From contig JAKFUU010000002.1 in the NCBI GenBank assembly GCA_021732525.1, positions 1 through 64,000 on the forward strand: 64,000 bases of DNA, written 5' to 3'. Of this stretch, positions 1-64,000 are shown piece after piece. A model generated the notes under the pieces. It saw only the letters and a list, made by a program, of their open reading frames with translations, made no database searches and was not told the origin of the DNA. Source of the stretch: Sphingomonadaceae bacterium. GTDB lineage: Bacteria; Pseudomonadota; Alphaproteobacteria; Sphingomonadales; Sphingomonadaceae. Each line of letters opens with the position of its first letter. Positions within the stretch are counted from its first letter, which is position 1. The translations under genes and the position numbers were made by a program.

Positions 1-458
1 TCGTCGATAAATGGCGCTGGGGCGTGTTTGAAGGCAGCATTCCGGCGGGCGAATATAACAAAGGTTGGACCGACCTGCGGCTGAAATATCAAGGGATTGT
101 GCCGCCTGCGCCGCGCGATGAAAGCAAATTTGATCCCGGCGCCAAATATCATATTCCGGGCAACACCCCCTATGCCCGCTATTTCCTTGCGCGGATATTG
201 CAGTTCCAATTTTACAAGGCGGCTTGCGACAGCGCGGGGTGGAAAGGGCCGCTGCATCGCTGCTCCTTTTATGGCAATAAAGAAGTGGGCGCAAAGCTGA
301 ACGCAATGCTCGAACTCGGCGCGTCCAAACCGTGGCCCGATGCATTGGAGGCTTTCACCGGCACGCGGCAAATGTCCGGCAAGCCGATGATCGAATATTT
401 TGCGCCGTTGCTCACTTGGCTCAAGGAACAAAATAAGGGCAAGCCCAAAGGATGGTAA
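1..458 (+). CDS. M2-family (ACE-like) peptidyl-dipeptidase, C-terminal part
   Basis: The open frame runs in from the left edge (codons from base 3 read [13 protein letters not shown]), so the GTG at 24 in the ORF track is not the real start. The C-terminal about 150 residues match the angiotensin-converting-enzyme family: [49 protein letters not shown] and [12 protein letters not shown] are all family signatures. M2 enzymes are zinc metallopeptidases that remove C-terminal dipeptides; in bacteria they are usually exported. The HEXXH zinc site lies upstream, outside the window, so activity cannot be judged. The stop at 456-458 overlaps the start of the next small gene. Confidence 0.93.
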
Positions 459-667
459 GCGCCGCCGATAATGGCGATGTGGCGAACGGCGATCATTGCG
501 AAGTGATCGCCGGGACGCACAAGGGGCGGTCTGGCTTGGTTGAGGATTGGAAGCTGAGCAAAAGCGGACACGCCACCATCACCGTGCGGGAGGCGAATGG
601 TGCGCGGTTCAAAACATTGGCACGCAATGTACGGCGCAGCGGCGTTACCGGAATGGCGGCTCGTTAA
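452..667 (+). CDS. small KOW-motif protein
   Basis: A 71-residue protein whose core ([21 protein letters not shown]) looks like a KOW motif, the small beta-rich fold used by NusG and ribosomal proteins such as L24 and L26 to bind RNA or protein. Its ATG overlaps the end of the M2 peptidase gene by 7 bp, suggesting translational coupling. Its 3' end overlaps the 3' end of the convergent AMP nucleosidase gene by about 23 bp. Specific function unknown; the KOW call is from the glycine-centred motif only. Confidence 0.6.
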
Positions 668-2090
668 AGGCGCGTAATTTACGGCTATGCAGGCTGTTTC
701 CGGCTTGGCGGAGCAGCTCGCATGTTTGAATGCCGATTTGCAGATGCGCTGCGATTGCCTCTTCGTAAAAACGGTTGGCTTGTCCGGGTAGCTTGATCTC
801 ACCGTGGATCGGTTTGTCAGAAACGCATAACAAGGTGCCGTATGGCACGCGGAAACGATATCCCTGCGCCGCGATCGTGGCCGATTCCATATCGATGCCG
901 ATGGCGCGCGACTGTGAAAAACGCAGCGCGGAGGCCGAATAGCGCAGCTCCCAATTGCGATCATCGGTGGTGACCACGGTGCCGGTGCGCATGCGGCGTT
1001 TCAGATCCGCGCCGCTGGTTCCCGAAACTTGCTCGGCGGCCTGCGCCAGTGCTTGCTGCACCTCGGCAATGGGCGGGATTGGAATTTCGGGCGGTAGCAC
1101 TTGGTCCAATATATTATCGTCGCGCAAATAGGCATGGGCCAGCACATAATCGCCGATCCGCTGCGTCTCGCGAAGCCCGCCGCAATGGCCGATCATCAAC
1201 CAAGCTTCGGGACGCAGCACCGCCAAATGGTCGCATATCGTCTTCGCATTGGACGGACCAACGCCAATATTGACCAAGGTAATGCCAGTCGCATTTTCGC
1301 CAATCAGATGATAAGCGGGCATTTGATGTTTGCGCCAGGTGCTGTCCGCCACCAGTTTGGCGGCATCATCGGTATGCTTGTCGATATATAGGCCGCCCGC
1401 ACCCGACAGCGCAGTATATTTCCCGCCGCCCACTTGGCCGCAGGCCCAGTCTACGAACTCATCGACATAGCGGTGATAATTGGTGAACAAAATGTAACGC
1501 TGCACATGTTCGGGCGGTGTGCCGGTATAATGCCGCAGCCGCGCGAGCGAAAAATCGGTGCGCAGCGCATCAAATAAAGCCAGCGGCGCCGCGCCATTTT
1601 CGGCCGGCTCAACAATGCCATCGGCAATTTCGTCGCCAATATCGGCAAGCTCTGTGGTGGGAAAATACCGCGCAAGCTCCAGCGGGGTAACATCGCCCAG
1701 CTCCAATTTTGCACTGCCGTCCAAAACATACGGAAATGGGATTTCCTGACGGCTGCGGCCAATCTCGATCTTCACATGATATTGTTCGAGCAGCAGATCA
1801 AGTTGGCTTGCAAGATATTTGGCGAATAATTGCGGCTGCGTGATTGTCGTTCGGTAAATTCCGGTCTTTTCCATCCGGCCAAAAGCGAGATTCGACACAT
1901 TTTCTTTTTGTTCACCGTCATAATGGATGATGATTTCAGGATATGCGAAGTCGTAATTTTGCCGCGCCGATATTAAGGGAGGGACCCGATCGGTCAGATA
2001 GCCCGCCAGCGCCGAGCGCAGCCTTTCGACCGCGCCTTCATAGGCGGAGATGATTTCGAGAACGATGTTATTTGCTTGCGTTGATGCCAT
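645..2090 (-). CDS. amn: AMP nucleosidase
   Basis: A 481-residue protein, close to the length of E. coli Amn. It has the family's N-terminal alpha/beta domain and a C-terminal nucleoside-phosphorylase-like catalytic domain. Visible signatures are GVGPSNAKTICDHLAVLRP, the GHCGGLRETQRIGDYV segment that lines the active site, and GIDMESATIAAQGYRF, the Glu-containing motif that binds ribose. The enzyme hydrolyses AMP to adenine and ribose 5-phosphate, a cytosolic adenylate-pool control step. It stands alone, convergent with the KOW gene and upstream of the peroxiredoxin on the same strand. Confidence 0.95.
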   Translation of the reverse strand: MASTQANNIVLEIISAYEGAVERLRSALAGYLTDRVPPLISARQNYDFAYPEIIIHYDGEQKENVSNLAFGRMEKTGIYRTTITQPQLFAKYLASQLDLLLEQYHVKIEIGRSRQEIPFPYVLDGSAKLELGDVTPLELARYFPTTELADIGDEIADGIVEPAENGAAPLALFDALRTDFSLARLRHYTGTPPEHVQRYILFTNYHRYVDEFVDWACGQVGGGKYTALSGAGGLYIDKHTDDAAKLVADSTWRKHQMPAYHLIGENATGITLVNIGVGPSNAKTICDHLAVLRPEAWLMIGHCGGLRETQRIGDYVLAHAYLRDDNILDQVLPPEIPIPPIAEVQQALAQAAEQVSGTSGADLKRRMRTGTVVTTDDRNWELRYSASALRFSQSRAIGIDMESATIAAQGYRFRVPYGTLLCVSDKPIHGEIKLPGQANRFYEEAIAAHLQIGIQTCELLRQAGNSLHSRKLRAFNEPPFR

Positions 2091-2178
2091 GATTGATATG
2101 TGTCAGCTTCCAGTCAGAGTGCAAGAAAAAAGGGCAGGATGCTCATTCCCGCCCTCCTTCAAATTTTGAATGAAGCGG

Positions 2179-2658
2179 TTATAATTGTTGCAGCATATGA
2201 TCGGCGGAGCTGACCTTAAAATCACCCGGAGCCTCAACATTCACCTGCTCAACAACCCCGTCATTGACGAGCAGCGAATAACGTTGCCCGCGCTTGCCCA
2301 TGCCAAAGCCGCTGGCGTCCATGGTTAACCCCAACGCTTCGGCAAATTCGCCGTTGCCATCTGCCAGCATGGTAATTGCATCCGAACCTGAGGATTTATT
2401 CCACGCGCTGAGAACAAAGGGGTCATTGACCGCGGTGCAGGCAATTTCGTCGACGCCCTTGGCTTTCAATTCATCCGCTTTTTCAACATAGCTTGGCAGA
2501 TGTTTCACCGAACAGGTCGGCGTGAAAGCCCCAGGCACCGAAAAAAGCGCAATCCGGCGGCCGGCAAAATAATCGGCGGACTGGATCGCCTGCGGGCCAT
2601 CAAGGGTTGCTTTGATCAGTTTTACGTCTGGAATTTTATCCCCAACTAAAATGGTCAT
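2179..2658 (-). CDS. Prx5-type atypical peroxiredoxin
   Basis: The start was moved from the ORF-track ATG (2718) to the ATG at 2658, because the protein then begins MTILVGDKIPDV, the normal start of this family, and an AAAGGA ribosome site precedes it. The 159-residue product carries the peroxidatic cysteine motif PGAFTPTCS and the family segment GFGMGKRGQRYSLLV. Such enzymes reduce hydroperoxides using glutathione/glutaredoxin or thioredoxin and are cytosolic. It is divergent from ahcY, with about 220 bp between them holding both promoters. Confidence 0.94.
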   Translation of the reverse strand: MTILVGDKIPDVKLIKATLDGPQAIQSADYFAGRRIALFSVPGAFTPTCSVKHLPSYVEKADELKAKGVDEIACTAVNDPFVLSAWNKSSGSDAITMLADGNGEFAEALGLTMDASGFGMGKRGQRYSLLVNDGVVEQVNVEAPGDFKVSSADHMLQQL

Positions 2659-2790
2659 TGAATATCCTTTGTTATGTGAGAGAGGATTCTTAATCTGCCA
2701 GTGGCTTGTATGAGTCAAGCGTGACGCACCCGTGACATTTGCGGATTTGGTATGATCAGCGCGCGGGTCACCGAGTGACTCTTCATCATC

Positions 2791-2810
2791 ATATAAAGCA
2801 ATCTTTATAT
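2791..2810. promoter_or_regulatory. 20-bp palindrome upstream of ahcY, putative ArsR-family (SahR-like) operator
   Basis: A perfect inverted repeat, ATATAAAG-CAAT-CTTTATAT, lies 67 bp before the chosen ahcY start. AT-rich palindromes of this form are typical operators for winged-helix ArsR-type regulators. SahR-type regulators, which sense S-adenosylhomocysteine, are known to control ahcY in several proteobacteria. Assignment to SahR is inference; no regulator gene is visible in the window. A shorter GTCAC-CGA-GTGAC palindrome lies just upstream at 2767-2779. Confidence 0.5.
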
Positions 2811-2877
2811 TTGATTTCGATCGACATGACCGCTAAAGGCCTGTTCAACCGCAGTCTCACTTATGGAGTTCGACCTT

Positions 2878-4269
2878 ATGTCGTTTGATGATTATGTAAT
2901 TGCCGACATTGACCTTGCCGATTTTGGCCGAAAAGAATTGAACATCGCCGAAACCGAAATGCCCGGCCTGATGGCGCTACGCAGCGAATTTGGCGGGTCG
3001 CAGCCGTTGAAGGGTGCGCGAATTGTTGGCTCGCTACATATGACCATTCAAACGGGCGTGTTGATCGAAACTTTGGTTGATTTGGGCGCGGATGTTCGCT
3101 GGGCCACATGCAACATCTTCTCGACGCAGGATCATGCGGCGGCGGCGATTGCGGCGCGCGACATTCCGGTATTCGCGGTGAAAGGCGAAAGCCTTGCCGA
3201 TTATTGGGATTATGTGGGCCGTATTTTCGATTGGGGCGACGTTACGGCCAATATCATCCTTGATGATGGCGGCGATGCCACGGCCTTTGCACTTTGGGGT
3301 GCGAAGCTGGAGCGCGGCGAAAGCTTTGGCGAGCCGGAGAATGAAGAAGAAGTGGAAATGCAACGCGCAGTGAAGGAATTGGTCGCGCGCAAACCGGGTT
3401 ATCTGACCGAAACGGTCAAAAATCTTTACGGCGTATCGGAAGAAACCACCACCGGCGTTCACCGCTTATACGAAATTGCAAAGAAGGGCGAATTGCCGTT
3501 TCCCGCGATCAACGTCAATGACAGCGTGACCAAGTCTAAATTTGATAATCTCTATGGTTGCCGCGAATCGCTGGTGGATGCCATCCGCCGGGCCACCGAC
3601 GTTATGTTGTCGGGTAAGGTCGCCTGCGTCGCCGGCTATGGCGATGTCGGCAAAGGCTCGGCCGCCTCGCTGCGCCAAGGGGGCGCCCGCGTCGTGGTTA
3701 CGGAGATTGATCCGATTTGCGCGCTGCAAGCCGCGATGGACGGCTATGAGGTCGTCACCATGGAAGATGCCGTTGCCCGCTGCGATATTTTCTGCACCGC
3801 CACCGGCAACGCCGATGTGATTACCGCCGAACATATGATGAATATGAAACCGATGAGCATCGTGTGCAACATCGGCCATTTTGACAGCGAAATCCAAATT
3901 GGCGCGCTGTCCAATTATGATTGGGATGAGATTAAACCGGGGACCGATATGGTCACTTTCCCCAGCGGAAATAAAATTATCGTGCTGGCCAAGGGCCGCC
4001 TGGTCAATCTGGGCTGCGCCACCGGGCATCCGTCTTTCGTGATGTCGGCCAGTTTTACCAACCAAGTTTTGGCTCAGATTGAGCTTTATACCAAGGGCGA
4101 TCAATATAAGAATGAAGTCTATGTCTTGCCCAAGCATCTGGATGAAAAAGTGGCAATGCTTCATCTTGAAAAGCTGGGCGTTAAGCTCACGCAATTGTCG
4201 GCCAAACAGGCGGGTTATATCGGTGTTCCCGCCGAAGGTCCATTCAAGCCCGATCATTACCGCTATTAA
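2878..4269 (+). CDS. ahcY: adenosylhomocysteinase (S-adenosylhomocysteine hydrolase)
   Basis: A 463-residue product if started at the ATG at 2878, which has GGAG nine bases upstream; the ORF-track ATG at 2863 has no ribosome site. It catalyses the reversible hydrolysis of S-adenosylhomocysteine to adenosine and homocysteine with bound NAD, keeping methyltransferases free of product inhibition. Visible signatures include [16 protein letters not shown], the [18 protein letters not shown] substrate segment, the Rossmann motif [10 protein letters not shown] and the C-terminal KPDHYRY. The last 18 bp including the stop codon are tandemly duplicated, so the copy after the stop is not translated. 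A terminator follows. Confidence 0.97.
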
Positions 4270-4287
4270 GATCATTACCGCTATTAA
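4252..4287 (+). repeat. 18-bp tandem duplication spanning the ahcY stop codon
   Basis: The unit GATCATTACCGCTATTAA occurs twice head to tail. The first copy encodes the conserved DHYRY terminus plus stop; the second is untranslated. This looks like a recent slippage or recombination product. Confidence 0.95.
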
Positions 4288-4326
4288 ATAGCCTTTGGGG
4301 CAGAATAACCGCCATATATCTTTGGA

Positions 4327-4362
4327 AAGCCCGTTTCTGGATGCCGGAGACGGGCTTTTTTT
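4327..4362 (+). terminator. rho-independent terminator after ahcY
   Basis: An 11-bp stem with one mismatch (AAGCCCGTTTC / GAGACGGGCTT), a 9-nt loop and a run of seven T residues, about 60 bp downstream of the ahcY stop. It separates ahcY from the divL-like operon. Confidence 0.9.
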
Positions 4363-4422
4363 CATTGCGTCATCGCCGCTTTAAGGGCAGCAAAAAATTA
4401 TGCCCGATGAAATGAAGCAGAT

Positions 4423-6801
4423 ATGATGGACGGCGGTTTATCAACGGCGATTATCGGATTTTTGATGGCGCTTTGGTTGGTTGCAGCGACGGTGGCGGTT
4501 TGGCACGGCCTTTCGCTGCGCCGACAATCGTTGAAAATATTGCGTCAATTCTCCCGTCTTGCCCGTTTGCTGGAAACCGCACCGGCTATTCCTGTTTTGG
4601 TGCGCGGCGATGGCCGGATAGAGGCGTCCGAGCGATTTTTTCGGCTACTCGGTTTGCCGGGATCTGCCGGATCACTCACCGATTTATATGGCGTGAATGA
4701 CAGCGGCATTGCGCCGCAAGATTTGCGCCAGTTGGAAGAATATGTGCGTGCAACGCAGCGCAGCGCAGCCAGTTTTTCACAGGCGCTTCATATTATACAT
4801 TCTGATCGGCGGTTGTTGGTGGTGGGCAATATTGCCGACGCCGCAATTTATCCCAATGGTGCGGCGCTGCTGTGGTTTTTTGACTTGACCGATAATTTGC
4901 AGGAATGGGACAATGGAAAGCGCGAAGCAGAAGAGGCCCGCACGGCCTTTGCGGCCGTTTCGGCTTTGATTGAGGCCTCGCCGCTCCCTATGTGGCACCG
5001 CGGAAAAGATCTACGGCTGAATTTCGTGAACCAAGCCTATGTTAAAGCCGTGGGAGCCGAAGACAGTGAAACGGTCGTTGAGCAAGGCGTGGAGCTTATC
5101 GAATCGTTGGACGACGCATCCGCCATGTCCTTTGCCGCGCGTGCATTGGAGGCCGGTGTCACGCAGGAAAGGGTGGTATCGTCGACAATAGGCGGCAATC
5201 GGCGGCAGATGCGCGTATTTGATGTCCCGCTGGGGGATGCAGGTATCGGCGGGCTTGCCATTGACATTCAGGATTTGTCCGATGCCGAGCGTCAATATCA
5301 GCGGCTTGCCGATGCGCAGCGTGACCTGCTCGATATGATGTCTGCCGGGGTCGCTCAATTTGATGCAGACCGGTCGCTCAGCTTTACCAATCTACCGTTT
5401 CGGCGTTTATTCGCCTTTCGCGACAGTTGGTTAACCGAAAAGCCGGAATTTGCCCGCGTGGTCGATAGGATGCGAGAAAATAGCAAGATTCCTGAAGTTA
5501 GAGATTTTCCTGAATGGCGCGGTGAGCGGGAAAGTTGGTTTCTTTCCGCTCAGCCCAACGAAGAAAATTGGCTTTTGCCCGACGGCACCCATCTGCGCGT
5601 TTTGGCACAACCGATGCCGAGCGGCGGCTTGTTATTGATTTTTGAAGATCGAACCGAGCAAGCGCAGCTGGCGAGTGCGCATGATACGCTGCTGCGCGTT
5701 CGGACGGCCACTTTTGATAATCTGTTTGAATCGGTCGCTGTTTTTACCAGCGACGGCCGTTTGAGCATTTGGAACCGCCGCTTCGCCGATATTTGGCGGT
5801 TGGAAGAAACAATATTGGCAGGTCATCCCCGGTTGGATGGGTTGCTACCCATGCTCGCCAGTCAATTGAAGAAACCATCTCAAATTGCCGTGGTGGCCGA
5901 GATTTTGCGAATGACAACCGCCAACCGTGAAGCCAGAAAGAGCCGCATTAATTTTGCCGATGGCCGTATTTTCCAAGTATCGACGGTGCCATTGCCCGAC
6001 GGCAATGCGCTTTTTACAATGTTCGATATGACGGATAGCATACAAATGGAACAAGCGCTTCGTGACCGAAACAACGCTTTGTCCGAGGCCGATGCAGTCA
6101 AGGGCAAATTTTTGGCCAATATGAGTTATGAATTTCGATCACCATTAACCTCAATCAGCGGTTTTGCCGACTTGCTGAAAGCCGGTATAGCGGGCGAACT
6201 AAGCCCCAAAGCGATGGAATATGTCGAGGCGATTGCCGCTTCATCCGAACGGTTGACGCAGCAAATCAATACGGTGCTCGATTATAGCCAGAGCGAATTG
6301 GGGGCATTACCCATCGCCAAACAGCCGGTAGATTTGGCCGCATTACTGCGCGCTTTGGTTGCCGAAAATAAGAATTTCGCCGGTGAAAGGCAAATTGATC
6401 TGATTTTGGATGTGGGGTCAAAACCGGGAGTCATTGCAGGCGACGAAAGGCGTTTGGCGCAAGCGATTGGACATATTGTTGATAATGCTATTCGCTATGG
6501 CCGGCATCGCGGCCGGGTTTTAATTGTTACTAAGGCGGAAAAAGATGGGGTTGTAATTGTCATTTCTGATGATGGCCCAGGGATCACGCGCAAAGAACAA
6601 GCGGCTTTATTTGACGGTTTTCGTCCGGAGCAGATCGCCAAGGCGGGAGATACCGCGCAAACACAGGCGACAATAGAACGTCGCGCTGGCCTTGGTTTAC
6701 CGCTGGTAAGGCAATTGATTGAAGCGCATGGCGGCACGCTAGAATTACAGTCGGAACCGGGCATTGGAACCAATGTCATCATCAGGTTATCACGTCAATG
6801 A
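4423..6801 (+). CDS. divL: DivL-like PAS-domain pseudo-histidine kinase (Tyr replaces H-box His)
   Basis: A 792-residue protein with one N-terminal membrane segment (about residues 8-28), several PAS-like regions (about 45-540), a HisKA-like dimerisation helix and an HATPase domain. The H-box reads FLANMSYEFRSPL: Tyr569 sits where histidine kinases have the phospho-accepting His. The ATPase boxes look intact (IVDNAIRYG, ISDDGPGI, GLGLPLVRQL). This is the hallmark of Caulobacter DivL, an essential regulator that controls the CckA-CtrA phosphorelay through protein contacts rather than classical kinase activity. The placement, overlapping tsaE by ATGA and followed by amgK, murU and addBA, agrees with an alphaproteobacterial divL locus. 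Symbol assigned by motif and context. Confidence 0.82.
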   Translation: MMDGGLSTAIIGFLMALWLVAATVAVWHGLSLRRQSLKILRQFSRLARLLETAPAIPVLVRGDGRIEASERFFRLLGLPGSAGSLTDLYGVNDSGIAPQDLRQLEEYVRATQRSAASFSQALHIIHSDRRLLVVGNIADAAIYPNGAALLWFFDLTDNLQEWDNGKREAEEARTAFAAVSALIEASPLPMWHRGKDLRLNFVNQAYVKAVGAEDSETVVEQGVELIESLDDASAMSFAARALEAGVTQERVVSSTIGGNRRQMRVFDVPLGDAGIGGLAIDIQDLSDAERQYQRLADAQRDLLDMMSAGVAQFDADRSLSFTNLPFRRLFAFRDSWLTEKPEFARVVDRMRENSKIPEVRDFPEWRGERESWFLSAQPNEENWLLPDGTHLRVLAQPMPSGGLLLIFEDRTEQAQLASAHDTLLRVRTATFDNLFESVAVFTSDGRLSIWNRRFADIWRLEETILAGHPRLDGLLPMLASQLKKPSQIAVVAEILRMTTANREARKSRINFADGRIFQVSTVPLPDGNALFTMFDMTDSIQMEQALRDRNNALSEADAVKGKFLANMSYEFRSPLTSISGFADLLKAGIAGELSPKAMEYVEAIAASSERLTQQINTVLDYSQSELGALPIAKQPVDLAALLRALVAENKNFAGERQIDLILDVGSKPGVIAGDERRLAQAIGHIVDNAIRYGRHRGRVLIVTKAEKDGVVIVISDDGPGITRKEQAALFDGFRPEQIAKAGDTAQTQATIERRAGLGLPLVRQLIEAHGGTLELQSEPGIGTNVIIRLSRQ

Positions 6802-7214
6802 TTGCCCAAACCGAAGAGGATATGCGGCGGTTCGGACGGCGATTGGCCGGGTCGTTACAGGCCGGCGATTGGATATCGATTGATGGGCCGCTTGGCGCGG
6901 GTAAAACCGTTCTCTGCAAGGGGATATTGGAAGGTTTGGGTTTCACCGGAGAGGTTACCAGCCCCTCTTATGCGATCATCCATCAATATGATCCGCCCGA
7001 GGTTAAGATCCGCGTGATCCATGCCGATCTATACCGGATTGATGACGCCGCGGAAATCGAACAATTGGGCTTGGATGATCAAGGCGATGATTGCATTACC
7101 TTGGTGGAATGGGCATGCCGCGCAGCGGATTTGGGCAAGCCGTCGCATCGGATAAAAATTGATCCGATGCCAAACGGATTCCGCAAGATTGAGACAAAGA
7201 TTGGCGATGATTGA
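6798..7214 (+). CDS. tsaE: tRNA threonylcarbamoyladenosine biosynthesis ATPase TsaE
   Basis: A 138-residue P-loop protein with Walker A GPLGAGKT, the family motif SPSYAIIHQY and HADLYRI, and LVEWACRA near the C terminus. TsaE is the ATPase that drives the TsaBD complex making t6A at position 37 of ANN-decoding tRNAs. The ATG overlaps the stop of the divL-like gene (ATGA) and its end overlaps the amgK start by 8 bp, so the three are translationally coupled. Confidence 0.95.
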   Translation: MIAQTEEDMRRFGRRLAGSLQAGDWISIDGPLGAGKTVLCKGILEGLGFTGEVTSPSYAIIHQYDPPEVKIRVIHADLYRIDDAAEIEQLGLDDQGDDCITLVEWACRAADLGKPSHRIKIDPMPNGFRKIETKIGDD

Positions 7215-8202
7215 AACAAACATAATGCAGCCGCCCGCGGGGTTAGATGAATTTTTGCATAGGCTGGGATGGGGCAATGCGGTGGTCACGCCGGTTGCGG
7301 GTGATGCGTCTTTCCGCCGGTATTTTCGCGCTAATCGGGGCGATGGCGCGCGGGCGATCATAATGGATGCACCACCGCCGCATGAAGACCCCAAGCCCTT
7401 TGTTAATCTGGCCATACATTTGAAGCAGCAGGGTTTTCGTGCGCCGGATATTATGGGATCGGATATAGAGCGCGGCATTGTCTTATTGGAAGATTTTGGT
7501 GATCTTCAAATGCGTATGCATCTTAATATATTTCCCGAAGCGGCCCCGGCAATTTACCGCCAGGCGATCGACCTTTTGGTTCGCTTGTCGGGCAAACCTG
7601 CGGCCGCTGTTCCGCCTTATGATATGGCAGCTTATTTACGCGAAACACAGCTATTTACCGATTGGTATGCGCCTGCGATGGGATTGCAAATTGATGCGGC
7701 CGCTTTCCAAGATTTATGGCGCGCGGCGCTCGCATCCATTGTCGCTTATGGACCCAAAGTCACCGTGCTGCGCGATTATCATTCGGAAAATATCATGCTG
7801 CTCGCGGATGGCGGGCAGGGGATTATCGATTTTCAAGATGCACTCATTGGGCATCCGGCTTATGATTTGGTATCGTTGCTTCAAGATGCCAGGCGCGATG
7901 TTGACCCTTCATTGGAACAAGAGATGCTCGCCTATTACCAAGCCGAAGCCGGGGTGGGTGACGATTTTGGGTTGCATTATGCGCTGCTGGGTGCGCAGCG
8001 CAATAGCAAGATCATCGGCATATTCACCCGGCTTTGGCGGCGCGATGGCAAAAGCCGCTATTTGGATTTCCTGCCGCGTATGTGGGGGCTGCTCGAACGC
8101 GATTTGGCGCATCCGGGGCTTGCCGAAATTAAGCATTGGTTTGATCTGAATATTCCGCCGCAAATTCGAAGCGCACGCCCGTCGGAGGCGGCGCAGGCAT
8201 GA
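7207..8202 (+). CDS. amgK: AmgK-type N-acetylmuramate/N-acetylglucosamine anomeric kinase
   Basis: An aminoglycoside-phosphotransferase-fold kinase, 331 residues from the ATG at 7207 (MIETNIMQPPAG). I prefer this to the ORF-track start at 7159 because it gives the usual short overlap with tsaE. The catalytic loop LRDYHSENIMLL and metal site IIDFQD are intact. The next gene, overlapping by ATGA, is a MurU-like uridylyltransferase. AmgK phosphorylates MurNAc at C1 and MurU makes UDP-MurNAc, a recycling route that bypasses the de novo, fosfomycin-sensitive step. Family and partnership are known; assignment here rests on fold plus the murU neighbour. Confidence 0.86.
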   Translation: MIETNIMQPPAGLDEFLHRLGWGNAVVTPVAGDASFRRYFRANRGDGARAIIMDAPPPHEDPKPFVNLAIHLKQQGFRAPDIMGSDIERGIVLLEDFGDLQMRMHLNIFPEAAPAIYRQAIDLLVRLSGKPAAAVPPYDMAAYLRETQLFTDWYAPAMGLQIDAAAFQDLWRAALASIVAYGPKVTVLRDYHSENIMLLADGGQGIIDFQDALIGHPAYDLVSLLQDARRDVDPSLEQEMLAYYQAEAGVGDDFGLHYALLGAQRNSKIIGIFTRLWRRDGKSRYLDFLPRMWGLLERDLAHPGLAEIKHWFDLNIPPQIRSARPSEAAQA

Positions 8203-8927
8203 CGAAATCGGCAATGGTCATGGCCGCGGGGCTGGGCACACGGATGCGGCCGCTGACCGATCATTTGCCAAAGCCGCTGGTGATGCTAGGCGGAAAACCG
8301 CTTATCGATTACACATTGGACCGGTTGGCGGCGGCGGGCGTCGGCCGGATCATCGTCAATGTGCATTATCTGCCGGATCAGATTGAGGCCTATTTGGTGC
8401 AACATTCGGATGATTTTGAGATTGTGATTTCGGATGAACGCGCATTGCTGCTCGAAACCGGCGGCGGCTTGATAAAGGCGCGATCGCATCTTTGCGAAGA
8501 CCCGTTTTTCTGCGTCAACAGCGATAATATCTGGACCGAAAATGGTCCGCCCGCTTTGGAACGATTAACCGCCGCTTGGGACGCGGAAAAGATGGACGCG
8601 CTGCTTTTGCTTGTCCGCCAGGAACAGGCGCATCACCATGGCGGTGCGGGCGATTTCTTCCTGCATGCCAATGGCCAGATTGAAAGACGGGGAGAGCGCG
8701 CGCGCGCGCCATTCATCTATACCGGCGTGCAGTTGATCAGCCACCGCCTGCTTCGCGATCCACCAGAAGGCCCGTTTTCCACCAATATCTTATGGACAAG
8801 GGCGATATTGGAGGATCGGCTTTACGCGATTGAGCATGATGGCGAATGGTTCGATATCGGCCGCCCCGAAGCCATCGCGCCGACCGAAGCCCGGCTATCA
8901 TCGCTCGCGGCGCTCGATAATGGCTGA
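8199..8927 (+). CDS. murU: N-acetylmuramate alpha-1-phosphate uridylyltransferase MurU
   Basis: A 242-residue sugar-1-phosphate nucleotidyltransferase with the N-terminal pyrophosphorylase signature AAGLGTRMRPLTDHLPKPLV, a GGG-containing LLETGGGLIKA segment and FCVNSDNIW with the metal-binding Asp. It lacks the hexapeptide acyltransferase domain of GlmU, as expected for MurU. It joins UTP and MurNAc-1-phosphate in the cytosol. Its start overlaps amgK by ATGA and its end overlaps the addB start by 8 bp. Confidence 0.87.
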   Translation: MTKSAMVMAAGLGTRMRPLTDHLPKPLVMLGGKPLIDYTLDRLAAAGVGRIIVNVHYLPDQIEAYLVQHSDDFEIVISDERALLLETGGGLIKARSHLCEDPFFCVNSDNIWTENGPPALERLTAAWDAEKMDALLLLVRQEQAHHHGGAGDFFLHANGQIERRGERARAPFIYTGVQLISHRLLRDPPEGPFSTNILWTRAILEDRLYAIEHDGEWFDIGRPEAIAPTEARLSSLAALDNG

Positions 8928-11900
8928 TCCGATCCGGCCCGCTTTATACACCGTGCCGTTCGGGCAGGATTTGTGCGACGCAACGGTATCGGTAATCTTT
9001 GAAAAACTGGGCCGAGACCCGTTAGCGCTATCCAGCGCGGTAATTTTTTTACCCAATAACCGCGCGATCACGGCGATGACCGAGGCATTCGTTCGCGCGT
9101 TGAAACCCGGCTTGTTGTTGCCGCATATGGCGGCGCTGGGCGATCTTGCCTTGGATGATAAGCTTGGCGCGTTATTTGATCCGCTGGATATGGCTCCTGC
9201 TATTCCGCCCGCGATCGCACCTATGGCACGGCTGCTGCTGGTGGCGCGATTGGTGACCCAGCAGCGGGCTGCGACGGGCGCGCCGGTAACACCCACCGAA
9301 GCGCTGCGTCTCGCCCGGAAATTATGCGATGTTATCGATGAATTGGAGGTTGAGCAGGTTCAATTTGAGCGTTTTGACGTCATAAAACCCGAAGGCCAAG
9401 ATTTGGCTGCGCATTGGCAGAAATCTTTCGTGCAATTGTTGCAATTATTGCCCGATTATCAGGCCGAATTGGCGGCATTGGGGTTAACCGGGCCATCGGA
9501 GCGGCGCAATTTGTTGCTTGATCGTTTGGGAAAATCTCTGGCGGGTCAAGCGGGCCAGCCGTGGGTCATTGCCGCGGGTATATCGACCGCAGCGCCGGCA
9601 ATATCGCGCTTGCTCCGCCGGATCGCGTTGTTACCGCAATCGATGGTGATATTCCCCGCTATCGATGTTGATATGAGCGATACGGATTGGGATAGTCTGG
9701 GCCCGCATGAGCCGGATGAAGGCCAGTTGCTGGCGCGCAGCGGCCATGAAAGCCATCCGCAATATCACCTGAAACTGCTGCTCGACCGGATGGGATTTGG
9801 CCGCAGCGAGCTTACCCGTCTTGGGCAGGGAAGGGACCAAAAACGCAAGGGTAGCAGTCAAAACCACAGTGAAAGCCAAACCATTCCGCAGATATTTTGC
9901 CTGCCGCAAGCCACCGCCGGTTGGATTGCATTGCCAGCGGCGCAAAAGAAGATGAAGAATGTGCGGTTGATGGTGGCCGAAGAAAGCGCGCAGGAGGCCG
10001 CTGCGATCGCTATTTTAATCCGCGCTGCGTTGGAGCAGAGCGAAAAGCGGATTGCGCTGGTTACGCCCGACCGGGAGCTGGCGCGGCGCTGCGCGGCGCA
10101 GTTGAAACGTTGGAACATCCATGTTGATGATAGCGCGGGCGTGCCGTTGCTGCATAAGCCCGAAGCGACGCTGATCATGGCGCTGGCCGAAATATTGGCG
10201 CAGGATTTTGCGCCAGTGCCCTTACTTAGTTTGATCAAACATCCGCTCGTTCATAAGGGCGACGGGCGGACGGCATGGTTGGAGCAAGCGCGAAATCTCG
10301 ATCTGTTGCTGCGCGGCCCCAACGAAGGCGTGGGATTGGACGCGATCGGCGCGCGCATTGGGCAGGAACAAAAAAAGACCAAGGAAGATCACCGGATCCT
10401 GGCCGCCAACGATTGCGCAGCGCTCGCCGAATATTGGTTGGCGCTCCGCCCGACATTGGATCAGCTTAAAAAGGGAGCGAGTGGCGGGTTGTCCGCCGCG
10501 ATCATCGCGCTGCAAGACGCCGCAACGACATTAAGCCAGGGAGCCGTTTGGAAAGGGGCGGGCGGGCGGCAGTTAGCCGGTTTTTTCGACGAATTGGGGC
10601 TTTATGATCTGTCCGAAATTGGCCCGGTTAAAAATGATTCCATTCCGCCGATTTTATCGGAGCTGATGCGCGATCTGGTGGTTCGTCCGGCCTATGGCGG
10701 GCACCCCCGCGTCGCCATTTATGGCTTGCTAGAGGCCCGGTTGCAGCAAGCCGATATGGTCATTTGCGCGGGGCTGAATGAGGGAAGCTGGCCGCGATTG
10801 GCGCAGCCCGATCCATGGCTTGCGCCGCGAATTCGCCGGGATTTGAAACTGCCCGCACCCGAACGCAACATCGGCCTTGCCGCGCATGATCTGGCCAGCA
10901 TGCTGGGTGCGAAGGAAGTTATTTTGACCCGGTCAAAGCGCGATCGTGGCGGGCCAACCGTGGCGTCGCGTTTTTTGCTGCGGATGCAGGCCTTGCTGGG
11001 GTCAGCGCTGAAAACCGAAAGCATGGCTTTGATACTATCGGATTTGATCGATCGCCTCGATGTGCCCGCCCCGAAATATCGCAGGCCTGCGCCCGTGCCA
11101 TCGGCGGAGCAACGAAAATTGCCGGTTTCGATCACGCAATTTGATACGCTGCGCGCCAATCCTTATTCTTTCTACGCATCACAGATCATGAATTTGAAAT
11201 TGTTGGAAGCCGTCGATGCCGAACCCAGCCATGCCTGGCGCGGAACCATCATTCACCGGATATTGGAGCTGTGGCATAAGGAGGAGAATAGCGGGCCGGA
11301 AGCGTTGATTGCGCGCGCGCAGGATCTGCTGTCCAACAACGCGCTGCATCCAACGCTTCGGGCGATGTGGCAACCGCGGATTGCCAAGGCCCTGCGCTGG
11401 ATCGCCGAAGAAACGCAGCGAATGCGTGATGAAGAGGGGCGAACCGTGCTGGTTGCCGAGCAAAAGGGCGTTATTGAGATGGCCGGGGTGACGGTGACTG
11501 GGCGCGCGGACAGGATCGATCAAATTGCGGGCGGCGGCCTTGCCATCGTGGATTATAAGACCGGTAAACCACCCAGCGCTGCGCAGATCGCCGCTGGTTT
11601 TGCGCTGCAACTAGGGCTAATCGGTTATATGGCGGAAAATGGCGCAATCGAAGGCGCAGCGGGCATTGCGGCGCGGTTTGAATATTGGAGCTTGGCGAAA
11701 GACAAGGGTGATTTTGGCGCGATCAAAATTCCAACCAGCGACAAGCCAAAACCCAATGCAATATTATCCAGCGATTTGGTTGCTTTCGCCGAAAAGGAAG
11801 CGACCGGGATATTGAACCATTGGATCAGCGGCGATGCGCCGTTTACCGCGATGCTTGAACCGCAATATGCCTATAGCGAGTATAATCAATTGATGCGGCT

Positions 11901-11955
11901 GCAGGAATGGGATGGGCGGGAGGCGCTGGCCGCACCGGGCGATCCGGCCTTATGA
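8920..11955 (+). CDS. addB: double-strand break repair helicase-nuclease subunit AddB
   Basis: Started at the ATG at 8920 (MADPIRPALYTVPFG, the usual AddB beginning), giving 1011 residues; the ORF-track start lies inside murU. The protein has an inactivated UvrD-like helicase fold and a C-terminal PD-(D/E)XK nuclease region: GRADRIDQ followed by GLAIVDYKTGK, the catalytic Asp and Lys. AddB works with AddA to resect double-strand ends and recognise Chi-like sites before RecA loading. The stop overlaps the addA ATG (ATGA). Confidence 0.93.
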   Translation: MADPIRPALYTVPFGQDLCDATVSVIFEKLGRDPLALSSAVIFLPNNRAITAMTEAFVRALKPGLLLPHMAALGDLALDDKLGALFDPLDMAPAIPPAIAPMARLLLVARLVTQQRAATGAPVTPTEALRLARKLCDVIDELEVEQVQFERFDVIKPEGQDLAAHWQKSFVQLLQLLPDYQAELAALGLTGPSERRNLLLDRLGKSLAGQAGQPWVIAAGISTAAPAISRLLRRIALLPQSMVIFPAIDVDMSDTDWDSLGPHEPDEGQLLARSGHESHPQYHLKLLLDRMGFGRSELTRLGQGRDQKRKGSSQNHSESQTIPQIFCLPQATAGWIALPAAQKKMKNVRLMVAEESAQEAAAIAILIRAALEQSEKRIALVTPDRELARRCAAQLKRWNIHVDDSAGVPLLHKPEATLIMALAEILAQDFAPVPLLSLIKHPLVHKGDGRTAWLEQARNLDLLLRGPNEGVGLDAIGARIGQEQKKTKEDHRILAANDCAALAEYWLALRPTLDQLKKGASGGLSAAIIALQDAATTLSQGAVWKGAGGRQLAGFFDELGLYDLSEIGPVKNDSIPPILSELMRDLVVRPAYGGHPRVAIYGLLEARLQQADMVICAGLNEGSWPRLAQPDPWLAPRIRRDLKLPAPERNIGLAAHDLASMLGAKEVILTRSKRDRGGPTVASRFLLRMQALLGSALKTESMALILSDLIDRLDVPAPKYRRPAPVPSAEQRKLPVSITQFDTLRANPYSFYASQIMNLKLLEAVDAEPSHAWRGTIIHRILELWHKEENSGPEALIARAQDLLSNNALHPTLRAMWQPRIAKALRWIAEETQRMRDEEGRTVLVAEQKGVIEMAGVTVTGRADRIDQIAGGGLAIVDYKTGKPPSAAQIAAGFALQLGLIGYMAENGAIEGAAGIAARFEYWSLAKDKGDFGAIKIPTSDKPKPNAILSSDLVAFAEKEATGILNHWISGDAPFTAMLEPQYAYSEYNQLMRLQEWDGREALAAPGDPAL

Positions 11956-14900
11956 CCGTCAGCCGCAGCTTAAAGCGCGGATTACATGCGTTGAGCGTGG
12001 AACAAGCCGCCGCGGTCGCGCCCACGCAGAATATCTGGCTCAGCGCGTCGGCCGGAACCGGCAAGACGCAAGTTTTGACCGCGCGGGTTATCCGGCTGTT
12101 GCTGGAGGACGGCGTTAAGCCCGAAAATTTGCTGTCGATTACATTTACTAAGACCGGCGCGGCCGAAATGGCCGAACGGATCAATAATTTGCTTGCATCC
12201 TGGGTGCAAATGAAAGGTTCCGATCTTGCGCAAGATTTGATCGCGATCGGCGCGGATCATTCGCCCGCCACCCAAAACCGGGCACGGCGCTTATTCGCAT
12301 CGGTGCTGGATGCACCGGGCGGCGGTTTGCAGATATTGACAATCCACAGCCTTTGTCAGTCTCTGCTCGCCAGCTTTCCCGAAGAGGCCGGGCTGGTTGC
12401 CGGATTTGAACTTGTGGAGGGCCGCGAACAGGCCGAGCTATACCGGCAATCGCTCGCCGAAATGATCACCGCCGCCGAACAGGATGGTCAGGATTGGTTG
12501 ATTGCCGCGCTACAACAGCTCAGTTTGGACATGGGCGAAGATCGCGCGCAAAAATTCCTGCAACGCTGTGCTGCTGCGCCCCATGCAATGGCCGAAATTC
12601 CCAACGACACCGGCGCCCGGATTTTTGTACGGCGACATTTGGGGCTGGATTATGACGAACCTATTGCTGAAATACTCCTGACGCTGCTCGATGATAGCGT
12701 GATTAACCGCGCAAATATCATTGCGATTGCCGAAATGAATGCAGCCTGGGGCGGCAAGCGCGGATCGGAGCGGGCGGCCAAAATTTACGAATGGCTGGCG
12801 ATGGCTGGCGGAGAACGGGCGCAGAATTTTGCCATGCTGCATGGCTTTTGGAGCAAGGGCGACGGTGATCCGCTGATTGCATCGAGGGGCTATACCCCGC
12901 TGGATGAGGCTTATTCCGAAATTGCGTTGGGCCTTTATAATTGGACATCGGCTTTGCTCACCCTTATCCGCATTGCGGAATATACGGAGCGGTTGGCACC
13001 TGCGCTGTTGGCCGGGAAAGCCTTTGCTGCGCGTTATCAGGAAAATAAGCGCGCGCGCGGCTTGGTTGATTTTGGCGATATGATCCGCAAAGCCGCCGAT
13101 TTGCTGCGCGGCGGCGGAGTGGCCGAATGGGTCCGCTATAAGCTTGATCAGCAAATAGATCATATTTTGATCGATGAGGCGCAAGACACCAACAATGCGC
13201 AATGGGATATCGTCCGCGCGCTTGCCGATGATTTTTTCAGCGGCAATGCCGCAAAGGGTGAGGTCAACCGCACCATCTTTGCCGTGGGCGATTATAAGCA
13301 GGCGATATTTGGGTTTCAAGGTACCGACCCGGAAAATTATCGCCAAGCGGGCGCGTTTTTTGGCGAGCGAATCAAACTTAGCGGCAAAGAATTGCAACGG
13401 ATCGCCTTGTCGCGCAGTTTCCGTTCGACCCGGCCTGTGCTCGATTTTGTCAATGCCGTTATCAAACTGGCCGGGCCGGAAACTTTTGGTATCCACGACC
13501 CTATTGAGGCGCATTTTAGCGAAATATCCGCCGCAGGGACAATCGAGCTTTTCGCGCCCGTTACCGCCGGGCAGGGCGGCGAGAATGAGGATGGTGACGC
13601 GGCCGGTGCCGCCGCCCCTGCTGGCGATATTTCCAGCTTAGCTGACGAGGATGAGGAAAGCTGGCTGAGCAGTGAAAAGCGGATTTTGGCGCACCGGATC
13701 GCCGCTTATGTCCGCAAACTGATCGATGAAGCACCGATGTTGGCGGCCAGAGGCAGGCGGCTTGTGGCGGGCGATATTATGATATTGCTGCGCAGCCGCG
13801 GCGAAACGGCAAGCTTTTTGGTGGGGCAGTTGCATGATAAGAATGTGCCGGTTGCGGGGATTGACCGGTTGCGATTGCAACAACCGCTGGCGGTGCAAGA
13901 TATGCTGTCGGTGGTGCGTTTTGTGCTACAACCGGGCGACGATCTAAGCCTTGCTTGCATCCTGGTTTCGCCCTTAATCGGCTGGTCACAAGATGATTTG
14001 TTGCAGCATGGCTATCGCGGGCCGAGCCATAAGGGCAAAAACCTTTGGCAATTTTTGCGCATAAAACCGGAACTTGCCGGCGATGTCGCCTTGCTGTCCG
14101 GCCTGCTTAACCAAGCCGATTATGTGACGGTTTATGATTTTCTTGAACATATTCTGTCGGGGGCCATTGCCGGGCGTAAGAAATTCACCGCCCGTTTGGG
14201 GCGCGAAACATTGGTTCCGATTGAGGAATTGCTTAACGCGGCGATGCAATTTGAACAAAGTCATGGCGGCGGCCTGCAAAGCTTTCTGGATTGGTTTGAA
14301 CGCGGTGACACCGAGATAAAGCGCGAAGGATTGGCAAGCGCAAACGAAGTTCGGGTGATGACGGTGCATGGCGCCAAGGGGTTGCAGGCGCCGGTTGTCA
14401 TCCTGGCCGATGTCACCGCCGATCCCGATGCCAAGAAAGACCGTGATTTTTCGCTGTCGCTCAAAAATGGCGAGGTGGTGCCTCTGCTGCCCATTAACAA
14501 GGCGGATAAGCACGGGATGCTCGAAAAAATTGCGCAGCAGCAGGAAACCGCCGACCGCCAGGAACACCACCGCTTGCTTTATGTGGCGATGACGCGGGCG
14601 GAAGAACGGTTGGTTATGGCAGGATCGATCGGCGACCGCGCCCGGAATCGCGGAGCATCCGAACAAAGCTGGTTTGCGCTTATCGAACGTGCGATGCAGT
14701 TGGTGGGCTGCGTCTATGAAGCAGACGCCTTGTGGACAGGCGTTATGCGCTATTGTGGTGCCAGCCCGCTGGTGCCTGCCGCGGCGGGCGCGCAGGACAA
14801 GCCAGAAACGGCATGGCCCTCGTTACCGCCATGGCTGTTATCGCCTGCACCCCAAGAGCAAAGCCCGCCGCGCCCGCTTGTGCCATCGCATCTCGACGAT

Positions 14901-15437
14901 GATGATTATGGCGAGGCCCCGGTCAGCAACGCGATGCGGCGGGCGGCGGACAAGGGCCGTTTGATCCATGCGGTGTTTGAACGGATTAGCGGCGAAGATA
15001 CCGCGCATCTATTGAAGTCGGCGGGTGAATGGCTGCAGATGAACAATAAGAACCCGGCAATCGACAATGATGCGATTTTGGCGGATGTTGCGGCGGTCAT
15101 TACCAACCCGGAATGGAGCGTGTTTTTCGGCCCCAACGCCCGCGCCGAAGTGCCGTTGGCGGCGGTGGTGGGCAGCAGCGTCATCACCGGACGCATTGAC
15201 CGGCTTAATATCGGGCCGGACCATATCCATATATTGGATTTCAAGACCGGGCGTAATGTGCCCCGCGATCCGGCCAACCTGCCGCGTGCGTTTTTGCGGC
15301 AAATGGCACATTATGTTGCGGCGGTGGAAATGATTTTCCCCGGCAAATGCGTTAAGGCGAGCTTGCTATTCACCCATATTCCCATTTTGATCACCCTTCC
15401 TCCTGAACTGCTCGATCCGCACCGGCCCGCTGCATAA
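11952..15437 (+). CDS. addA: double-strand break repair helicase AddA
   Basis: Started at the ATG at 11952 (MTVSRSLKRGLHALSVEQ), 1161 residues, overlapping the addB stop. It is a UvrD-family helicase with Walker A SASAGTGKT, motif Ia SITFTKTGAAEM, motif II LIDEAQDTN, motif III GDYKQAIFGFQG and motif V MTVHGAKGLQAPVV. A C-terminal RecB-type nuclease follows (GRIDRLNIG, HILDFKTGR). Both subunits keep nuclease motifs, as expected for the AddAB type rather than RecBCD. Last gene of the divL-like to addA overlapping operon. Confidence 0.95.
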   Translation: MTVSRSLKRGLHALSVEQAAAVAPTQNIWLSASAGTGKTQVLTARVIRLLLEDGVKPENLLSITFTKTGAAEMAERINNLLASWVQMKGSDLAQDLIAIGADHSPATQNRARRLFASVLDAPGGGLQILTIHSLCQSLLASFPEEAGLVAGFELVEGREQAELYRQSLAEMITAAEQDGQDWLIAALQQLSLDMGEDRAQKFLQRCAAAPHAMAEIPNDTGARIFVRRHLGLDYDEPIAEILLTLLDDSVINRANIIAIAEMNAAWGGKRGSERAAKIYEWLAMAGGERAQNFAMLHGFWSKGDGDPLIASRGYTPLDEAYSEIALGLYNWTSALLTLIRIAEYTERLAPALLAGKAFAARYQENKRARGLVDFGDMIRKAADLLRGGGVAEWVRYKLDQQIDHILIDEAQDTNNAQWDIVRALADDFFSGNAAKGEVNRTIFAVGDYKQAIFGFQGTDPENYRQAGAFFGERIKLSGKELQRIALSRSFRSTRPVLDFVNAVIKLAGPETFGIHDPIEAHFSEISAAGTIELFAPVTAGQGGENEDGDAAGAAAPAGDISSLADEDEESWLSSEKRILAHRIAAYVRKLIDEAPMLAARGRRLVAGDIMILLRSRGETASFLVGQLHDKNVPVAGIDRLRLQQPLAVQDMLSVVRFVLQPGDDLSLACILVSPLIGWSQDDLLQHGYRGPSHKGKNLWQFLRIKPELAGDVALLSGLLNQADYVTVYDFLEHILSGAIAGRKKFTARLGRETLVPIEELLNAAMQFEQSHGGGLQSFLDWFERGDTEIKREGLASANEVRVMTVHGAKGLQAPVVILADVTADPDAKKDRDFSLSLKNGEVVPLLPINKADKHGMLEKIAQQQETADRQEHHRLLYVAMTRAEERLVMAGSIGDRARNRGASEQSWFALIERAMQLVGCVYEADALWTGVMRYCGASPLVPAAAGAQDKPETAWPSLPPWLLSPAPQEQSPPRPLVPSHLDDDDYGEAPVSNAMRRAADKGRLIHAVFERISGEDTAHLLKSAGEWLQMNNKNPAIDNDAILADVAAVITNPEWSVFFGPNARAEVPLAAVVGSSVITGRIDRLNIGPDHIHILDFKTGRNVPRDPANLPRAFLRQMAHYVAAVEMIFPGKCVKASLLFTHIPILITLPPELLDPHRPAA

Positions 15438-15552
15438 AATCTCACCGGTAATGTTTTCTATTTAGAATGGGCAAACAAAACTATGCGCAGGCTGGCTTGT
15501 CACCGTTCAAATCGCAGCTTACATCGGGGGCATAGTCAAAAGGAGAATAGCA

Positions 15553-15873
15553 ATGGCGACCATCCCCGTCAGTGACCAAGATTTTCAAGCAAATGTGTTG
15601 AACAGCAGCAAGCCCGTTATCGTAGATTTTTGGGCGGAATGGTGCGGTCCATGTAAGATGATTGGACCCAGCCTAGAAGAATTGAGCGAAGAATTGAGCG
15701 AACAAGTGACAATCGTGAAACTCAATATCGACGATCATCCCGATACACCGTCAAAATACGGCGTGCGCGGCATTCCGACGATGATCTTGTTCAAAGATGG
15801 CCAGATTGTCGATACCAAAGTGGGCGCGGCGCCCAAATCGGAGCTGAAGCGCTGGATTGAAGAAGCGCTTTAG
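15553..15873 (+). CDS. trxA: thioredoxin 1
   Basis: A 106-residue thioredoxin with the active site WAEWCGPCKM and the cis-proline segment RGIPTMILFK. A strong AAAGGAGA ribosome site precedes the ATG. It supplies reducing power to ribonucleotide reductase, peroxiredoxins and others. A 12-bp in-frame tandem duplication gives the doubled ELSEELSE in the linker helix (15676-15699). The TAG stop abuts a palindromic repeat. Confidence 0.97.
   Translation: MATIPVSDQDFQANVLNSSKPVIVDFWAEWCGPCKMIGPSLEELSEELSEQVTIVKLNIDDHPDTPSKYGVRGIPTMILFKDGQIVDTKVGAAPKSELKRWIEEAL
15676..15699 (+). repeat. 12-bp in-frame tandem duplication in trxA
   Basis: GAAGAATTGAGC occurs twice in succession, adding four residues to a surface helix of thioredoxin without disturbing the frame. 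Confidence 0.9.
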
Positions 15874-15902
15874 AGCATGACGCGCTAAATGCGGATCGCT
15901 CC

Positions 15903-16030
15903 AATCCTCCCCGGAACGGGGAGGTGCCCGCAGGGCGGAGGGGTCCCAGGCTGAGTAAAGGGCAATGCACGCGGGGAAGTTGGGCCCCCTCCGCCGGCTT
16001 CGCCGCCACCTCCCCGTTCCGGGGAGGATT
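15903..16030. repeat. REP-like palindromic element between trxA and argJ
   Basis: A 128-bp unit bounded by perfect 24-bp inverted repeats (15903-15926 and 16007-16030), each itself a hairpin around CCTCCCCGGAACGGGGAGG. The interior has a second pairing (GGCGGAGGGG / CCCCTCCGCC). The leading part (about 15879-15965) is clearly related to 56439-56525 after pdhB, including GGATCGCTCCAATCCTC. It sits between convergent genes and could act as a bidirectional terminator. Confidence 0.9.
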
Positions 16031-16056
16031 GATACAGATCTATCGCAAAATGCTTT

Positions 16057-16160
16057 AGAGGATAATGCGATTTCATTGAATCGTACCATGCTCTTTATCT
16101 CTTTGTGATTGCGTGATTTTATGCGATTAACCGGTGTCCACTTAATCGCATCACGCTCTA
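16057..16160 (-). repeat. 104-bp stop-anchored repeat, copy B (argJ)
   Basis: Read on the minus strand it begins TAGAGCGTGATGCG, where TAG is the argJ stop codon, and ends CCTCT 104 bases later. It aligns without gaps with copies at 24841, 49220 and 63569 and is closest to the 24841 copy (first 37 bases identical). Confidence 0.92.
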
Positions 16161-17384
16161 ACTCCGATAATCGGCGTTGATCGAAATATACCCATGCGTT
16201 AGATCGCAGGTCCATACAGTAGCGCGGCCCGCGCCAAGGCCCAGGTCAATGCCGATGCGTATTTCCGCGCCCTTGAGGTGTTCGGTGACGGGTGCTTCGT
16301 TGTAACTATCCACCGCTAACCCCGCCTGCGCCACCCATTTATCGGCAAAGCGGATGGCGAGCTTGTCACGGTCGGCAGGCTCGCCCGCCTTGCCAACCGC
16401 CATGACAACGCGGCCCCAATTGGCATCTTCGCCCGCGATCGCGGTTTTAACCAGCGGCGAGTTGGCAATCGATAGCCCAATCCGGCGCGCGCTATCGTCG
16501 CTTACGGCTCCCGTCACTTCAATTTCGATGAATTTTTGCGCGCCTTCGCCGTCACGCACCACCAGATGCGCCAACTGCAAACAAATATCATTCAGCGCGG
16601 CGGCAAAGGCATCGACGCCGGGATCATCGAAGCTGGCCAGGGGTGCGTTCCCGGCTTTGCCGGTGGCAAAGGCCAGCACCGTGTCGCTGGTCGATGTATC
16701 GCTATCAACGGTGATGCAGCTAAAACTGCGCAGATTGGCAGCAGACAGTATTTCTTGCAGAAAGCCCGGCTCCACCGCCGCATCGGTAAAAATATAGCCG
16801 AGCATGGTTGCCATATCGGGCGCGATCATGCCGCTGCCTTTGATGATGGCGGATAGATGCACTGTCTTGCCGCCCACTATCGCGCTCGCCGCTGCACCTT
16901 TTGGGAAGGTATCGGTTGTGGTAATCGTGGTTGCGATCTCTTCCCAACTGCAAGGACTGGAGTCAAAAGCCGCCTGCAATCCCGCGTTTGCCTTGTCCTT
17001 TGGCAAAGGCACACCAATCACGCCGGTGGAAGAAACGAAAACTTCGCCAGGATCACAATCTAAATGCGCGGCAACGCGGCTCATAATCGCCTCAACCGCC
17101 TCGCGCCCGCGAAATCCGGTAAAGGCGTTGGCATTGCCCGCATTCACCACCAACCCCCGCGCCCGGCCATTTTTCAAGCTTTCGCGGGTCATTTCAACCT
17201 CGGTTGAACAACAAAGATTGCGGGTTGTTACGCCCGCCACCGCGGTACCTTCATCTAATGTAACGAAACTCAAATCACACCGATCCCATTCCTTATATCG
17301 CGCGCGAGCGATACGCAGGGTTACGCCATCAATATTTTGCAATATTGGAAAATGATCGGGCGCAAGCGGCGATTTTATGGACAA
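16158..17384 (-). CDS. argJ: bifunctional glutamate N-acetyltransferase / N-acetylglutamate synthase
   Basis: A 408-residue ArgJ with the autoproteolytic site KGSGMIAPDMATMLGY (cleavage before the Thr of ATML separates the alpha and beta chains). Other family segments include NAGNANAFTG, SSTGVIG and EDANWGRVVMAVG. It transfers the acetyl group from N-acetylornithine to glutamate in the cyclic arginine pathway. The predicted start is a TTG at 17384 with only a weak ribosome site; no better in-frame ATG is apparent. The TAG stop is the first codon of a 104-bp repeat. Confidence 0.95.
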   Translation of the reverse strand: MSIKSPLAPDHFPILQNIDGVTLRIARARYKEWDRCDLSFVTLDEGTAVAGVTTRNLCCSTEVEMTRESLKNGRARGLVVNAGNANAFTGFRGREAVEAIMSRVAAHLDCDPGEVFVSSTGVIGVPLPKDKANAGLQAAFDSSPCSWEEIATTITTTDTFPKGAAASAIVGGKTVHLSAIIKGSGMIAPDMATMLGYIFTDAAVEPGFLQEILSAANLRSFSCITVDSDTSTSDTVLAFATGKAGNAPLASFDDPGVDAFAAALNDICLQLAHLVVRDGEGAQKFIEIEVTGAVSDDSARRIGLSIANSPLVKTAIAGEDANWGRVVMAVGKAGEPADRDKLAIRFADKWVAQAGLAVDSYNEAPVTEHLKGAEIRIGIDLGLGAGRATVWTCDLTHGYISINADYRS

Positions 17385-17444
17385 AGTTTACTCTTTCGAT
17401 ATTAATTGCGGGCGGGTTTCAGAATGGTTTGCAGGAGATTATTT

Positions 17445-17543
17445 ATGCCGCTCATTAGCTTAATCGCCACAGCAAGCGCAACCTTGCTTGCAACGGTGGT
17501 CCCTTTGGAACCCGATGTGCCGGTTGCAGATCATCCTTCGTGA
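17445..17543 (+). CDS. possible 32-residue hydrophobic small protein
   Basis: This ORF is too short for the ORF track: ATG at 17445 behind CAGGAG with a 7-nt spacer, then MPLISLIATASATLLATVV and a short acidic tail ending DHPS. The hydrophobic first half could be a signal or membrane segment. It lies between argJ (divergent) and the small secreted protein upstream of secA. Support is only the good ribosome site and composition. Confidence 0.35.
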   Translation: MPLISLIATASATLLATVVPLEPDVPVADHPS

Positions 17544-17606
17544 TTTTTCATCTACCCTTTTGCTGGACGAAAGGTGTTGCGCTCATTATGTGAGCAGGGA
17601 CCAATT

Positions 17607-17885
17607 ATGTTGACGCGCTCTTTCCTATTTCTGCTGGCGATGATGACCGGCCTGTCCGCGGCCCAAGCGGCGGATACGGTGCGTCACGCGCCAGCGGCCG
17701 TTGGTGCATCCGCTGTGCAAGCGGTTGATCTCCTCCGGTCTAGCCAAGTAAAACCTGCCAAAGCCCATATAGCGATTTTGACCAATGCGGCCCTCGATCC
17801 GATACCGTCACTTCGCGCGCCTGTTGCGGCTGATTTCAGCATCCCGGCGCCGCGCATTTTTATCGGTGACCGCAACCGGCAATAG
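17607..17885 (+). CDS. small secreted protein upstream of secA, candidate SecM-like arrest peptide
   Basis: Started at the ATG at 17607, which has AGGGA six bases upstream, giving 92 residues. Residues 1-22 form a clear signal peptide (hydrophobic core FLFLLAMMTGL, cleavage near AQA-AD). The mature part is small, alanine- and proline-rich and without cysteines. Near the C terminus is SLRAPVAADF; RAP-containing motifs (RAPP, RAPG) are the stalling signal in described Sec-monitoring arrest peptides. secA starts 100 bp downstream on the same strand. This organisation mirrors SecM-SecA, but no sequence similarity to SecM is visible, and a regulatory role is inference. Confidence 0.75.
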   Translation: MLTRSFLFLLAMMTGLSAAQAADTVRHAPAAVGASAVQAVDLLRSSQVKPAKAHIAILTNAALDPIPSLRAPVAADFSIPAPRIFIGDRNRQ

Positions 17886-17985
17886 CCGGGGCACCAGCAT
17901 AAATCATTTTTGAATTTAATGTTGCAAATGCCGTGTCGATGCCAGCTGGGCTCCGCGCATTGCCAAGCGCTCAAGGAATATCACT

Positions 17986-20724
17986 ATGCTAAGTAAAGTA
18001 GCCAGAACGCTCTTCGGATCGTCCAATGACCGATATGTCAAATCGATCATGAAAATCGTCGGCAAGATTGGCGAATTTGAACCGCAAATGGAAGCGATGA
18101 GCGATGAGCAGTTGCAGGCACAAACCCCCGCCTTTCGCGAACGTTTGATCGCCGGCGCCACGCTGGATGACATTCTGCCCGAAGCGTTCGCGACCATCCG
18201 CGAAGCGTCGCGCCGCGTGATGGGTATGCGCCATTTTGATGTTCAGATGGTCGGCGGGATCGTGCTCCACCGCGGTGAGATTGCGGAAATGCGAACCGGT
18301 GAGGGCAAAACCTTGGTCGCAACGCTCGCCTGTTATCTTAATGCTTTGGAGGGCAAGGGCGTTCATGTGGTGACGGTCAACGACTATTTGGCCCGCCGCG
18401 ATGCCGAATGGATGGGCAAGATCTACGGATTCATGGGGCTTTCCACGGGTGTTATCGTGCCCAGCCTGTCGGAACGACAACGCCGGGATGCCTACGCCTG
18501 CGACATTACCTATGCCACGAACAATGAGCTGGGCTTTGATTATCTGCGCGATAATATGAAATATGAACGCGCGCAGATGGTTCAACGAGCTCCCAATTTT
18601 GCGATCGTGGATGAGGTGGATTCGATTCTGATCGATGAAGCCCGCACGCCATTGATTATTTCGGGACCAACGGAGGATAAGACCGATTTATATTTGCGGG
18701 TGAATGAGGTTGTGTTGATGCTCAATCCCGAAGATTACGAAAAAGATGAAAAATCGCGCAATATCGTGATGAGCGAAAATGGCACCGAAAGGGCGGAGCG
18801 ATTGTTGGAGGAGGCAGGATTGCTGCATGGCGGAAATCTTTATGACCGCGAAAATACCTTAGTGGTGCATCATTTGGACCAAGCGTTGAAAGCGCAAATG
18901 ATGTTCAAGAAAGACACCGATTATATCATCAAAGATGGCAAGATTGTTATCATTGACGAATTTACCGGCCGGATGATGGATGGCCGCCGTTGGTCCAACG
19001 GGCTGCATCAGGCGGTGGAAGCAAAAGAAGGCGTGAAGATTGAAGCCGAAAATCAAACGTTGGCGACGATCACCTTTCAAAATTATTTCCGCATGTATCC
19101 CAAAATGGGCGGAATGACGGGAACTGCCGCGACCGAGGCGGCGGAATTCCACGAAATTTACAAGCTGAATGTCGTCGAAATTCCAACCAATGTCCCGGTG
19201 TTGCGGATTGATGAAGACGATCAGTTTTTTAAGAATACCCAAGATAAATTTGGCGCCATCGCCAAGACCATCCGCGAAGCCAATGAGCGTGGTCAGCCGG
19301 TGTTGGTGGGCACCGTTTCGATTGAAAAATCGGAATTATTGTCCGAATATCTGAATAAGGAAAATGTCGATCACAGCGTGCTGAACGCGCGGATGCATGA
19401 AAAAGAAGCCTATATCGTGGCGCAGGCCGGGCGACTGGGTGCTGTAACGATCGCCACCAATATGGCGGGGCGCGGAACCGACATTCAACTTGGCGGCAAT
19501 TTGGAATTTCGCATCGAAGAAGAATTGGGGCATCTTGAAGAAGGCCCGGCCCGCGACGCCGCCATTGCCCAGCTGAAAGCGGAAATTGCGGCCGAACGAG
19601 CACAGGTGCTGGCGGCCGGCGGGCTGTTTGTGCTGGCCACCGAACGTCATGAAAGCCGCCGTATCGATAATCAGCTGCGCGGGCGTTCGGGGCGTCAGGG
19701 TGATCCGGGGCTTTCGCGTTTCTACCTCTGTTTGGAAGACGACTTGCTCCGCATTTTTGGCTCCGAATCGCTCTTCGCACGGATGATGAATAGCAGCTTG
19801 GATGATGGCGAGGCGATTGGCGGAAAATGGCTGTCGAAAGCCATCGAAACCGCCCAGCGCAAAGTAGAAGCCCGCAATTATGACGTGCGCAAACAGCTGG
19901 TGGAATATGACGATGTGATGAATGATCAACGCAAGGTGATCTATAGCCAGCGCGATGAGATTATGGATGCCGATGCCGTTGATGACGTTGTCGAAGATAT
20001 GTATAATGATACGGTCAACGCCATTGTCGCGGACCATTGCCCCGCAGGTACTTACCCCGAACAGTGGGATATAGCCGCCCTGAAAGTGAAGGCAAAAGAG
20101 GTGCTGGCGATCGACCCCGATATCGACGCCTGGCTGCAGGAAGAGGCAATCGAACCGGAAATTATTGAACAACGGATCGCGGAGATGACCGAGGCGCATT
20201 TTAAGACAAAAAGCGCCGGTATCGACCCCGAAATTTGGCGTTCGGTGGAAAAAAACATCCTGCTGCAAATGCTCGACCATCATTGGAAAGAACATCTCGC
20301 AACTCTCGATGCGCTGCGCCAAGTCATCTATCTGCGTGCCTATGCGCAGAAAACCCCGATCAACGAATATAAGCAAGAAAGCTTTGGCTTGTTTGAAAGA
20401 ATGCTGGGCGCGATCCGTGAAGATGTGACAAAAACGATCGCAACCAATGAATTTCACGCCGAAGAAGATGTTGAGATGCCGAGCCTTCCCGATTTGCCCG
20501 ATTTCCTAACGTCGCATATCGACCCGTTCACCGGGGAGGACAATAGCGACGATAGGGATGCCGCAACATCCGGGCTGGTCACGACCAAGATACCCGGAAT
20601 GGTGACCGCTCGTTCAAATCAGCCGAACGCTAACCATTTTGCCAATAATCCCGATTTGAAACGCAACGATCCTTGCCCTTGCGGTTCGGGCAAGAAATAC
20701 AAACATTGCCACGGCACATATTGA
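17986..20724 (+). CDS. secA: preprotein translocase ATPase SecA
   Basis: A 912-residue SecA with AAGGA upstream of the ATG. Visible features: [10 protein letters not shown] and the Walker A MRTGEGKT of nucleotide-binding domain 1, [13 protein letters not shown], the second motor domain [14 protein letters not shown], and [11 protein letters not shown]. The C-terminal zinc-binding tail [18 protein letters not shown] contacts SecB and the ribosome. It drives post-translational export through SecYEG. The small secreted ORF just upstream may report on its activity. Confidence 0.98.
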
Positions 20725-20766
20725 AAATCGAATGAACCGGGATAGCGATCAGGATAGGGCAGAAAA

Positions 20767-21504
20767 ATGCCGATCCTGATCCTGCTTTTCGCTATTGTGG
20801 CGCTGATCTATGCGTCGGTCGGATTTGGCGGTGGCTCCACTTACACCGCGCTATTGGCCTTGTGGGGTGTGGATTATCGGGCGATCCCGCTGATCTCGTT
20901 ATTATGCAATATCATCGTCGTATCGGGCGGTTGCTGGCGCTATTGGCGGGGCGGGTTGATCGATTGGCGGGCGATGGCTCCGCTGTTGATCGTTTCTGCG
21001 CCCTTGGCTTTTTTGGGTGGGCAATGGCCGTTGGAAGAAGGCACATTCTATCTCTTGCTCGGCGGTGCCTTGCTGCTATCCGCGCTTGCCTTAATCATCC
21101 CGGTAAAGCATCTACCCCGCCGGCAATTGCCATTAGCGGTGATGATGGCGCTATCCGGCGCGGTGGGGTTGCTGGCCGGTCTATCGGGGATTGGCGGGGG
21201 GATATTCATGGCACCGCTCTTACATCTGGTCCGCTGGGCCGATGCACGGCGCATTGCTGCCTTTGCCTCGGTTTACATTTTGATCAACTCGGCGGCGGGC
21301 ATTGCCGGGCAGTTTAGCAAAGCGGACACCCCACCAATAACCGATGTCGCCGCCGCTTATTGGCCGTTGATGCTCGCCGTTTTTATCGGGGGTCAGGCCG
21401 GCAGCTTGATCGGGCTAGGCTGGTTATCGCCCCAATATTTGCGCTGGTTAACCGCTGCCCTGGTTGCTTATGCCGCGCTCCGGCTCATTATGCGGTCGCT
21501 GTAG
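20767..21504 (+). CDS. TSUP (TauE/SafE) family membrane permease
   Basis: A 245-residue protein, nearly all hydrophobic, with about seven or eight membrane segments and the two family repeats: ASVGFGGGSTYTALL at the N terminus and LAGLSGIGGGIFMAPLL in the middle. TSUP proteins move sulfite, organosulfonates or other small anions; the substrate cannot be read here. It follows secA by 42 bp and may be co-transcribed by read-through. Confidence 0.88.
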   Translation: MPILILLFAIVALIYASVGFGGGSTYTALLALWGVDYRAIPLISLLCNIIVVSGGCWRYWRGGLIDWRAMAPLLIVSAPLAFLGGQWPLEEGTFYLLLGGALLLSALALIIPVKHLPRRQLPLAVMMALSGAVGLLAGLSGIGGGIFMAPLLHLVRWADARRIAAFASVYILINSAAGIAGQFSKADTPPITDVAAAYWPLMLAVFIGGQAGSLIGLGWLSPQYLRWLTAALVAYAALRLIMRSL

Positions 21505-21518
21505 AACCCAAGCAAATA

Positions 21519-21593
21519 TGGCTCCCCGGGAGGGATTCGAACCCCCGACCAATTGATTAACAGTCAACTGCTCTACCACTGAGCTACCAGGGA
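21519..21593 (-). tRNA. tRNA-Asn (GTT)
   Basis: On the minus strand, 75 nt with encoded CCA. The acceptor arm TCCCTGG pairs with CCGGGGA (one T-G wobble), the D-arm reads GCTCAGTGGTAGAGC, the anticodon loop CTGTTAA carries GTT (complement at 21559-21561), and the T-arm is GGGGGTTCGAATCCCTC. It lies between the TSUP gene and nadK. Confidence 0.97.
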
Positions 21594-21656
21594 ACAATCC
21601 GGCTTTCGCTGGATAAAGCGCGCCTATAGCAGTGACTTTCTTAATATTGCAAGCAC

Positions 21657-22433
21657 TCAAACAATAAATTGTTCCATGGCGATGCGATCATCCAATGCAT
21701 GTTCGGGGTCGAATAGCAATGTCATCGCCCGGCCGCGATCCAATGCCACTTCGACCCAGGCGACTTCGCGGATTTCGCGTTGATCGGCAACCGCGCTGAC
21801 CGGACGTTTGGCCGATTCCAAAATATCGATACGCACGACATATCGGTCCGGTAGAATTGCCCCTTTCCAGCGGCGCGGGCGAAACGGGCTGATCGGGGTT
21901 AGCGCGAGCAGCGACGAATCAAGCGGCAATATTGGGCCATTGGCCGATAGGTTATAGGCGGTTGACCCCGCCGGGGTGGCAACCAATATGCCGTCGCAAT
22001 TTAATTCGGGGATAACCGGCCGGCCATTGACAGTAATTGCAAGCTTGGCCGTCTGGCGCGTTTCGCGTAGCAAGGATACCTCGTTAAAGGCGGGCAGGGT
22101 AAATTTCTGCCCATCGACGGTTGCCGCGGTCATCGTCAACGGTTTGACCGAAAAGGATTTTGCACGCGCCAAACGGTTCATCAAACCTGCGGGCTCCCAC
22201 CCATTCATCAGAAAGCCAATGGTTCCGCGGTTCATGCCGTAAACGGGAATGTCGCGGCGCTCTTCCAGCAGGCTATGCAACACTTGCAGCATATGTCCAT
22301 CGCCGCCCAACACGATGGCGGCGTCCGCTTGCGCCAATTCGGCAAATTCATGCTGCGCGCGCAGTATATCTGCCGCCTCACGCGAAGCATCCGTATGCGA
22401 TACCAGCAGCGCCAGTTTGCTAAAATCCGTCAT
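21657..22433 (-). CDS. nadK: NAD kinase
   Basis: A 258-residue NAD kinase with the GGDGHML substrate motif, GFLMNG, the conserved NEVSLLRE region and CDGILVATPAGSTAYNLSANGPIL, which forms the active site. It phosphorylates NAD to NADP. The start overlaps the stop of moaA (ATGA), so the two are co-translated. Confidence 0.96.
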   Translation of the reverse strand: MTDFSKLALLVSHTDASREAADILRAQHEFAELAQADAAIVLGGDGHMLQVLHSLLEERRDIPVYGMNRGTIGFLMNGWEPAGLMNRLARAKSFSVKPLTMTAATVDGQKFTLPAFNEVSLLRETRQTAKLAITVNGRPVIPELNCDGILVATPAGSTAYNLSANGPILPLDSSLLALTPISPFRPRRWKGAILPDRYVVRIDILESAKRPVSAVADQREIREVAWVEVALDRGRAMTLLFDPEHALDDRIAMEQFIV

Positions 22434-23425
22434 CCGCCGGTTGCATTCATATGCCGGTTAAGACGCTGGGCCGGATCGGCCATCTGCGTTTCAAAATCAT
22501 GCCGCAGCGGTTTTAATCGCAGCGCTTTTTGCAGCAAACCGTCCACCGCCGTTGACCCCTGATTGCGCAGCGCGGTCTTGAAATCCACATGCATTTGGGA
22601 GCCAAGGCACATATAAATCTTGCCATCGGTGGTAAGGCGCAGCCGGTTGCAATCGTCGCAGAAATTATGGCTCATCGGGGTGATAAGGCCAAGCTTCAAA
22701 TGGAGCGGTTCCACGCGCCAATAACGGGCAGGCCCGGCGCTGCGATCCTCCAGCGGCGTTAAAGTGCCAATGTGGGTTAGCGGCGCGATAAATTCCGATA
22801 AGGTGATATATTCATCTTGCCGCCCGCCAACGCCGTCGCCCAGCGGCATGGTTTCAATGAGCGTAAGATCATGCCCGCCGCTGACACAAAATTCTGCCAT
22901 GGGCATCAAGTCATCCTGATTACGCCCCTTCATCGCCACCATGTTGATTTTGACATGAATGCCAGCATCTTTGGCCGCGCGGATACCGGCGAGCACTTGC
23001 GCCAGATCGCCGCCGCGCGTGATCGTCGTAAATTTCTCCGGGTTCAGGCTGTCGAGGCTGACGTTGATGCGCTTCACCCCCGCTTCGGCCAAAATGGGGG
23101 CGAATTTTTCAAGCCGGCTGCCGTTGGTGGTAAGCGTCAATTCCTCCAAGCGGCCCGCATGCACATGCCGCCCAAGAGCGAGCAACAATATCTGCATATC
23201 CCGCCGCACCAAAGGCTCACCCCCGGTCAGCCGAATTTTGCGAATTCCATGCGCGATGAACCGCTCGGCAAGCAACGCAATTTCGGTATAATCCAGCAGC
23301 TCACCATGCGGCAAAAAAGTCTGATTTTCCGGCATGCAATAATGGCAGCGGAAATTGCACCGGTCGGTTACCGAAATGCGCAAATAATCTATTTTTCGGC
23401 CAAACCCATCAATCATATCCCGCAT
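22430..23425 (-). CDS. moaA: GTP 3',8-cyclase MoaA
   Basis: A 331-residue radical-SAM enzyme with the N-terminal cluster motif TDRCNFRCHYCMPE, the GGEPLVRRD segment and the C-terminal second cluster motif CDDCNRLRLTTDGKIYMCLG. It starts molybdenum cofactor synthesis. The extreme C terminus lacks the usual double Gly (it ends HMNATGG, which does carry GG), compatible with catalysis. No other molybdopterin genes are in the window. Confidence 0.96.
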   Translation of the reverse strand: MRDMIDGFGRKIDYLRISVTDRCNFRCHYCMPENQTFLPHGELLDYTEIALLAERFIAHGIRKIRLTGGEPLVRRDMQILLLALGRHVHAGRLEELTLTTNGSRLEKFAPILAEAGVKRINVSLDSLNPEKFTTITRGGDLAQVLAGIRAAKDAGIHVKINMVAMKGRNQDDLMPMAEFCVSGGHDLTLIETMPLGDGVGGRQDEYITLSEFIAPLTHIGTLTPLEDRSAGPARYWRVEPLHLKLGLITPMSHNFCDDCNRLRLTTDGKIYMCLGSQMHVDFKTALRNQGSTAVDGLLQKALRLKPLRHDFETQMADPAQRLNRHMNATGG

Positions 23426-23541
23426 GTAAGCTTAATTTGATCGCAGACAAAGCGCAAATTATGGCACGATCCATTCGAACGGAGAGCTTGCGTCTGCATA
23501 TCGAGAAGAGTTATGAAATATTTTTGGGATAGCGAGCTTTA

Positions 23542-24843
23542 ATGGCGAACGAAACGGCAGCTTTGCAAGGTGAGAAAGCGAGAGGCGGCCCGAAAATGCT
23601 GCGCCAGCGGGCGGCGCGCGAATGGCTGGCGCAATATCGCGCAGGGCCGCAAAGGCCATTGTCGGTGTTGGTCATTGGCATTCGGGATTTGAAGCAAATA
23701 AATGATCGCCTTGGCCGCGCCGATGGCGACGTCTTGATTCGCAAGGTTGGCAATGCCATCCGCCAATTTGCATCGACCGAAATCGCTCATGTCAAATTTG
23801 TTGCTCGGTTGCCTGGGCGAGAGTTTCTGATCGCCATTGGCGCGCACCGTGAAGCGGCTGAAAGCTGCGCTGAACAATTGATTATGCTCTTATCCGGGGA
23901 TTTTGGCAGCGATACGGCGCCGCTACATATCAGCGCACGGATTGGGATTGCCAGCGCTGGAGCGAATGAAAGCGGACCTGAATTGCTGGACCGAGCCGGG
24001 CAGGCTTTGTCCTTAGCTTATGGCCGCAAAGGCAAACGATTCATCGTTGCTGAATTTCAGCGAACCGCAACCACCGAATTTAACGCAGCGTTGGATGCAA
24101 ATTTGCGCGATGCCATCGATAATCATAAGATCACAATCATGCTGCAGCCGCAATTTGCGGTGGCCGATGGCCATTTGGTTGGCGCCGAAGCGCTCGCGCG
24201 CTGGCATCATCCCAATTTGGGAGAAATCGGGGCTGCCGCGTTATTTGCCGCTGCGGATCGCTGCGACCTGCGCGAGGAGCTTTCGCATGCCATTCAGCAG
24301 CAGGCGATCAACATCGCATCGCATTGGCCTGCCGCGCTCGATTCGCTGCGATTATCGGTGAATTTGGGGGCAGAAGAGCTCACGTCAGATTATGTGGCCC
24401 GATTGATGGCTTTACTCAAAATATCTGAATTTCCGCCCGACCGGCTGACACTTGAGTTGACCGAGGAAAGCCTGGTTCGCGATGTAAAATTGGCCTCAGC
24501 GATCCTTGATCAACTGCGCGCGCAAAAAATTCGGATCGCGCTCGATGATTTTGGCACCGGCTATTCCAGCTTGGCCTATCTCAAAGATTTGCCGCTCGAT
24601 TATCTGAAAATCGATAAAGGCATGACCCCGGATATCAGCGGCACCAGCCGAGATCGCATTGTTTTGCGCGCGATCATTGCAATGGCAAAGGCGCTCGGGC
24701 TGATGATAATCGCCGAGGGCGTGGAAAAAGAAGACGAGCTAACGATGCTGCGCGCTGAAGAATGCGATTATTTTCAGGGATTTTTGCGTTCACCCGCTTT
24801 GTCTGCGGCCGACTTTGAAAAATTTGCCCTGCGCAGCAATTAG
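23542..24843 (+). CDS. GGDEF/EAL protein with degenerate GGDEF, putative c-di-GMP phosphodiesterase
   Basis: A 433-residue cytosolic protein without membrane segments. The N-terminal half resembles a GGDEF domain, but the signature is LPGREFLI, so cyclase activity is unlikely. The C-terminal half is an EAL domain with GAEALARWHHP, LELTEES, LDDFGTGYSSLAYLKDLP, LKIDKG and AEGVEKE, keeping the residues needed for c-di-GMP hydrolysis. It could be an active phosphodiesterase with a regulatory pseudo-GGDEF domain. The TAG stop is the first codon of a 104-bp repeat shared with the convergent mfd gene. Confidence 0.9.
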   Translation: MANETAALQGEKARGGPKMLRQRAAREWLAQYRAGPQRPLSVLVIGIRDLKQINDRLGRADGDVLIRKVGNAIRQFASTEIAHVKFVARLPGREFLIAIGAHREAAESCAEQLIMLLSGDFGSDTAPLHISARIGIASAGANESGPELLDRAGQALSLAYGRKGKRFIVAEFQRTATTEFNAALDANLRDAIDNHKITIMLQPQFAVADGHLVGAEALARWHHPNLGEIGAAALFAAADRCDLREELSHAIQQQAINIASHWPAALDSLRLSVNLGAEELTSDYVARLMALLKISEFPPDRLTLELTEESLVRDVKLASAILDQLRAQKIRIALDDFGTGYSSLAYLKDLPLDYLKIDKGMTPDISGTSRDRIVLRAIIAMAKALGLMIIAEGVEKEDELTMLRAEECDYFQGFLRSPALSAADFEKFALRSN

Positions 24844-24944
24844 AGCGTGATGCGATTAAGTGGACACCGGTTAATCGTTTAAAATCACGCGGCCACAAAG
24901 AGATAAAGAGCAGGATGCGATTCTATTTCATCGCATCCTGCTCT
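24841..24944 (+). repeat. 104-bp stop-anchored repeat, copy A
   Basis: Begins with the TAG of the GGDEF/EAL gene (TAGAGCGTGATGCG) and ends in a perfect 15-bp hairpin (24907-24921 with 24930-24944, AGAGCAGGATGCGAT). The mfd stop is 9 bases further on, so the element fills the whole convergent intergenic space and could terminate both transcripts. Confidence 0.93.
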
Positions 24945-24953
24945 CGGCCCAAG

Positions 24954-27900
24954 TCAGGTCATTTTTTTGGCCAAATTCGCCAAACCCTTGGATAGCTGTA
25001 AACATCCATTCAGGCGGCTTTCCGCGTCGTGCCAGATGCGGTTGATGACAAGCTTGCTATCGGGGCGTAATTTTGCGGTCGCGCCCAATTTTGCGGCATA
25101 GGCCAGCAAACCGGGGACGTTGGGCGGATTATCATCATGGAAACTGACCAAGGTGCCGCGCGCGCCGACCTCGATCTTGGCGACGCCCGCGGCAATCGCA
25201 TTTTGCTTGATTTCAATCAGCCTTAGCAGATTTTTGGTGGGCGCGGGGATTGGGCCAAACCGGTCGGCAATTTCGGCAGCCAAACCGTCAATTTCCTGGT
25301 CATTTTCCATGTCATTCAACCGCCGATATAACGCCATCCGAACCGAAAGATCGGGAACATAATCATCGGGTATCTGAATGGGCGCATCGATGGTAATTTG
25401 AGGACTGAAAGCATCGCGGGGCCGCGCAATACCGACGGCATCGGCCTTTGCCGCGATAATCGCATCCTCCAGCATCGATTGATACAGCTCAAAACCGACC
25501 TCCTTAATATGCCCCGATTGTTCGTCACCCACAAGATTGCCCGCGCCGCGAATATCGAGATCATGGCTGGCGAGTTGAAAGCCAGCACCCAAGCTATCGA
25601 GATCGCCCAGCACTTTCAGCCGTTTTTCGGCGGTTTCGGTCAGCGCTTGATTGGCCGGGGTGGTCAGGTAGGCATAGGCGCGGGTTTTCGACCGGCCCAC
25701 CCGCCCGCGAAGCTGATAAAGCTGTGCCATGCCAAATTTCTGGGCGTGGTGGATGATGAGCGTATTCGCGCTCGGAATATCCAGCCCGCTTTCGACGATG
25801 GTGGTCGACAGCAGCACATCATAGCGTTTTTCATAAAAAGCGCTCATCCGGTCCTCGACCATGCTGGCGGACATTTGGCCATGCGCGGTGATCGATTTTA
25901 CCTCGGGCACCATTTCGCGCAGATAATCTTCAATCGCGTTCAAATCGGAAATGCGCGGCACGACGAAAAAGCTTTGTCCGCCGCGATAATGTTCGCGCAG
26001 CAATGCCTCGCGCAGCACCACCGGATCCCACGGCATCACATAGGTCCGCACGGCAAGCCGGTCCACCGGCGGGGTTTGGATGACCGATAGTTCGCGCAGG
26101 CCCGACATCGCCATTTGCAAGGTGCGCGGGATTGGCGTTGCGGTAAGCGTGAGCATATGAACGTCGGTTTTGAGCGCTTTGAGCCGTTCCTTATGGACAA
26201 CGCCAAAACGCTGTTCTTCGTCAACGATAACAAGGCCCAATCGCTTAAAATCAAGAGATTTTGTCAGCACCGCATGGGTGCCAATGACGATATCGACACG
26301 GCCATCTGCCAATCCGTCGCGGGTGGCGGCGGCCTCCGCCGATGGCACCAACCGGGACAGACGGCCCAGATGCAAAGGCAGATCGCCAAATCGTTCGGCA
26401 AAATTGCTATAATGCTGCCGCGCAAGCAGGGTGGTCGGCGCGATAATTGCCACTTGATAGCCGGCCATGGCCGCCGCGAAGGCCGCGCGCATCGCAACCT
26501 CGGTCTTGCCAAAGCCGACATCGCCGCACACCAGCCGGTCCATCGGCTTACCCGACGCCATATCGCCGAGTACTTCGGCGATAACCCGTTGTTGATCGTC
26601 GGTTTCTTCGTAAGGAAAACGGTCGACAAAGCGGGCGTAGGCGGGGGGATCAACGTCGATAACGGCGCCGGCGCGCAATGCCCTTTGCGCGGCGGTGTTC
26701 AACAAGTCATGCGCGATGGCGCGGATGCGTTCTTTCAGCTTTGACTTGCGCCTTTGCCAGGCTTCGCCGCCCAGCTTGTCGAGGCTGGCATGTTCGCTGT
26801 CCGAACCATAGCGCGACAAAATGTCGATATTTTCGACCGGAACAAACAGCTTGTCGCCGCCCGCATAAGTCAGCGCGACACAGTCATGCGGGCTATTGCC
26901 CACGGTAATCGAAATCAGCCCTTCATAACGGCCGATGCCATGCTCCATATGCACCACCAAATCGCCGGGCGACAGCGCGGCAAGTTCGGCAAGGAAAGCA
27001 TCGGCGCTTTTTTTGCGCCTTGCACGGCGCACCAACCGGTCGCCCAGCATATCCTGTTCGCTGATCAAGGCGATATCGCGGCTGGAAAAACCATGGTCGA
27101 TTGCCAAGACAATCATCGCCGCCTTGCCCCGTGCGGATGCGCCCAGCGCCGATTGCCAGCTTTCCGCCTCGACCAATGGCGGTGCTTTATGATCGGCAAG
27201 CAAACCTTTCAACCGGTCCCGCGCACCGCGTGAATAGCTGGCGATGATGGTTTTTTTATCCTGTAGGGCGAGCGCGTTTAGATGCGCCGCCACCGCCGCA
27301 TAAATATTTGCTTTTTGCGCGCGTTCGGGGGTAAAATCGCGCGCCGCTTCGATGCCGAAATCGATGATCTGCGCGCTTTCCGGTTGGCGGAATGGTGTCA
27401 ATAAATGCGCCGGTGCAGCGGTAAAGCGTTGCTCGGTTTCCTCCGCCGTCAAATATAGCATATCGGGGGGCAGCGGCCGGTAGCTGCCCGGTTGCGTCGA
27501 TGCGGCGCGCAGCCGGTTATCATAATAATCGGCAATGGCGTCAAAGCGCGTTTGCGCCGCCGCCGGAGTGGCGGCATCGCGGATGACCAGCGCATCGCCG
27601 CCAATATGATCGAATAATGTTTCCATCCGCTCTTCAAATAACGGCAGCCAATGATCCATCCCCGACAGCCGCCGGCCTTCCGAAATCGCCTGATACAGCG
27701 GATCACCGGTTGCGGCCGTGCCAAAACGATCGCGATAATGGGTGCGAAATCGCCGGATCGAATCGGCGTCCATCATCGCTTCAACCGCCGGCAAGATGTT
27801 AAAATGATCAACCGGCCCAATCGTGCGCTGCGTTTGCGGATCAAATTGGCGCAGGCTTTCAATTTCATCGCCGAAAAAATCGAGCCGCAGGCCATAATTG

Positions 27901-28427
27901 CTGCCCGCTGGCACCAGATCGACAATGCTGCCCCGGATCGCAAATTCCCCGGCATCCGATACGGTATCGACGCGGAAATAACCGTTGGTGATCAGCAATT
28001 CGGCGAGCCTGTCGCGGCTGATCGATCGACCCGCCGCCAACCGCTCGCCGGTTTGGCGTATGCGAAAGGGCGTGACCAGCCGCTGGATAACCGCGCCGAT
28101 GGTGGTGAGCAGCAGTTGTTTGGCCCCCGGCGGCTGTTGCAGCGCTTGCAGGGTGGCCATCCGCTGCGCGGTTATCGCCAGCGACGGTGAAGCACGGTCA
28201 TAGGGCAGACAGTCCCAGGCCGGAAATTGCAATATTTCCAGCTCGCTGGCAAAATAAGGCACGGCATCTGCCACCGCGCGCATGGCGGCATCATCCGATG
28301 CGATGAACATCGTTCGGCCTATCGCTGCGCGTGCCAAATCGGCGAGCAAGGAGGGCGTGAAGCCGGCGGGCACGGATGCGAGGGTCAGCGGCGCTTTTGC
28401 GCGGATTATGGCGTGTAAATCGGGCAT
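24954..28427 (-). CDS. mfd: transcription-repair coupling factor
   Basis: A 1157-residue Mfd. It has the UvrB-like N-terminal domains (FPAWDCLPYDRASPS), the RNA-polymerase interaction domain (LSPGDLVVHMEHGIGRYEG), the translocase motor with Walker A GDVGFGKTE, the DEEQRFGV box and TATPIPRTLQMAMSG, and the C-terminal TRCF domain. It removes stalled RNA polymerase and recruits UvrA. The sdhE-like gene precedes it by 7 bp on the same strand. Confidence 0.98.
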   Translation of the reverse strand: MPDLHAIIRAKAPLTLASVPAGFTPSLLADLARAAIGRTMFIASDDAAMRAVADAVPYFASELEILQFPAWDCLPYDRASPSLAITAQRMATLQALQQPPGAKQLLLTTIGAVIQRLVTPFRIRQTGERLAAGRSISRDRLAELLITNGYFRVDTVSDAGEFAIRGSIVDLVPAGSNYGLRLDFFGDEIESLRQFDPQTQRTIGPVDHFNILPAVEAMMDADSIRRFRTHYRDRFGTAATGDPLYQAISEGRRLSGMDHWLPLFEERMETLFDHIGGDALVIRDAATPAAAQTRFDAIADYYDNRLRAASTQPGSYRPLPPDMLYLTAEETEQRFTAAPAHLLTPFRQPESAQIIDFGIEAARDFTPERAQKANIYAAVAAHLNALALQDKKTIIASYSRGARDRLKGLLADHKAPPLVEAESWQSALGASARGKAAMIVLAIDHGFSSRDIALISEQDMLGDRLVRRARRKKSADAFLAELAALSPGDLVVHMEHGIGRYEGLISITVGNSPHDCVALTYAGGDKLFVPVENIDILSRYGSDSEHASLDKLGGEAWQRRKSKLKERIRAIAHDLLNTAAQRALRAGAVIDVDPPAYARFVDRFPYEETDDQQRVIAEVLGDMASGKPMDRLVCGDVGFGKTEVAMRAAFAAAMAGYQVAIIAPTTLLARQHYSNFAERFGDLPLHLGRLSRLVPSAEAAATRDGLADGRVDIVIGTHAVLTKSLDFKRLGLVIVDEEQRFGVVHKERLKALKTDVHMLTLTATPIPRTLQMAMSGLRELSVIQTPPVDRLAVRTYVMPWDPVVLREALLREHYRGGQSFFVVPRISDLNAIEDYLREMVPEVKSITAHGQMSASMVEDRMSAFYEKRYDVLLSTTIVESGLDIPSANTLIIHHAQKFGMAQLYQLRGRVGRSKTRAYAYLTTPANQALTETAEKRLKVLGDLDSLGAGFQLASHDLDIRGAGNLVGDEQSGHIKEVGFELYQSMLEDAIIAAKADAVGIARPRDAFSPQITIDAPIQIPDDYVPDLSVRMALYRRLNDMENDQEIDGLAAEIADRFGPIPAPTKNLLRLIEIKQNAIAAGVAKIEVGARGTLVSFHDDNPPNVPGLLAYAAKLGATAKLRPDSKLVINRIWHDAESRLNGCLQLSKGLANLAKKMT

Positions 28428-28434
28428 TTCAGGC

Positions 28435-28719
28435 CTAATATTGTGCCTTTAACCCGGCAGGTAATTTTATGAAATCCAGCCGGCATAATCTTTCCATCAT
28501 TGGTCCTAAAAAATCTTCGGGCGGCAGGGCAGTTCCCAATGCCCAGGCCATGATATCGACATCTTGTTCCTCCAGCAGCCGTTCGAACCAGACGAAATCA
28601 TCCGCGTTCCATTCATGATGATAGCTTTCGAAAAAACCGCCGATCATGGCATCGGCCTCTCGCGTGCCGCGGTGGCCGGCGCGATAACGCAATTTGCGGA
28701 TATAGGCATCTGCATCCAT
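28435..28719 (-). CDS. sdhE: SdhE-type FAD assembly factor
   Basis: A 94-residue protein with the SdhE/Sdh5 signature YRAGHRGTREADAMIGGF, in which RGTRE is the RGxxE motif needed for flavinylation, plus ERLLEEQDVDIMAWALG. The family promotes covalent FAD attachment to succinate dehydrogenase and fumarate reductase. Upstream of mfd in one operon and divergent from recG. Confidence 0.9.
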   Translation of the reverse strand: MDADAYIRKLRYRAGHRGTREADAMIGGFFESYHHEWNADDFVWFERLLEEQDVDIMAWALGTALPPEDFLGPMMERLCRLDFIKLPAGLKAQY

Positions 28720-28770
28720 GGGATGTCTTTCTGGCGTCGATGGAATTTTGGTTTATAGCGGTCGTTAGCC

Positions 28771-30846
28771 ATGCGTCCCGATATACTCAATCCTCTATTT
28801 GCCGAAGTTCGCGCGATGCAAGGTGTCGGGCCAAAGCTGGCCAAGCCTTTGGAACGGCTGGGGCTGGAGCGGGTTAAGGATCTGCTCTATCATTTTCCGG
28901 CGAGCTGGACCTACCGCAAGCCAGCCGCCTTGCTCGACATGGATGACGTCGGCCAGAATATCATCATCCGCCTGATCATCGCCGAACATCGCGGCGGCAG
29001 CAGCCCGCGCGCACCCACGCGAATATTCGCCAGCGATGCCGAGGGCAATTATGTCACGCTGACCTTTTTTGGCCGCAACGGCGGCTGGGCGCGCAAGCAA
29101 TTGCCGCTTGGTGAAGAGCGGATCATATCGGGCAAGCTGGAACGCTATGGCGATGAGCTGCAAATTGTGCATCCCGACCATATTGAGCGCATGGATAGCG
29201 GCGATCGGCCCGGTTTGGCGGAACCCATTTATCCTTTGTCGGATGGCATAACCAGCCGCCGGCTGGGGCAATTGATTGGCGATGCGACGACGCGAATGCC
29301 CGCTTTGCCCGAATGGATCGAGCCGAGCCTTTTGGCGGCGCGGGGCTGGAGCGATTGGCAAACATCGCTGGCCGCCGTTCACCGGCAAGATAGCGAAATG
29401 GCCCGCGACCGATTGGCTTATGATGAACTGTTCTCGGGCCAACTGGCGATGCGGCTGGTCCGCCGAGCGATGGACCGCCGGGTGGGTGCAGCGGTAAAGG
29501 GCGATGGCCGGTTAACCGGCTTGCTTCGGCTTCCCTTTGACCTGACGGGCGCGCAAAAACGGACCATAGCGGAGATTGAGGGCGATTTGGCGCAATCGCG
29601 CCCGATGTTGCGCCTGCTTCAGGGGGATGTCGGATCGGGTAAGACGATGGTTGCCCTTATAACATTGCTGCGCGCGGTTGAGGCGGGCTTTCAGGGCGCG
29701 TTGCTGGCCCCGACGGAGATATTGGCGCGGCAGCATTTTTCGGGCCTCCAGCGGCTGTTATCGGGTCTTCCGGTGAATATCGCGATTTTAACCGGGCGCG
29801 ACAAAGGCCGCGCGCGCGAATCGACCCTGATGGGTCTGGCCGATGGCAGCATCGACATATTGATTGGCACGCATGCGATATTTCAAGAGGCGGTGCAGTA
29901 TAAAGCGCTCGCCGTCGCGGTGATCGATGAGCAACATCGTTTTGGCGTGTCGCAGCGGCTCATGCTGTCGCGCAAGGCCAAGGGCGTGCCGCATCTGTTG
30001 GTGATGACGGCAACACCCATCCCGCGCACGCTGGCGCTGGCCTGCTACGGTGAAATGGACAGCTCGCAACTGGATGAGCTGCCGCCGGGGCGCACGCCGG
30101 TGGAAACGCGCGTCATGTCCGCTGAGCGCCTGACCGAATTGATCGACGCGGTGGGACGGCATTTGGCGCTGGGTAAGCAAGCCTTTTGGGTTTGCCCGCT
30201 GGTCGAGGAAAGCGAACATAGCGACCTTGCCGCCGCGCAGCAGCGCGCGGAGCAATTGCGGCTGCGTTTTGGCGATGCCGTGGCGCTCGTGCATGGCCGG
30301 ATGAAGGGCGCGGAAAAAGATGCCGTTATGGCAGGCTTTATCGCTGGAAAAACGCGGCTGTTGGTGGCGACAACGGTGATCGAAGTGGGCGTAGATGTGC
30401 CCAACGCATCGCTGATGATTGTCGAGGCGGCGGACCGGTTTGGCTTGGCGCAGCTCCACCAATTGCGCGGGCGGGTGGGGCGCGGCGCGGAACAATCCAT
30501 ATGCTTGCTGGTGCGCAGCGCGAATATTGGCGAAACGGCGGCGGCGCGGCTCAAATTAATGCGCGAGACCAACGACGGATTCCGCATTGCCGAGGAAGAT
30601 TTGAAATTGCGCGGCAGCGGGGAGCTGCTCGGCACAAGGCAATCGGGGGACCGGCCGTTTCGCATCGCGACCGGCGAACAGGTGCGCCGCTTAATCGGTA
30701 TGGCGTCGGATGATGCGCGGTTGCTGCTGGAAAGCGAAAATGGCGGTGATGCGGATGGATTGGCGGGATCAAGGGGCCAGGCGGCCCGAATTGTGCTTTA
30801 TCTATTCGAACGCGACGCGGGTATTGCCACTTTGCGCAGCGGTTAA
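28771..30846 (+). CDS. recG: ATP-dependent DNA helicase RecG
   Basis: A 691-residue RecG. The N-terminal wedge/OB domain (YHFPASWTYRKP, VTLTFFGRNGGW) is followed by the helicase core with GDVGSGKTMVAL, the DEQH box IDEQHRFGVSQR, TATPIPRTLALACYG and the motif VI segment QLRGRVGRG. It remodels stalled replication forks and Holliday junctions. Its stop overlaps the end of the convergent PilZ gene by 4 bp. Confidence 0.97.
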   Translation: MRPDILNPLFAEVRAMQGVGPKLAKPLERLGLERVKDLLYHFPASWTYRKPAALLDMDDVGQNIIIRLIIAEHRGGSSPRAPTRIFASDAEGNYVTLTFFGRNGGWARKQLPLGEERIISGKLERYGDELQIVHPDHIERMDSGDRPGLAEPIYPLSDGITSRRLGQLIGDATTRMPALPEWIEPSLLAARGWSDWQTSLAAVHRQDSEMARDRLAYDELFSGQLAMRLVRRAMDRRVGAAVKGDGRLTGLLRLPFDLTGAQKRTIAEIEGDLAQSRPMLRLLQGDVGSGKTMVALITLLRAVEAGFQGALLAPTEILARQHFSGLQRLLSGLPVNIAILTGRDKGRARESTLMGLADGSIDILIGTHAIFQEAVQYKALAVAVIDEQHRFGVSQRLMLSRKAKGVPHLLVMTATPIPRTLALACYGEMDSSQLDELPPGRTPVETRVMSAERLTELIDAVGRHLALGKQAFWVCPLVEESEHSDLAAAQQRAEQLRLRFGDAVALVHGRMKGAEKDAVMAGFIAGKTRLLVATTVIEVGVDVPNASLMIVEAADRFGLAQLHQLRGRVGRGAEQSICLLVRSANIGETAAARLKLMRETNDGFRIAEEDLKLRGSGELLGTRQSGDRPFRIATGEQVRRLIGMASDDARLLLESENGGDADGLAGSRGQAARIVLYLFERDAGIATLRSG

Positions 30847-31166
30847 CCCCGCCGCGGCGCCACGCTTTTCAGCAAATCCATGAAATCGGGCAGGCGAATC
30901 ACCCTTTCAAATTGGAAACCTGCGCGATTTTCAACCGACCAGATAAGATGTGCTTCGATCCGGCCAACAACCGGTAAGCGCAATTCCACCCGGTCGCCGC
31001 GATCAAAGTCGGCATTGTTGTCAATCATAAATCCATGCGCGGAAATATTGATGATATGCACTTTGCGGTCACCATATATTTTGCTTTCGACAATTACCTG
31101 ATAATCGGCACGATGACGGGCCGCCCTGCGGAGGTCGTAATCATCCATTTCTATTGCATGGGCCAT
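30843..31166 (-). CDS. PilZ-domain protein
   Basis: A 107-residue protein consisting of one PilZ domain: the N-terminal Arg-rich switch RRAARHRADYQV, then NISAHGFMI (the [D/N]xSxxG motif), then a beta-barrel tail with AHLIWSVENRAGFQF. The binding residues look present, so it may bind c-di-GMP. The GGDEF/EAL protein 6 kb away could affect the same messenger. Confidence 0.85.
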   Translation of the reverse strand: MAHAIEMDDYDLRRAARHRADYQVIVESKIYGDRKVHIINISAHGFMIDNNADFDRGDRVELRLPVVGRIEAHLIWSVENRAGFQFERVIRLPDFMDLLKSVAPRRG

Positions 31167-31253
31167 ATTTGCGAGCGATCCCTTATTTATCTAGAGTCCC
31201 GTTTGACACAAATTTACCAATAAACAGTAAAAAACGGGCGATAAATGTATAAT

Positions 31254-32489
31254 TTATCTCGCCGGAAATTTCAACAAACCATGCTTTTTCTTGCCAGCCG
31301 AAATTTTGACAGGGTCAGATTGCGCCGCAATGGCGTGGTTTTCATCACTCACCATTACGCCGTCGACTTTGGCACCGCCGCCGCCGATCAAACGGCGCGC
31401 TTCTTTTTTGGAGCTAACAAAATCCAGCGCGAGCAAGGCATCGATGATCCCAATATGGCCTGCGTCAATTTCCGCCGATGGCAATTGCCCCCCTGACGCA
31501 CCATCCGCGAATGTTTGCCTTGCGGTTTCGGCGGCGGCATTGGCCGCATCGATACCGCGCGCCATCGCGGTGGCGGCATTGGCCAAGGCAATTTTGGCCT
31601 CGTTAATCTGCGATCCTGGAAGATTTTCCAGCCGCTCGATCTCGCGGGTTGGCAATTCGGTGAATAATCGCAGGAATTTGCCAATGTCCCGGTCATCGCT
31701 ATTGCGCCAAAATTGCCAATAATCATAGGTTGGCAGGAAATCCTCATGCAGCCACACCGCGCCATTAACGGTTTTGCCCATCTTCGCGCCATCCGCCGTT
31801 GTGATCAGCGGGCTGGTGATTCCGAACAGCTCGGCTCCTTCCATCCGGCGGGCAAGGTCGATGCCGTTGACGATATTGGACCATTGCTCCGACCCGCCGC
31901 ATTGCAATCGGCACCCTTCGCGGCGGTAGAGTTCCAAAAAGTCATAGGCTTGAAGAATCATATAGTTAAATTCAAGGAAGGAGAGCGATTGTTCGCGGTC
32001 CAACCGCTGTTTCACCGCGTCGAGCGTCAGCATCCGGTTGATCGAAAAATGCCGGCCCGCATCGCGCAGGAAGGAGATATAACCCAGCCCATCGAGCCAA
32101 TCGGCATTGTCGATCATGATGGCATCGGTTGGCCCGTCCCCAAAGGTCAAAAACCGTTCAAAGATCCTCAAGATCGACCGTTTATTGCTTTGAATTGTGG
32201 CGTCATCCAGCATCGGCCGCGCCTCGCTTTTGTCGGAAGGATCACCAATTTTGGTCGTGCCGCCACCCATGATAACGATGGGCTTATGCCCTGCCGCCTG
32301 CAACCGGCGCAGCGTCATAATCTGAACCAAGCTGCCAACATGAAGCGATGGCCCGGTGCAGTCAAATCCGATATAGGCCGGAATGCACTGTTTTTGCGCC
32401 AGAGCATCCAGCCCTTGCGCATCGGTCGTCTGATAAATATGGCCGCGTTCTTGCAAGAGACGCATTAAATCGGATTTAAATTCGGTCAT
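31254..32489 (-). CDS. tyrS: tyrosyl-tRNA synthetase
   Basis: Started at the ATG at 32489 (MTEFKSDLMRLLQERG); the ORF-track start adds 12 unlikely residues that overlap the ribosome site of the divergent gene. The 411-residue class I enzyme has the HIGH equivalent GPSLHVGSL, the KMSKS equivalent AKMGKT, the tyrosine pocket segment YDFLELYRREGCRLQCGGSEQW and a C-terminal S4 RNA-binding domain (RRLIGGGGAKVDG). Confidence 0.97.
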   Translation of the reverse strand: MTEFKSDLMRLLQERGHIYQTTDAQGLDALAQKQCIPAYIGFDCTGPSLHVGSLVQIMTLRRLQAAGHKPIVIMGGGTTKIGDPSDKSEARPMLDDATIQSNKRSILRIFERFLTFGDGPTDAIMIDNADWLDGLGYISFLRDAGRHFSINRMLTLDAVKQRLDREQSLSFLEFNYMILQAYDFLELYRREGCRLQCGGSEQWSNIVNGIDLARRMEGAELFGITSPLITTADGAKMGKTVNGAVWLHEDFLPTYDYWQFWRNSDDRDIGKFLRLFTELPTREIERLENLPGSQINEAKIALANAATAMARGIDAANAAAETARQTFADGASGGQLPSAEIDAGHIGIIDALLALDFVSSKKEARRLIGGGGAKVDGVMVSDENHAIAAQSDPVKISAGKKKHGLLKFPAR

Positions 32490-32517
32490 GCCGCGCTGAC
32501 TACAGGAGGATGAGCAA

Positions 32518-33063
32518 TTGAACAATATACAGAAACTGGTTTGTCACCCCAATATGCCGGGAAAGGGCGTTGATTCGATCGACGTGCAAGTCACGCTCAA
32601 ACCCGGCGGGCGGCTTTGGATGCGGTATCATATCGCATGCGATCCGGCGCATGTGCAGCTATCGGACCCCGCCGATCCGCTGCGCACCGATTTTTTATGG
32701 CACCGCACCTGTTTTGAAACATTCATCACGCGCGGCGGGCAAAGCCAGTATATCGAATTTAATTTTTGCCCGTCAAGCCGCTGGGCCGCTTATCAATTTA
32801 CCGATTACCGGAAAGGCGCGGCGGATTTGCCGGTGGAGGAGGCGCCCGCGATCCACCTTGACCTCAGCGAAACGCATATCGCGATCGAAGCCGATGTCTT
32901 GCTGCCCGAATCATGGCGCGACGGACCGATGATGATGGGTATCACCACCATTATCGAGGATGAGGAGGGAACGCTGTCTTATTGGGCATTGGCGCATCCG
33001 GGCGACAAGCAGGAGTTTCATGACCGCAGCTGTTTTATCCACCCGTTGCAGGCAGCGGAATAG
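32518..33063 (+). CDS. DOMON-like domain protein
   Basis: A 181-residue protein starting at TTG (32518) with a strong AGGAGGA ribosome site upstream. The motifs LWHRTCFETFI, YIEFNFCPSSRWAAYQF and YWALAHPG resemble the DOMON-like single-domain family, which has a heme- or sugar-binding beta-sandwich fold. There is no signal peptide. It ends 3 bp before the namZ-like gene, so the two form an operon. The function is not established. Confidence 0.75.
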   Translation: MNNIQKLVCHPNMPGKGVDSIDVQVTLKPGGRLWMRYHIACDPAHVQLSDPADPLRTDFLWHRTCFETFITRGGQSQYIEFNFCPSSRWAAYQFTDYRKGAADLPVEEAPAIHLDLSETHIAIEADVLLPESWRDGPMMMGITTIIEDEEGTLSYWALAHPGDKQEFHDRSCFIHPLQAAE

Positions 33064-33066
33064 ATT

Positions 33067-34269
33067 ATGAAATTCGGAATTGATCGGCTGATCACCGAAC
33101 CCTCGCTCCGCGCCGATCTGGCGGGGAAGCGGGTTGCCTTGCTCGCGCATCCCGCGTCGGTGACCGAAAATTTGGTGCATAGTCTTGACGCCTTGGCGGC
33201 GCTTGATGACGTCAACGTCACCGCCGCTTTCGGCCCGCAACACGGAATGCGCGGCGACAAGCAGGATAATATGGTGGAGACACAGGATTTCACCGATCCC
33301 ATCCATCAGATACCGGTTTTCAGCCTCTATGGCGAGGTGCGCCGTCCGTCCGGGCAGATGATGAGCACATTTGACACGGTGCTGATCGATATGCAGGATC
33401 TGGGTTGCCGGATTTACACCTTCATCACCAGCTTGCGCTATATGCTGGAGGCCGGCGCAGCGCATGGCAAATCGGTATGGGTGCTGGACCGGCCCAATCC
33501 CGCGGGCCGCCCGGTCGAGGGACTGATATTGCGCGAAGGATGGGAAAGTTTCGTCGGCGCGGGCGCGATGCCGATGCGCCACGGGCTGACGCTGGGCGAG
33601 ATGGGCCATTGGTTCATCGATCGGCTGGGCTTATCGGTTGACTACCGCGTCATTGAAATGGAAGGGTGGCAGCCGGCCCCCGGCTATGGTTGGCCAACGG
33701 ACCGAATTTGGATCAACCCCAGCCCGAATGCGCCCAATGTAACCATGGCGCGCGCTTATGCGGGCACCGTGATGGTTGAAGGTGCGACGCTAAGCGAGGG
33801 CAGGGGCACCACCCGGCCGCTGGAGATATTTGGCGCACCCGACATTGATGCGCGCCGGGTGATCGCGGAAATGCAAAGCTTCGCGCCGCAATGGCTGCAT
33901 GGTTGCATCTTGCGCGAATGCTGGTTTGAACCCACTTTTCACAAACATGCTGGCAAACTGTGCCACGGCGTTCAAATTCATTGCGAAGGGCCAAGCTACC
34001 GGCATGACGCCTTTCGGCCATGGCGGCTGCAAGCGCTGGCTTTCAAGGCGGTGCGGCGGCTTTATCCCGATTATCCGCTTTGGCGCGGCAAGGATTTTAA
34101 ATATGAATATACCAACGATATGCTGGCCATCGATGTGATCAATGGCGGCCCGTTGCTGCGCGAATGGGTCGATAATCCCGCGTCAACCGCCGATGACCTT
34201 GATGCCATCACGATTCCCGATGAGGATGCGTGGCGGGCGCAGCGGCAGCCGTTTCTGCTTTATGGATAG
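33067..34269 (+). CDS. NamZ-like exo-beta-N-acetylmuramidase (DUF1343 family)
   Basis: A 400-residue protein with the DUF1343 signatures FGPQHGMRGDKQDNM, VLIDMQDLGCRIYTFI, WVLDRPNPAG and TLSEGRGTTRPLEIFG. Characterised members (NamZ) release MurNAc from the non-reducing end of peptidoglycan fragments. No signal peptide is seen here, which would imply a cytosolic role on imported muropeptides, unlike secreted Bacillus NamZ. The product would feed the AmgK-MurU salvage route encoded earlier in the window; that link is inference. Confidence 0.85.
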   Translation: MKFGIDRLITEPSLRADLAGKRVALLAHPASVTENLVHSLDALAALDDVNVTAAFGPQHGMRGDKQDNMVETQDFTDPIHQIPVFSLYGEVRRPSGQMMSTFDTVLIDMQDLGCRIYTFITSLRYMLEAGAAHGKSVWVLDRPNPAGRPVEGLILREGWESFVGAGAMPMRHGLTLGEMGHWFIDRLGLSVDYRVIEMEGWQPAPGYGWPTDRIWINPSPNAPNVTMARAYAGTVMVEGATLSEGRGTTRPLEIFGAPDIDARRVIAEMQSFAPQWLHGCILRECWFEPTFHKHAGKLCHGVQIHCEGPSYRHDAFRPWRLQALAFKAVRRLYPDYPLWRGKDFKYEYTNDMLAIDVINGGPLLREWVDNPASTADDLDAITIPDEDAWRAQRQPFLLYG

Positions 34270-34270
34270 C

Positions 34271-35449
34271 TCAGTTTTTCCGGCCCAATTCGCGCATGGC
34301 ATCATCGAGCCCCGCCAAAGTAAGCGGATACATCCGATCATTCATCAGTTCCCGGATGATTTTGGTCGATTGCGAATAGCCCCATTGCTGCTGCGGGACA
34401 GGATTCAGCCAAACCGATGCCGGATAAGTATTGCTGAACCGATGTAACCAGACCGCACCCGATTCTTCGTTAAAATGCTCAACAGAACCGCCGGGATGGG
34501 TAACTTCATAAGGGCTCATCGCGGCGTCGCCGACAAAGACAATTTTATAATCATGAGGGAATTTATGCAAAATATCCCACGTTGGCGTGCGCTCGGCAAA
34601 ACGGCGGCGATTGTCTTTCCACAACCCTTCGTAAGGGCAATTGTGGAAATAGAAAAATTCGAGATTTTTAAACTCGCTCGTTGCGGCGCTGAATAATTCC
34701 TCGCAAAGCTTGATGAAAGGATCCATCGATCCGCCGACATCAAGCAACAACAGCAGCTTGATCGCGTTGCGCCGTTCCGCACGCATGTGAATATCGAGCC
34801 AGCCCTGCCGCGCGGTGCCGTTGATCGTCTCATCGATATCCAGCTCATCGAGCGCACCGTCGCGGGCAAATTTGCGCAAGCGCCGCATCGCGATCTTGAT
34901 ATTGCGCGTGCCGAGTTCCTTGGTGCTGTCCAGATTTTGAAATTCGCGCTTTTCCCACACTTTTATCGCGCGTTTATGTTTGGATTCGCCGCCAATTCGC
35001 ACGCCTTCGGGATTATAGCCGCCATTGCCAAAGGGTGATGTGCCGCCGGTGCCAACCCATTTATTGCCGCCCTCATGGCGTTCCTGCTGCTCCTCCAGCC
35101 GCTTTTTCAGCGTCTCCATAATCTCATCCCAATTGCCCAGCGCCTTGATTTTTTCCATCTCTTCTTCGGACAGGAATTTTTCGGCAACCGCGCGAAGCCA
35201 ATCTTCGGGAATGTCAACCTGCTCTTGCCCATAATTGGTTAGCAGTCCTTTGAAAACTTTGTTAAAAACCTGATCAAACCGGTCGAGCAGCCCTTCGTCC
35301 TTGACAAATATCGAGCGCGATAGGAAATAAAATTCCTCGGGCGTGCGCTCAATCACGTCCCGGTCAAGCGCCTCCAGCAACAACAAATGCTCCTTCATGC
35401 TGGCCGAAATGCCGGCGCTGCGCAGTTCGTCAAGGAAGTTGAAGAACAT
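34271..35449 (-). CDS. CoxE-like VWA-domain protein
   Basis: A 392-residue protein. The N-terminal half is helical; the C-terminal half is a von Willebrand A fold with the metal-site motif LLLLDVGGSMDPFIKL, where the usual DxSxS is DVGGS. FPHDYKIVFVGDAAMSPYEV follows. CoxE-type proteins partner MoxR ATPases in metal-centre insertion or protein remodelling. It lies 6 bp downstream of the MoxR gene, forming the usual pair; the client is unknown because no CO dehydrogenase genes are nearby. Confidence 0.88.
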   Translation of the reverse strand: MFFNFLDELRSAGISASMKEHLLLLEALDRDVIERTPEEFYFLSRSIFVKDEGLLDRFDQVFNKVFKGLLTNYGQEQVDIPEDWLRAVAEKFLSEEEMEKIKALGNWDEIMETLKKRLEEQQERHEGGNKWVGTGGTSPFGNGGYNPEGVRIGGESKHKRAIKVWEKREFQNLDSTKELGTRNIKIAMRRLRKFARDGALDELDIDETINGTARQGWLDIHMRAERRNAIKLLLLLDVGGSMDPFIKLCEELFSAATSEFKNLEFFYFHNCPYEGLWKDNRRRFAERTPTWDILHKFPHDYKIVFVGDAAMSPYEVTHPGGSVEHFNEESGAVWLHRFSNTYPASVWLNPVPQQQWGYSQSTKIIRELMNDRMYPLTLAGLDDAMRELGRKN

Positions 35450-35455
35450 CGGGCC

Positions 35456-36310
35456 TCACCCGTTCCGCCGCGCCATAAATGCCAACCGTTCGAACAGCAT
35501 CACATCCTGCTCGTTTTTGAGCAGCGCGCCGTGCAAGGGCGGGATGGCCTTGGTTGGGTCTTTATTTTGCAACACATCGAGCGGCATATCTTCGGCGAGC
35601 AGCAATTTTAGCCAATCCAGCAGTTCGGAGGTTGACGGCTTTTTCTTAAGGCCTGGCACATCGCGCACTTCGTAAAATATATCCATTGCCTTGGAGACGA
35701 GTATCTTTTGAATGCCCGGAAAGTGAACGTCGATAATCGCCTGCATCGTCCCGCGATCAGGAAATTTAATATAATGAAAGAAACAGCGGCGCAGAAACGC
35801 GTCGGGCAGCTCTTTTTCATTATTGGAGGTGATGATAACGATCGGGCGTTCGGCGGCTTTTATGGTCTCATGCGTTTCATAAACATAAAATTCCATGCGA
35901 TCGAGCTCTTGCAACAAATCGTTGGGAAATTCGATATCGGCCTTGTCAATTTCGTCGATCAGCAGGATGGGGAGTTCGGGCGCGGTGAAGGCCTCCCATA
36001 GTTTGCCCTTTTTGATGTAATTTTTGATATCATGCACCCGCTCATCGCCGAGCTGGCTGTCGCGAAGGCGGGCCACCGCATCATATTCATACAAGCCCTG
36101 ATGCGCCTTTGTGGTCGATTTGATGTTCCATTCGATCAGCGGCGCGTCCATCGCCTTGGCAATTTCCTGCGCCAGCACGGTTTTGCCCGTTCCCGGCTCG
36201 CCCTTGACCAGCAGCGGCCGGCGCAGCGTGGCCGCGGCGTTAACCGCCACCTTCAAATCGTCGGTCGCAACATAATTATCGGTGCCGGAAAAACGTCCAA
36301 ATTTGCTCAT
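35456..36310 (-). CDS. MoxR-family AAA+ ATPase
   Basis: Started at the ATG at 36310 (MSKFGRFSGTDNYV) with GGGA upstream, 284 residues. Walker A is GEPGTGKTVLA, Walker B is PILLIDEIDKAD, sensor 1 is VIITSNNEKELPDAFLRRC. MoxR ATPases act as chaperones with VWA partners; here the CoxE-like gene follows directly. An 18-bp perfect palindrome sits 12 bp upstream of the start. Confidence 0.93.
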   Translation of the reverse strand: MSKFGRFSGTDNYVATDDLKVAVNAAATLRRPLLVKGEPGTGKTVLAQEIAKAMDAPLIEWNIKSTTKAHQGLYEYDAVARLRDSQLGDERVHDIKNYIKKGKLWEAFTAPELPILLIDEIDKADIEFPNDLLQELDRMEFYVYETHETIKAAERPIVIITSNNEKELPDAFLRRCFFHYIKFPDRGTMQAIIDVHFPGIQKILVSKAMDIFYEVRDVPGLKKKPSTSELLDWLKLLLAEDMPLDVLQNKDPTKAIPPLHGALLKNEQDVMLFERLAFMARRNG

Positions 36311-36322
36311 AATCATTCCCAA

Positions 36323-36340
36323 CTTAATCGATCGATTAAG
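36323..36340. promoter_or_regulatory. 18-bp perfect palindrome upstream of the moxR-coxE pair
   Basis: CTTAATCGATCGATTAAG is fully self-complementary and lies just before the MoxR ribosome site. It could be an operator for a dimeric regulator or a leader hairpin. No second copy was noticed in the window. Confidence 0.4.
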
Positions 36341-36439
36341 CCGGAGTAATTGGACCGGTTGCGGATTGCAACCATCCTCATTCAGATTTTTGTTACGGTG
36401 CCGTGGATGCCTGCTCGTGGTTATCGGCCGGGCCGCGGA

Positions 36440-37165
36440 TCACACACCAAAATGTTGCATCTCGGTATGGCGGGCAGCAATAAGCTGCCACAAGCCACGT
36501 TGCTGCGCCAATAGCTGCTGCGCGCCGAACATCATCGCACGCTGTTTGGCCGCAGTGGACGCCAATTGTTCCGCCAAGGCGACCGTTTGAGACAGCGGCG
36601 GTAGCTCAAGTTCGAATGGTTCAATGCCCAGCGCCAATGCGCATTGATCCATCAGCGGACGGGTATGCTGCCAATCGATCGCAAAGGCAATCGCCGTTCC
36701 AGCGGCACAGCCTTGCCGATCGGAGGTTGCCAGCATTTCAAAGCTTTTAGATTGGCCAGCAATGATAGCGGTAATTTTCTCCTGCCCGCTCTGCCGCGCG
36801 ATTGGACCCGCCGCTACGATCAAGCGGTTCAAATAATGGCGTTCCGCCGCGAAAGCCTGAATAGTGCTTAACAGCCAGTCGCGTGCAGCATCGTCGACAA
36901 TTTTGGTGGCCGCATGATCGATAATACCAGGATGCTTGCCGTGAGAAATACATAGAAAATGCGTGATATCCGCAATTAAAGCAGGCCGCAGCGTCATAAC
37001 CGCAGACCGAAGATCCATTGCGTCGCGGCTATCATTGAGAAATTTAAAGATCGGCTTTGTTACATGCAAACTGCCATCTTGGGTGATTGCACGAAGCAAC
37101 ACCGCACCAAAATTGCCTGCTGCCGCTGGCGGCGGCGATAGATGCCGGGCAAAATTTTCCATCAA
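36440..37165 (-). CDS. hypothetical protein
   Basis: A 241-residue protein I do not recognise. It has no signal peptide or clear membrane span, is helical and alanine-rich, and carries THFLCISHGKHPGIIDHAA in the first half and a Gln-rich C-terminal helix (AEQLASTAAKQRAMMFGAQQ). Single gene between moxR and rpoD on the same strand. Codon use looks like its neighbours, so it is probably a real lineage-specific gene. Confidence 0.7.
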   Translation of the reverse strand: MMENFARHLSPPPAAAGNFGAVLLRAITQDGSLHVTKPIFKFLNDSRDAMDLRSAVMTLRPALIADITHFLCISHGKHPGIIDHAATKIVDDAARDWLLSTIQAFAAERHYLNRLIVAAGPIARQSGQEKITAIIAGQSKSFEMLATSDRQGCAAGTAIAFAIDWQHTRPLMDQCALALGIEPFELELPPLSQTVALAEQLASTAAKQRAMMFGAQQLLAQQRGLWQLIAARHTEMQHFGV

Positions 37166-37271
37166 AGTCTCCGATTAGGGTCGATGTCACACATCGCCCA
37201 TTCCCGGTTATCGGTAGCGCCAACTTCTAAAGGACTGGTTTACATCTGGCAAAATTTTGACGAATAATCGT

Positions 37272-37300
37272 AAAAAATTTGACAGTTCGCTTCGTCAAAT
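37272..37300 (-). terminator. rho-independent terminator after rpoD
   Basis: On the minus strand, a 7-bp stem ATTTGAC / GTCAAAT with a 10-nt loop, followed by a T-rich tract, starting 4 bp past the rpoD stop. Confidence 0.8.
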
Positions 37301-37304
37301 CTGC

Positions 37305-39329
37305 TTATTGATCAAGGAAACTACGCATTTTTCGGCTGCGGCTGGGGTGTTTTAGCTTGCGCAGCGCTTTGGCCTCAATCTGCCGGATACGTTCGCGCGT
37401 TACGCTAAATTGTTGCCCCACTTCTTCGAGCGTATGATCGGTATTCATACCAATACCGAACCGCATGCGCAGCACCCTTTCCTCGCGCGGGGTTAGGCTG
37501 GCGAGCACGCGGGTTACCGTTTCTTTCAAATTGGCCTGGATGGCCGCATCGACCGGAATAATCGCATTTTTATCTTCGATAAAATCGCCCAAATGCGAAT
37601 CTTCCTCATCGCCAATCGGTGTTTCCAGGCTGATCGGCTCCTTGGCGATTTTCATCACCTTGCGCACTTTTTCAAGCGGCATGGAAAGCCGTTCGGCCAT
37701 TTCTTCGGGGGTCGGCTCGCGGCCTTGCTCATGCAGAAACTGACGGCTGGTGCGCACCAGCTTGTTGATCGTTTCGATCATATGCACCGGAATGCGGATG
37801 GTGCGCGCCTGATCGGCGATCGACCGGGTGATCGCCTGCCTGATCCACCAAGTGGCGTAGGTTGAGAATTTATAGCCGCGGCGATATTCAAATTTATCCA
37901 CGGCCTTCATCAATCCAATATTGCCTTCTTGAATTAAATCAAGGAATTGCAAGCCTCTGTTGGTATATTTTTTTGCGATGGAAATGACCAGACGCAAATT
38001 GGCTTCGACCATTTCTTTCTTGGCAATGCGCGCCTCGCGCTCGCCTTTTTGGACCATATTGACGATCCGGCGAAATTCGCTGAGCGCCATTCCGGTTGCC
38101 GAGGCTATATCGGAAATTTCGCTGCGAACACGCTCCACCGCGCCCGCTTCATTTTCGGCAAATTTTGCCCATTTTTTGTCGATACCCGCAACTTCATCGA
38201 GCCAATGTTCGTCCATTTCATGATCGACATATCGGTTCAGGAAATCCCGGCGCGGCACCTTATGCCGCTCTGCCAAACGCAGCATCTGTCCGCCAAGCGC
38301 AGTGAGGCGGCGATTGAAGCTGTAAAGTTGATCCACCAGAAATTCGATTTTATTGGCGTGAAATTGCACGCTTTCAACCTCGGCGGTCAATTCTTCGCGC
38401 AATTTATTATATTTATTTTCGTTGGCGATGGATAATTCCGCGCCAATCGCCATGGCCTGCATCCGTTCGGATTGGATTTTGGAAAATTTCTTGAACAAGC
38501 TGGTGATATAGGCGAATTTTTCGAGCGCGGCGGGTTTCAGCGTTTCTTCCATTTGCGCCAGGCTAAGGGTGTTATCCTCTTCCTCGTCATCAATGGGCCG
38601 TTGCCGCTCGCTAACGTTGCCATCTTCGTCTTCGATGGTTTCGGGTTCATCCTCAACCTCTTCTTCTTCTTTGTACGAGGGGCCAGCGGTTTTTTCGCTT
38701 ATCTCACCATCGTCTTCGGATTCGCCATCCTCCTCCATTTTGTCCGGCGCCGGTTCTTTGGACAGCATGGCATCCAGGTCCAAAATTTCGCGCAGTTGCA
38801 TCTCACCATCATTCAGCGCGCGGGACCATTCGATAATCGCATGAAAGGTAATCGGGCTTTCGCATAGACCCAGGATCATCGTATCACGGCCAGCCTCAAT
38901 CCGCTTGGCAATCGCAATTTCGCCTTCCCGGCTGAGCAGTTCGACCGCGCCCATCTCACGCAGATACATCCGCACAGGATCGTCGGTTCGATCCGTGGTT
39001 TTTTTTGCGGCGGTAAGCGAGTTAGCGTCATTTTCGCCAACATTGCCATCGGCATTTTTCGTCAAATCTTCCGCGTCATCCGCTTCCGCGGCATCATCGT
39101 CATTTTCCACGATATTAACGCCCATCTCCGAAATGGCGGACATGACGTCTTCGATTTGCTCGGATGTCATTTGATCCTGCGGCAAAGCCTGATTCAGTTC
39201 GTCCACCGTAAGGTAGCCCTTACGCTTTGCTTTGCTCAGCAGTTTTTTGATCTCTACGTCGTTCAAATCGATCAGCGGAGCGTCACCATTATCCGCGGTG
39301 TCTTCATTTTTTTTTGCGCGCGTTACCAA
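37305..39329 (-). CDS. rpoD: RNA polymerase sigma-70 factor RpoD
   Basis: The primary sigma factor, 674 residues. Region 1.1 ([21 protein letters not shown]), a long acidic non-conserved insert, region 2 ([32 protein letters not shown]), region 3 and region 4 ([14 protein letters not shown]-like segment, then [22 protein letters not shown]) are all present. The ORF track begins at a TTG at 39353. I prefer the TTG at 39329, because AGGGA lies 8 nt upstream and the protein then starts [10 protein letters not shown], as in relatives. An A9 run follows within the first codons. It lies 33 bp downstream of dnaG. Confidence 0.95.
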
Positions 39330-39362
39330 ATTAAATTTCCCTGATGTTATCAAACCGACCGG

Positions 39363-42152
39363 TCAGATATTTGAATTGCGCTCGGTCAATTCAAATATCC
39401 GGCGATCAAAAGCCTCTTTTTCGCTTCGCAGCCGTTGCTGCTCAGCGTAATTTTCTTCTGTAAGTTCTTGACTTACCTGTATTGTTGCCCGCTCCAAAGC
39501 TTGTTCCAGCGCGGGGCGCTGTTTCAACAGCTTTATCATCTCGCCTGTATATTGAGACAGGGCGGTGATATCGTCTGTTTCGCCATCTTTCGTCTTGCGG
39601 CGAAATGCCTTTGCATTTCCTGCCAGCAACCGTTGAGCGACATTATACAAGTGCCCCCCTAATATGGTAAGCAAGCCCTCACTATCAAGCATTTTTTTTG
39701 ACAATGTTTGATCCAGAATTTCGGACAGTAAATCCCGTTGGTCGGCATGTCGCGGCTGTAACGCCGTTAACGCTTCGCGGTGCGCTTCAATGATAATCGG
39801 ATGGCGCAGCAAGTGAACCAACAAGCCCTGCATCAACAAATCGGAACCCTTGCTGCTGATCCCCTTGGCCTCTTCGCTCGCCGGGTTGGAGGATGCTTGC
39901 TGCCACCGGGCATTTTGCCGCTCGCTTGTTTTGACAAATGTTTTGCGCGGATTGGGCGCGAATAGGGTGCCTAGACGTTCGCGGAAGGCAGCGGCATAAT
40001 GATGGTGAATATCGCCATCGGCAATATGGGCCACATGCTGCCCCAGCCGCTGTTTCAGGCTGGCGCGGTCCTCGGGTGTTACCAGCGGCTGGGCATGGCG
40101 TTCGGCGTTCCATAGCCGGTCGACCAGCGTTTCGCTAATTTCGATCAAGCGTTGAAATGCCGCCGCTCCCCCCGATTTCACCAGATCATCGGGATCCTGG
40201 CCGCTGGGAAGCGAGACAAATTGCAGGCTATGTCCGGGTTTTAACAAGGGTAAAGCCCGCTGCGCCGCGCGCATGGCGGCTTTTTGCCCGGCCGCATCGC
40301 CATCAAAACAAACCACCGGCTTTTCGGTCATCCGCCAGAGCATCTGTATCTGCCATTCGGTCAGCGCGGTGCCAAGCGGGGCGACCACATCAGGAAAGCC
40401 CGCCTGCGCCAGAGCAATAACATCCATATATCCTTCGACGACGATCACCCGGCCCGTATGGCGCGCGGCGGGCGAGCATGTGTCGAGATTATACAGCGTG
40501 CGGCCCTTATCGAACAAAGGCGTGTCGGGTGAATTTAGATATTTGGGTTCGCCGTCACCCAATATGCGCCCGCCAAAGGCGATGACCCGGCCGCGTGCAT
40601 CGCGGATGGGAATCATCAAGCGCCCACGAAACCGGTCGTAAGGCTCTTTATCATCCATTTTGATCAGCAAGCCGCCTTCGATGAGCAAATCATCACCAAA
40701 TGGCTTTAGCGCGTCTTTCAGGCCGCTTCGGCTATCGGGGGCAAAGCCGATTCCGAAATCACGGATCGCCTGTTGCCCGATACCCCGCCGTTCCAGGTAA
40801 GTCCGCGCGGCTGCGCCGCCCAACCCTTGAAATTGTTGAACAAACCACTCTTGCGCCGCCGCCATGACGTCATGCAATCCCGCCTGTTTTGCGGCTTGTT
40901 TCGCCGCCATAGGATCGGGCGCGGGCACCGGCATTCCCGCCGCATCGGCCAGCTCTTTCACGGCATCCATAAAGCCCAGCCCGCGCTGATCGGTCATCCA
41001 GCGGATGGCATCACCATGTGCGCCGCAGCCAAAGCAATTGCCCGTCAGGATGTTATCGTCGAGCGCGAAGGCATGCTCGCTTGGAACCTGCGCGCAGTAA
41101 ACTTCTTCAACTCTGTCCGTCTCGCGAACGGCTTTGACGACCCATCGCAGCCGCTCAAACTTCCGCTTGCTCTGCATAAAGCGCTCCATAGCACCGTTCA
41201 GCAAGAAGAATTCGGGCACCAAGGTCGAATTGACAAAATGGATGCGGTGCAACGCGGAAGGGGTGTCGCCATATCCGTTGCGCATCAAAGTGGTGCGGCC
41301 AAAGGTACCGATGCCCAATTTGGTGCAGATATCGCGAACTGCCTCAAGCGTTTCTGCATCGGCTGAATTCAACATGACCGTACCATCTTTGGCAACATGA
41401 CCATCTGCGGCGACATAACCTGCCAAGAAGCCAAGTAGATAGGAATCGGATGAATGCAGCGACGGAAGGCGCTTCATTCCCTCGAAGGAACGGCCGCCAT
41501 ACACTCTCAAATAGAGATTGCCTCCCGTTCTTTCATGGATATGGTGATCTTGTTCAGGGAACCAGCGCTTCAGCTGAACGTCTTTTTCGCCGTGCAGGTT
41601 TAGTGTTCCGTAAACGCCTTTATACATCGATCCGTCGCCGAAAACGATACCATGCCTGACGCCCGCCGGGTCCAGTTCCCATGATTCACGCCGATCAGGC
41701 AGGGCGGCGCATAATGCATGCCCGGTTTTCAGTTCCATGGTGGTATATTCGCGGGCGCGATCATGGACGAACCAGCGGTGGTGTGACGTTGCGTGAATTG
41801 TTTTTGAAACGCCATTTCTGGAAAGCGAGATTTCCCAGAGGCGTTGTTTGCCATAGGAATGGAACGGCGAAGGCACCCATTTGCCATTGCGAGAAAGGAC
41901 GCTTGCCGTCGTGCCTGCCAGCGAACGGATCGGGAACCGGCCGTTCGACGTGATAACCTGCGTTTCGCCGGCCAGACAATGATAGAATCCTTTTTCATCA
42001 TTGATCGTAAAACTCGGTGTCTTCTCATTATGGAATGGGCAGCAGGCCTTATATTCACGCCCCGCCTTGGTCACTTTGATCGACCGCCCGATCAGCGCCG
42101 ATAGCGCCGTGCGCGCGCGCAGTTCATCGAGCCATTGCGGGGTGAGCACCAT
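39363..42152 (-). CDS. dnaG: DNA primase DnaG interrupted by an in-frame intein
   Basis: The single open frame is 929 residues; removal of the 314-residue intein (C59-N372) leaves a 615-residue primase of normal length. Exteins: CHC2 zinc ribbon CPFHNEKTPSF...FYHC/FGCGAHGDAI (ligands C38, H41, C373, C376 in precursor numbering), the RNA-polymerase domain (IRDARGRVIAFGGRILGDGEPKYLNS), TOPRIM (IVVEGYMDVIAL, CFDGDAAGQKAA) and a C-terminal helicase-binding domain. The enzyme makes primers for replication. The intein interrupts the conserved YHC-FGCG stretch, so the precursor cannot have a normal zinc site until spliced. rpoD follows and the YqeY-like gene precedes it. Confidence 0.97.
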   Translation of the reverse strand: MVLTPQWLDELRARTALSALIGRSIKVTKAGREYKACCPFHNEKTPSFTINDEKGFYHCLAGETQVITSNGRFPIRSLAGTTASVLSRNGKWVPSPFHSYGKQRLWEISLSRNGVSKTIHATSHHRWFVHDRAREYTTMELKTGHALCAALPDRRESWELDPAGVRHGIVFGDGSMYKGVYGTLNLHGEKDVQLKRWFPEQDHHIHERTGGNLYLRVYGGRSFEGMKRLPSLHSSDSYLLGFLAGYVAADGHVAKDGTVMLNSADAETLEAVRDICTKLGIGTFGRTTLMRNGYGDTPSALHRIHFVNSTLVPEFFLLNGAMERFMQSKRKFERLRWVVKAVRETDRVEEVYCAQVPSEHAFALDDNILTGNCFGCGAHGDAIRWMTDQRGLGFMDAVKELADAAGMPVPAPDPMAAKQAAKQAGLHDVMAAAQEWFVQQFQGLGGAAARTYLERRGIGQQAIRDFGIGFAPDSRSGLKDALKPFGDDLLIEGGLLIKMDDKEPYDRFRGRLMIPIRDARGRVIAFGGRILGDGEPKYLNSPDTPLFDKGRTLYNLDTCSPAARHTGRVIVVEGYMDVIALAQAGFPDVVAPLGTALTEWQIQMLWRMTEKPVVCFDGDAAGQKAAMRAAQRALPLLKPGHSLQFVSLPSGQDPDDLVKSGGAAAFQRLIEISETLVDRLWNAERHAQPLVTPEDRASLKQRLGQHVAHIADGDIHHHYAAAFRERLGTLFAPNPRKTFVKTSERQNARWQQASSNPASEEAKGISSKGSDLLMQGLLVHLLRHPIIIEAHREALTALQPRHADQRDLLSEILDQTLSKKMLDSEGLLTILGGHLYNVAQRLLAGNAKAFRRKTKDGETDDITALSQYTGEMIKLLKQRPALEQALERATIQVSQELTEENYAEQQRLRSEKEAFDRRIFELTERNSNI
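41037..41978 (-). mobile_element. LAGLIDADG intein in DnaG (314 codons)
   Basis: It starts with Cys (block A CLAGETQVITSNGRFPI, precursor C59) and ends ILTGN before the +1 Cys (C373). Block B is HATSHHRWF with the TxxH pair T122/H125; block F is VYCAQVPSEHAFAL; block G is NILTGN-C. Between the Hint halves are two dodecapeptide-type motifs, RHGIVFGDGSMY and LLGFLAGYVAADGHV, each with its acidic residue (D173, D250), so the homing endonuclease may be active. The usual penultimate His of block G is Gly. Splicing would restore FYHCFGCGAHG exactly. No codon bias break is obvious by eye. Confidence 0.96.
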
Positions 42153-42219
42153 TATCCGGCCGCCAGCGCAGCGGGTAAATTCAAAGCCGGTATTAACACG
42201 ATAACCTGCATCATGATGG

Positions 42220-42699
42220 TCAGGCCAAGGCCGCCTTCACCAGGGCGCTGGCTTTACCCACATCGATCTCGCTGCCATGGCGTTCCTTGAGCGCCGCCAT
42301 CACCCGGCCCATATCTTTCACGCTCTGCGCCCCAATTTCGGCCTTTATCGAGGCAATGGCGGTGGCAACCGCTTCCTCGCTCATTTGCGCGGGCAGATAT
42401 TCTTCGATGATCGCCAATTCGGCCTGCTCAATATCGGCCAGCTCCTGCCGTCCGCCGGCTTCATAAAGGCTGATCGATTCGCGGCGTTGCTTGACCATTT
42501 TTTGCAGCACCTCGGTTACCATCGCATCATCGTCAATATCGCCGTCTTTGGTGCGCAGTTCAATATCGCCGTCTTTGGTGCGCAGTTCAATATCGCGATC
42601 TTTCACTTTGGCCAATATCAAGCGGATGGTGGCCAAGCGATCCTTCTCACCCGTTTTCATCGCGGTAATTTGGGCGGCCTTTATGCTGTCACGAATCAT
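42220..42699 (-). CDS. GatB/YqeY-domain protein
   Basis: A 159-residue protein of the YqeY family, related to the tail domain of the GatB amidotransferase subunit: IKAAQITAMKTGEKDRLATIRLILAKVKDRDIE and EEYLPAQMSEEA followed by a C-terminal DIGKASALVKAAL-like segment. Its exact role is unknown, with tRNA-linked roles proposed for the family. A 27-bp in-frame tandem duplication produces IELRTKDGD twice in the loop after the first helix pair. Upstream of dnaG on the same strand, divergent from carA. Confidence 0.9.
   Translation of the reverse strand: MIRDSIKAAQITAMKTGEKDRLATIRLILAKVKDRDIELRTKDGDIELRTKDGDIDDDAMVTEVLQKMVKQRRESISLYEAGGRQELADIEQAELAIIEEYLPAQMSEEAVATAIASIKAEIGAQSVKDMGRVMAALKERHGSEIDVGKASALVKAALA
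42534..42587 (-). repeat. 27-bp in-frame tandem duplication in the YqeY-like gene
   Basis: Two identical 27-bp units followed by the first 9 bases of a third. They add nine residues (DIELRTKDG) to the protein. The identity of the copies suggests a recent origin. Confidence 0.95.
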
Positions 42700-42842
42700 A
42701 TCTCGGTCTCATTTTTATTTTGAAAAGATTGTGGATAGCTTGAATTTTGCGGTTTTAATAGATTGACGCTGCGATGCCACCTGTTTAGCGGCAATATCTT
42801 AACGACATTACAGATATCAACCCGTTTCAGGAGCGACCCTTT

Positions 42843-44096
42843 ATGGCCGACCCCCATTCTTTGCGCGCGCCACCGGGCGCGACGGGCGTGTTGATTTTGG
42901 CGTCGGGTGAGATGGTGTGGGGCAGGGGCTTTGGCGCGCAGGGCATTGGTTTGGGGGAGGTGTGTTTCAACACATCGATGACCGGATATCAGGAGATTAT
43001 GACCGATCCTTCTTATGCCAGGCAGATTATCAACTTTACCTTCCCGCATATTGGCAATGTCGGTGCCAATCCCGAAGATATCGAGGCGGTCAACCCGCAC
43101 GCGGTTGGCGCTATCGTTCGCGAAGATGTAACGGCTCCGTCGAATTTCCGCAGCAACCAGCATTTTGACGCATGGATGAAGGCGCATAACCGCATCGGCC
43201 TTTCCGGTGTCGATACCCGCGCGTTAACCCGCCTGATCCGTCAGCGCGGTGCGCCGAGTGCGGTCATCGCGCATTTTGATGCGGATGCGCCCTTTGCCTG
43301 GGATCATTTGCTCGAACAGCTGCGCGAATGGCCGGGGCTGGAGGGGATGGATGTCGCACAGGACGTCACCTGCCTACAAAGTTATAAATGGGATGCGGGG
43401 TTGTGGCAGCTGGGGCGGGGATATGCAAACTCTCCTCTGTCCTTCAGGGGAGGAGCCGGGGGCGGGGTTTTGCCGCCCGGCACCGCTTCGCCGCCCCGAC
43501 CCAACCCTGCCGAAGGCGAGGGGCTTAAGCGTGTCGTCGCGATCGATTATGGTATCAAACGCAATATTCTGCGCAATCTGGTCGATGTCGGCTGCGATGT
43601 TACCGTGCTTCCTGCAAATGCATCGTTTGAAGACATTATGACGCATAATCCCGATGGCCTGTTTCTTTCCAACGGCCCCGGCGATCCGGCGGCAACGGGC
43701 GAATATGCGGTGCCGGTGATCCGGGCATGGCTAGAGACGAAAAAGCCATTATTCGGGATATGTCTGGGCCATCAAATGCTGGCGCTGGCGGTGGGCGCAA
43801 AGACCGTCAAAATGCACCAAGGCCACCGCGGCGCAAACCACCCGGTCAAGCGGCTGATCGACGGTCCTGATTTTGGGCGAGTAGAAATCACCAGCATGAA
43901 CCACGGTTTCGCGGTCGATGCCGCGACCTTGCCCGCCAATGCGAAGGCCACGCACACTAGCCTGTTTGATGGCAGCAACTGCGGCTTCGAACTAACCGAT
44001 GCCCCCGCCTTCAGCGTGCAATATCACCCCGAGGCTTCGCCAGGGCCGATGGACAGCCATTACCTGTTTGAGAAATTTGCGGGGATGATGGGGTGA
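42843..44096 (+). CDS. carA: carbamoyl-phosphate synthase small subunit
   Basis: A 417-residue glutaminase subunit: N-terminal domain (GEVCFNTSMTGYQEIMTDPSYA) and a class I amidotransferase domain with nucleophile GICLGHQML and the His/Glu of YHPEASPGP. It supplies ammonia to CarB for arginine and pyrimidine synthesis. The linker contains 32 extra residues (about 196-227, NSPLSFRGGAGGG...NPAEGEG) encoded by a palindromic-repeat-like insertion. The stop overlaps the next small ORF. Confidence 0.96.
   Translation: MADPHSLRAPPGATGVLILASGEMVWGRGFGAQGIGLGEVCFNTSMTGYQEIMTDPSYARQIINFTFPHIGNVGANPEDIEAVNPHAVGAIVREDVTAPSNFRSNQHFDAWMKAHNRIGLSGVDTRALTRLIRQRGAPSAVIAHFDADAPFAWDHLLEQLREWPGLEGMDVAQDVTCLQSYKWDAGLWQLGRGYANSPLSFRGGAGGGVLPPGTASPPRPNPAEGEGLKRVVAIDYGIKRNILRNLVDVGCDVTVLPANASFEDIMTHNPDGLFLSNGPGDPAATGEYAVPVIRAWLETKKPLFGICLGHQMLALAVGAKTVKMHQGHRGANHPVKRLIDGPDFGRVEITSMNHGFAVDAATLPANAKATHTSLFDGSNCGFELTDAPAFSVQYHPEASPGPMDSHYLFEKFAGMMG
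43428..43523. repeat. palindromic-repeat-derived 96-bp insertion inside carA
   Basis: The DNA has the look of intergenic REP elements: TCCTTCAGGGGAGGAG hairpin-like start, an internal GGCGGGGTTTTGCCGCC, CACCGCTTCGCCGCC and a degenerate mirror end CGAAGGCGAGGGG. Its length is a multiple of three and no stop is introduced. It falls exactly in the linker between the two CarA domains, where relatives have a short variable stretch. Confidence 0.7.
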
Positions 44097-44353
44097 GGCC
44101 AGTCTTACCCATAATATTCCTGCTGTCATCATGCGCCGTTGGCGTGAATGCGAAACAGGTTGAATTAGATAAAATGTCGGTATCCTGCGGCTTACCAAAA
44201 GGCACCGCAATAGATCAATCTGAGGCGGTGGAGCTTGTGATTGGCGCCGCACCGGGTGAAAAAAAAATGGAATGTTTGCTTCGTAAACTAAGAGCCGCGG
44301 GCGTCAACAATCTCGGTTTTAGGGGCAATGAAATATCGCGAGTGAACCGGTAA
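44093..44353 (+). CDS. small predicted lipoprotein
   Basis: An 86-residue ORF with a GTG start overlapping the carA stop (GTGA). The N terminus RPVLPIIFLLSSCAVG resembles a lipoprotein signal with a lipobox ending in Cys. The rest has two more cysteines (VSCGLP, MECLLRKL) and no family I recognise. The overlap with carA suggests translational coupling. The hairpin repeat follows it closely. Confidence 0.5.
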   Translation: MRPVLPIIFLLSSCAVGVNAKQVELDKMSVSCGLPKGTAIDQSEAVELVIGAAPGEKKMECLLRKLRAAGVNNLGFRGNEISRVNR

Positions 44354-44381
44354 TGCACGGCCCCGTTAACCTCTCGCCATT

Positions 44382-44458
44382 CGTCATTGCGAGCGTAGCT
44401 CAGCAATCCAGAGCGTTTGTGCGCAGCACTGGATTGCTTCGCTGCGCTCGCAATGACG
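44382..44458. repeat. REP element (CGTCATTGCGAGCG family)
   Basis: Perfect 14-bp ends CGTCATTGCGAGCG / CGCTCGCAATGACG enclose a second pair GCAATCCAG / CTGGATTGC. A truncated relative occurs at 56523-56578. It lies at the 3' side of the small lipoprotein gene, convergent with the toxin gene. Confidence 0.92.
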
Positions 44459-44479
44459 GGCGGGGCAGTGCGCAACCCA

Positions 44480-44893
44480 TCACCCCTCCCAAGGGTTCAC
44501 TAACTCAACCCCAATCCAGTCAAAATCCCGCATGTTTCGCGTCGCAACTGGAGCCCTGTGGAACTGCGCTTGGGCGGCGATCAGCATGTCGATCACTTGC
44601 GGTTCGCGCGCCTTCACTTCGGGGCGCGCCGCGATTTTGCCATAGCAATGGGCGGCATCCGCATCAAATGGCAGCGTTTGTCCGTAATAGCGCGCTTCAA
44701 GGCCCGCTAGCCATGCCTCAAGAAAGGGGCGTTTATGCGCCGCGCCGGGCAATTCAATCCCATATCGAATTTCGGCAATCACCAGCACGGACAGCGCCAA
44801 ATCGGCGTCATTCGCCTCTAGCCAAGCCAACACAGCAGGATTGCCGCGTGGCTTGGTCAGTTCGCTCCAAACATTGGTATCGACCAGAATCAA
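44480..44893 (-). CDS. VapC/FitB-like PIN-domain toxin
   Basis: A 137-residue PIN-domain ribonuclease with the four acidic positions visible: ILVDTNVWSEL (Asp5), VIAEIRYG (Glu), VIDMLIAAQA (Asp) and NMRDFDWIGVELVNPW. The PNPW-like end and IRYGIEL segment fit the FitB/VapC branch. It is encoded 4 bp overlapping (ATGA) its antitoxin and lies antisense between carA and carB. The target, usually tRNA or mRNA, cannot be read. Confidence 0.92.
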   Translation of the reverse strand: MILVDTNVWSELTKPRGNPAVLAWLEANDADLALSVLVIAEIRYGIELPGAAHKRPFLEAWLAGLEARYYGQTLPFDADAAHCYGKIAARPEVKAREPQVIDMLIAAQAQFHRAPVATRNMRDFDWIGVELVNPWEG

Positions 44894-45273
44894 AAGTCTG
44901 GCGCTTCCAGCCGCGTGTTCATGCGGGGCGGCAGATCAAGGCCGACGCCATTTGCCAAGCGGCGCAGTTCGGCCATCGCGTCCTTTGCGGTCATGAAGCG
45001 AATTTCGGCATATTTGCGCGTGTCGTAAACGCCTGCGCCCGCCCCATCGGCAATTCTGATCAATTCGCTCACAATACCCACTCCCGATTGTTCATGTTTA
45101 AATGTCTGCCGTGTTTCGGAGACATGACTAGCAACGGGTTCAGCGACTTCCAAATCCGCCTCAATGACAAGCTGGCGCAAATGTTCCTCCATCGAACGGC
45201 CATGCGCCGCCGCAATTTGGCGAAACCGCAATTTGGCATCTTCGGGAATATTACGGACCGTCAAACTTGCCAT
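44890..45273 (-). CDS. FitA/VapB-like antitoxin
   Basis: Started at the ATG at 45273 (MASLTVRNIPEDAK) with GAGAGGG upstream; 127 residues. The first 45 form a ribbon-helix-helix DNA-binding domain of the FitA/Arc type (TVRNIPEDAKLRFRQIAAAHGRSMEEHLRQLV). The C-terminal part, longer than usual, should wrap the PIN toxin (MTAKDAMAELRRLANGVGL). It probably autorepresses the promoter between itself and carB. Confidence 0.87.
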   Translation of the reverse strand: MASLTVRNIPEDAKLRFRQIAAAHGRSMEEHLRQLVIEADLEVAEPVASHVSETRQTFKHEQSGVGIVSELIRIADGAGAGVYDTRKYAEIRFMTAKDAMAELRRLANGVGLDLPPRMNTRLEAPDF

Positions 45274-45333
45274 ATAGATACACCCTCTCATTCATCAATG
45301 CAATCAATGTATGCAATGAAAGCATATTAGTCA
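45274..45333. promoter_or_regulatory. divergent promoter/operator region between the toxin-antitoxin module and carB
   Basis: Only 60 bp separate the two divergent starts. ATGCAAT is repeated at 45298-45304 and 45311-45317, a 13-bp period, suitable as a ribbon-helix-helix operator. If so, antitoxin binding could also affect carB. Confidence 0.35.
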
Positions 45334-48300
45334 ATGCCAAAAAGAACCGACATTCAATCCATCCTCATCATCGGCGCGGGGCCGATCATCATCGGACAAG
45401 CCTGCGAATTTGATTATTCGGGCACGCAGGCGGTGAAGGCGCTGCGGGAGGAAGGCTACCGGATCATCCTGGTCAACAGCAATCCGGCCACCATCATGAC
45501 CGACCCTGATATGGCCGATGCGACCTATATCGAGCCGATAACCCCGGAAATCGTCACCAAGATCATCGAAAAAGAGCGCCCCGATGCGCTGCTGCCCACA
45601 ATGGGCGGGCAAACCGCGCTCAACACGGCGCTGGCGCTCTATAACGATGGCACCTTGGCCAAATTTGGCGTGGAGATGATCGGCGCGGATGCCGAAGCGA
45701 TCGACAAGGCCGAAGACCGGATCAAATTTCGCGATGCTATGACCAAGATCGGTCTGGAATCGGCGCGCTCTGGGATCGCGCATAGCCTGACCGAGGCGTT
45801 GGAGCTGCTCCATCACACCGGCCTGCCTGCGATCATCCGGCCCAGCTTTACCATGGGCGGCACCGGCGGCGGGATCGCCTATAATAAGGATGAATTTATC
45901 CAAATCGTCACCGGCGGCCTTGATGCATCACCCACCACCGAAGTGCTGATCGAGGAATCTTTGCTCGGGTGGAAAGAATATGAGATGGAGGTGGTGCGCG
46001 ACCGCGCCGACAATGCTATCATCATCTGTTCCATCGAGAATATCGATCCGATGGGTGTGCATACCGGCGATTCGATCACTGTCGCACCCGCGCTGACGCT
46101 GACCGATAAGGAATATCAGATTATGCGCAATGCCAGCATCGCCTGCTTGCGCGAAATTGGCGTGGAAACCGGCGGTTCGAATGTGCAATTTGCGGTCAAT
46201 CCCGCCGATGGCCGTCTGATCGTGATTGAAATGAACCCGCGCGTGTCGCGCTCTTCGGCGCTGGCGTCGAAGGCCACCGGCTTCCCCATCGCCAAGGTTG
46301 CCGCAAAGCTGGCGATTGGCTATACGCTCGACGAAATTACCAACGATATTACCGGTGCGACGCCCGCGTCATTTGAACCAACTATTGACTATATCGTCAC
46401 CAAAATCCCGCGCTTTGCCTTTGAAAAATTCAAAGGCGCGCAGCCACTGCTGCATACCGCCATGAAATCGGTCGGCGAGGTGATGGCAATTGGCCGCAAT
46501 ATCCACGAAAGCCTGCAAAAAGCGCTGCGCGGGCTCGAAACCGGGTTGGCCGGTTTTAACTATGTCGAACATTTGAAGGGGGCGTCGCGCGATGATTTGA
46601 TCGCCGAGCTGGCGCGCGCCACACCCGATCGCTTGCTGGTCGCGGCGCAATGTTTGCGCGAAGGCATGAGCGTCGCCGAAATACACGCGGTTGCCCAATA
46701 TGATCCATGGTTCTTGGAGCGGATCGAGGAGATTATTTGCGCCGAAAAAGATATTGTCGGCCATGGCCTGCCGCAAGATGCAGCCGCTTTGCGCGCGCTG
46801 AAAGCGATGGGCTTTAGCGACAAAAGATTGGCTTATCTGGCGCTTGAATCGGCGCATTTGCGCCCCGGCATGGAAACCGCCGCGCGCCACGGGTCCGGGC
46901 TATTGGCCGAAGCCGTCAGAGCGATGGCCGGGCCGATTACCGAAGGCGAGGTGCGGGCGCTGCGCCATAAGCTCGGCGTGCGTCCCGTGTTCAAACGGAT
47001 CGACACCTGCGCGGCGGAATTTGAGGCAAAAACGCCCTATATGTATTCCACTTATGAAGCGCCGCTTTTTGGCGAAGCCGAATGCGAGGCGATGCCTTCA
47101 GACCGCGAAAAAGTGGTTATCCTGGGCGGCGGGCCGAACCGGATTGGGCAGGGGATCGAATTTGATTATTGCTGCGTCCATGCCTGTTTCGCGCTCGCCG
47201 CTAAATATGAAACAATCATGATCAACTGCAACCCGGAAACGGTTTCGACCGATTATGACACGTCCGACCGGCTTTATTTCGAACCGCTCACCGCCGAAGA
47301 TGTGCTCGAAATTTTGCATGTGGAGCAGAAGACGGGCAAGCTGAAAGGCGTGATTGTGCAATTTGGCGGACAGACACCGCTCAATTTGGCGCGCGCGCTG
47401 GAGCAAGCGGGTATCCCGATCCTGGGCACATCACCCGACGCGATTGATCTGGCCGAAGATCGCGAACGATTTGCGGCTTTGGTCCATAAGCTCGGCCTGA
47501 AACAGCCCGAAAATGGCATTGCGCGCAGCCGTAAAGAGGCAATCGCCGTCGCCGACCGGATCGGCTATCCCGTGTTAATGCGGCCCAGCTATGTGCTTGG
47601 CGGGCGCGCAATGGAGATTGTCGATACGCAGGCGCAGCTTGAAAATTATATCCAAACCGCGGTGATCGTTTCGGGCGACAGCCCGGTTTTGATCGACAGC
47701 TACCTGCGCGATGCGATTGAGGTTGACGTCGACGCGATATCGGACGGCGACGATGTTGTGGTGGCCGGAATTTTGCAGCATATCGAAGAAGCCGGGGTGC
47801 ATAGCGGCGATAGCGCTTGCAGCCTGCCGCCTTATTCGCTTCGGCGCGATATCATCGACGAAATTGCCCGGCAGGCCGAAATGCTTGCCCGCGCGCTGCG
47901 TGTTATAGGCTTGATGAATGTGCAATTTGCGGTGAAGGATGATGCGGTCTATTTGATCGAAGTAAACCCGCGCGCCAGCCGCACGGTGCCCTTTGTTGCC
48001 AAAGCCATCGGCGCGCCCATTGCCAAGATCGCGGCGCGCGTTATGGCGGGCGAGAAGCTGAAAAACCTGCCGCCGATCAATCTCGATATCGATTATATCG
48101 CGGTCAAAGAGGCGGTATTTCCCTTCGCACGCTTCCCCGGTGTTGACCCCGTTTTGTCACCCGAAATGAAATCAACCGGCGAAGTGATGGGTATCGATAA
48201 AAATTTTGCCATGGCCTTTGCCAAAGCACAATTGGGGGCGGGGGTTACTTTGCCCTTGTCGGGCAAGGTGTTCGTATCGGTCAAAGACACCGACAAACCG

Positions 48301-48651
48301 GTTATTTTGACTGCCTGCCAAAAACTGGAGACATTGGGTTTTGAAATTGTCGCGACCGCGGGAACGGCGCGCTATTTATCCGAAAATGGGGTGCGCGCCG
48401 AAACGGTTAATAAGGTCGCGCAAGGCCGGCCGCATATCGTCGATGCCATTATCGACGGCAAAATTGCGATGATCTTCAATACGACCGAAGGATGGCAGAG
48501 CCTGAAAGATTCCGAATCAATCCGTCGCAGCGCGCTGACGGAGAAAGTTCCATCTTATACAACGGCCAGCGGCGCCAATGCCGCAGCAGAGGCGATATCC
48601 GCGCTGCGCAATGTCCCGCTTGAAGTTCGCCCGCTTCAGGACTATTATTAA
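45334..48651 (+). CDS. carB: carbamoyl-phosphate synthase large subunit
   Basis: A 1105-residue CarB with two ATP-grasp halves ([14 protein letters not shown] in the first, [14 protein letters not shown] in the second), the N-terminal [17 protein letters not shown] and its repeat [17 protein letters not shown], and a C-terminal MGS-like allosteric domain ([28 protein letters not shown]). It is split from carA by 1.2 kb containing other genes on the opposite strand, so its promoter must be separate. Confidence 0.98.
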
Positions 48652-48745
48652 GACAGGCAGTCATTCCCATCATTTTTGAAACTGCACAGTGGCGGGCTGC
48701 AATGGCCCGCTACCGGGACAAAATTATTATTAAAGGACTTTGCTC

Positions 48746-49222
48746 ATGGCGAGCCACGAAAAATACCCGATGCTGGCCGAAGGCTACGCAAAATTGGCAG
48801 CGGATTTGAAGCGGTTGCGCGAAGAACGCCCCAAAATTGTGGATGCAATCGAAGAAGCGCGCGCGCATGGCGATCTATCGGAAAATGCCGAATATCATGC
48901 TGCCAAAGAACGCCAAGGTCAGGTAGAGGCCACAATCGGCGATATCGAGGATAAAATCGGCCGCGCGCAGATTATCGATCCGGCAACATTGTCGGGCAAC
49001 AAAATCGTATTCGGTGCCACGGTAACCTTGCTCGATGAAGACGATCGGCCGATCAAATATCAACTGGTGGGTGAAACCGAAGCCGATGCCAACGCGGGGC
49101 GGATCTCGTATAATTCGCCGCTGGGGCGCGCTTTGATCGGCCGCGAGGTGGACGATGAAGTGGAATTGACGGTGCCGTCGGGCGATAAATATTATCAGGT
49201 GCAGAAGATCGAGTTTATTTAG
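48746..49222 (+). CDS. greA: transcription elongation factor GreA
   Basis: Started at the ATG at 48746 behind AAAGGA; the ORF-track TTG is two codons earlier. The 158-residue protein has the N-terminal coiled coil with the acidic tip [20 protein letters not shown] and the C-terminal FKBP-like domain with [20 protein letters not shown]. It stimulates cleavage of backtracked RNA in the polymerase. The TAG stop is the first codon of a 104-bp repeat. Confidence 0.97.
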
Positions 49223-49323
49223 AGCATCGTGCGAAAAAGTGGGAACCGGTTTTTCGCATAAAGCGATGCGACAACACATAGATAGAGCGGGCAGTGTGAT
49301 TCCTATTTCACGCTGCCTGCTCT
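49220..49323 (+). repeat. 104-bp stop-anchored repeat, copy C (greA)
   Basis: Begins TAGAGCATCGTGCG with the greA stop and ends CTGCTCT. Nearly identical in layout to the gyrA copy (GTGGGAACCGG, AAAGCGATGCGACAACA, ATAGAGCGGGCAGTGTGATTC). The 3' third forms an imperfect hairpin. Confidence 0.93.
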
Positions 49324-49391
49324 TGGGTATCAATAACAAATCATCCTTTGCCAGCGTGGCCGCAGATGAGGAAGGCATTGGGAAAGGCCGT

Positions 49392-50030
49392 ATGCGATTG
49401 ACTTTAAAGCCCTTGGCGACAATCCTGCTATTGGTCAGCTGTGCGGTCACGTTGGCCGGTTTGTGGCCCGGATTATTCGAACAGTTGCTGCAAAATGGCG
49501 GTTTCTTCCCGGCGCAATTTTTGGATAAAGGGACGATCCTGCCGGACTCAATTTTCGCTATTTCGGTATGGTTGACGCCTTTTACCGCACCATTCATTCA
49601 TGGCAGTATTTTTGATCTGCTGCTACCCGGTTTGCTATTGCTTTTTTTGGGCGGCATGGTGGAGGATTTGCTGGGATGGCCGGGCTTATTGCTCCTGTTC
49701 ATCACTGGTATTTTGGCCGCAACCGCCGCAATATTGATTGTCGCGGGCGATGTTTCCCGGCCATTTTTCGGTTCGTTCAATATGGTTTCGGCGATCGTTG
49801 GGGCTTATCTAATTTTGCGTCCAAATCACGCGATGCCGGGATGGCGCGGGCTGTCCGCGCGCAATGCGCGAAAGCTTCAATTGTTGCTGCTATGGCTCAT
49901 CATTAATGTGGTGATCAACGTTGGTCCATTGGACAGCTTGCTGATCAATCTTGTGCCTACTATGGCAAGTTTTACGGCCGGGATAATGTTGGCGCACCCA
50001 TTGTTGCTGTGGAAATATCGCAAGGCCTGA
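49392..50030 (+). CDS. rhomboid-like membrane pseudoprotease
   Basis: Started at the ATG at 49392 (MRLTLKPLATILLL), because the ORF-track extension is encoded by the upstream repeat. The 212-residue protein has about six membrane segments and the rhomboid layout, but the catalytic positions are lost. The HxxxxHxxxN loop reads H70-x4-D75-x3-P79 (FIHGSIFDLLLPG) and the GxSG serine position is Phe129 (FGSFN). The following GGMVEDLLG matches the rhomboid GxxVExxLG. Likely a non-proteolytic member; role unknown. Confidence 0.7.
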   Translation: MRLTLKPLATILLLVSCAVTLAGLWPGLFEQLLQNGGFFPAQFLDKGTILPDSIFAISVWLTPFTAPFIHGSIFDLLLPGLLLLFLGGMVEDLLGWPGLLLLFITGILAATAAILIVAGDVSRPFFGSFNMVSAIVGAYLILRPNHAMPGWRGLSARNARKLQLLLLWLIINVVINVGPLDSLLINLVPTMASFTAGIMLAHPLLLWKYRKA

Positions 50031-50042
50031 TCTTTCGCCCGG

Positions 50043-50264
50043 TTAGGCGATGCCCGGTTCCAACAACCGATGCAGATGCACGACGACATATTTCATCTCC
50101 GCATCATCAACGGTGCGCTGCGCCGCGCTGCGCCAGGCCTCTTCGGCTTGATCATAGCTTGGGAAAATACCGACGACATCGATTTTGTCGAGATCGGTAA
50201 ATTCAAGCGAACGCGGGTCGGCAACCCGCCCGCCGAACACCAGATGTAATTTGGGCTTATCCAA
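50043..50264 (-). CDS. DUF4170-like small protein
   Basis: A 73-residue protein with the motifs LHLVFGGRVADP, VVGIFPSYDQAEEAWRSAAQRTVDDAEMKYVVVHLHRLLEPG, typical of the small conserved alphaproteobacterial DUF4170 family. Cytosolic, function unknown. Convergent with the rhomboid-like gene. Confidence 0.8.
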   Translation of the reverse strand: MDKPKLHLVFGGRVADPRSLEFTDLDKIDVVGIFPSYDQAEEAWRSAAQRTVDDAEMKYVVVHLHRLLEPGIA

Positions 50265-50282
50265 CTTTATACTCCAAATCTT

Positions 50283-50702
50283 TCAATCTTTTTTGCGCGC
50301 GGCATCGCCCGCCGCCTTACCGGCGGCTTTCACCGCTTCGCTTGCTTTGTCAACCAGATCGCGAAATTGCGCCCGGGCGGTATCTTTATTGATGCCAAGC
50401 TGATCGACTTTATCGATACCCGCCTGTTTTGCCGCATTGGCCACTTCTTTTGCTTTGCGGTTGAGCTTTTTTCCCGCGGCACCGAACATCTTTTTCTCGC
50501 GCTCGCTTTTGGGCAGCAATGCGCCGACAATTGCACCAAGGGCCAAACCACCAAGCAGGATCGCCATTGGATTTTTATCAATCGTGCCGCTGGATTGTTC
50601 TTTCGCCTTTTTGGCCGTGTTGCGGGCGGTTTGGCTAACTTTGGCCAGCCCGCCTTTGGCGCTATCTGTCGCGGTTTTAATCCCGTCTTTCAATTTGTTC
50701 AT
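50283..50702 (-). CDS. YqjD/ElaB-like glycine-zipper membrane-anchored protein
   Basis: Started at the ATG at 50702 behind GAAGGA; 139 residues. It is Lys/Ala-rich and helical, with one hydrophobic glycine-rich stretch MAILLGGLALGAIVGALLP (about residues 45-63) and a long amphipathic tail rich in KAAGKAAGD-type repeats. It resembles DUF883-type stress-linked proteins. Last of four co-oriented envelope genes. Confidence 0.65.
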   Translation of the reverse strand: MNKLKDGIKTATDSAKGGLAKVSQTARNTAKKAKEQSSGTIDKNPMAILLGGLALGAIVGALLPKSEREKKMFGAAGKKLNRKAKEVANAAKQAGIDKVDQLGINKDTARAQFRDLVDKASEAVKAAGKAAGDAARKKD

Positions 50703-50741
50703 TTCTGCTTCCTTCAATTTTGAAGAGCCCAAAAAATGCTC

Positions 50742-51035
50742 TTAACGCTTCCGATATTTTTCATGCGCTTTTTTTATGGTGGCGATTAATGGCCGCCGCG
50801 CGATAACCAGCAACGCCGCAATCGCTGCACCGCCGATGGCCATGCGATTTCTTTTTGCAAATTGCGCGCTTTGTTCCGTCAATTTGGCCAGCTGGCGGAT
50901 CTGACGTAATTTCCACCGGCTCAGTATATTGGCCGGGCGAATATCGTCGCGCGTTTGCCGCATATCACCGATCATCCGACCGCGTGCCGCTTTTCGTGCG
51001 CGATCCTGCGCCCATATCACCTTCCGATCAATCAT
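50742..51035 (-). CDS. small membrane protein, YqjK-like position
   Basis: A 97-residue basic protein with a single hydrophobic segment (MAIGGAAIAALLVIARRPLI) near the C terminus. It overlaps the end of the upstream holin-like gene by 8 bp. In E. coli the yqjD-yqjE-yqjK cluster has the same size pattern; the correspondence is by order, not by clear similarity. Confidence 0.65.
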   Translation of the reverse strand: MIDRKVIWAQDRARKAARGRMIGDMRQTRDDIRPANILSRWKLRQIRQLAKLTEQSAQFAKRNRMAIGGAAIAALLVIARRPLIATIKKAHEKYRKR

Positions 51036-51456
51036 CTTGCGAGTCCAATTCAGGAAATTGCATTTTTTTCACGGTACTTTTTGCCAAAAAAGCGAAAGCC
51101 AAACCAAGCATGAGAAATCCGCCGCAGACAATCAATGTGGCCCAAATTGCCCCAAGCCATTGCGCAAGGGCGAGTAACATCCCCAATATCAAAGCGATAA
51201 AGGCACCCGCGACCGCAGCAAGGGCGATAAATAGATACAGGCTGGCCCAGCGTGCAACCGACGCGCTATATTGCAAGCGGCTCCGATAATAGCGCAATTC
51301 AGCATTGAGGAATTCGCGAAAATCAACCGCCAGCTTTGCCATATCCGCTCGCACCGAAATCTCGTCCGTTGCCGCGTCATTACCGGAATTATCGGGTGCG
51401 GCGGGCGAGGTTGTTTCGGGGCTCAAAATATCTGCGGGGTCCAATGCCTTGGTCAA
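51028..51456 (-). CDS. holin-X/DUF1469 (YqjE-like) membrane protein
   Basis: A 142-residue protein: an acidic, Ser/Pro-rich N terminus, an amphipathic helix (MAKLAVDFREFLNAELRYYRSRLQYS) and two adjacent membrane segments (LYLFIALAAVAGAFIALILGMLLAL and WATLIVCGGFLMLGLAFAFLA). This matches the YqjE/putative actinobacterial holin-X architecture. Part of the yqj-like cluster; no phage genes are nearby. Confidence 0.75.
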   Translation of the reverse strand: MTKALDPADILSPETTSPAAPDNSGNDAATDEISVRADMAKLAVDFREFLNAELRYYRSRLQYSASVARWASLYLFIALAAVAGAFIALILGMLLALAQWLGAIWATLIVCGGFLMLGLAFAFLAKSTVKKMQFPELDSQDD

Positions 51457-51506
51457 TTGTTGTATTCCCTAACCGCGCGTGTCAATTTTTGATCAGCGGT
51501 CCCGCG

Positions 51507-51998
51507 TCATGCATCATCCCGCCCGGATCGCACCAAGCGTGAATCCCGCCCGGATCGCACCAAGCGTGAGATTAAGAAACCAACCGCCGCTGCTGCACCT
51601 ATCGCAATTGCCGGGCTTTTGCGAATAAAATCGCGGGCGTCTGTCACGATATCATCGACCTTTTTGGCGTCCACTTTTCCGGCAAAATCTTCGACGGCGT
51701 CGGCGGCGCTGCGCACATAATCGCCATATTGCTTACCAACGCTGCCGTCGACGGTTTCGGCGCTGTCGCGGATCAGCTTACCAATGCCGCCGACGGCTTC
51801 TGCTGCCTTGTCCTTGCCGCGCTCGGCCGCTGTCCGCGCTTGATCGGCAGCTTTATCCTTCAGATTGTTAATTTCATCCTTCACCGGCCTTTGCGCCTTG
51901 CCCTTGCTGGCGGTGATCTTGGTCAGGCCGCGGGTTGCGGTTTTTTTGGGCGTTGCGGCGGGGGGTGAATTTGGTTTGGATTTGGCGGTGTTGGGCAT
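51507..51998 (-). CDS. YqjD-like DUF883 protein with a duplicated C terminus
   Basis: Started at the ATG at 51998 (MPNTAKSK), with GGAG six bases before; 163 residues. A basic N terminus is followed by an amphipathic helix region (DKAADQARTAAERGKDKAAEAVG), then VTDARDFIRKSPAIAIGAAAAVGFLISRL, the DUF883 membrane anchor. E. coli YqjD uses the same design to attach ribosomes to the membrane in stationary phase. The last residues, SRLVRSGRD, are doubled by a 27-bp tandem duplication. Confidence 0.8.
   Translation of the reverse strand: MPNTAKSKPNSPPAATPKKTATRGLTKITASKGKAQRPVKDEINNLKDKAADQARTAAERGKDKAAEAVGGIGKLIRDSAETVDGSVGKQYGDYVRSAADAVEDFAGKVDAKKVDDIVTDARDFIRKSPAIAIGAAAAVGFLISRLVRSGRDSRLVRSGRDDA
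51516..51569 (-). repeat. 27-bp in-frame tandem duplication in the YqjD-like gene
   Basis: Two identical 27-bp units head to tail duplicate SRLVRSGRD just before the stop codon. Same unit length as the duplication in the YqeY-like gene but unrelated in sequence. Confidence 0.95.
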
Positions 51999-52199
51999 AT
52001 CAATCTCCATGGGCTTGGAACGGTTGGAACCCATATTTGCATCATAGCTGCGTTAGTCAACTATAACACCGAAAAATAATTCTTCCAATATTCCCGCGAT
52101 GCCGCCATTTTCATTGCACGGTGCCAGTAAGATGGATAGACGAACGGCGGTTTCGTAACCTCCGCCTTGCACCGTTTTAGCAGCGGCGGCGCCCAATGA

Positions 52200-53492
<1,293 letters not shown>

Positions 53493-53565
53493 TCGCGGCC
53501 ATATTGATCGCGGCAGGGCCAAGCCGCCCCTTGCGCGACTCAAACGAATATGGTGCAATTAAAGA

Positions 53566-53877
53566 ATGTTTAAGCGTAAGAGAAATCCAGCCATTATTCG
53601 CTCCTTCCTTGTGCCGTTTCTGGCGCTCGTCGCCTTGCTGGCCATTGCCGCTTATGCTTTGCTCGGCCCCACCGGGATTATCGCCTGGACCGATTACCGG
53701 ACGGCATTGAACCAAAGGTCGCAGCAATTGGCACTATTGGAGAAGGAACGCGACAGCCTGCGCAACCGGCAGCGGTTGCTCGATCAAAATAACGTCGATC
53801 CCGATCTGGCAGGGGAGTTGATGCGCAAGGAATTGAATGTCGCGGCACCCGATGAAATCATAATTCCGACGAAATAG
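53566..53877 (+). CDS. ftsB: FtsB/DivIC-family septum formation protein
   Basis: A 103-residue bitopic protein: basic N terminus, one membrane segment (FLVPFLALVALLAIAAYALLG) and a coiled coil (NQRSQQLALLEKERDSLRNRQRLLD), ending in the MRKELNVAAPDEIIIP tail seen in FtsB homologues. FtsB joins FtsL and FtsQ to activate septal wall synthesis. Placement directly after eno is the standard alphaproteobacterial and gammaproteobacterial arrangement. Confidence 0.93.
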   Translation: MFKRKRNPAIIRSFLVPFLALVALLAIAAYALLGPTGIIAWTDYRTALNQRSQQLALLEKERDSLRNRQRLLDQNNVDPDLAGELMRKELNVAAPDEIIIPTK

Positions 53878-53989
53878 GCAGAAAAGCCCATAAGCAAGCA
53901 TGCCGTCTCGTAAAATGCCTTTTCAGCATGGGTATTTTTGATTAGTCCCAATGAAGCAGATCGCTGCAAGTAAGACAAAGGATATTATC

Positions 53990-55072
53990 TTGGCCAAGCC
54001 TCCCGCCAAAAAGAAGGCCGTTCCAACCGGGTCCGCCATTCCCGCGCTTTCGGGCAATAGCGGGCCGCAAAATCGGGAGCGTCCCGAACAGCCGGGATCC
54101 TATCGGGCTACATTGCAGGAAATGCTATCATTTTACCGCGAAATGCTGCTCATCCGCCGGTTTGAGGAAAAGGCAGGGCAGCTTTATGGGCTTGGGCTGA
54201 TCGGCGGTTTTTGCCATCTTTACATTGGGCAGGAAGCGGTTGCGATCGGGCTGCAATCGGCGTTGATACCGGGCAAAGACAGCGTGATTACCGGATATCG
54301 CGACCATGGCCATATGCTCGCTTATGGGATCGACCCTAACATCATTATGGCCGAGCTGACCGGGCGCGCCGCCGGCATTTCGCGCGGCAAGGGTGGTTCG
54401 ATGCATATGTTTTCGACAAGCCACAAATTTTACGGCGGCCATGGCATTGTCGGCGCGCAGGTTTCCTTGGGCGCGGGGCTTGCCTTTAAGCATAAATATG
54501 CGGGCGATGGCGGCGTGTGCTTGGCCTATTTCGGCGATGGCGCGTCGAACCAGGGTCAGGTTTATGAAAGCTTCAACATGGCCGAACTTTGGAAATTGCC
54601 GATCATTTTCGTCATTGAAAATAACCAATATGCCATGGGGACCAGCGTCAACCGCGCCTCATCCGAAGATCAGCTTTACCGGCGCGGCGAAAGCTTTCGC
54701 ATCCCCGGCATTCAAGTGGACGGGATGGATGTGCTCGCGGTGCGCGGCGCCGCCGAAACCGCGCTCGAATGGGTGCGCGGCGGCAAAGGGCCTATTTTGC
54801 TCGAAATGAAAACATACCGCTATCGCGGCCATTCCATGTCCGATCCGGCGAAATATCGCAGCCGGGACGAGGTGCAGGCGATGCGCGAAAACAGCGATCC
54901 GATCGAACAGACCAAGGCGCGCTTGGTGGAAATGGGCATATCGGAGGACGAAATTAAAGCGATCGATAAGGATATTCGCGCGATCGTGAATGAAGCCGCC
55001 GATTTCGCCGAAAGCTCGCCCGAGCCGGATGCCAACGAACTTTATACCGATATTTTGGTGGAGCAATATTGA
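53990..55072 (+). CDS. pdhA: pyruvate dehydrogenase E1 component alpha subunit
   Basis: I place the start at a TTG (53990): AAAGGA lies 7 nt upstream and the protein then begins [10 protein letters not shown], the form seen in relatives. The ORF-track ATG at 53951 would add 13 residues without a good ribosome site. The 360-residue product has [17 protein letters not shown], the thiamine-diphosphate motif [22 protein letters not shown] and the phosphorylation-loop-like [20 protein letters not shown]. Its stop overlaps the pdhB start (TGATG). Confidence 0.95.
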
Positions 55073-56433
55073 TGGCCGTTGAATTGAAAATGCCGGCCTT
55101 GTCGCCCACGATGGAAGAAGGCACGCTGGCCAAATGGCTGGTAAAAGAAGGCGATGTCGTAAAATCCGGCGATATCCTAGCGGAAATTGAAACCGACAAA
55201 GCCACGATGGAATTTGAAGCGGTGGATGAAGGCACGGTAACATCGATATTGGTCAGCGAAGGCACCGATAATGTGAAGGTTGGCACCGTCATCGCCTTGA
55301 TCGCGGGGGAGGGCGAAGATACCGCTGCGCCGGCCGCGAAGCAGGCCGCTGCCGCGCCAATATCCGCGCCAGCCGCCGTCGCCGCCCCCGCTGCGCCTAG
55401 CCCCGTTCCCGCGATGTCGGCCATCAAAAGCGATCCCGCCATTCCCGCCGGAACCCAAATGGTCACAATGACATTGCGCGAGGCGTTGCGCGATGCGATG
55501 GCCGAAGAAATGCGCCGCGAGCCCAATGTTTTCGTCATGGGCGAAGAGGTCGCCGAATATCAAGGCGCTTATAAGGTAACGCAGGGGTTGCTGGAAGAAT
55601 TTGGCCCCGCGCGGGTCATCGATACGCCGATCACCGAATATGGCTTTGCCGGGATTGGCACCGGCGCGGCGATGGGCGGTTTGCGGCCTGTGATCGAATT
55701 TATGACTTTCAATTTTGCGATGCAGGCGATTGACCATATCGTCAACAGCGCGGCCAAAACCAACTATATGTCCGGCGGGCAAATGCGCTGCCCGATTGTG
55801 TTTCGCGGCCCCAATGGCGCGGCGGCACGGGTCGGCGCGCAGCATAGCCAAAATTACGCGCCTTGGTATGCCAGCGTTCCCGGCTTGATCGTCATCGCGC
55901 CCTATGATGCCGCCGACGCCAAAGGATTGCTCAAAGCCGCGATCCGCTGCGAAGACCCGGTCGTATTCCTGGAAAATGAACTGCTCTATGGCCGCAGCTT
56001 CGACCTGCCCGTGATCGACGATTACGTGCTGCCCATCGGCAAAGCCCGCATCATGCGCGAAGGCAGCGACGTTACTATCGTCAGCTATTCAATCGGCGTT
56101 GGCATGGCGTTGGAGGCGGCCGGGATATTGGCGGGTGAGGGGATAAGCGCCGAAGTGCTGGACCTGCGCACCATCCGTCCGCTGGATAAAGCCGCCGTGC
56201 TGCAAAGCTTGACCAAGACCAACCGGCTTGTGGTTGCCGAAGAAGGCTGGCCGACCTGTTCGGTGGGCAGCGAGATTTTGGCGATTTGTATGGAAGAAGG
56301 CTTTGACGATCTCGACGCACCGGTGCTGCGCGTGACCAACGAAGATGTGCCCATGCCCTATGCCGCCAATCTGGAACAGTTGGCCTTGGTCAACCCGGCC
56401 AAAATCGCCGCCACCTGCCGCAAATTATTTTAG
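55072..56433 (+). CDS. pdhB: pyruvate dehydrogenase E1 component beta subunit with N-terminal lipoyl domain
   Basis: A 453-residue protein. Residues 1-80 are a lipoyl domain ([17 protein letters not shown], lipoylated Lys in [13 protein letters not shown]), followed by an Ala/Pro linker, then the transketolase-like E1-beta ([56 protein letters not shown]). Fusion of a lipoyl domain to E1-beta is characteristic of alphaproteobacteria. E2 and E3 genes are not in the window. The TAG stop abuts a palindromic repeat. Confidence 0.97.
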
Positions 56434-56585
56434 GCTATTTTGCGTTAAATGTGGATCGCTCCAATCCTCGCCGGAAGCGGGGACGTGCCCGCAGGGCGGA
56501 GGGATTCCAGGCTGGGTAAAGGGCAATCCAGACTATGCGCCGGTGACACTGGATTGCCGCGCTTGGCTCGCAATGACGAGGAGAA
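56434..56585. repeat. mosaic of REP elements after pdhB
   Basis: The first about 90 bp after the stop (GCGTTAAATGTGGATCGCTCCAATCCTC...) match the sequence after the trxA stop, including GTGCCCGCAGGGCGGAGGG. From 56523 it changes to the CAATCCAG / CTGGATTG...GCTCGCAATGACG family also found at 44382. It separates pdhB from the convergent Tad-type genes and is likely to terminate both. Confidence 0.88.
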
Positions 56586-57296
56586 TCAGCTTACGGTAAA
56601 TTTATTGCAAGTTGTCGCTGCCGTGCCGATATTGTTGACCAATCCGGCGCCAAGATTGCGGTCGTCGCGAATGTTAAAGGCCGCTTCTTGCCGCAAAATG
56701 GTTTCGGCAAGAAAAGCCTCACCGAACAAAGGTTGGTATCGATATTCGATCTCCACAAACATCACTGCGGTATTTGCAACCGCCTGCACCCGCGCCGTGC
56801 TTGGCCCTAGGCCCTGAAAGCTTGCCGGAGCGGTATTGGGGGTGGACGGCCCACCATAATCGCTGACGTCCATGCGCAAACCCAGGCAGCGCTGCCAACG
56901 GATAAATTGCCGCGGAACACCGGCACTATTATTGCCGACCTCAAGGCTGGATAATATAACGCGGCCATTTTCCAATAAACCGATTTTGTTCGTTTGCAGT
57001 CTTAGCCCGTCGAGGGCTTGTTTGACGTCAGCATCGGTTATCGTCGGTGTTCCTGTCCCGGTGCCATTTTGCCCAAGGCGCGAAGCGTTGTCGGCAAGGG
57101 TCAACGCCGCCTGACTGACCGCTGTGTTGGCAGCAAAAAGAAATGCGGATTCAGAACCGAACATGCCGATACCCAAAAAAATCGGTAAGGAAAAGGCAAA
57201 TTCGGTCACCGCCAACCCGCTCTGATCCAGTTTCAGACGCCTTAGAAATGAAGCGAAAGATTGATTGCCTTTTGAATTGTTCGTTGATTTTTTCAT
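56586..57296 (-). CDS. TadE/TadG-family pseudopilin-like protein
   Basis: Started at the ATG at 57296 (MKKSTNNSKG); the ORF-track start lies in the upstream gene. The 236-residue protein has one N-terminal hydrophobic helix after a short basic leader, DQSGLAVTEFAFSLPIFLGIGMFG, with the conserved Glu of TadE-like prepilins. The rest is a secreted domain with two cysteines (RCLGLRMDV, TTCNKF). Third gene of a three-gene minor-pilin cluster. Confidence 0.85.
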   Translation of the reverse strand: MKKSTNNSKGNQSFASFLRRLKLDQSGLAVTEFAFSLPIFLGIGMFGSESAFLFAANTAVSQAALTLADNASRLGQNGTGTGTPTITDADVKQALDGLRLQTNKIGLLENGRVILSSLEVGNNSAGVPRQFIRWQRCLGLRMDVSDYGGPSTPNTAPASFQGLGPSTARVQAVANTAVMFVEIEYRYQPLFGEAFLAETILRQEAAFNIRDDRNLGAGLVNNIGTAATTCNKFTVS

Positions 57297-57303
57297 ATTT
57301 TTC

Positions 57304-57981
57304 TCACGGGCAACTGCGTATGGTCGGCACACGCTGAATTTGCTGTCCAAATGGTTGGTTCCGCAAAATTGCAACGGAGGTTAATGTGCGTTGGGGTGAT
57401 ATTCCGGCAAAGGTGAAGGATGCATCTTTTTGGGTTCCATTATCATTGGCGGAACCGTTGCGTGAAAAACTACCCAAAGGGAATATGGGCGGATAGGTGA
57501 CAGTGACGGTATATTGCACGATATCTTGCGGCCCGCCAATGCCTTGCCTACCGACATCTGTATCCCACTGGAAATTTCCATTAACATCTTCATAAGTTTC
57601 GTTATTGTTGCAAATTCCGTCCCCGTTTGAATCGGTCAGGAGACGTTCGGCTTGATCAACATTGCTAAAGTTAGCGTAATTCTGCCGGTTGAAGAGGACA
57701 ACGGCATTGGCCGACAAGGACTGGACGACTGCGGTTACATTGGCATCAATTTCTGCAAAGCTTGCAGCGCCGGTTTCCAATGAACTGTCGCGCGCCGCTT
57801 TTTGCACGGCACCATCGAGCACAGCGCGCATGTAAACGGTATGGCCAATATCGAAGGCACCCAGCATCATAAACAGGAATACCGGGGCGACCAAGGCAAA
57901 TTCAACCGCAGCGACGCCGCCTTCTTCTCGCTTAAGCGCGAAGAGCCATTTTTGCAATTTGGCGATTTTTAGCGCGCTCAT
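57304..57981 (-). CDS. TadE-family minor pilin
   Basis: A 225-residue protein with EEGGVAAVEFALVAPVFLFMMLGAFDIGHTVYMRAVLDGAVQKAARD, a classic TadE-like domain: Gly-Val/Glu prepilin-type start, one membrane helix, then a conserved alpha segment. The exported part contains DSNGDGICNNNETYEDVNGN, an Asp/Asn-rich calcium-binding-like loop. Overlaps the upstream VWA gene by ATGA. Confidence 0.9.
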   Translation of the reverse strand: MSALKIAKLQKWLFALKREEGGVAAVEFALVAPVFLFMMLGAFDIGHTVYMRAVLDGAVQKAARDSSLETGAASFAEIDANVTAVVQSLSANAVVLFNRQNYANFSNVDQAERLLTDSNGDGICNNNETYEDVNGNFQWDTDVGRQGIGGPQDIVQYTVTVTYPPIFPLGSFSRNGSANDNGTQKDASFTFAGISPQRTLTSVAILRNQPFGQQIQRVPTIRSCP

Positions 57982-60038
57982 TGCGATAGCCTCAAATCGG
58001 CAATAACGTCAGCAATCTGACTGAAAATTGTGTTCAAAGTAGCGGCATTCGTTGAGACAAAGGCGCTGCTGGGACTGGCGCAATCGGTCAAATCGGTTGA
58101 TAGGCTGGTTGCAAAAGCGATGACCCATACCCGAATACCCTTTGCCTTTGCCGCTTCGCATATAGCTCGAAACCGGCTGTTATGCCGCGCATTTTGATTA
58201 TCAGCGCTCGCGTTTGTTACACGGCGATCGTGCCATTCAATTCCATAAGAGCTGCCGGATACCTGGCTGGTAAAAAGATCGCCGTCAGTCATAAAAATAA
58301 TATTGCGGCCAACAAAGCCGCCATTGGGCGGCGCTTCGTTAACATTCTCCGCGAATATTCCTTCCGTTGAACTCAGCCTTGTTCCCCACAGCATCCCCAA
58401 GTCATGATAAGTATTGCCCGCCGGTGTCAAACTATTGGCATAAGCAGCAAATTCCGTTGCGGATAATCTTGCTAAAAGCCGAGAAGCCACGGGGCAAGCG
58501 GTTTGAATCAAAACTCCGTTGGTGCTGGTTAGCGCGGCGTTGGCGAACCTATTATCTGAACTTGTCGTTCGAATATACATCACCTCTGGCCAATGTGGCC
58601 GCCATCTGCTGTTTGGATCGCCGGTGGGCGCGGTGTCGATATCAAGATCGGTTGCAGCGAGCGGCGTAATCCGCTCCAACCCGCCATCATAGGCAAACGT
58701 CGCAGCAGGGGTTGTGGTTCGTTCCTCGATACAACCTGCCCAGCGCGACGTTGCGGTACTGGTTATCACTTCTGACGGCGTTCTAGCCGCCGGATTTCTC
58801 GGTATTATCGAGTTTACATATGCCGCAACAGGAAAATCAAGCTGTCTATATTCCCAGCGTAAGAAGGTGGCGCCGGGGATCGAACCGTCCAAGGTTTCAT
58901 TATCAACGGTCATCGGACCGATTCTGGTAAAATTGCGAATACATTCGTCCCGAGAATTGCTATTCAGATTTGGTTGATCGTCGTCGCCATCAAAACTTCT
59001 AAAGGTGAAGGTATAAGTGGCACCTGGATCGCCGGTTCTTGTCGCATTCTGGCCGCTGCTATAACCAAGCGTAGCGGGGGTCCAACCACCTGGAATTGCC
59101 AAATTCGCCGAAAATTGATTGAAGCATTGCGCGCCCGTTACATCGCTCAGCCTTTCAGTACCGGATGTTCTACTGGTCGTGTTGGGCACCGCCGTCTTAA
59201 ATTGATAAACCGCACGGCGCGATTCGTAATTCCAAGTTTGACCCGCTGTGCCACCCGTTATCCAAGCGGGATTTCTATCAAAGAGTATGCGCCCGACATT
59301 CACCGCGCTGCTATAAGGAACGAAGGCATAGCGAACACGTGCGGTTGAACCGGCCGCTGCATCGGCAAGGGTGGTGTAGAAATTAATCATGGCAGCTCGC
59401 AGCGCCGCAATCCGGGTCGTTGTTCCGCCCGCTCCGTCGCTGATAGGCTGTGACATCGATCCCGTGGTATCGAGCACCATGGTGATGTCCGAATTGCCAA
59501 CTTCTAACGTTGCTTCACATGTAACGCTTAAGGAAATATTTTGCGTCGTCAGAATCGTATTATTTGACTCTGATGCTCTGCCACTGCGGGCTTGAACCCG
59601 TTCTTTTGAAGCGCGCTGTTCGGCGGTGTCATCTTCATCGGGGCTAAGAAGGCCCATGATCACCGTCGGCAATGTGGTTGTCGCCGTTGCACTAATCGTT
59701 GTTCCAGCGTTGGGGCTAGTTGGGGTAAAGACAGTGGCGGTGGCCCCTTGAAATCCGTCGGGAAAATTATTGTTGAAAAAACTGTTGGCGCGGCTAACCG
59801 CATTGGCATCAAATGCGCCCTCACCAACCGCTTTTCTAGCCGCAAGCACACCGGCATCGCAGGCTTGTTGCAACCGTGCCTTCACCATATAAGCGCGGCT
59901 ACCATCGACGGCGCCGCCGATCATCACAACCAGCGGCACTATAGCAGCACCCACGATGGCAAGCGTGTTACCGCCCTGATCTTTGCGCAAACGGGATAAG
60001 AAACCACCTGCGTCAAAAAATCTGATTTTTTTTGCCAT
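57978..60038 (-). CDS. TadG-like protein with von Willebrand A domain
   Basis: A 686-residue protein. The N-terminal TadG-type membrane helix is DQGGNTLAIVGAAIVPLVVMIGGAVDGSRAYMVKARLQQACDA. A large extracytoplasmic VWA domain follows, with the metal-ion site ITMVLDTTGSMSQP, IIFMTDGDLFTSQ and a closing VWVIAFATSL. Such proteins are accessory to Tad/Flp pilus loci and surface adhesion. No tadA, rcpA or flp is present in the window. Confidence 0.9.
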   Translation of the reverse strand: MAKKIRFFDAGGFLSRLRKDQGGNTLAIVGAAIVPLVVMIGGAVDGSRAYMVKARLQQACDAGVLAARKAVGEGAFDANAVSRANSFFNNNFPDGFQGATATVFTPTSPNAGTTISATATTTLPTVIMGLLSPDEDDTAEQRASKERVQARSGRASESNNTILTTQNISLSVTCEATLEVGNSDITMVLDTTGSMSQPISDGAGGTTTRIAALRAAMINFYTTLADAAAGSTARVRYAFVPYSSAVNVGRILFDRNPAWITGGTAGQTWNYESRRAVYQFKTAVPNTTSRTSGTERLSDVTGAQCFNQFSANLAIPGGWTPATLGYSSGQNATRTGDPGATYTFTFRSFDGDDDQPNLNSNSRDECIRNFTRIGPMTVDNETLDGSIPGATFLRWEYRQLDFPVAAYVNSIIPRNPAARTPSEVITSTATSRWAGCIEERTTTPAATFAYDGGLERITPLAATDLDIDTAPTGDPNSRWRPHWPEVMYIRTTSSDNRFANAALTSTNGVLIQTACPVASRLLARLSATEFAAYANSLTPAGNTYHDLGMLWGTRLSSTEGIFAENVNEAPPNGGFVGRNIIFMTDGDLFTSQVSGSSYGIEWHDRRVTNASADNQNARHNSRFRAICEAAKAKGIRVWVIAFATSLSTDLTDCASPSSAFVSTNAATLNTIFSQIADVIADLRLSQ

Positions 60039-60173
60039 TTTGCTGTCCCCGGTTGGCGGTGATTAATTTAACAGCGATGCCTATGCACCGACGATAGTAA
60101 GCGAGGTTTGAATTTGCGTGGTTACTAATATCTTTACCTTGATTTTTCGCCATTTTGCGTTTGCAACGATCCG

Positions 60174-60806
60174 ATGAATCTGGATTTAGCCCCGCTTGCG
60201 CCGCCAAAACGACTCGCCGTCGCTTATGCCAGGGGGCCGCAGAAACAGGCGTTGATCGTCTTACTGTTATTTGACGTCATGTTGGGCGGGATATTCTATA
60301 AGAATTCTGAGCCGATTCTGGCACAATTGCGCATGGCATGGTGGCGTGACGTCATCGCCAAGGCCCCGGCGGACCGGCCATCGGGGGAGCCATTGATCGC
60401 GCATCTTTCCGGGCTGCAAATGGCTTATCCCGATTGGAATGTCGAACGGCGGATGTTGGGCTTGATCGATGGCTGGGATGAATTGATGACCGGCGATATA
60501 TGGGATGACGCCATAATCGGCCGCCATATTGACGCGCGGGCGCGGGCCATATTCTGCGGGTTTGGCGCAATATGCCCGCGGGGTGAGGGCGATGACCTTG
60601 CCCAATTGGGGCGCGATTGGGCCTTATCCGATCTGCGAAGCTATTGCCGCGACGGCGCGCAGATGGCCGCTATCCACGCCTTTCCCCGCGTGCGCGCTGG
60701 ACGATTGCCCGCCCATATCCCGCGGGCCTTGGCGATTTTGGAGCGGTCCGCCCGGGATAATCTTTCCCCCATCGCGCTATTCTGGCATGCCTTGACAGGG
60801 CGGTGA
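60174..60806 (+). CDS. squalene/phytoene synthase-like protein
   Basis: A 210-residue protein. EPILAQLRMAWWRDVIAKAP, WDELMTG and an LPAHIPRALAILERSARD tail resemble the squalene/phytoene-synthase fold, including the branch related to NDUFAF6. However, the Asp-rich substrate motifs (DxxxD) of true synthases are not evident. Probably not a terpene synthase; role unknown. Divergent from the Tad cluster and 60 bp upstream of the EF-hand gene. Confidence 0.6.
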   Translation: MNLDLAPLAPPKRLAVAYARGPQKQALIVLLLFDVMLGGIFYKNSEPILAQLRMAWWRDVIAKAPADRPSGEPLIAHLSGLQMAYPDWNVERRMLGLIDGWDELMTGDIWDDAIIGRHIDARARAIFCGFGAICPRGEGDDLAQLGRDWALSDLRSYCRDGAQMAAIHAFPRVRAGRLPAHIPRALAILERSARDNLSPIALFWHALTGR

Positions 60807-60867
60807 GGGCGATCGCAAATGGCAACAGTGGCTGGTGCGGGGCCTGCCGAGCAAGGGAGGGTATGAT

Positions 60868-61329
60868 ATGCAAAAATTTATGGCGGGCGGGTTGGCCGGA
60901 ATCGTGCTTATCACCGGCGGCCTGCTTTTTTGGCAATTGCAAGCGCAAGATGACGTTGAAATTCCGCCGCCGCCGCCAACCGAGGCACCTCAGGGCTTGC
61001 CGGTTGCCGATGCGGGCGCCTTAACCCGCGGTCCGGCCCCGCCCGAACCGCCGCAAGCGGCCAAGGCAAGCCGTGAACAGCAACGTTTCAACCGATATGA
61101 CCGCAACCGAGATGAGGCGATTTCGCGCATCGAAATGATGAGCAGCCGGACCAAAGCCTTCAAAAAGCTGGATCAAAATGGCGATAATCTTTTGACATTT
61201 GAAGAATGGGCGGTGGCCACGTCGCAGCGGTTCGCCGCCGCCGATGTTGATGACGATAACCGGCTCACCCGTCCCGAATTTGCCAGCACAAAGCCCAAAT
61301 CGACCCCTAAGGCGCGCTGCAATTGTTAG
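60868..61329 (+). CDS. membrane-anchored or secreted EF-hand protein
   Basis: Started at the ATG at 60868, 7 nt after GGAGG; 153 residues. An N-terminal hydrophobic segment (MAGGLAGIVLITGGLLFWQL) is followed by a Pro-rich linker and three EF-hand loops: DRNRDEAISRIE, DQNGDNLLTFEE and DVDDDNRLTRPE, all with the acidic ligands at positions 1, 3, 5 and 12. It should bind calcium outside the cytoplasm. It ends RCNC. Confidence 0.88.
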   Translation: MQKFMAGGLAGIVLITGGLLFWQLQAQDDVEIPPPPPTEAPQGLPVADAGALTRGPAPPEPPQAAKASREQQRFNRYDRNRDEAISRIEMMSSRTKAFKKLDQNGDNLLTFEEWAVATSQRFAAADVDDDNRLTRPEFASTKPKSTPKARCNC

Positions 61330-61350
61330 GGTAACCGGCAGGCCTTGCCG

Positions 61351-62694
61351 TTAACCCGCCAATCGGTTCACCCCGATCCAGCTTGCATATTCCGCCCGTG
61401 CCCGCGCCGTCATCGCTTGTTTGCGCGCTTTTTTATGCACCTGTTCATCCAATGGCGCAAATAGCCCGAAATTGACATTCATCGGTTGATAATCCTGCGC
61501 ATGGGCATCACCGGTAATATGCCCGAATAAAGCGCCAAGCGCGGTCGTGCCCGGCGGCGGCGGCATGGTGCGCCCGGCCAATTCCGATGCCGTCATGATG
61601 CCAGCAAGCAAACCGATGGCGGCGCTTTCCACATATCCCTCACAGCCGGTAATCTGCCCCGCAAAGCGGATATGCGGCGCGGATTTCAGCCGCAATTGCC
61701 GGTCGAGCAGCAATGGCGAACAGATGAAGCTATTGCGGTGCAACCCGCCCAGCCGCGCAAATTCCGCCTTTTCCAACCCCGGTATCGTGCGGAATAACGC
61801 AACCTGCGCCGCGTGTTTCATCTTGGTTTGAAAACCAACCATATTCCAGATCGAGCCTTGTTTATTATCTTGCCGCAGCTGGACCACCGCATGCGGCCAG
61901 CGCCCGGTTTTTGGATTATCGAGACCCACCGGCTTCATGGGGCCAAACCGCAGCGTTTCAAGCCCGCGTTCGGCCATCACCTCAATCGGCATGCAGGCGG
62001 CAAAATAAGGCGTGTCTTTCTCCCAATCCTTAAATTCGGTCTTTTCGGCATCCAGCAAACCTTGATGGAAAGCCAAATATTGGTCCTTATCCATTGGGCA
62101 ATTGATATAATCCTTGCCGTCGCCCTCGGTTGAAGATTTGTCCCAGCGGCTGGCGTACCAGGCGACATTCATGTCGATACTGTCGTGAAAGACGGTGGGC
62201 GCTATCGCATCAAAAAAGGCAAGGCTGTCTTTACCCGTTGCCGACAAGATACTGCCGGCCAACGCCGCCGCGGTCAATGGCCCGGTGGCGACTATGGTGA
62301 GACCGTCCGGCGGCAGCATATCGATCCGTTCGCGATTTATTTCGATATTGCCATGGCCGCGCAGCCGCTTTTCAACTTCGGCCGAAAAAATGGCGCGGTC
62401 CACCGCCAAAGCCGATCCGGCAGGCACACGGGCCGCCGCCGCCGCCGCCATGATAACCGAATCCAAATCGCGCATTTCCTGATGGATTAAGCCCACCGCG
62501 TTATTTTCCGCATCATCGCTGCGAAAGCTGTTGGAGCAAACCAATTCGGCCAGCCCGTCCCCTTGATGCGCGGGGGTGCTATCTCCGCTGCCGCGCATTT
62601 CGGATAGGCGCACATTGACACCGCGTTTTGCAAGCTGCCAAGCGGCCTCGCATCCGGCCAATCCGCCGCCGATAACATGTACGTCGTAACCCAT
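61351..62694 (-). CDS. trmFO: methylenetetrahydrofolate-tRNA-(uracil-5-)-methyltransferase TrmFO
   Basis: Started at the ATG at 62694 ([19 protein letters not shown]), giving 447 residues; the ORF-track extension is not family-like. The dinucleotide fold [66 protein letters not shown] and [19 protein letters not shown] are TrmFO signatures. It makes the T54 ribothymidine of tRNA using folate and FAD. Confidence 0.96.
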
Positions 62695-62913
62695 CGCCAA
62701 GGCCCGTAGCAAAAATGCTTGCGGCTGGACAGGCAAAAGGCGAAAAGATCGCGATGACACAAGATCTTGCGCATAAAAGACCGTGGCTATTCGCCAGGAC
62801 GATTCCATGATTAGCGCGCCGCAGATTTTGGACGCAGGTTTCCCTTGGTTGGCAAAAGAGGGCGGTCGGCGCGGAAGCGCTGGGGTGCTTCCGGCCCTGA
62901 GGGCTGGATTGAT

Positions 62914-62956
62914 GGCGGCGCGGACCCAGGGTCTTCACTCGCGCCGCCGCCTTTTT
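62914..62956 (+). terminator. GC-rich hairpin with T-run, terminator-like
   Basis: GGCGGCGCG pairs with CGCGCCGCC over 9 bp around an inner GACC-CAG-GGTC hairpin, then GCCTTTTTG. On the plus strand it looks like an intrinsic terminator, but no plus-strand gene precedes it, so it may end a small RNA. Confidence 0.45.
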
Positions 62957-63261
62957 GCTATGTTCCGGCCAAAACAAGGAAATGCGGATCAAAAAGGCTC
63001 CGTAACCGGCCCCGCATCCTTCCGCACCATTTCCGGCGCGGGGCAGGGGATTACTCCTCCGCCGCTTTTGGAACTTTGGCATTTGCGCTGGTCTGGGTTT
63101 GATCGAACAGACCCAATTTTGACGTGAAACACGCCCCCCGCGCCGACCGTTGCCGGGGTATCCCCCCGACGTCCCGTCAAACCCGTCCCGCATTCTAGAC
63201 TGCGGACTTGTTTGACGCGGCACAGCTAACCCATATGGTTATCTGTAGGAAAGAAAAAAAT

Positions 63262-63410
63262 GGTTTCGCGCAGAGGCGCAGAGCTTTCGCAGAGGGCGTA
63301 ACGACAATTTGCGCGTAGCGCCTTTTGGCTCGTGCGAAACAAAGTTAACGCTCCGGTGAGCGCAAAAATCTCTGCGGTCCCTGCGAAACTTAGCGCCTCT
63401 GCGCGAAACC
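63262..63410. repeat. 149-bp inverted repeat, GGTTTCGCGCAGAGGCGC family
   Basis: Perfect 18-bp terminal inverted repeats (63262-63279 and 63393-63410) enclose a partly symmetrical interior (CGCAGAG / CTCTGCG, GCGCGTAGCGCC). It looks like a miniature non-coding repeat element downstream of gyrA; no second copy was noticed in the window. Confidence 0.9.
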
Positions 63411-63465
63411 GTTGATCGCGGACGTGCAAAATCACGGGATAGATTTGGCCGCCTCGCGTTTCCCT

Positions 63466-63569
63466 AGAGCAAGCAGCGCGATATCTGAATCACACTGCCC
63501 GCTCTATCACTTTGTTGTCGCATCGCTTTTTGCGGAAAACCGGTTCCCACTTTTCCGCACGATGCTCTA
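63466..63569 (-). repeat. 104-bp stop-anchored repeat, copy D (gyrA)
   Basis: On the minus strand it begins TAGAGCATCGTGCG with the gyrA stop codon and ends TTGCTCT. It aligns gaplessly with copy C after greA at roughly 85 percent identity by eye. Confidence 0.93.
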
Positions 63570-64000
63570 AACCGCAGTTTCGTTGATGGGCGCTATTTCC
63601 GCTCCGTCCGCTTCCGCCCCTTCCTCGCTCTCCCCAATTTTCGCGGCGCTGACCACATGTTCATTGTCATCGACATTGAACAGCCGCACGCCCGCCGTGC
63701 CGCGGCCCAGCACGCGCAGGCTGCCCAATGGCATGCGGATCAGCTTGGCCTGATCGGTAACCAGCATCAACTGGTCGTCTTTGGTCGCGGGGAAGCTCGC
63801 CACCACGGGGCCGTTGCGTTTGATATTGTCGATATTGGTCACGCCTTGCCCGCCGCGCCCGATGCGGCGATATTCATAGGCCGACGACATTTTGCCATAG
63901 CCATTGGCGCAGACCGTCAGGATGAATTGTTCGCGCGCCGCCAATTCGGCGATGCGTTCGGGGGTTAGCGTCGGTTCGCCCTCCCTTTCGGGTTTCCACG
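63567..64000 (-). CDS. gyrA: DNA gyrase subunit A, C-terminal end
   Basis: The frame runs off the right edge (upstream codons read WKPEREGEPTLTPERIAELAAREQ), so the ORF-track start is internal. The visible about 144 residues are the last blades of the GyrA beta-pinwheel that wraps DNA: ILTVCANGYGKMSSAYEYRRIGRGGQGV, then KLIRMPLGSLRVLGRGTAGVRLFNV, followed by an acidic tail. Gyrase introduces negative supercoils. The stop codon is the start of a 104-bp repeat. Confidence 0.96.
   Translation of the reverse strand, partial: WKPEREGEPTLTPERIAELAAREQFILTVCANGYGKMSSAYEYRRIGRGGQGVTNIDNIKRNGPVVASFPATKDDQLMLVTDQAKLIRMPLGSLRVLGRGTAGVRLFNVDDNEHVVSAAKIGESEEGAEADGAEIAPINETAV

Follow-up and report, generated by a model that had tools for sequence, protein, structure and literature searches.

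Does the small open reading frame directly in front of secA, in this DNA, encode a sensor of protein export that controls SecA synthesis? Arrest peptides of the Sec-monitor kind have mostly been found by their RAPP-like motifs, or by clustering of annotated upstream open reading frames (uORFs). The locus lies within a 64,000-nucleotide stretch of DNA from a Sphingomonadaceae bacterium, all of which we refer to as the window. A preliminary description had noted a 92-residue protein with a signal peptide, encoded 100 nt before secA on the same strand, and took a RAP tripeptide near the C-terminus as the likely arrest motif. Our reading, to which we assign a probability of roughly 0.7, is that the leader is a cis-acting Sec monitor, with a putative arrest element at, or next to, the UAG stop codon.

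A leader family linked to secA

Coordinates for the leader (17607–17885) and secA (17986–20724), both on the plus strand, agree with the arrangement first described. The leader start is preceded by AGGGA (17596–17600, plus strand), a likely Shine-Dalgarno sequence, and the Shine-Dalgarno sequence of secA is AAGGAA (17973–17978, plus strand). A spacer of 100 nt (17886–17985) separates the leader stop codon from the secA start. The identity of SecA, the presumed target of regulation, is confirmed by both Pfam and NCBIfam. Upstream, profile matches identify a divergent neighbour, argJ (16158–17360, minus strand). Note that trxA (15553–15873) is also in the window, with argJ and the leader standing between trxA and secA. 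In several family genomes with no leader (L215, L256, L272, and L274) trxA is directly upstream of secA.

The leader product begins with the signal peptide MLTRSFLFLLAMMTGLSAAQA, after which it reads ADTV...SLRAPVAADFSIPAPRIFIGDRNRQ. Residues 1–21 (17607–17669) start with a basic n-region, continue through a hydrophobic core, and finish with AQA, after which cleavage is predicted by eye; the family consensus and dN/dS also point to a signal peptide here. A hypervariable middle follows (17670–17855), the length of which is nearly constant across the family. The conserved C-terminal element, IFIGDRNRQ (residues 84–92; 17856–17882), is the window form of [G]xDRAxE-stop, and the protein thus ends IGDRNRQ. 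The last codon, CAA, and the TAG stop (17880–17885, with TAG at 17883–17885) form a [GC]AA-TAG signature that is conserved at the codon level. No match to the window protein was found in Pfam or NCBIfam, and comparing the leader family with known protein families gave only stray matches (1–2 of 39 members). The leader is a small uORF of a sec gene, has no annotated function, and has a predicted N-terminal signal. These are among the features of Sec monitors given in PMC10987492.

Is the arrangement maintained in related bacteria? We sampled 80 named loci (79 usable), 100 further genomes of the family (Sphingomonadaceae in the GTDB sense), and additional sets, obtaining 208 leaders, 162 of them non-redundant. 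Leader ORFs were picked by hydrophobicity and distance to secA only, so that the choice was blind to their C-termini. About 85–90% of the sampled genomes have a syntenic leader ORF ahead of secA (208 loci), including 70 of the 79 usable named loci and 86 of the 100 further loci. By genus, the leader was found in Novosphingobium (18/18), Sphingopyxis (5/5), Sphingomonas (23/24), and Erythrobacteraceae-type genera (3/3), while most Sphingobium loci lack it (present in 2/8). Searching with the window leader gave weak matches, and almost every one of these was in a genome of the same genus, immediately before secA; nearly all genomes of that genus have a leader, and two relatives within it do not. 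A profile built from 39 leaders produced one strong match per further genome. This match was ~80–145 nt upstream of secA in 27 of 28 new genomes, and in the 28th the locus is split by a contig end. Weaker matches away from secA were mostly inside long ORFs. Linkage is kept across the family, with one copy per genome, at secA wherever this could be checked. Outside the family, a survey of 30 genomes from other Sphingomonadales families and of 27 further alphaproteobacteria showed no evident leader of this kind before secA. In the window's own genome, secD/secF and yidC have ordinary yajC-secD-secF and yidC contexts, where we saw no RAPP-type leader.

Selection at the leader ends and stop codon

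The family consensus consists of a signal (R.LL.LLALLTGLAA), a variable stretch, and xDRAxE at the extreme end; hydropathy and consensus together predict the N-terminal export signal. Measured from the C-terminus, relative entropy peaks at positions -1, -5, and -4, falling to background by about -13. Across six clades, dN/dS is 0.08–0.36 for the signal, 0.04–0.43 for the last 7 codons, and 0.35–0.83 for the middle. Clade by clade, values for the last 7 codons, signal, and middle are 0.04/0.08/0.35, 0.17/0.12/0.45, 0.07/0.24/0.57, 0.15/0.26/0.72, 0.12/0.28/0.42, and 0.43/0.36/0.83. End constraint is weak in the RRRE class. Synonymous sites in the last 7–12 codons vary (pS 0.2–0.6) while the amino acids are constant. 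Hence, it is the peptide sequence that is kept at the leader end.

Among the 86 leaders of the DRAxE class, the hydrophobic core and the stop codon are separated by 75.5 +/- 2.4 aa, despite a lack of conservation in the intervening sequence. PMC10987492 gives, as general traits of Sec-monitoring arrest peptides, a conserved C-terminus and a spacer of more than 30 aa between signal and end, and the leader has both. According to the same paper, short-type SecM homologues have a similar spacer (median 71 aa), and narrow length distributions are commoner in YidC monitors than in Sec monitors, which counts against the Sec-monitor reading. The 162 leaders can be classified by their ends as DRAxE (86), RR[RL]E (22), HDIILG (13), DRxx[EQ] (12), EEGAP (12), and other (17). 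Because ends are clade-specific (DRAxE, RRRE, HDIILG, EEGAP, and QSWLH), no residue is universal.

The RAP tripeptide is indeed near the C-terminus of the window protein (residues 70–72; 17814–17822), with 20 residues after it. This position, about 20 residues before the leader end, is what might recommend a RAPP-like elongation arrest at RAP; in addition, RAPV is among the motifs of uORFs clustering with ApcA in PMC10987492. However, leaders are rich in alanine, arginine, and proline, and composition alone predicts RAP in ~8% of them (13.3 +/- 3.3 of 162 non-redundant leaders, by shuffling of the middle region). In this comparison RAP was observed in 23, and the excess over shuffles is mainly one Novosphingobium cluster at -45; overall, RAP is present in 25 of the 162, scattered over 12 different positions. 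The nearest relative, L002, whose SecA is 84% identical, lacks RAP yet retains the IGDRNRQ-stop end. Hence, RAP is not conserved in position and is missing from the closest relative, a pattern that the preliminary description itself had named as counting against the motif. We conclude that RAP looks like a chance occurrence, and consider arrest at this site very improbable. The proposal of a secA-linked leader resembling a Sec monitor is otherwise supported, by leader anatomy and by family-wide linkage. The expected contrast between the C-terminus and mature region holds for the last ~7 residues and stop codon, which are conserved where the middle is not and on which the preliminary description made no comment, but does not extend to RAP.

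The leader stop codon is TAG in 128 of 162 non-redundant leaders. Within the same genomes, TAG ends 49/69 leaders compared with 5/69 secA genes (Fisher 3e-15) and 10/51 argJ genes (3e-14), although these p-values are too small, and overstate independence, because the genomes are related. TGA is the stop codon of 50/69 secA and 31/51 argJ genes in these genomes. The better argument is the recurrence of TAG across unlike end motifs: it predominates in each of the four main end classes (DR, RRxE, HD, and GAP). Moreover, leaders outside the set in which the bias was discovered have TAG in 25 of 27 cases and TGA in none (0/27). The codon before the stop is also biased. Leader-final Glu is encoded by GAA in 40/44 cases, where codon usage in the secA of the respective genome predicts 15.8, and, when Glu and Gln are combined, the third base of the last codon is A in 60/65 (23 expected, z 10). 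CGC is likewise biased at the nucleotide level in the leader end. From the stop and last-codon biases we infer that what counts is the decoding state at the leader end, when the P site holds the last codon and the A site holds UAG. Such a state would fit a stall at termination, perhaps on release factor 1 (RF1). Note that conserved residues directly abutting the stop codon are a trait shared with termination arrest peptides.

The spacer and a proposed mechanism

How might a stalled ribosome influence secA? In silico, mean accessibility of the secA Shine-Dalgarno sequence across 162 leaders was 0.530 free and 0.534 with a ribosome mask at the leader stop. Since predicted accessibility is unchanged, SecM-type unmasking of the Shine-Dalgarno sequence is not supported, and we rejected this route. 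In the window, the spacer folds no better than its shuffles, and no intrinsic terminator or terminator-like site was called there; the last codons of the leader are predicted to pair just 5' of the secA Shine-Dalgarno sequence, with an energy z-score (0.09) that is not significant. Across the family, hairpin-plus-T sites occur in 37 of 162 spacers, against 8.6 expected from dinucleotide shuffles at the strict setting. An intrinsic terminator is thus enriched, yet not a universal trait, given this count and the lack of one in the window. Spacer stability is slightly above that of shuffles (mean z -0.73, compared with -0.28 in the region before the leader). Spacers are also C-rich relative to G, by +0.12 per nt, compared with +0.02 in leader-less genomes. 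In E. coli, the TnaC leader stalls the ribosome at its own stop codon and governs whether Rho can reach the sequence that follows; the C-rich spacers between leader and secA invite comparison. TnaC differs in that it is a tryptophan sensor, involves RF2 at UGA, and is not exported. One subclade has a conserved fold in which the last codons and stop pair with spacer sequence, enclosing an inner hairpin (alifold -26.5, column-shuffle mean -11.5). We discarded a possible short hairpin, CGC-GAATA-GCG, spanning the stop codon, since its paired fraction equals expectation and there is no covariation. A search of known RNA families in Rfam gave no match.

Our reading is based on the ORF, its family-wide linkage to secA, and its constant length. 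It is also based on selection, which acts on both ends, acts much less on the middle, and reaches the codon level at the stop and the codon before it. In the mechanism envisaged, the signal peptide would direct the growing chain to the Sec translocon as the ribosome nears the end of the ORF. The C-terminal element (GDRNRQ in the window; [G]xDRAxE in the family) would then stall the ribosome on UAG itself or no more than a few codons away, probably through hindered RF1 action or the last peptide bonds. At this position, the signal would be exposed outside the tunnel, with the chain spanning it. Given sufficient SecA/Sec capacity, pulling on the chain would free the stall. If capacity were short, the stalled ribosome would persist and secA expression would rise via the ~100-nt spacer. 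Candidate readouts are a local RNA switch, a terminator-like hairpin, or a Rho site. A narrower version can be formulated, with RF1-dependent arrest at UAG, selection of the stop and P-site [GC]AA codon, and an attenuation readout, via a hairpin or Rho, in place of unmasking. We hold this version tentatively, at somewhat below even odds.

A small exported periplasmic protein, acting in trans through a functional C-terminal tail and merely in an operon with secA, could account for the predicted export and for the conservation of both ends at the protein level; the tail could be recognised by, for example, a protease or a Sec partner. We consider this unlikely. It is the signal sequence, and not the mature domain, that is conserved, and the middle combines relaxed dN/dS with a fixed length. 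Furthermore, each genome has a single leader copy, adjoining secA, and a protein working in trans has no need of codon-level bias at its last codon and stop. Rather less likely again is that the conserved end is an RNA or DNA element, such as a pairing partner, regulator site, or promoter part, with the peptide incidental. While CGC and [GC]AA-TAG are biased as nucleotides, one subclade shows pairing between leader end and spacer, and hairpin-plus-T sites are enriched, the last codons vary synonymously and their amino acids do not. Positions flanking the stop also lack covariation, TAG is kept in classes whose preceding codons are unrelated, and Rfam contains no match.

Conservation of the leader end and stop instead suggests a self-stalling sensor that tunes SecA production. 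If this Sec-monitor reading is true, feedback control of SecA would be the rule in a large family of environmental and biotechnological importance, and the UAG and last-codon bias would offer a concrete handle on release factor identity as part of an arrest mechanism.

Known arrest peptides and leader variants

In its working principle, the leader appears most similar to Sec monitors, for example SecM of E. coli and other Enterobacterales, which is also small, signal-peptide-bearing, and directly upstream of secA. Consistent with the preliminary description, there is no similarity to SecM itself: the FxxxxWIxxxxGIRAGP motif is missing from the window protein and from the family consensus. In addition, the conserved end of the leader touches the stop codon, and folding predicts no unmasking of the secA Shine-Dalgarno sequence by a leader stall. 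The RAPP-like arrest peptides (the RQH family and ApdA, ApdP, and ApcA) have in common with the leader an exported sec-gene uORF with a conserved C-terminus and hypervariable remainder; the RAPP-like ApdP is found before secDF in other Alphaproteobacteria. However, the leader has no conserved RAPP-like motif near its C-terminus, and the family consensus contains none. We conclude that the leader is not a member of the SecM or RAPP-type groups, since both motifs were looked for and are absent.

In its anatomy, the leader is closest to NSP-stop/NAP-stop and to C. difficile CliM. The NSP-stop/NAP-stop peptides of Bacteroidota are encoded by uORFs before secA or secDF and, like the leader, have conserved residues abutting the stop; the EEGAP-stop subclass of leaders likewise ends Pro-stop. 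Arrest of NSP-stop/NAP-stop is established at the termination stage, when the A site holds the stop codon (PMC10987492). The leader differs in phylum, in its mostly acidic end (DRAxE-stop), and in its strong UAG and GAA/CAA bias, and its arrest is putative. CliM (uC_KYxIW), of Clostridia, is a fast-evolving monitor like the leader, and arrest at termination is established for the C. difficile form (PMC13183943). Conversely, CliM monitors YidC, and its motif is 7–11 residues from the stall site rather than at the stop.

The leader family is apparently undescribed, and occurs in most Sphingomonadaceae genomes. It is hypervariable, has many TTG or GTG starts, and no Sphingomonadaceae secA leader is named in the main texts of two large surveys, the supplements of which may hold one. 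TTG or GTG starts account for about 40% of the first 113 leaders (starts chosen by script), which may explain missed annotation.

Several variants were apparent. Leaders of the Parasphingorhabdus/Sphingorhabdus type (L039–L043, L048, L056, and L288) end GDKLEHEEGAP-stop, with TAG as the stop codon, and those of the Sphingobium type (L070, L264, L281, and L285) end [KR]QSWL[HR]-stop, with TGA or TAA in place of TAG. Three leaders (L044, L225, and L241) are 155 aa long, with an insert in the middle that resembles, by eye, a TonB C-terminal pattern; signal and EEGAP-stop end are kept. Most Sphingopyxis leaders (L046, L047, L051, L057, and others) start with TTG. In Novosphingobium (L050, L052, L059, L060, L063, and L064), a conserved TATCTG is found 6–12 nt before the leader start, with no clear Shine-Dalgarno sequence. 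Here, the mRNA might possibly begin at or near the leader start codon, which would imply leaderless translation.
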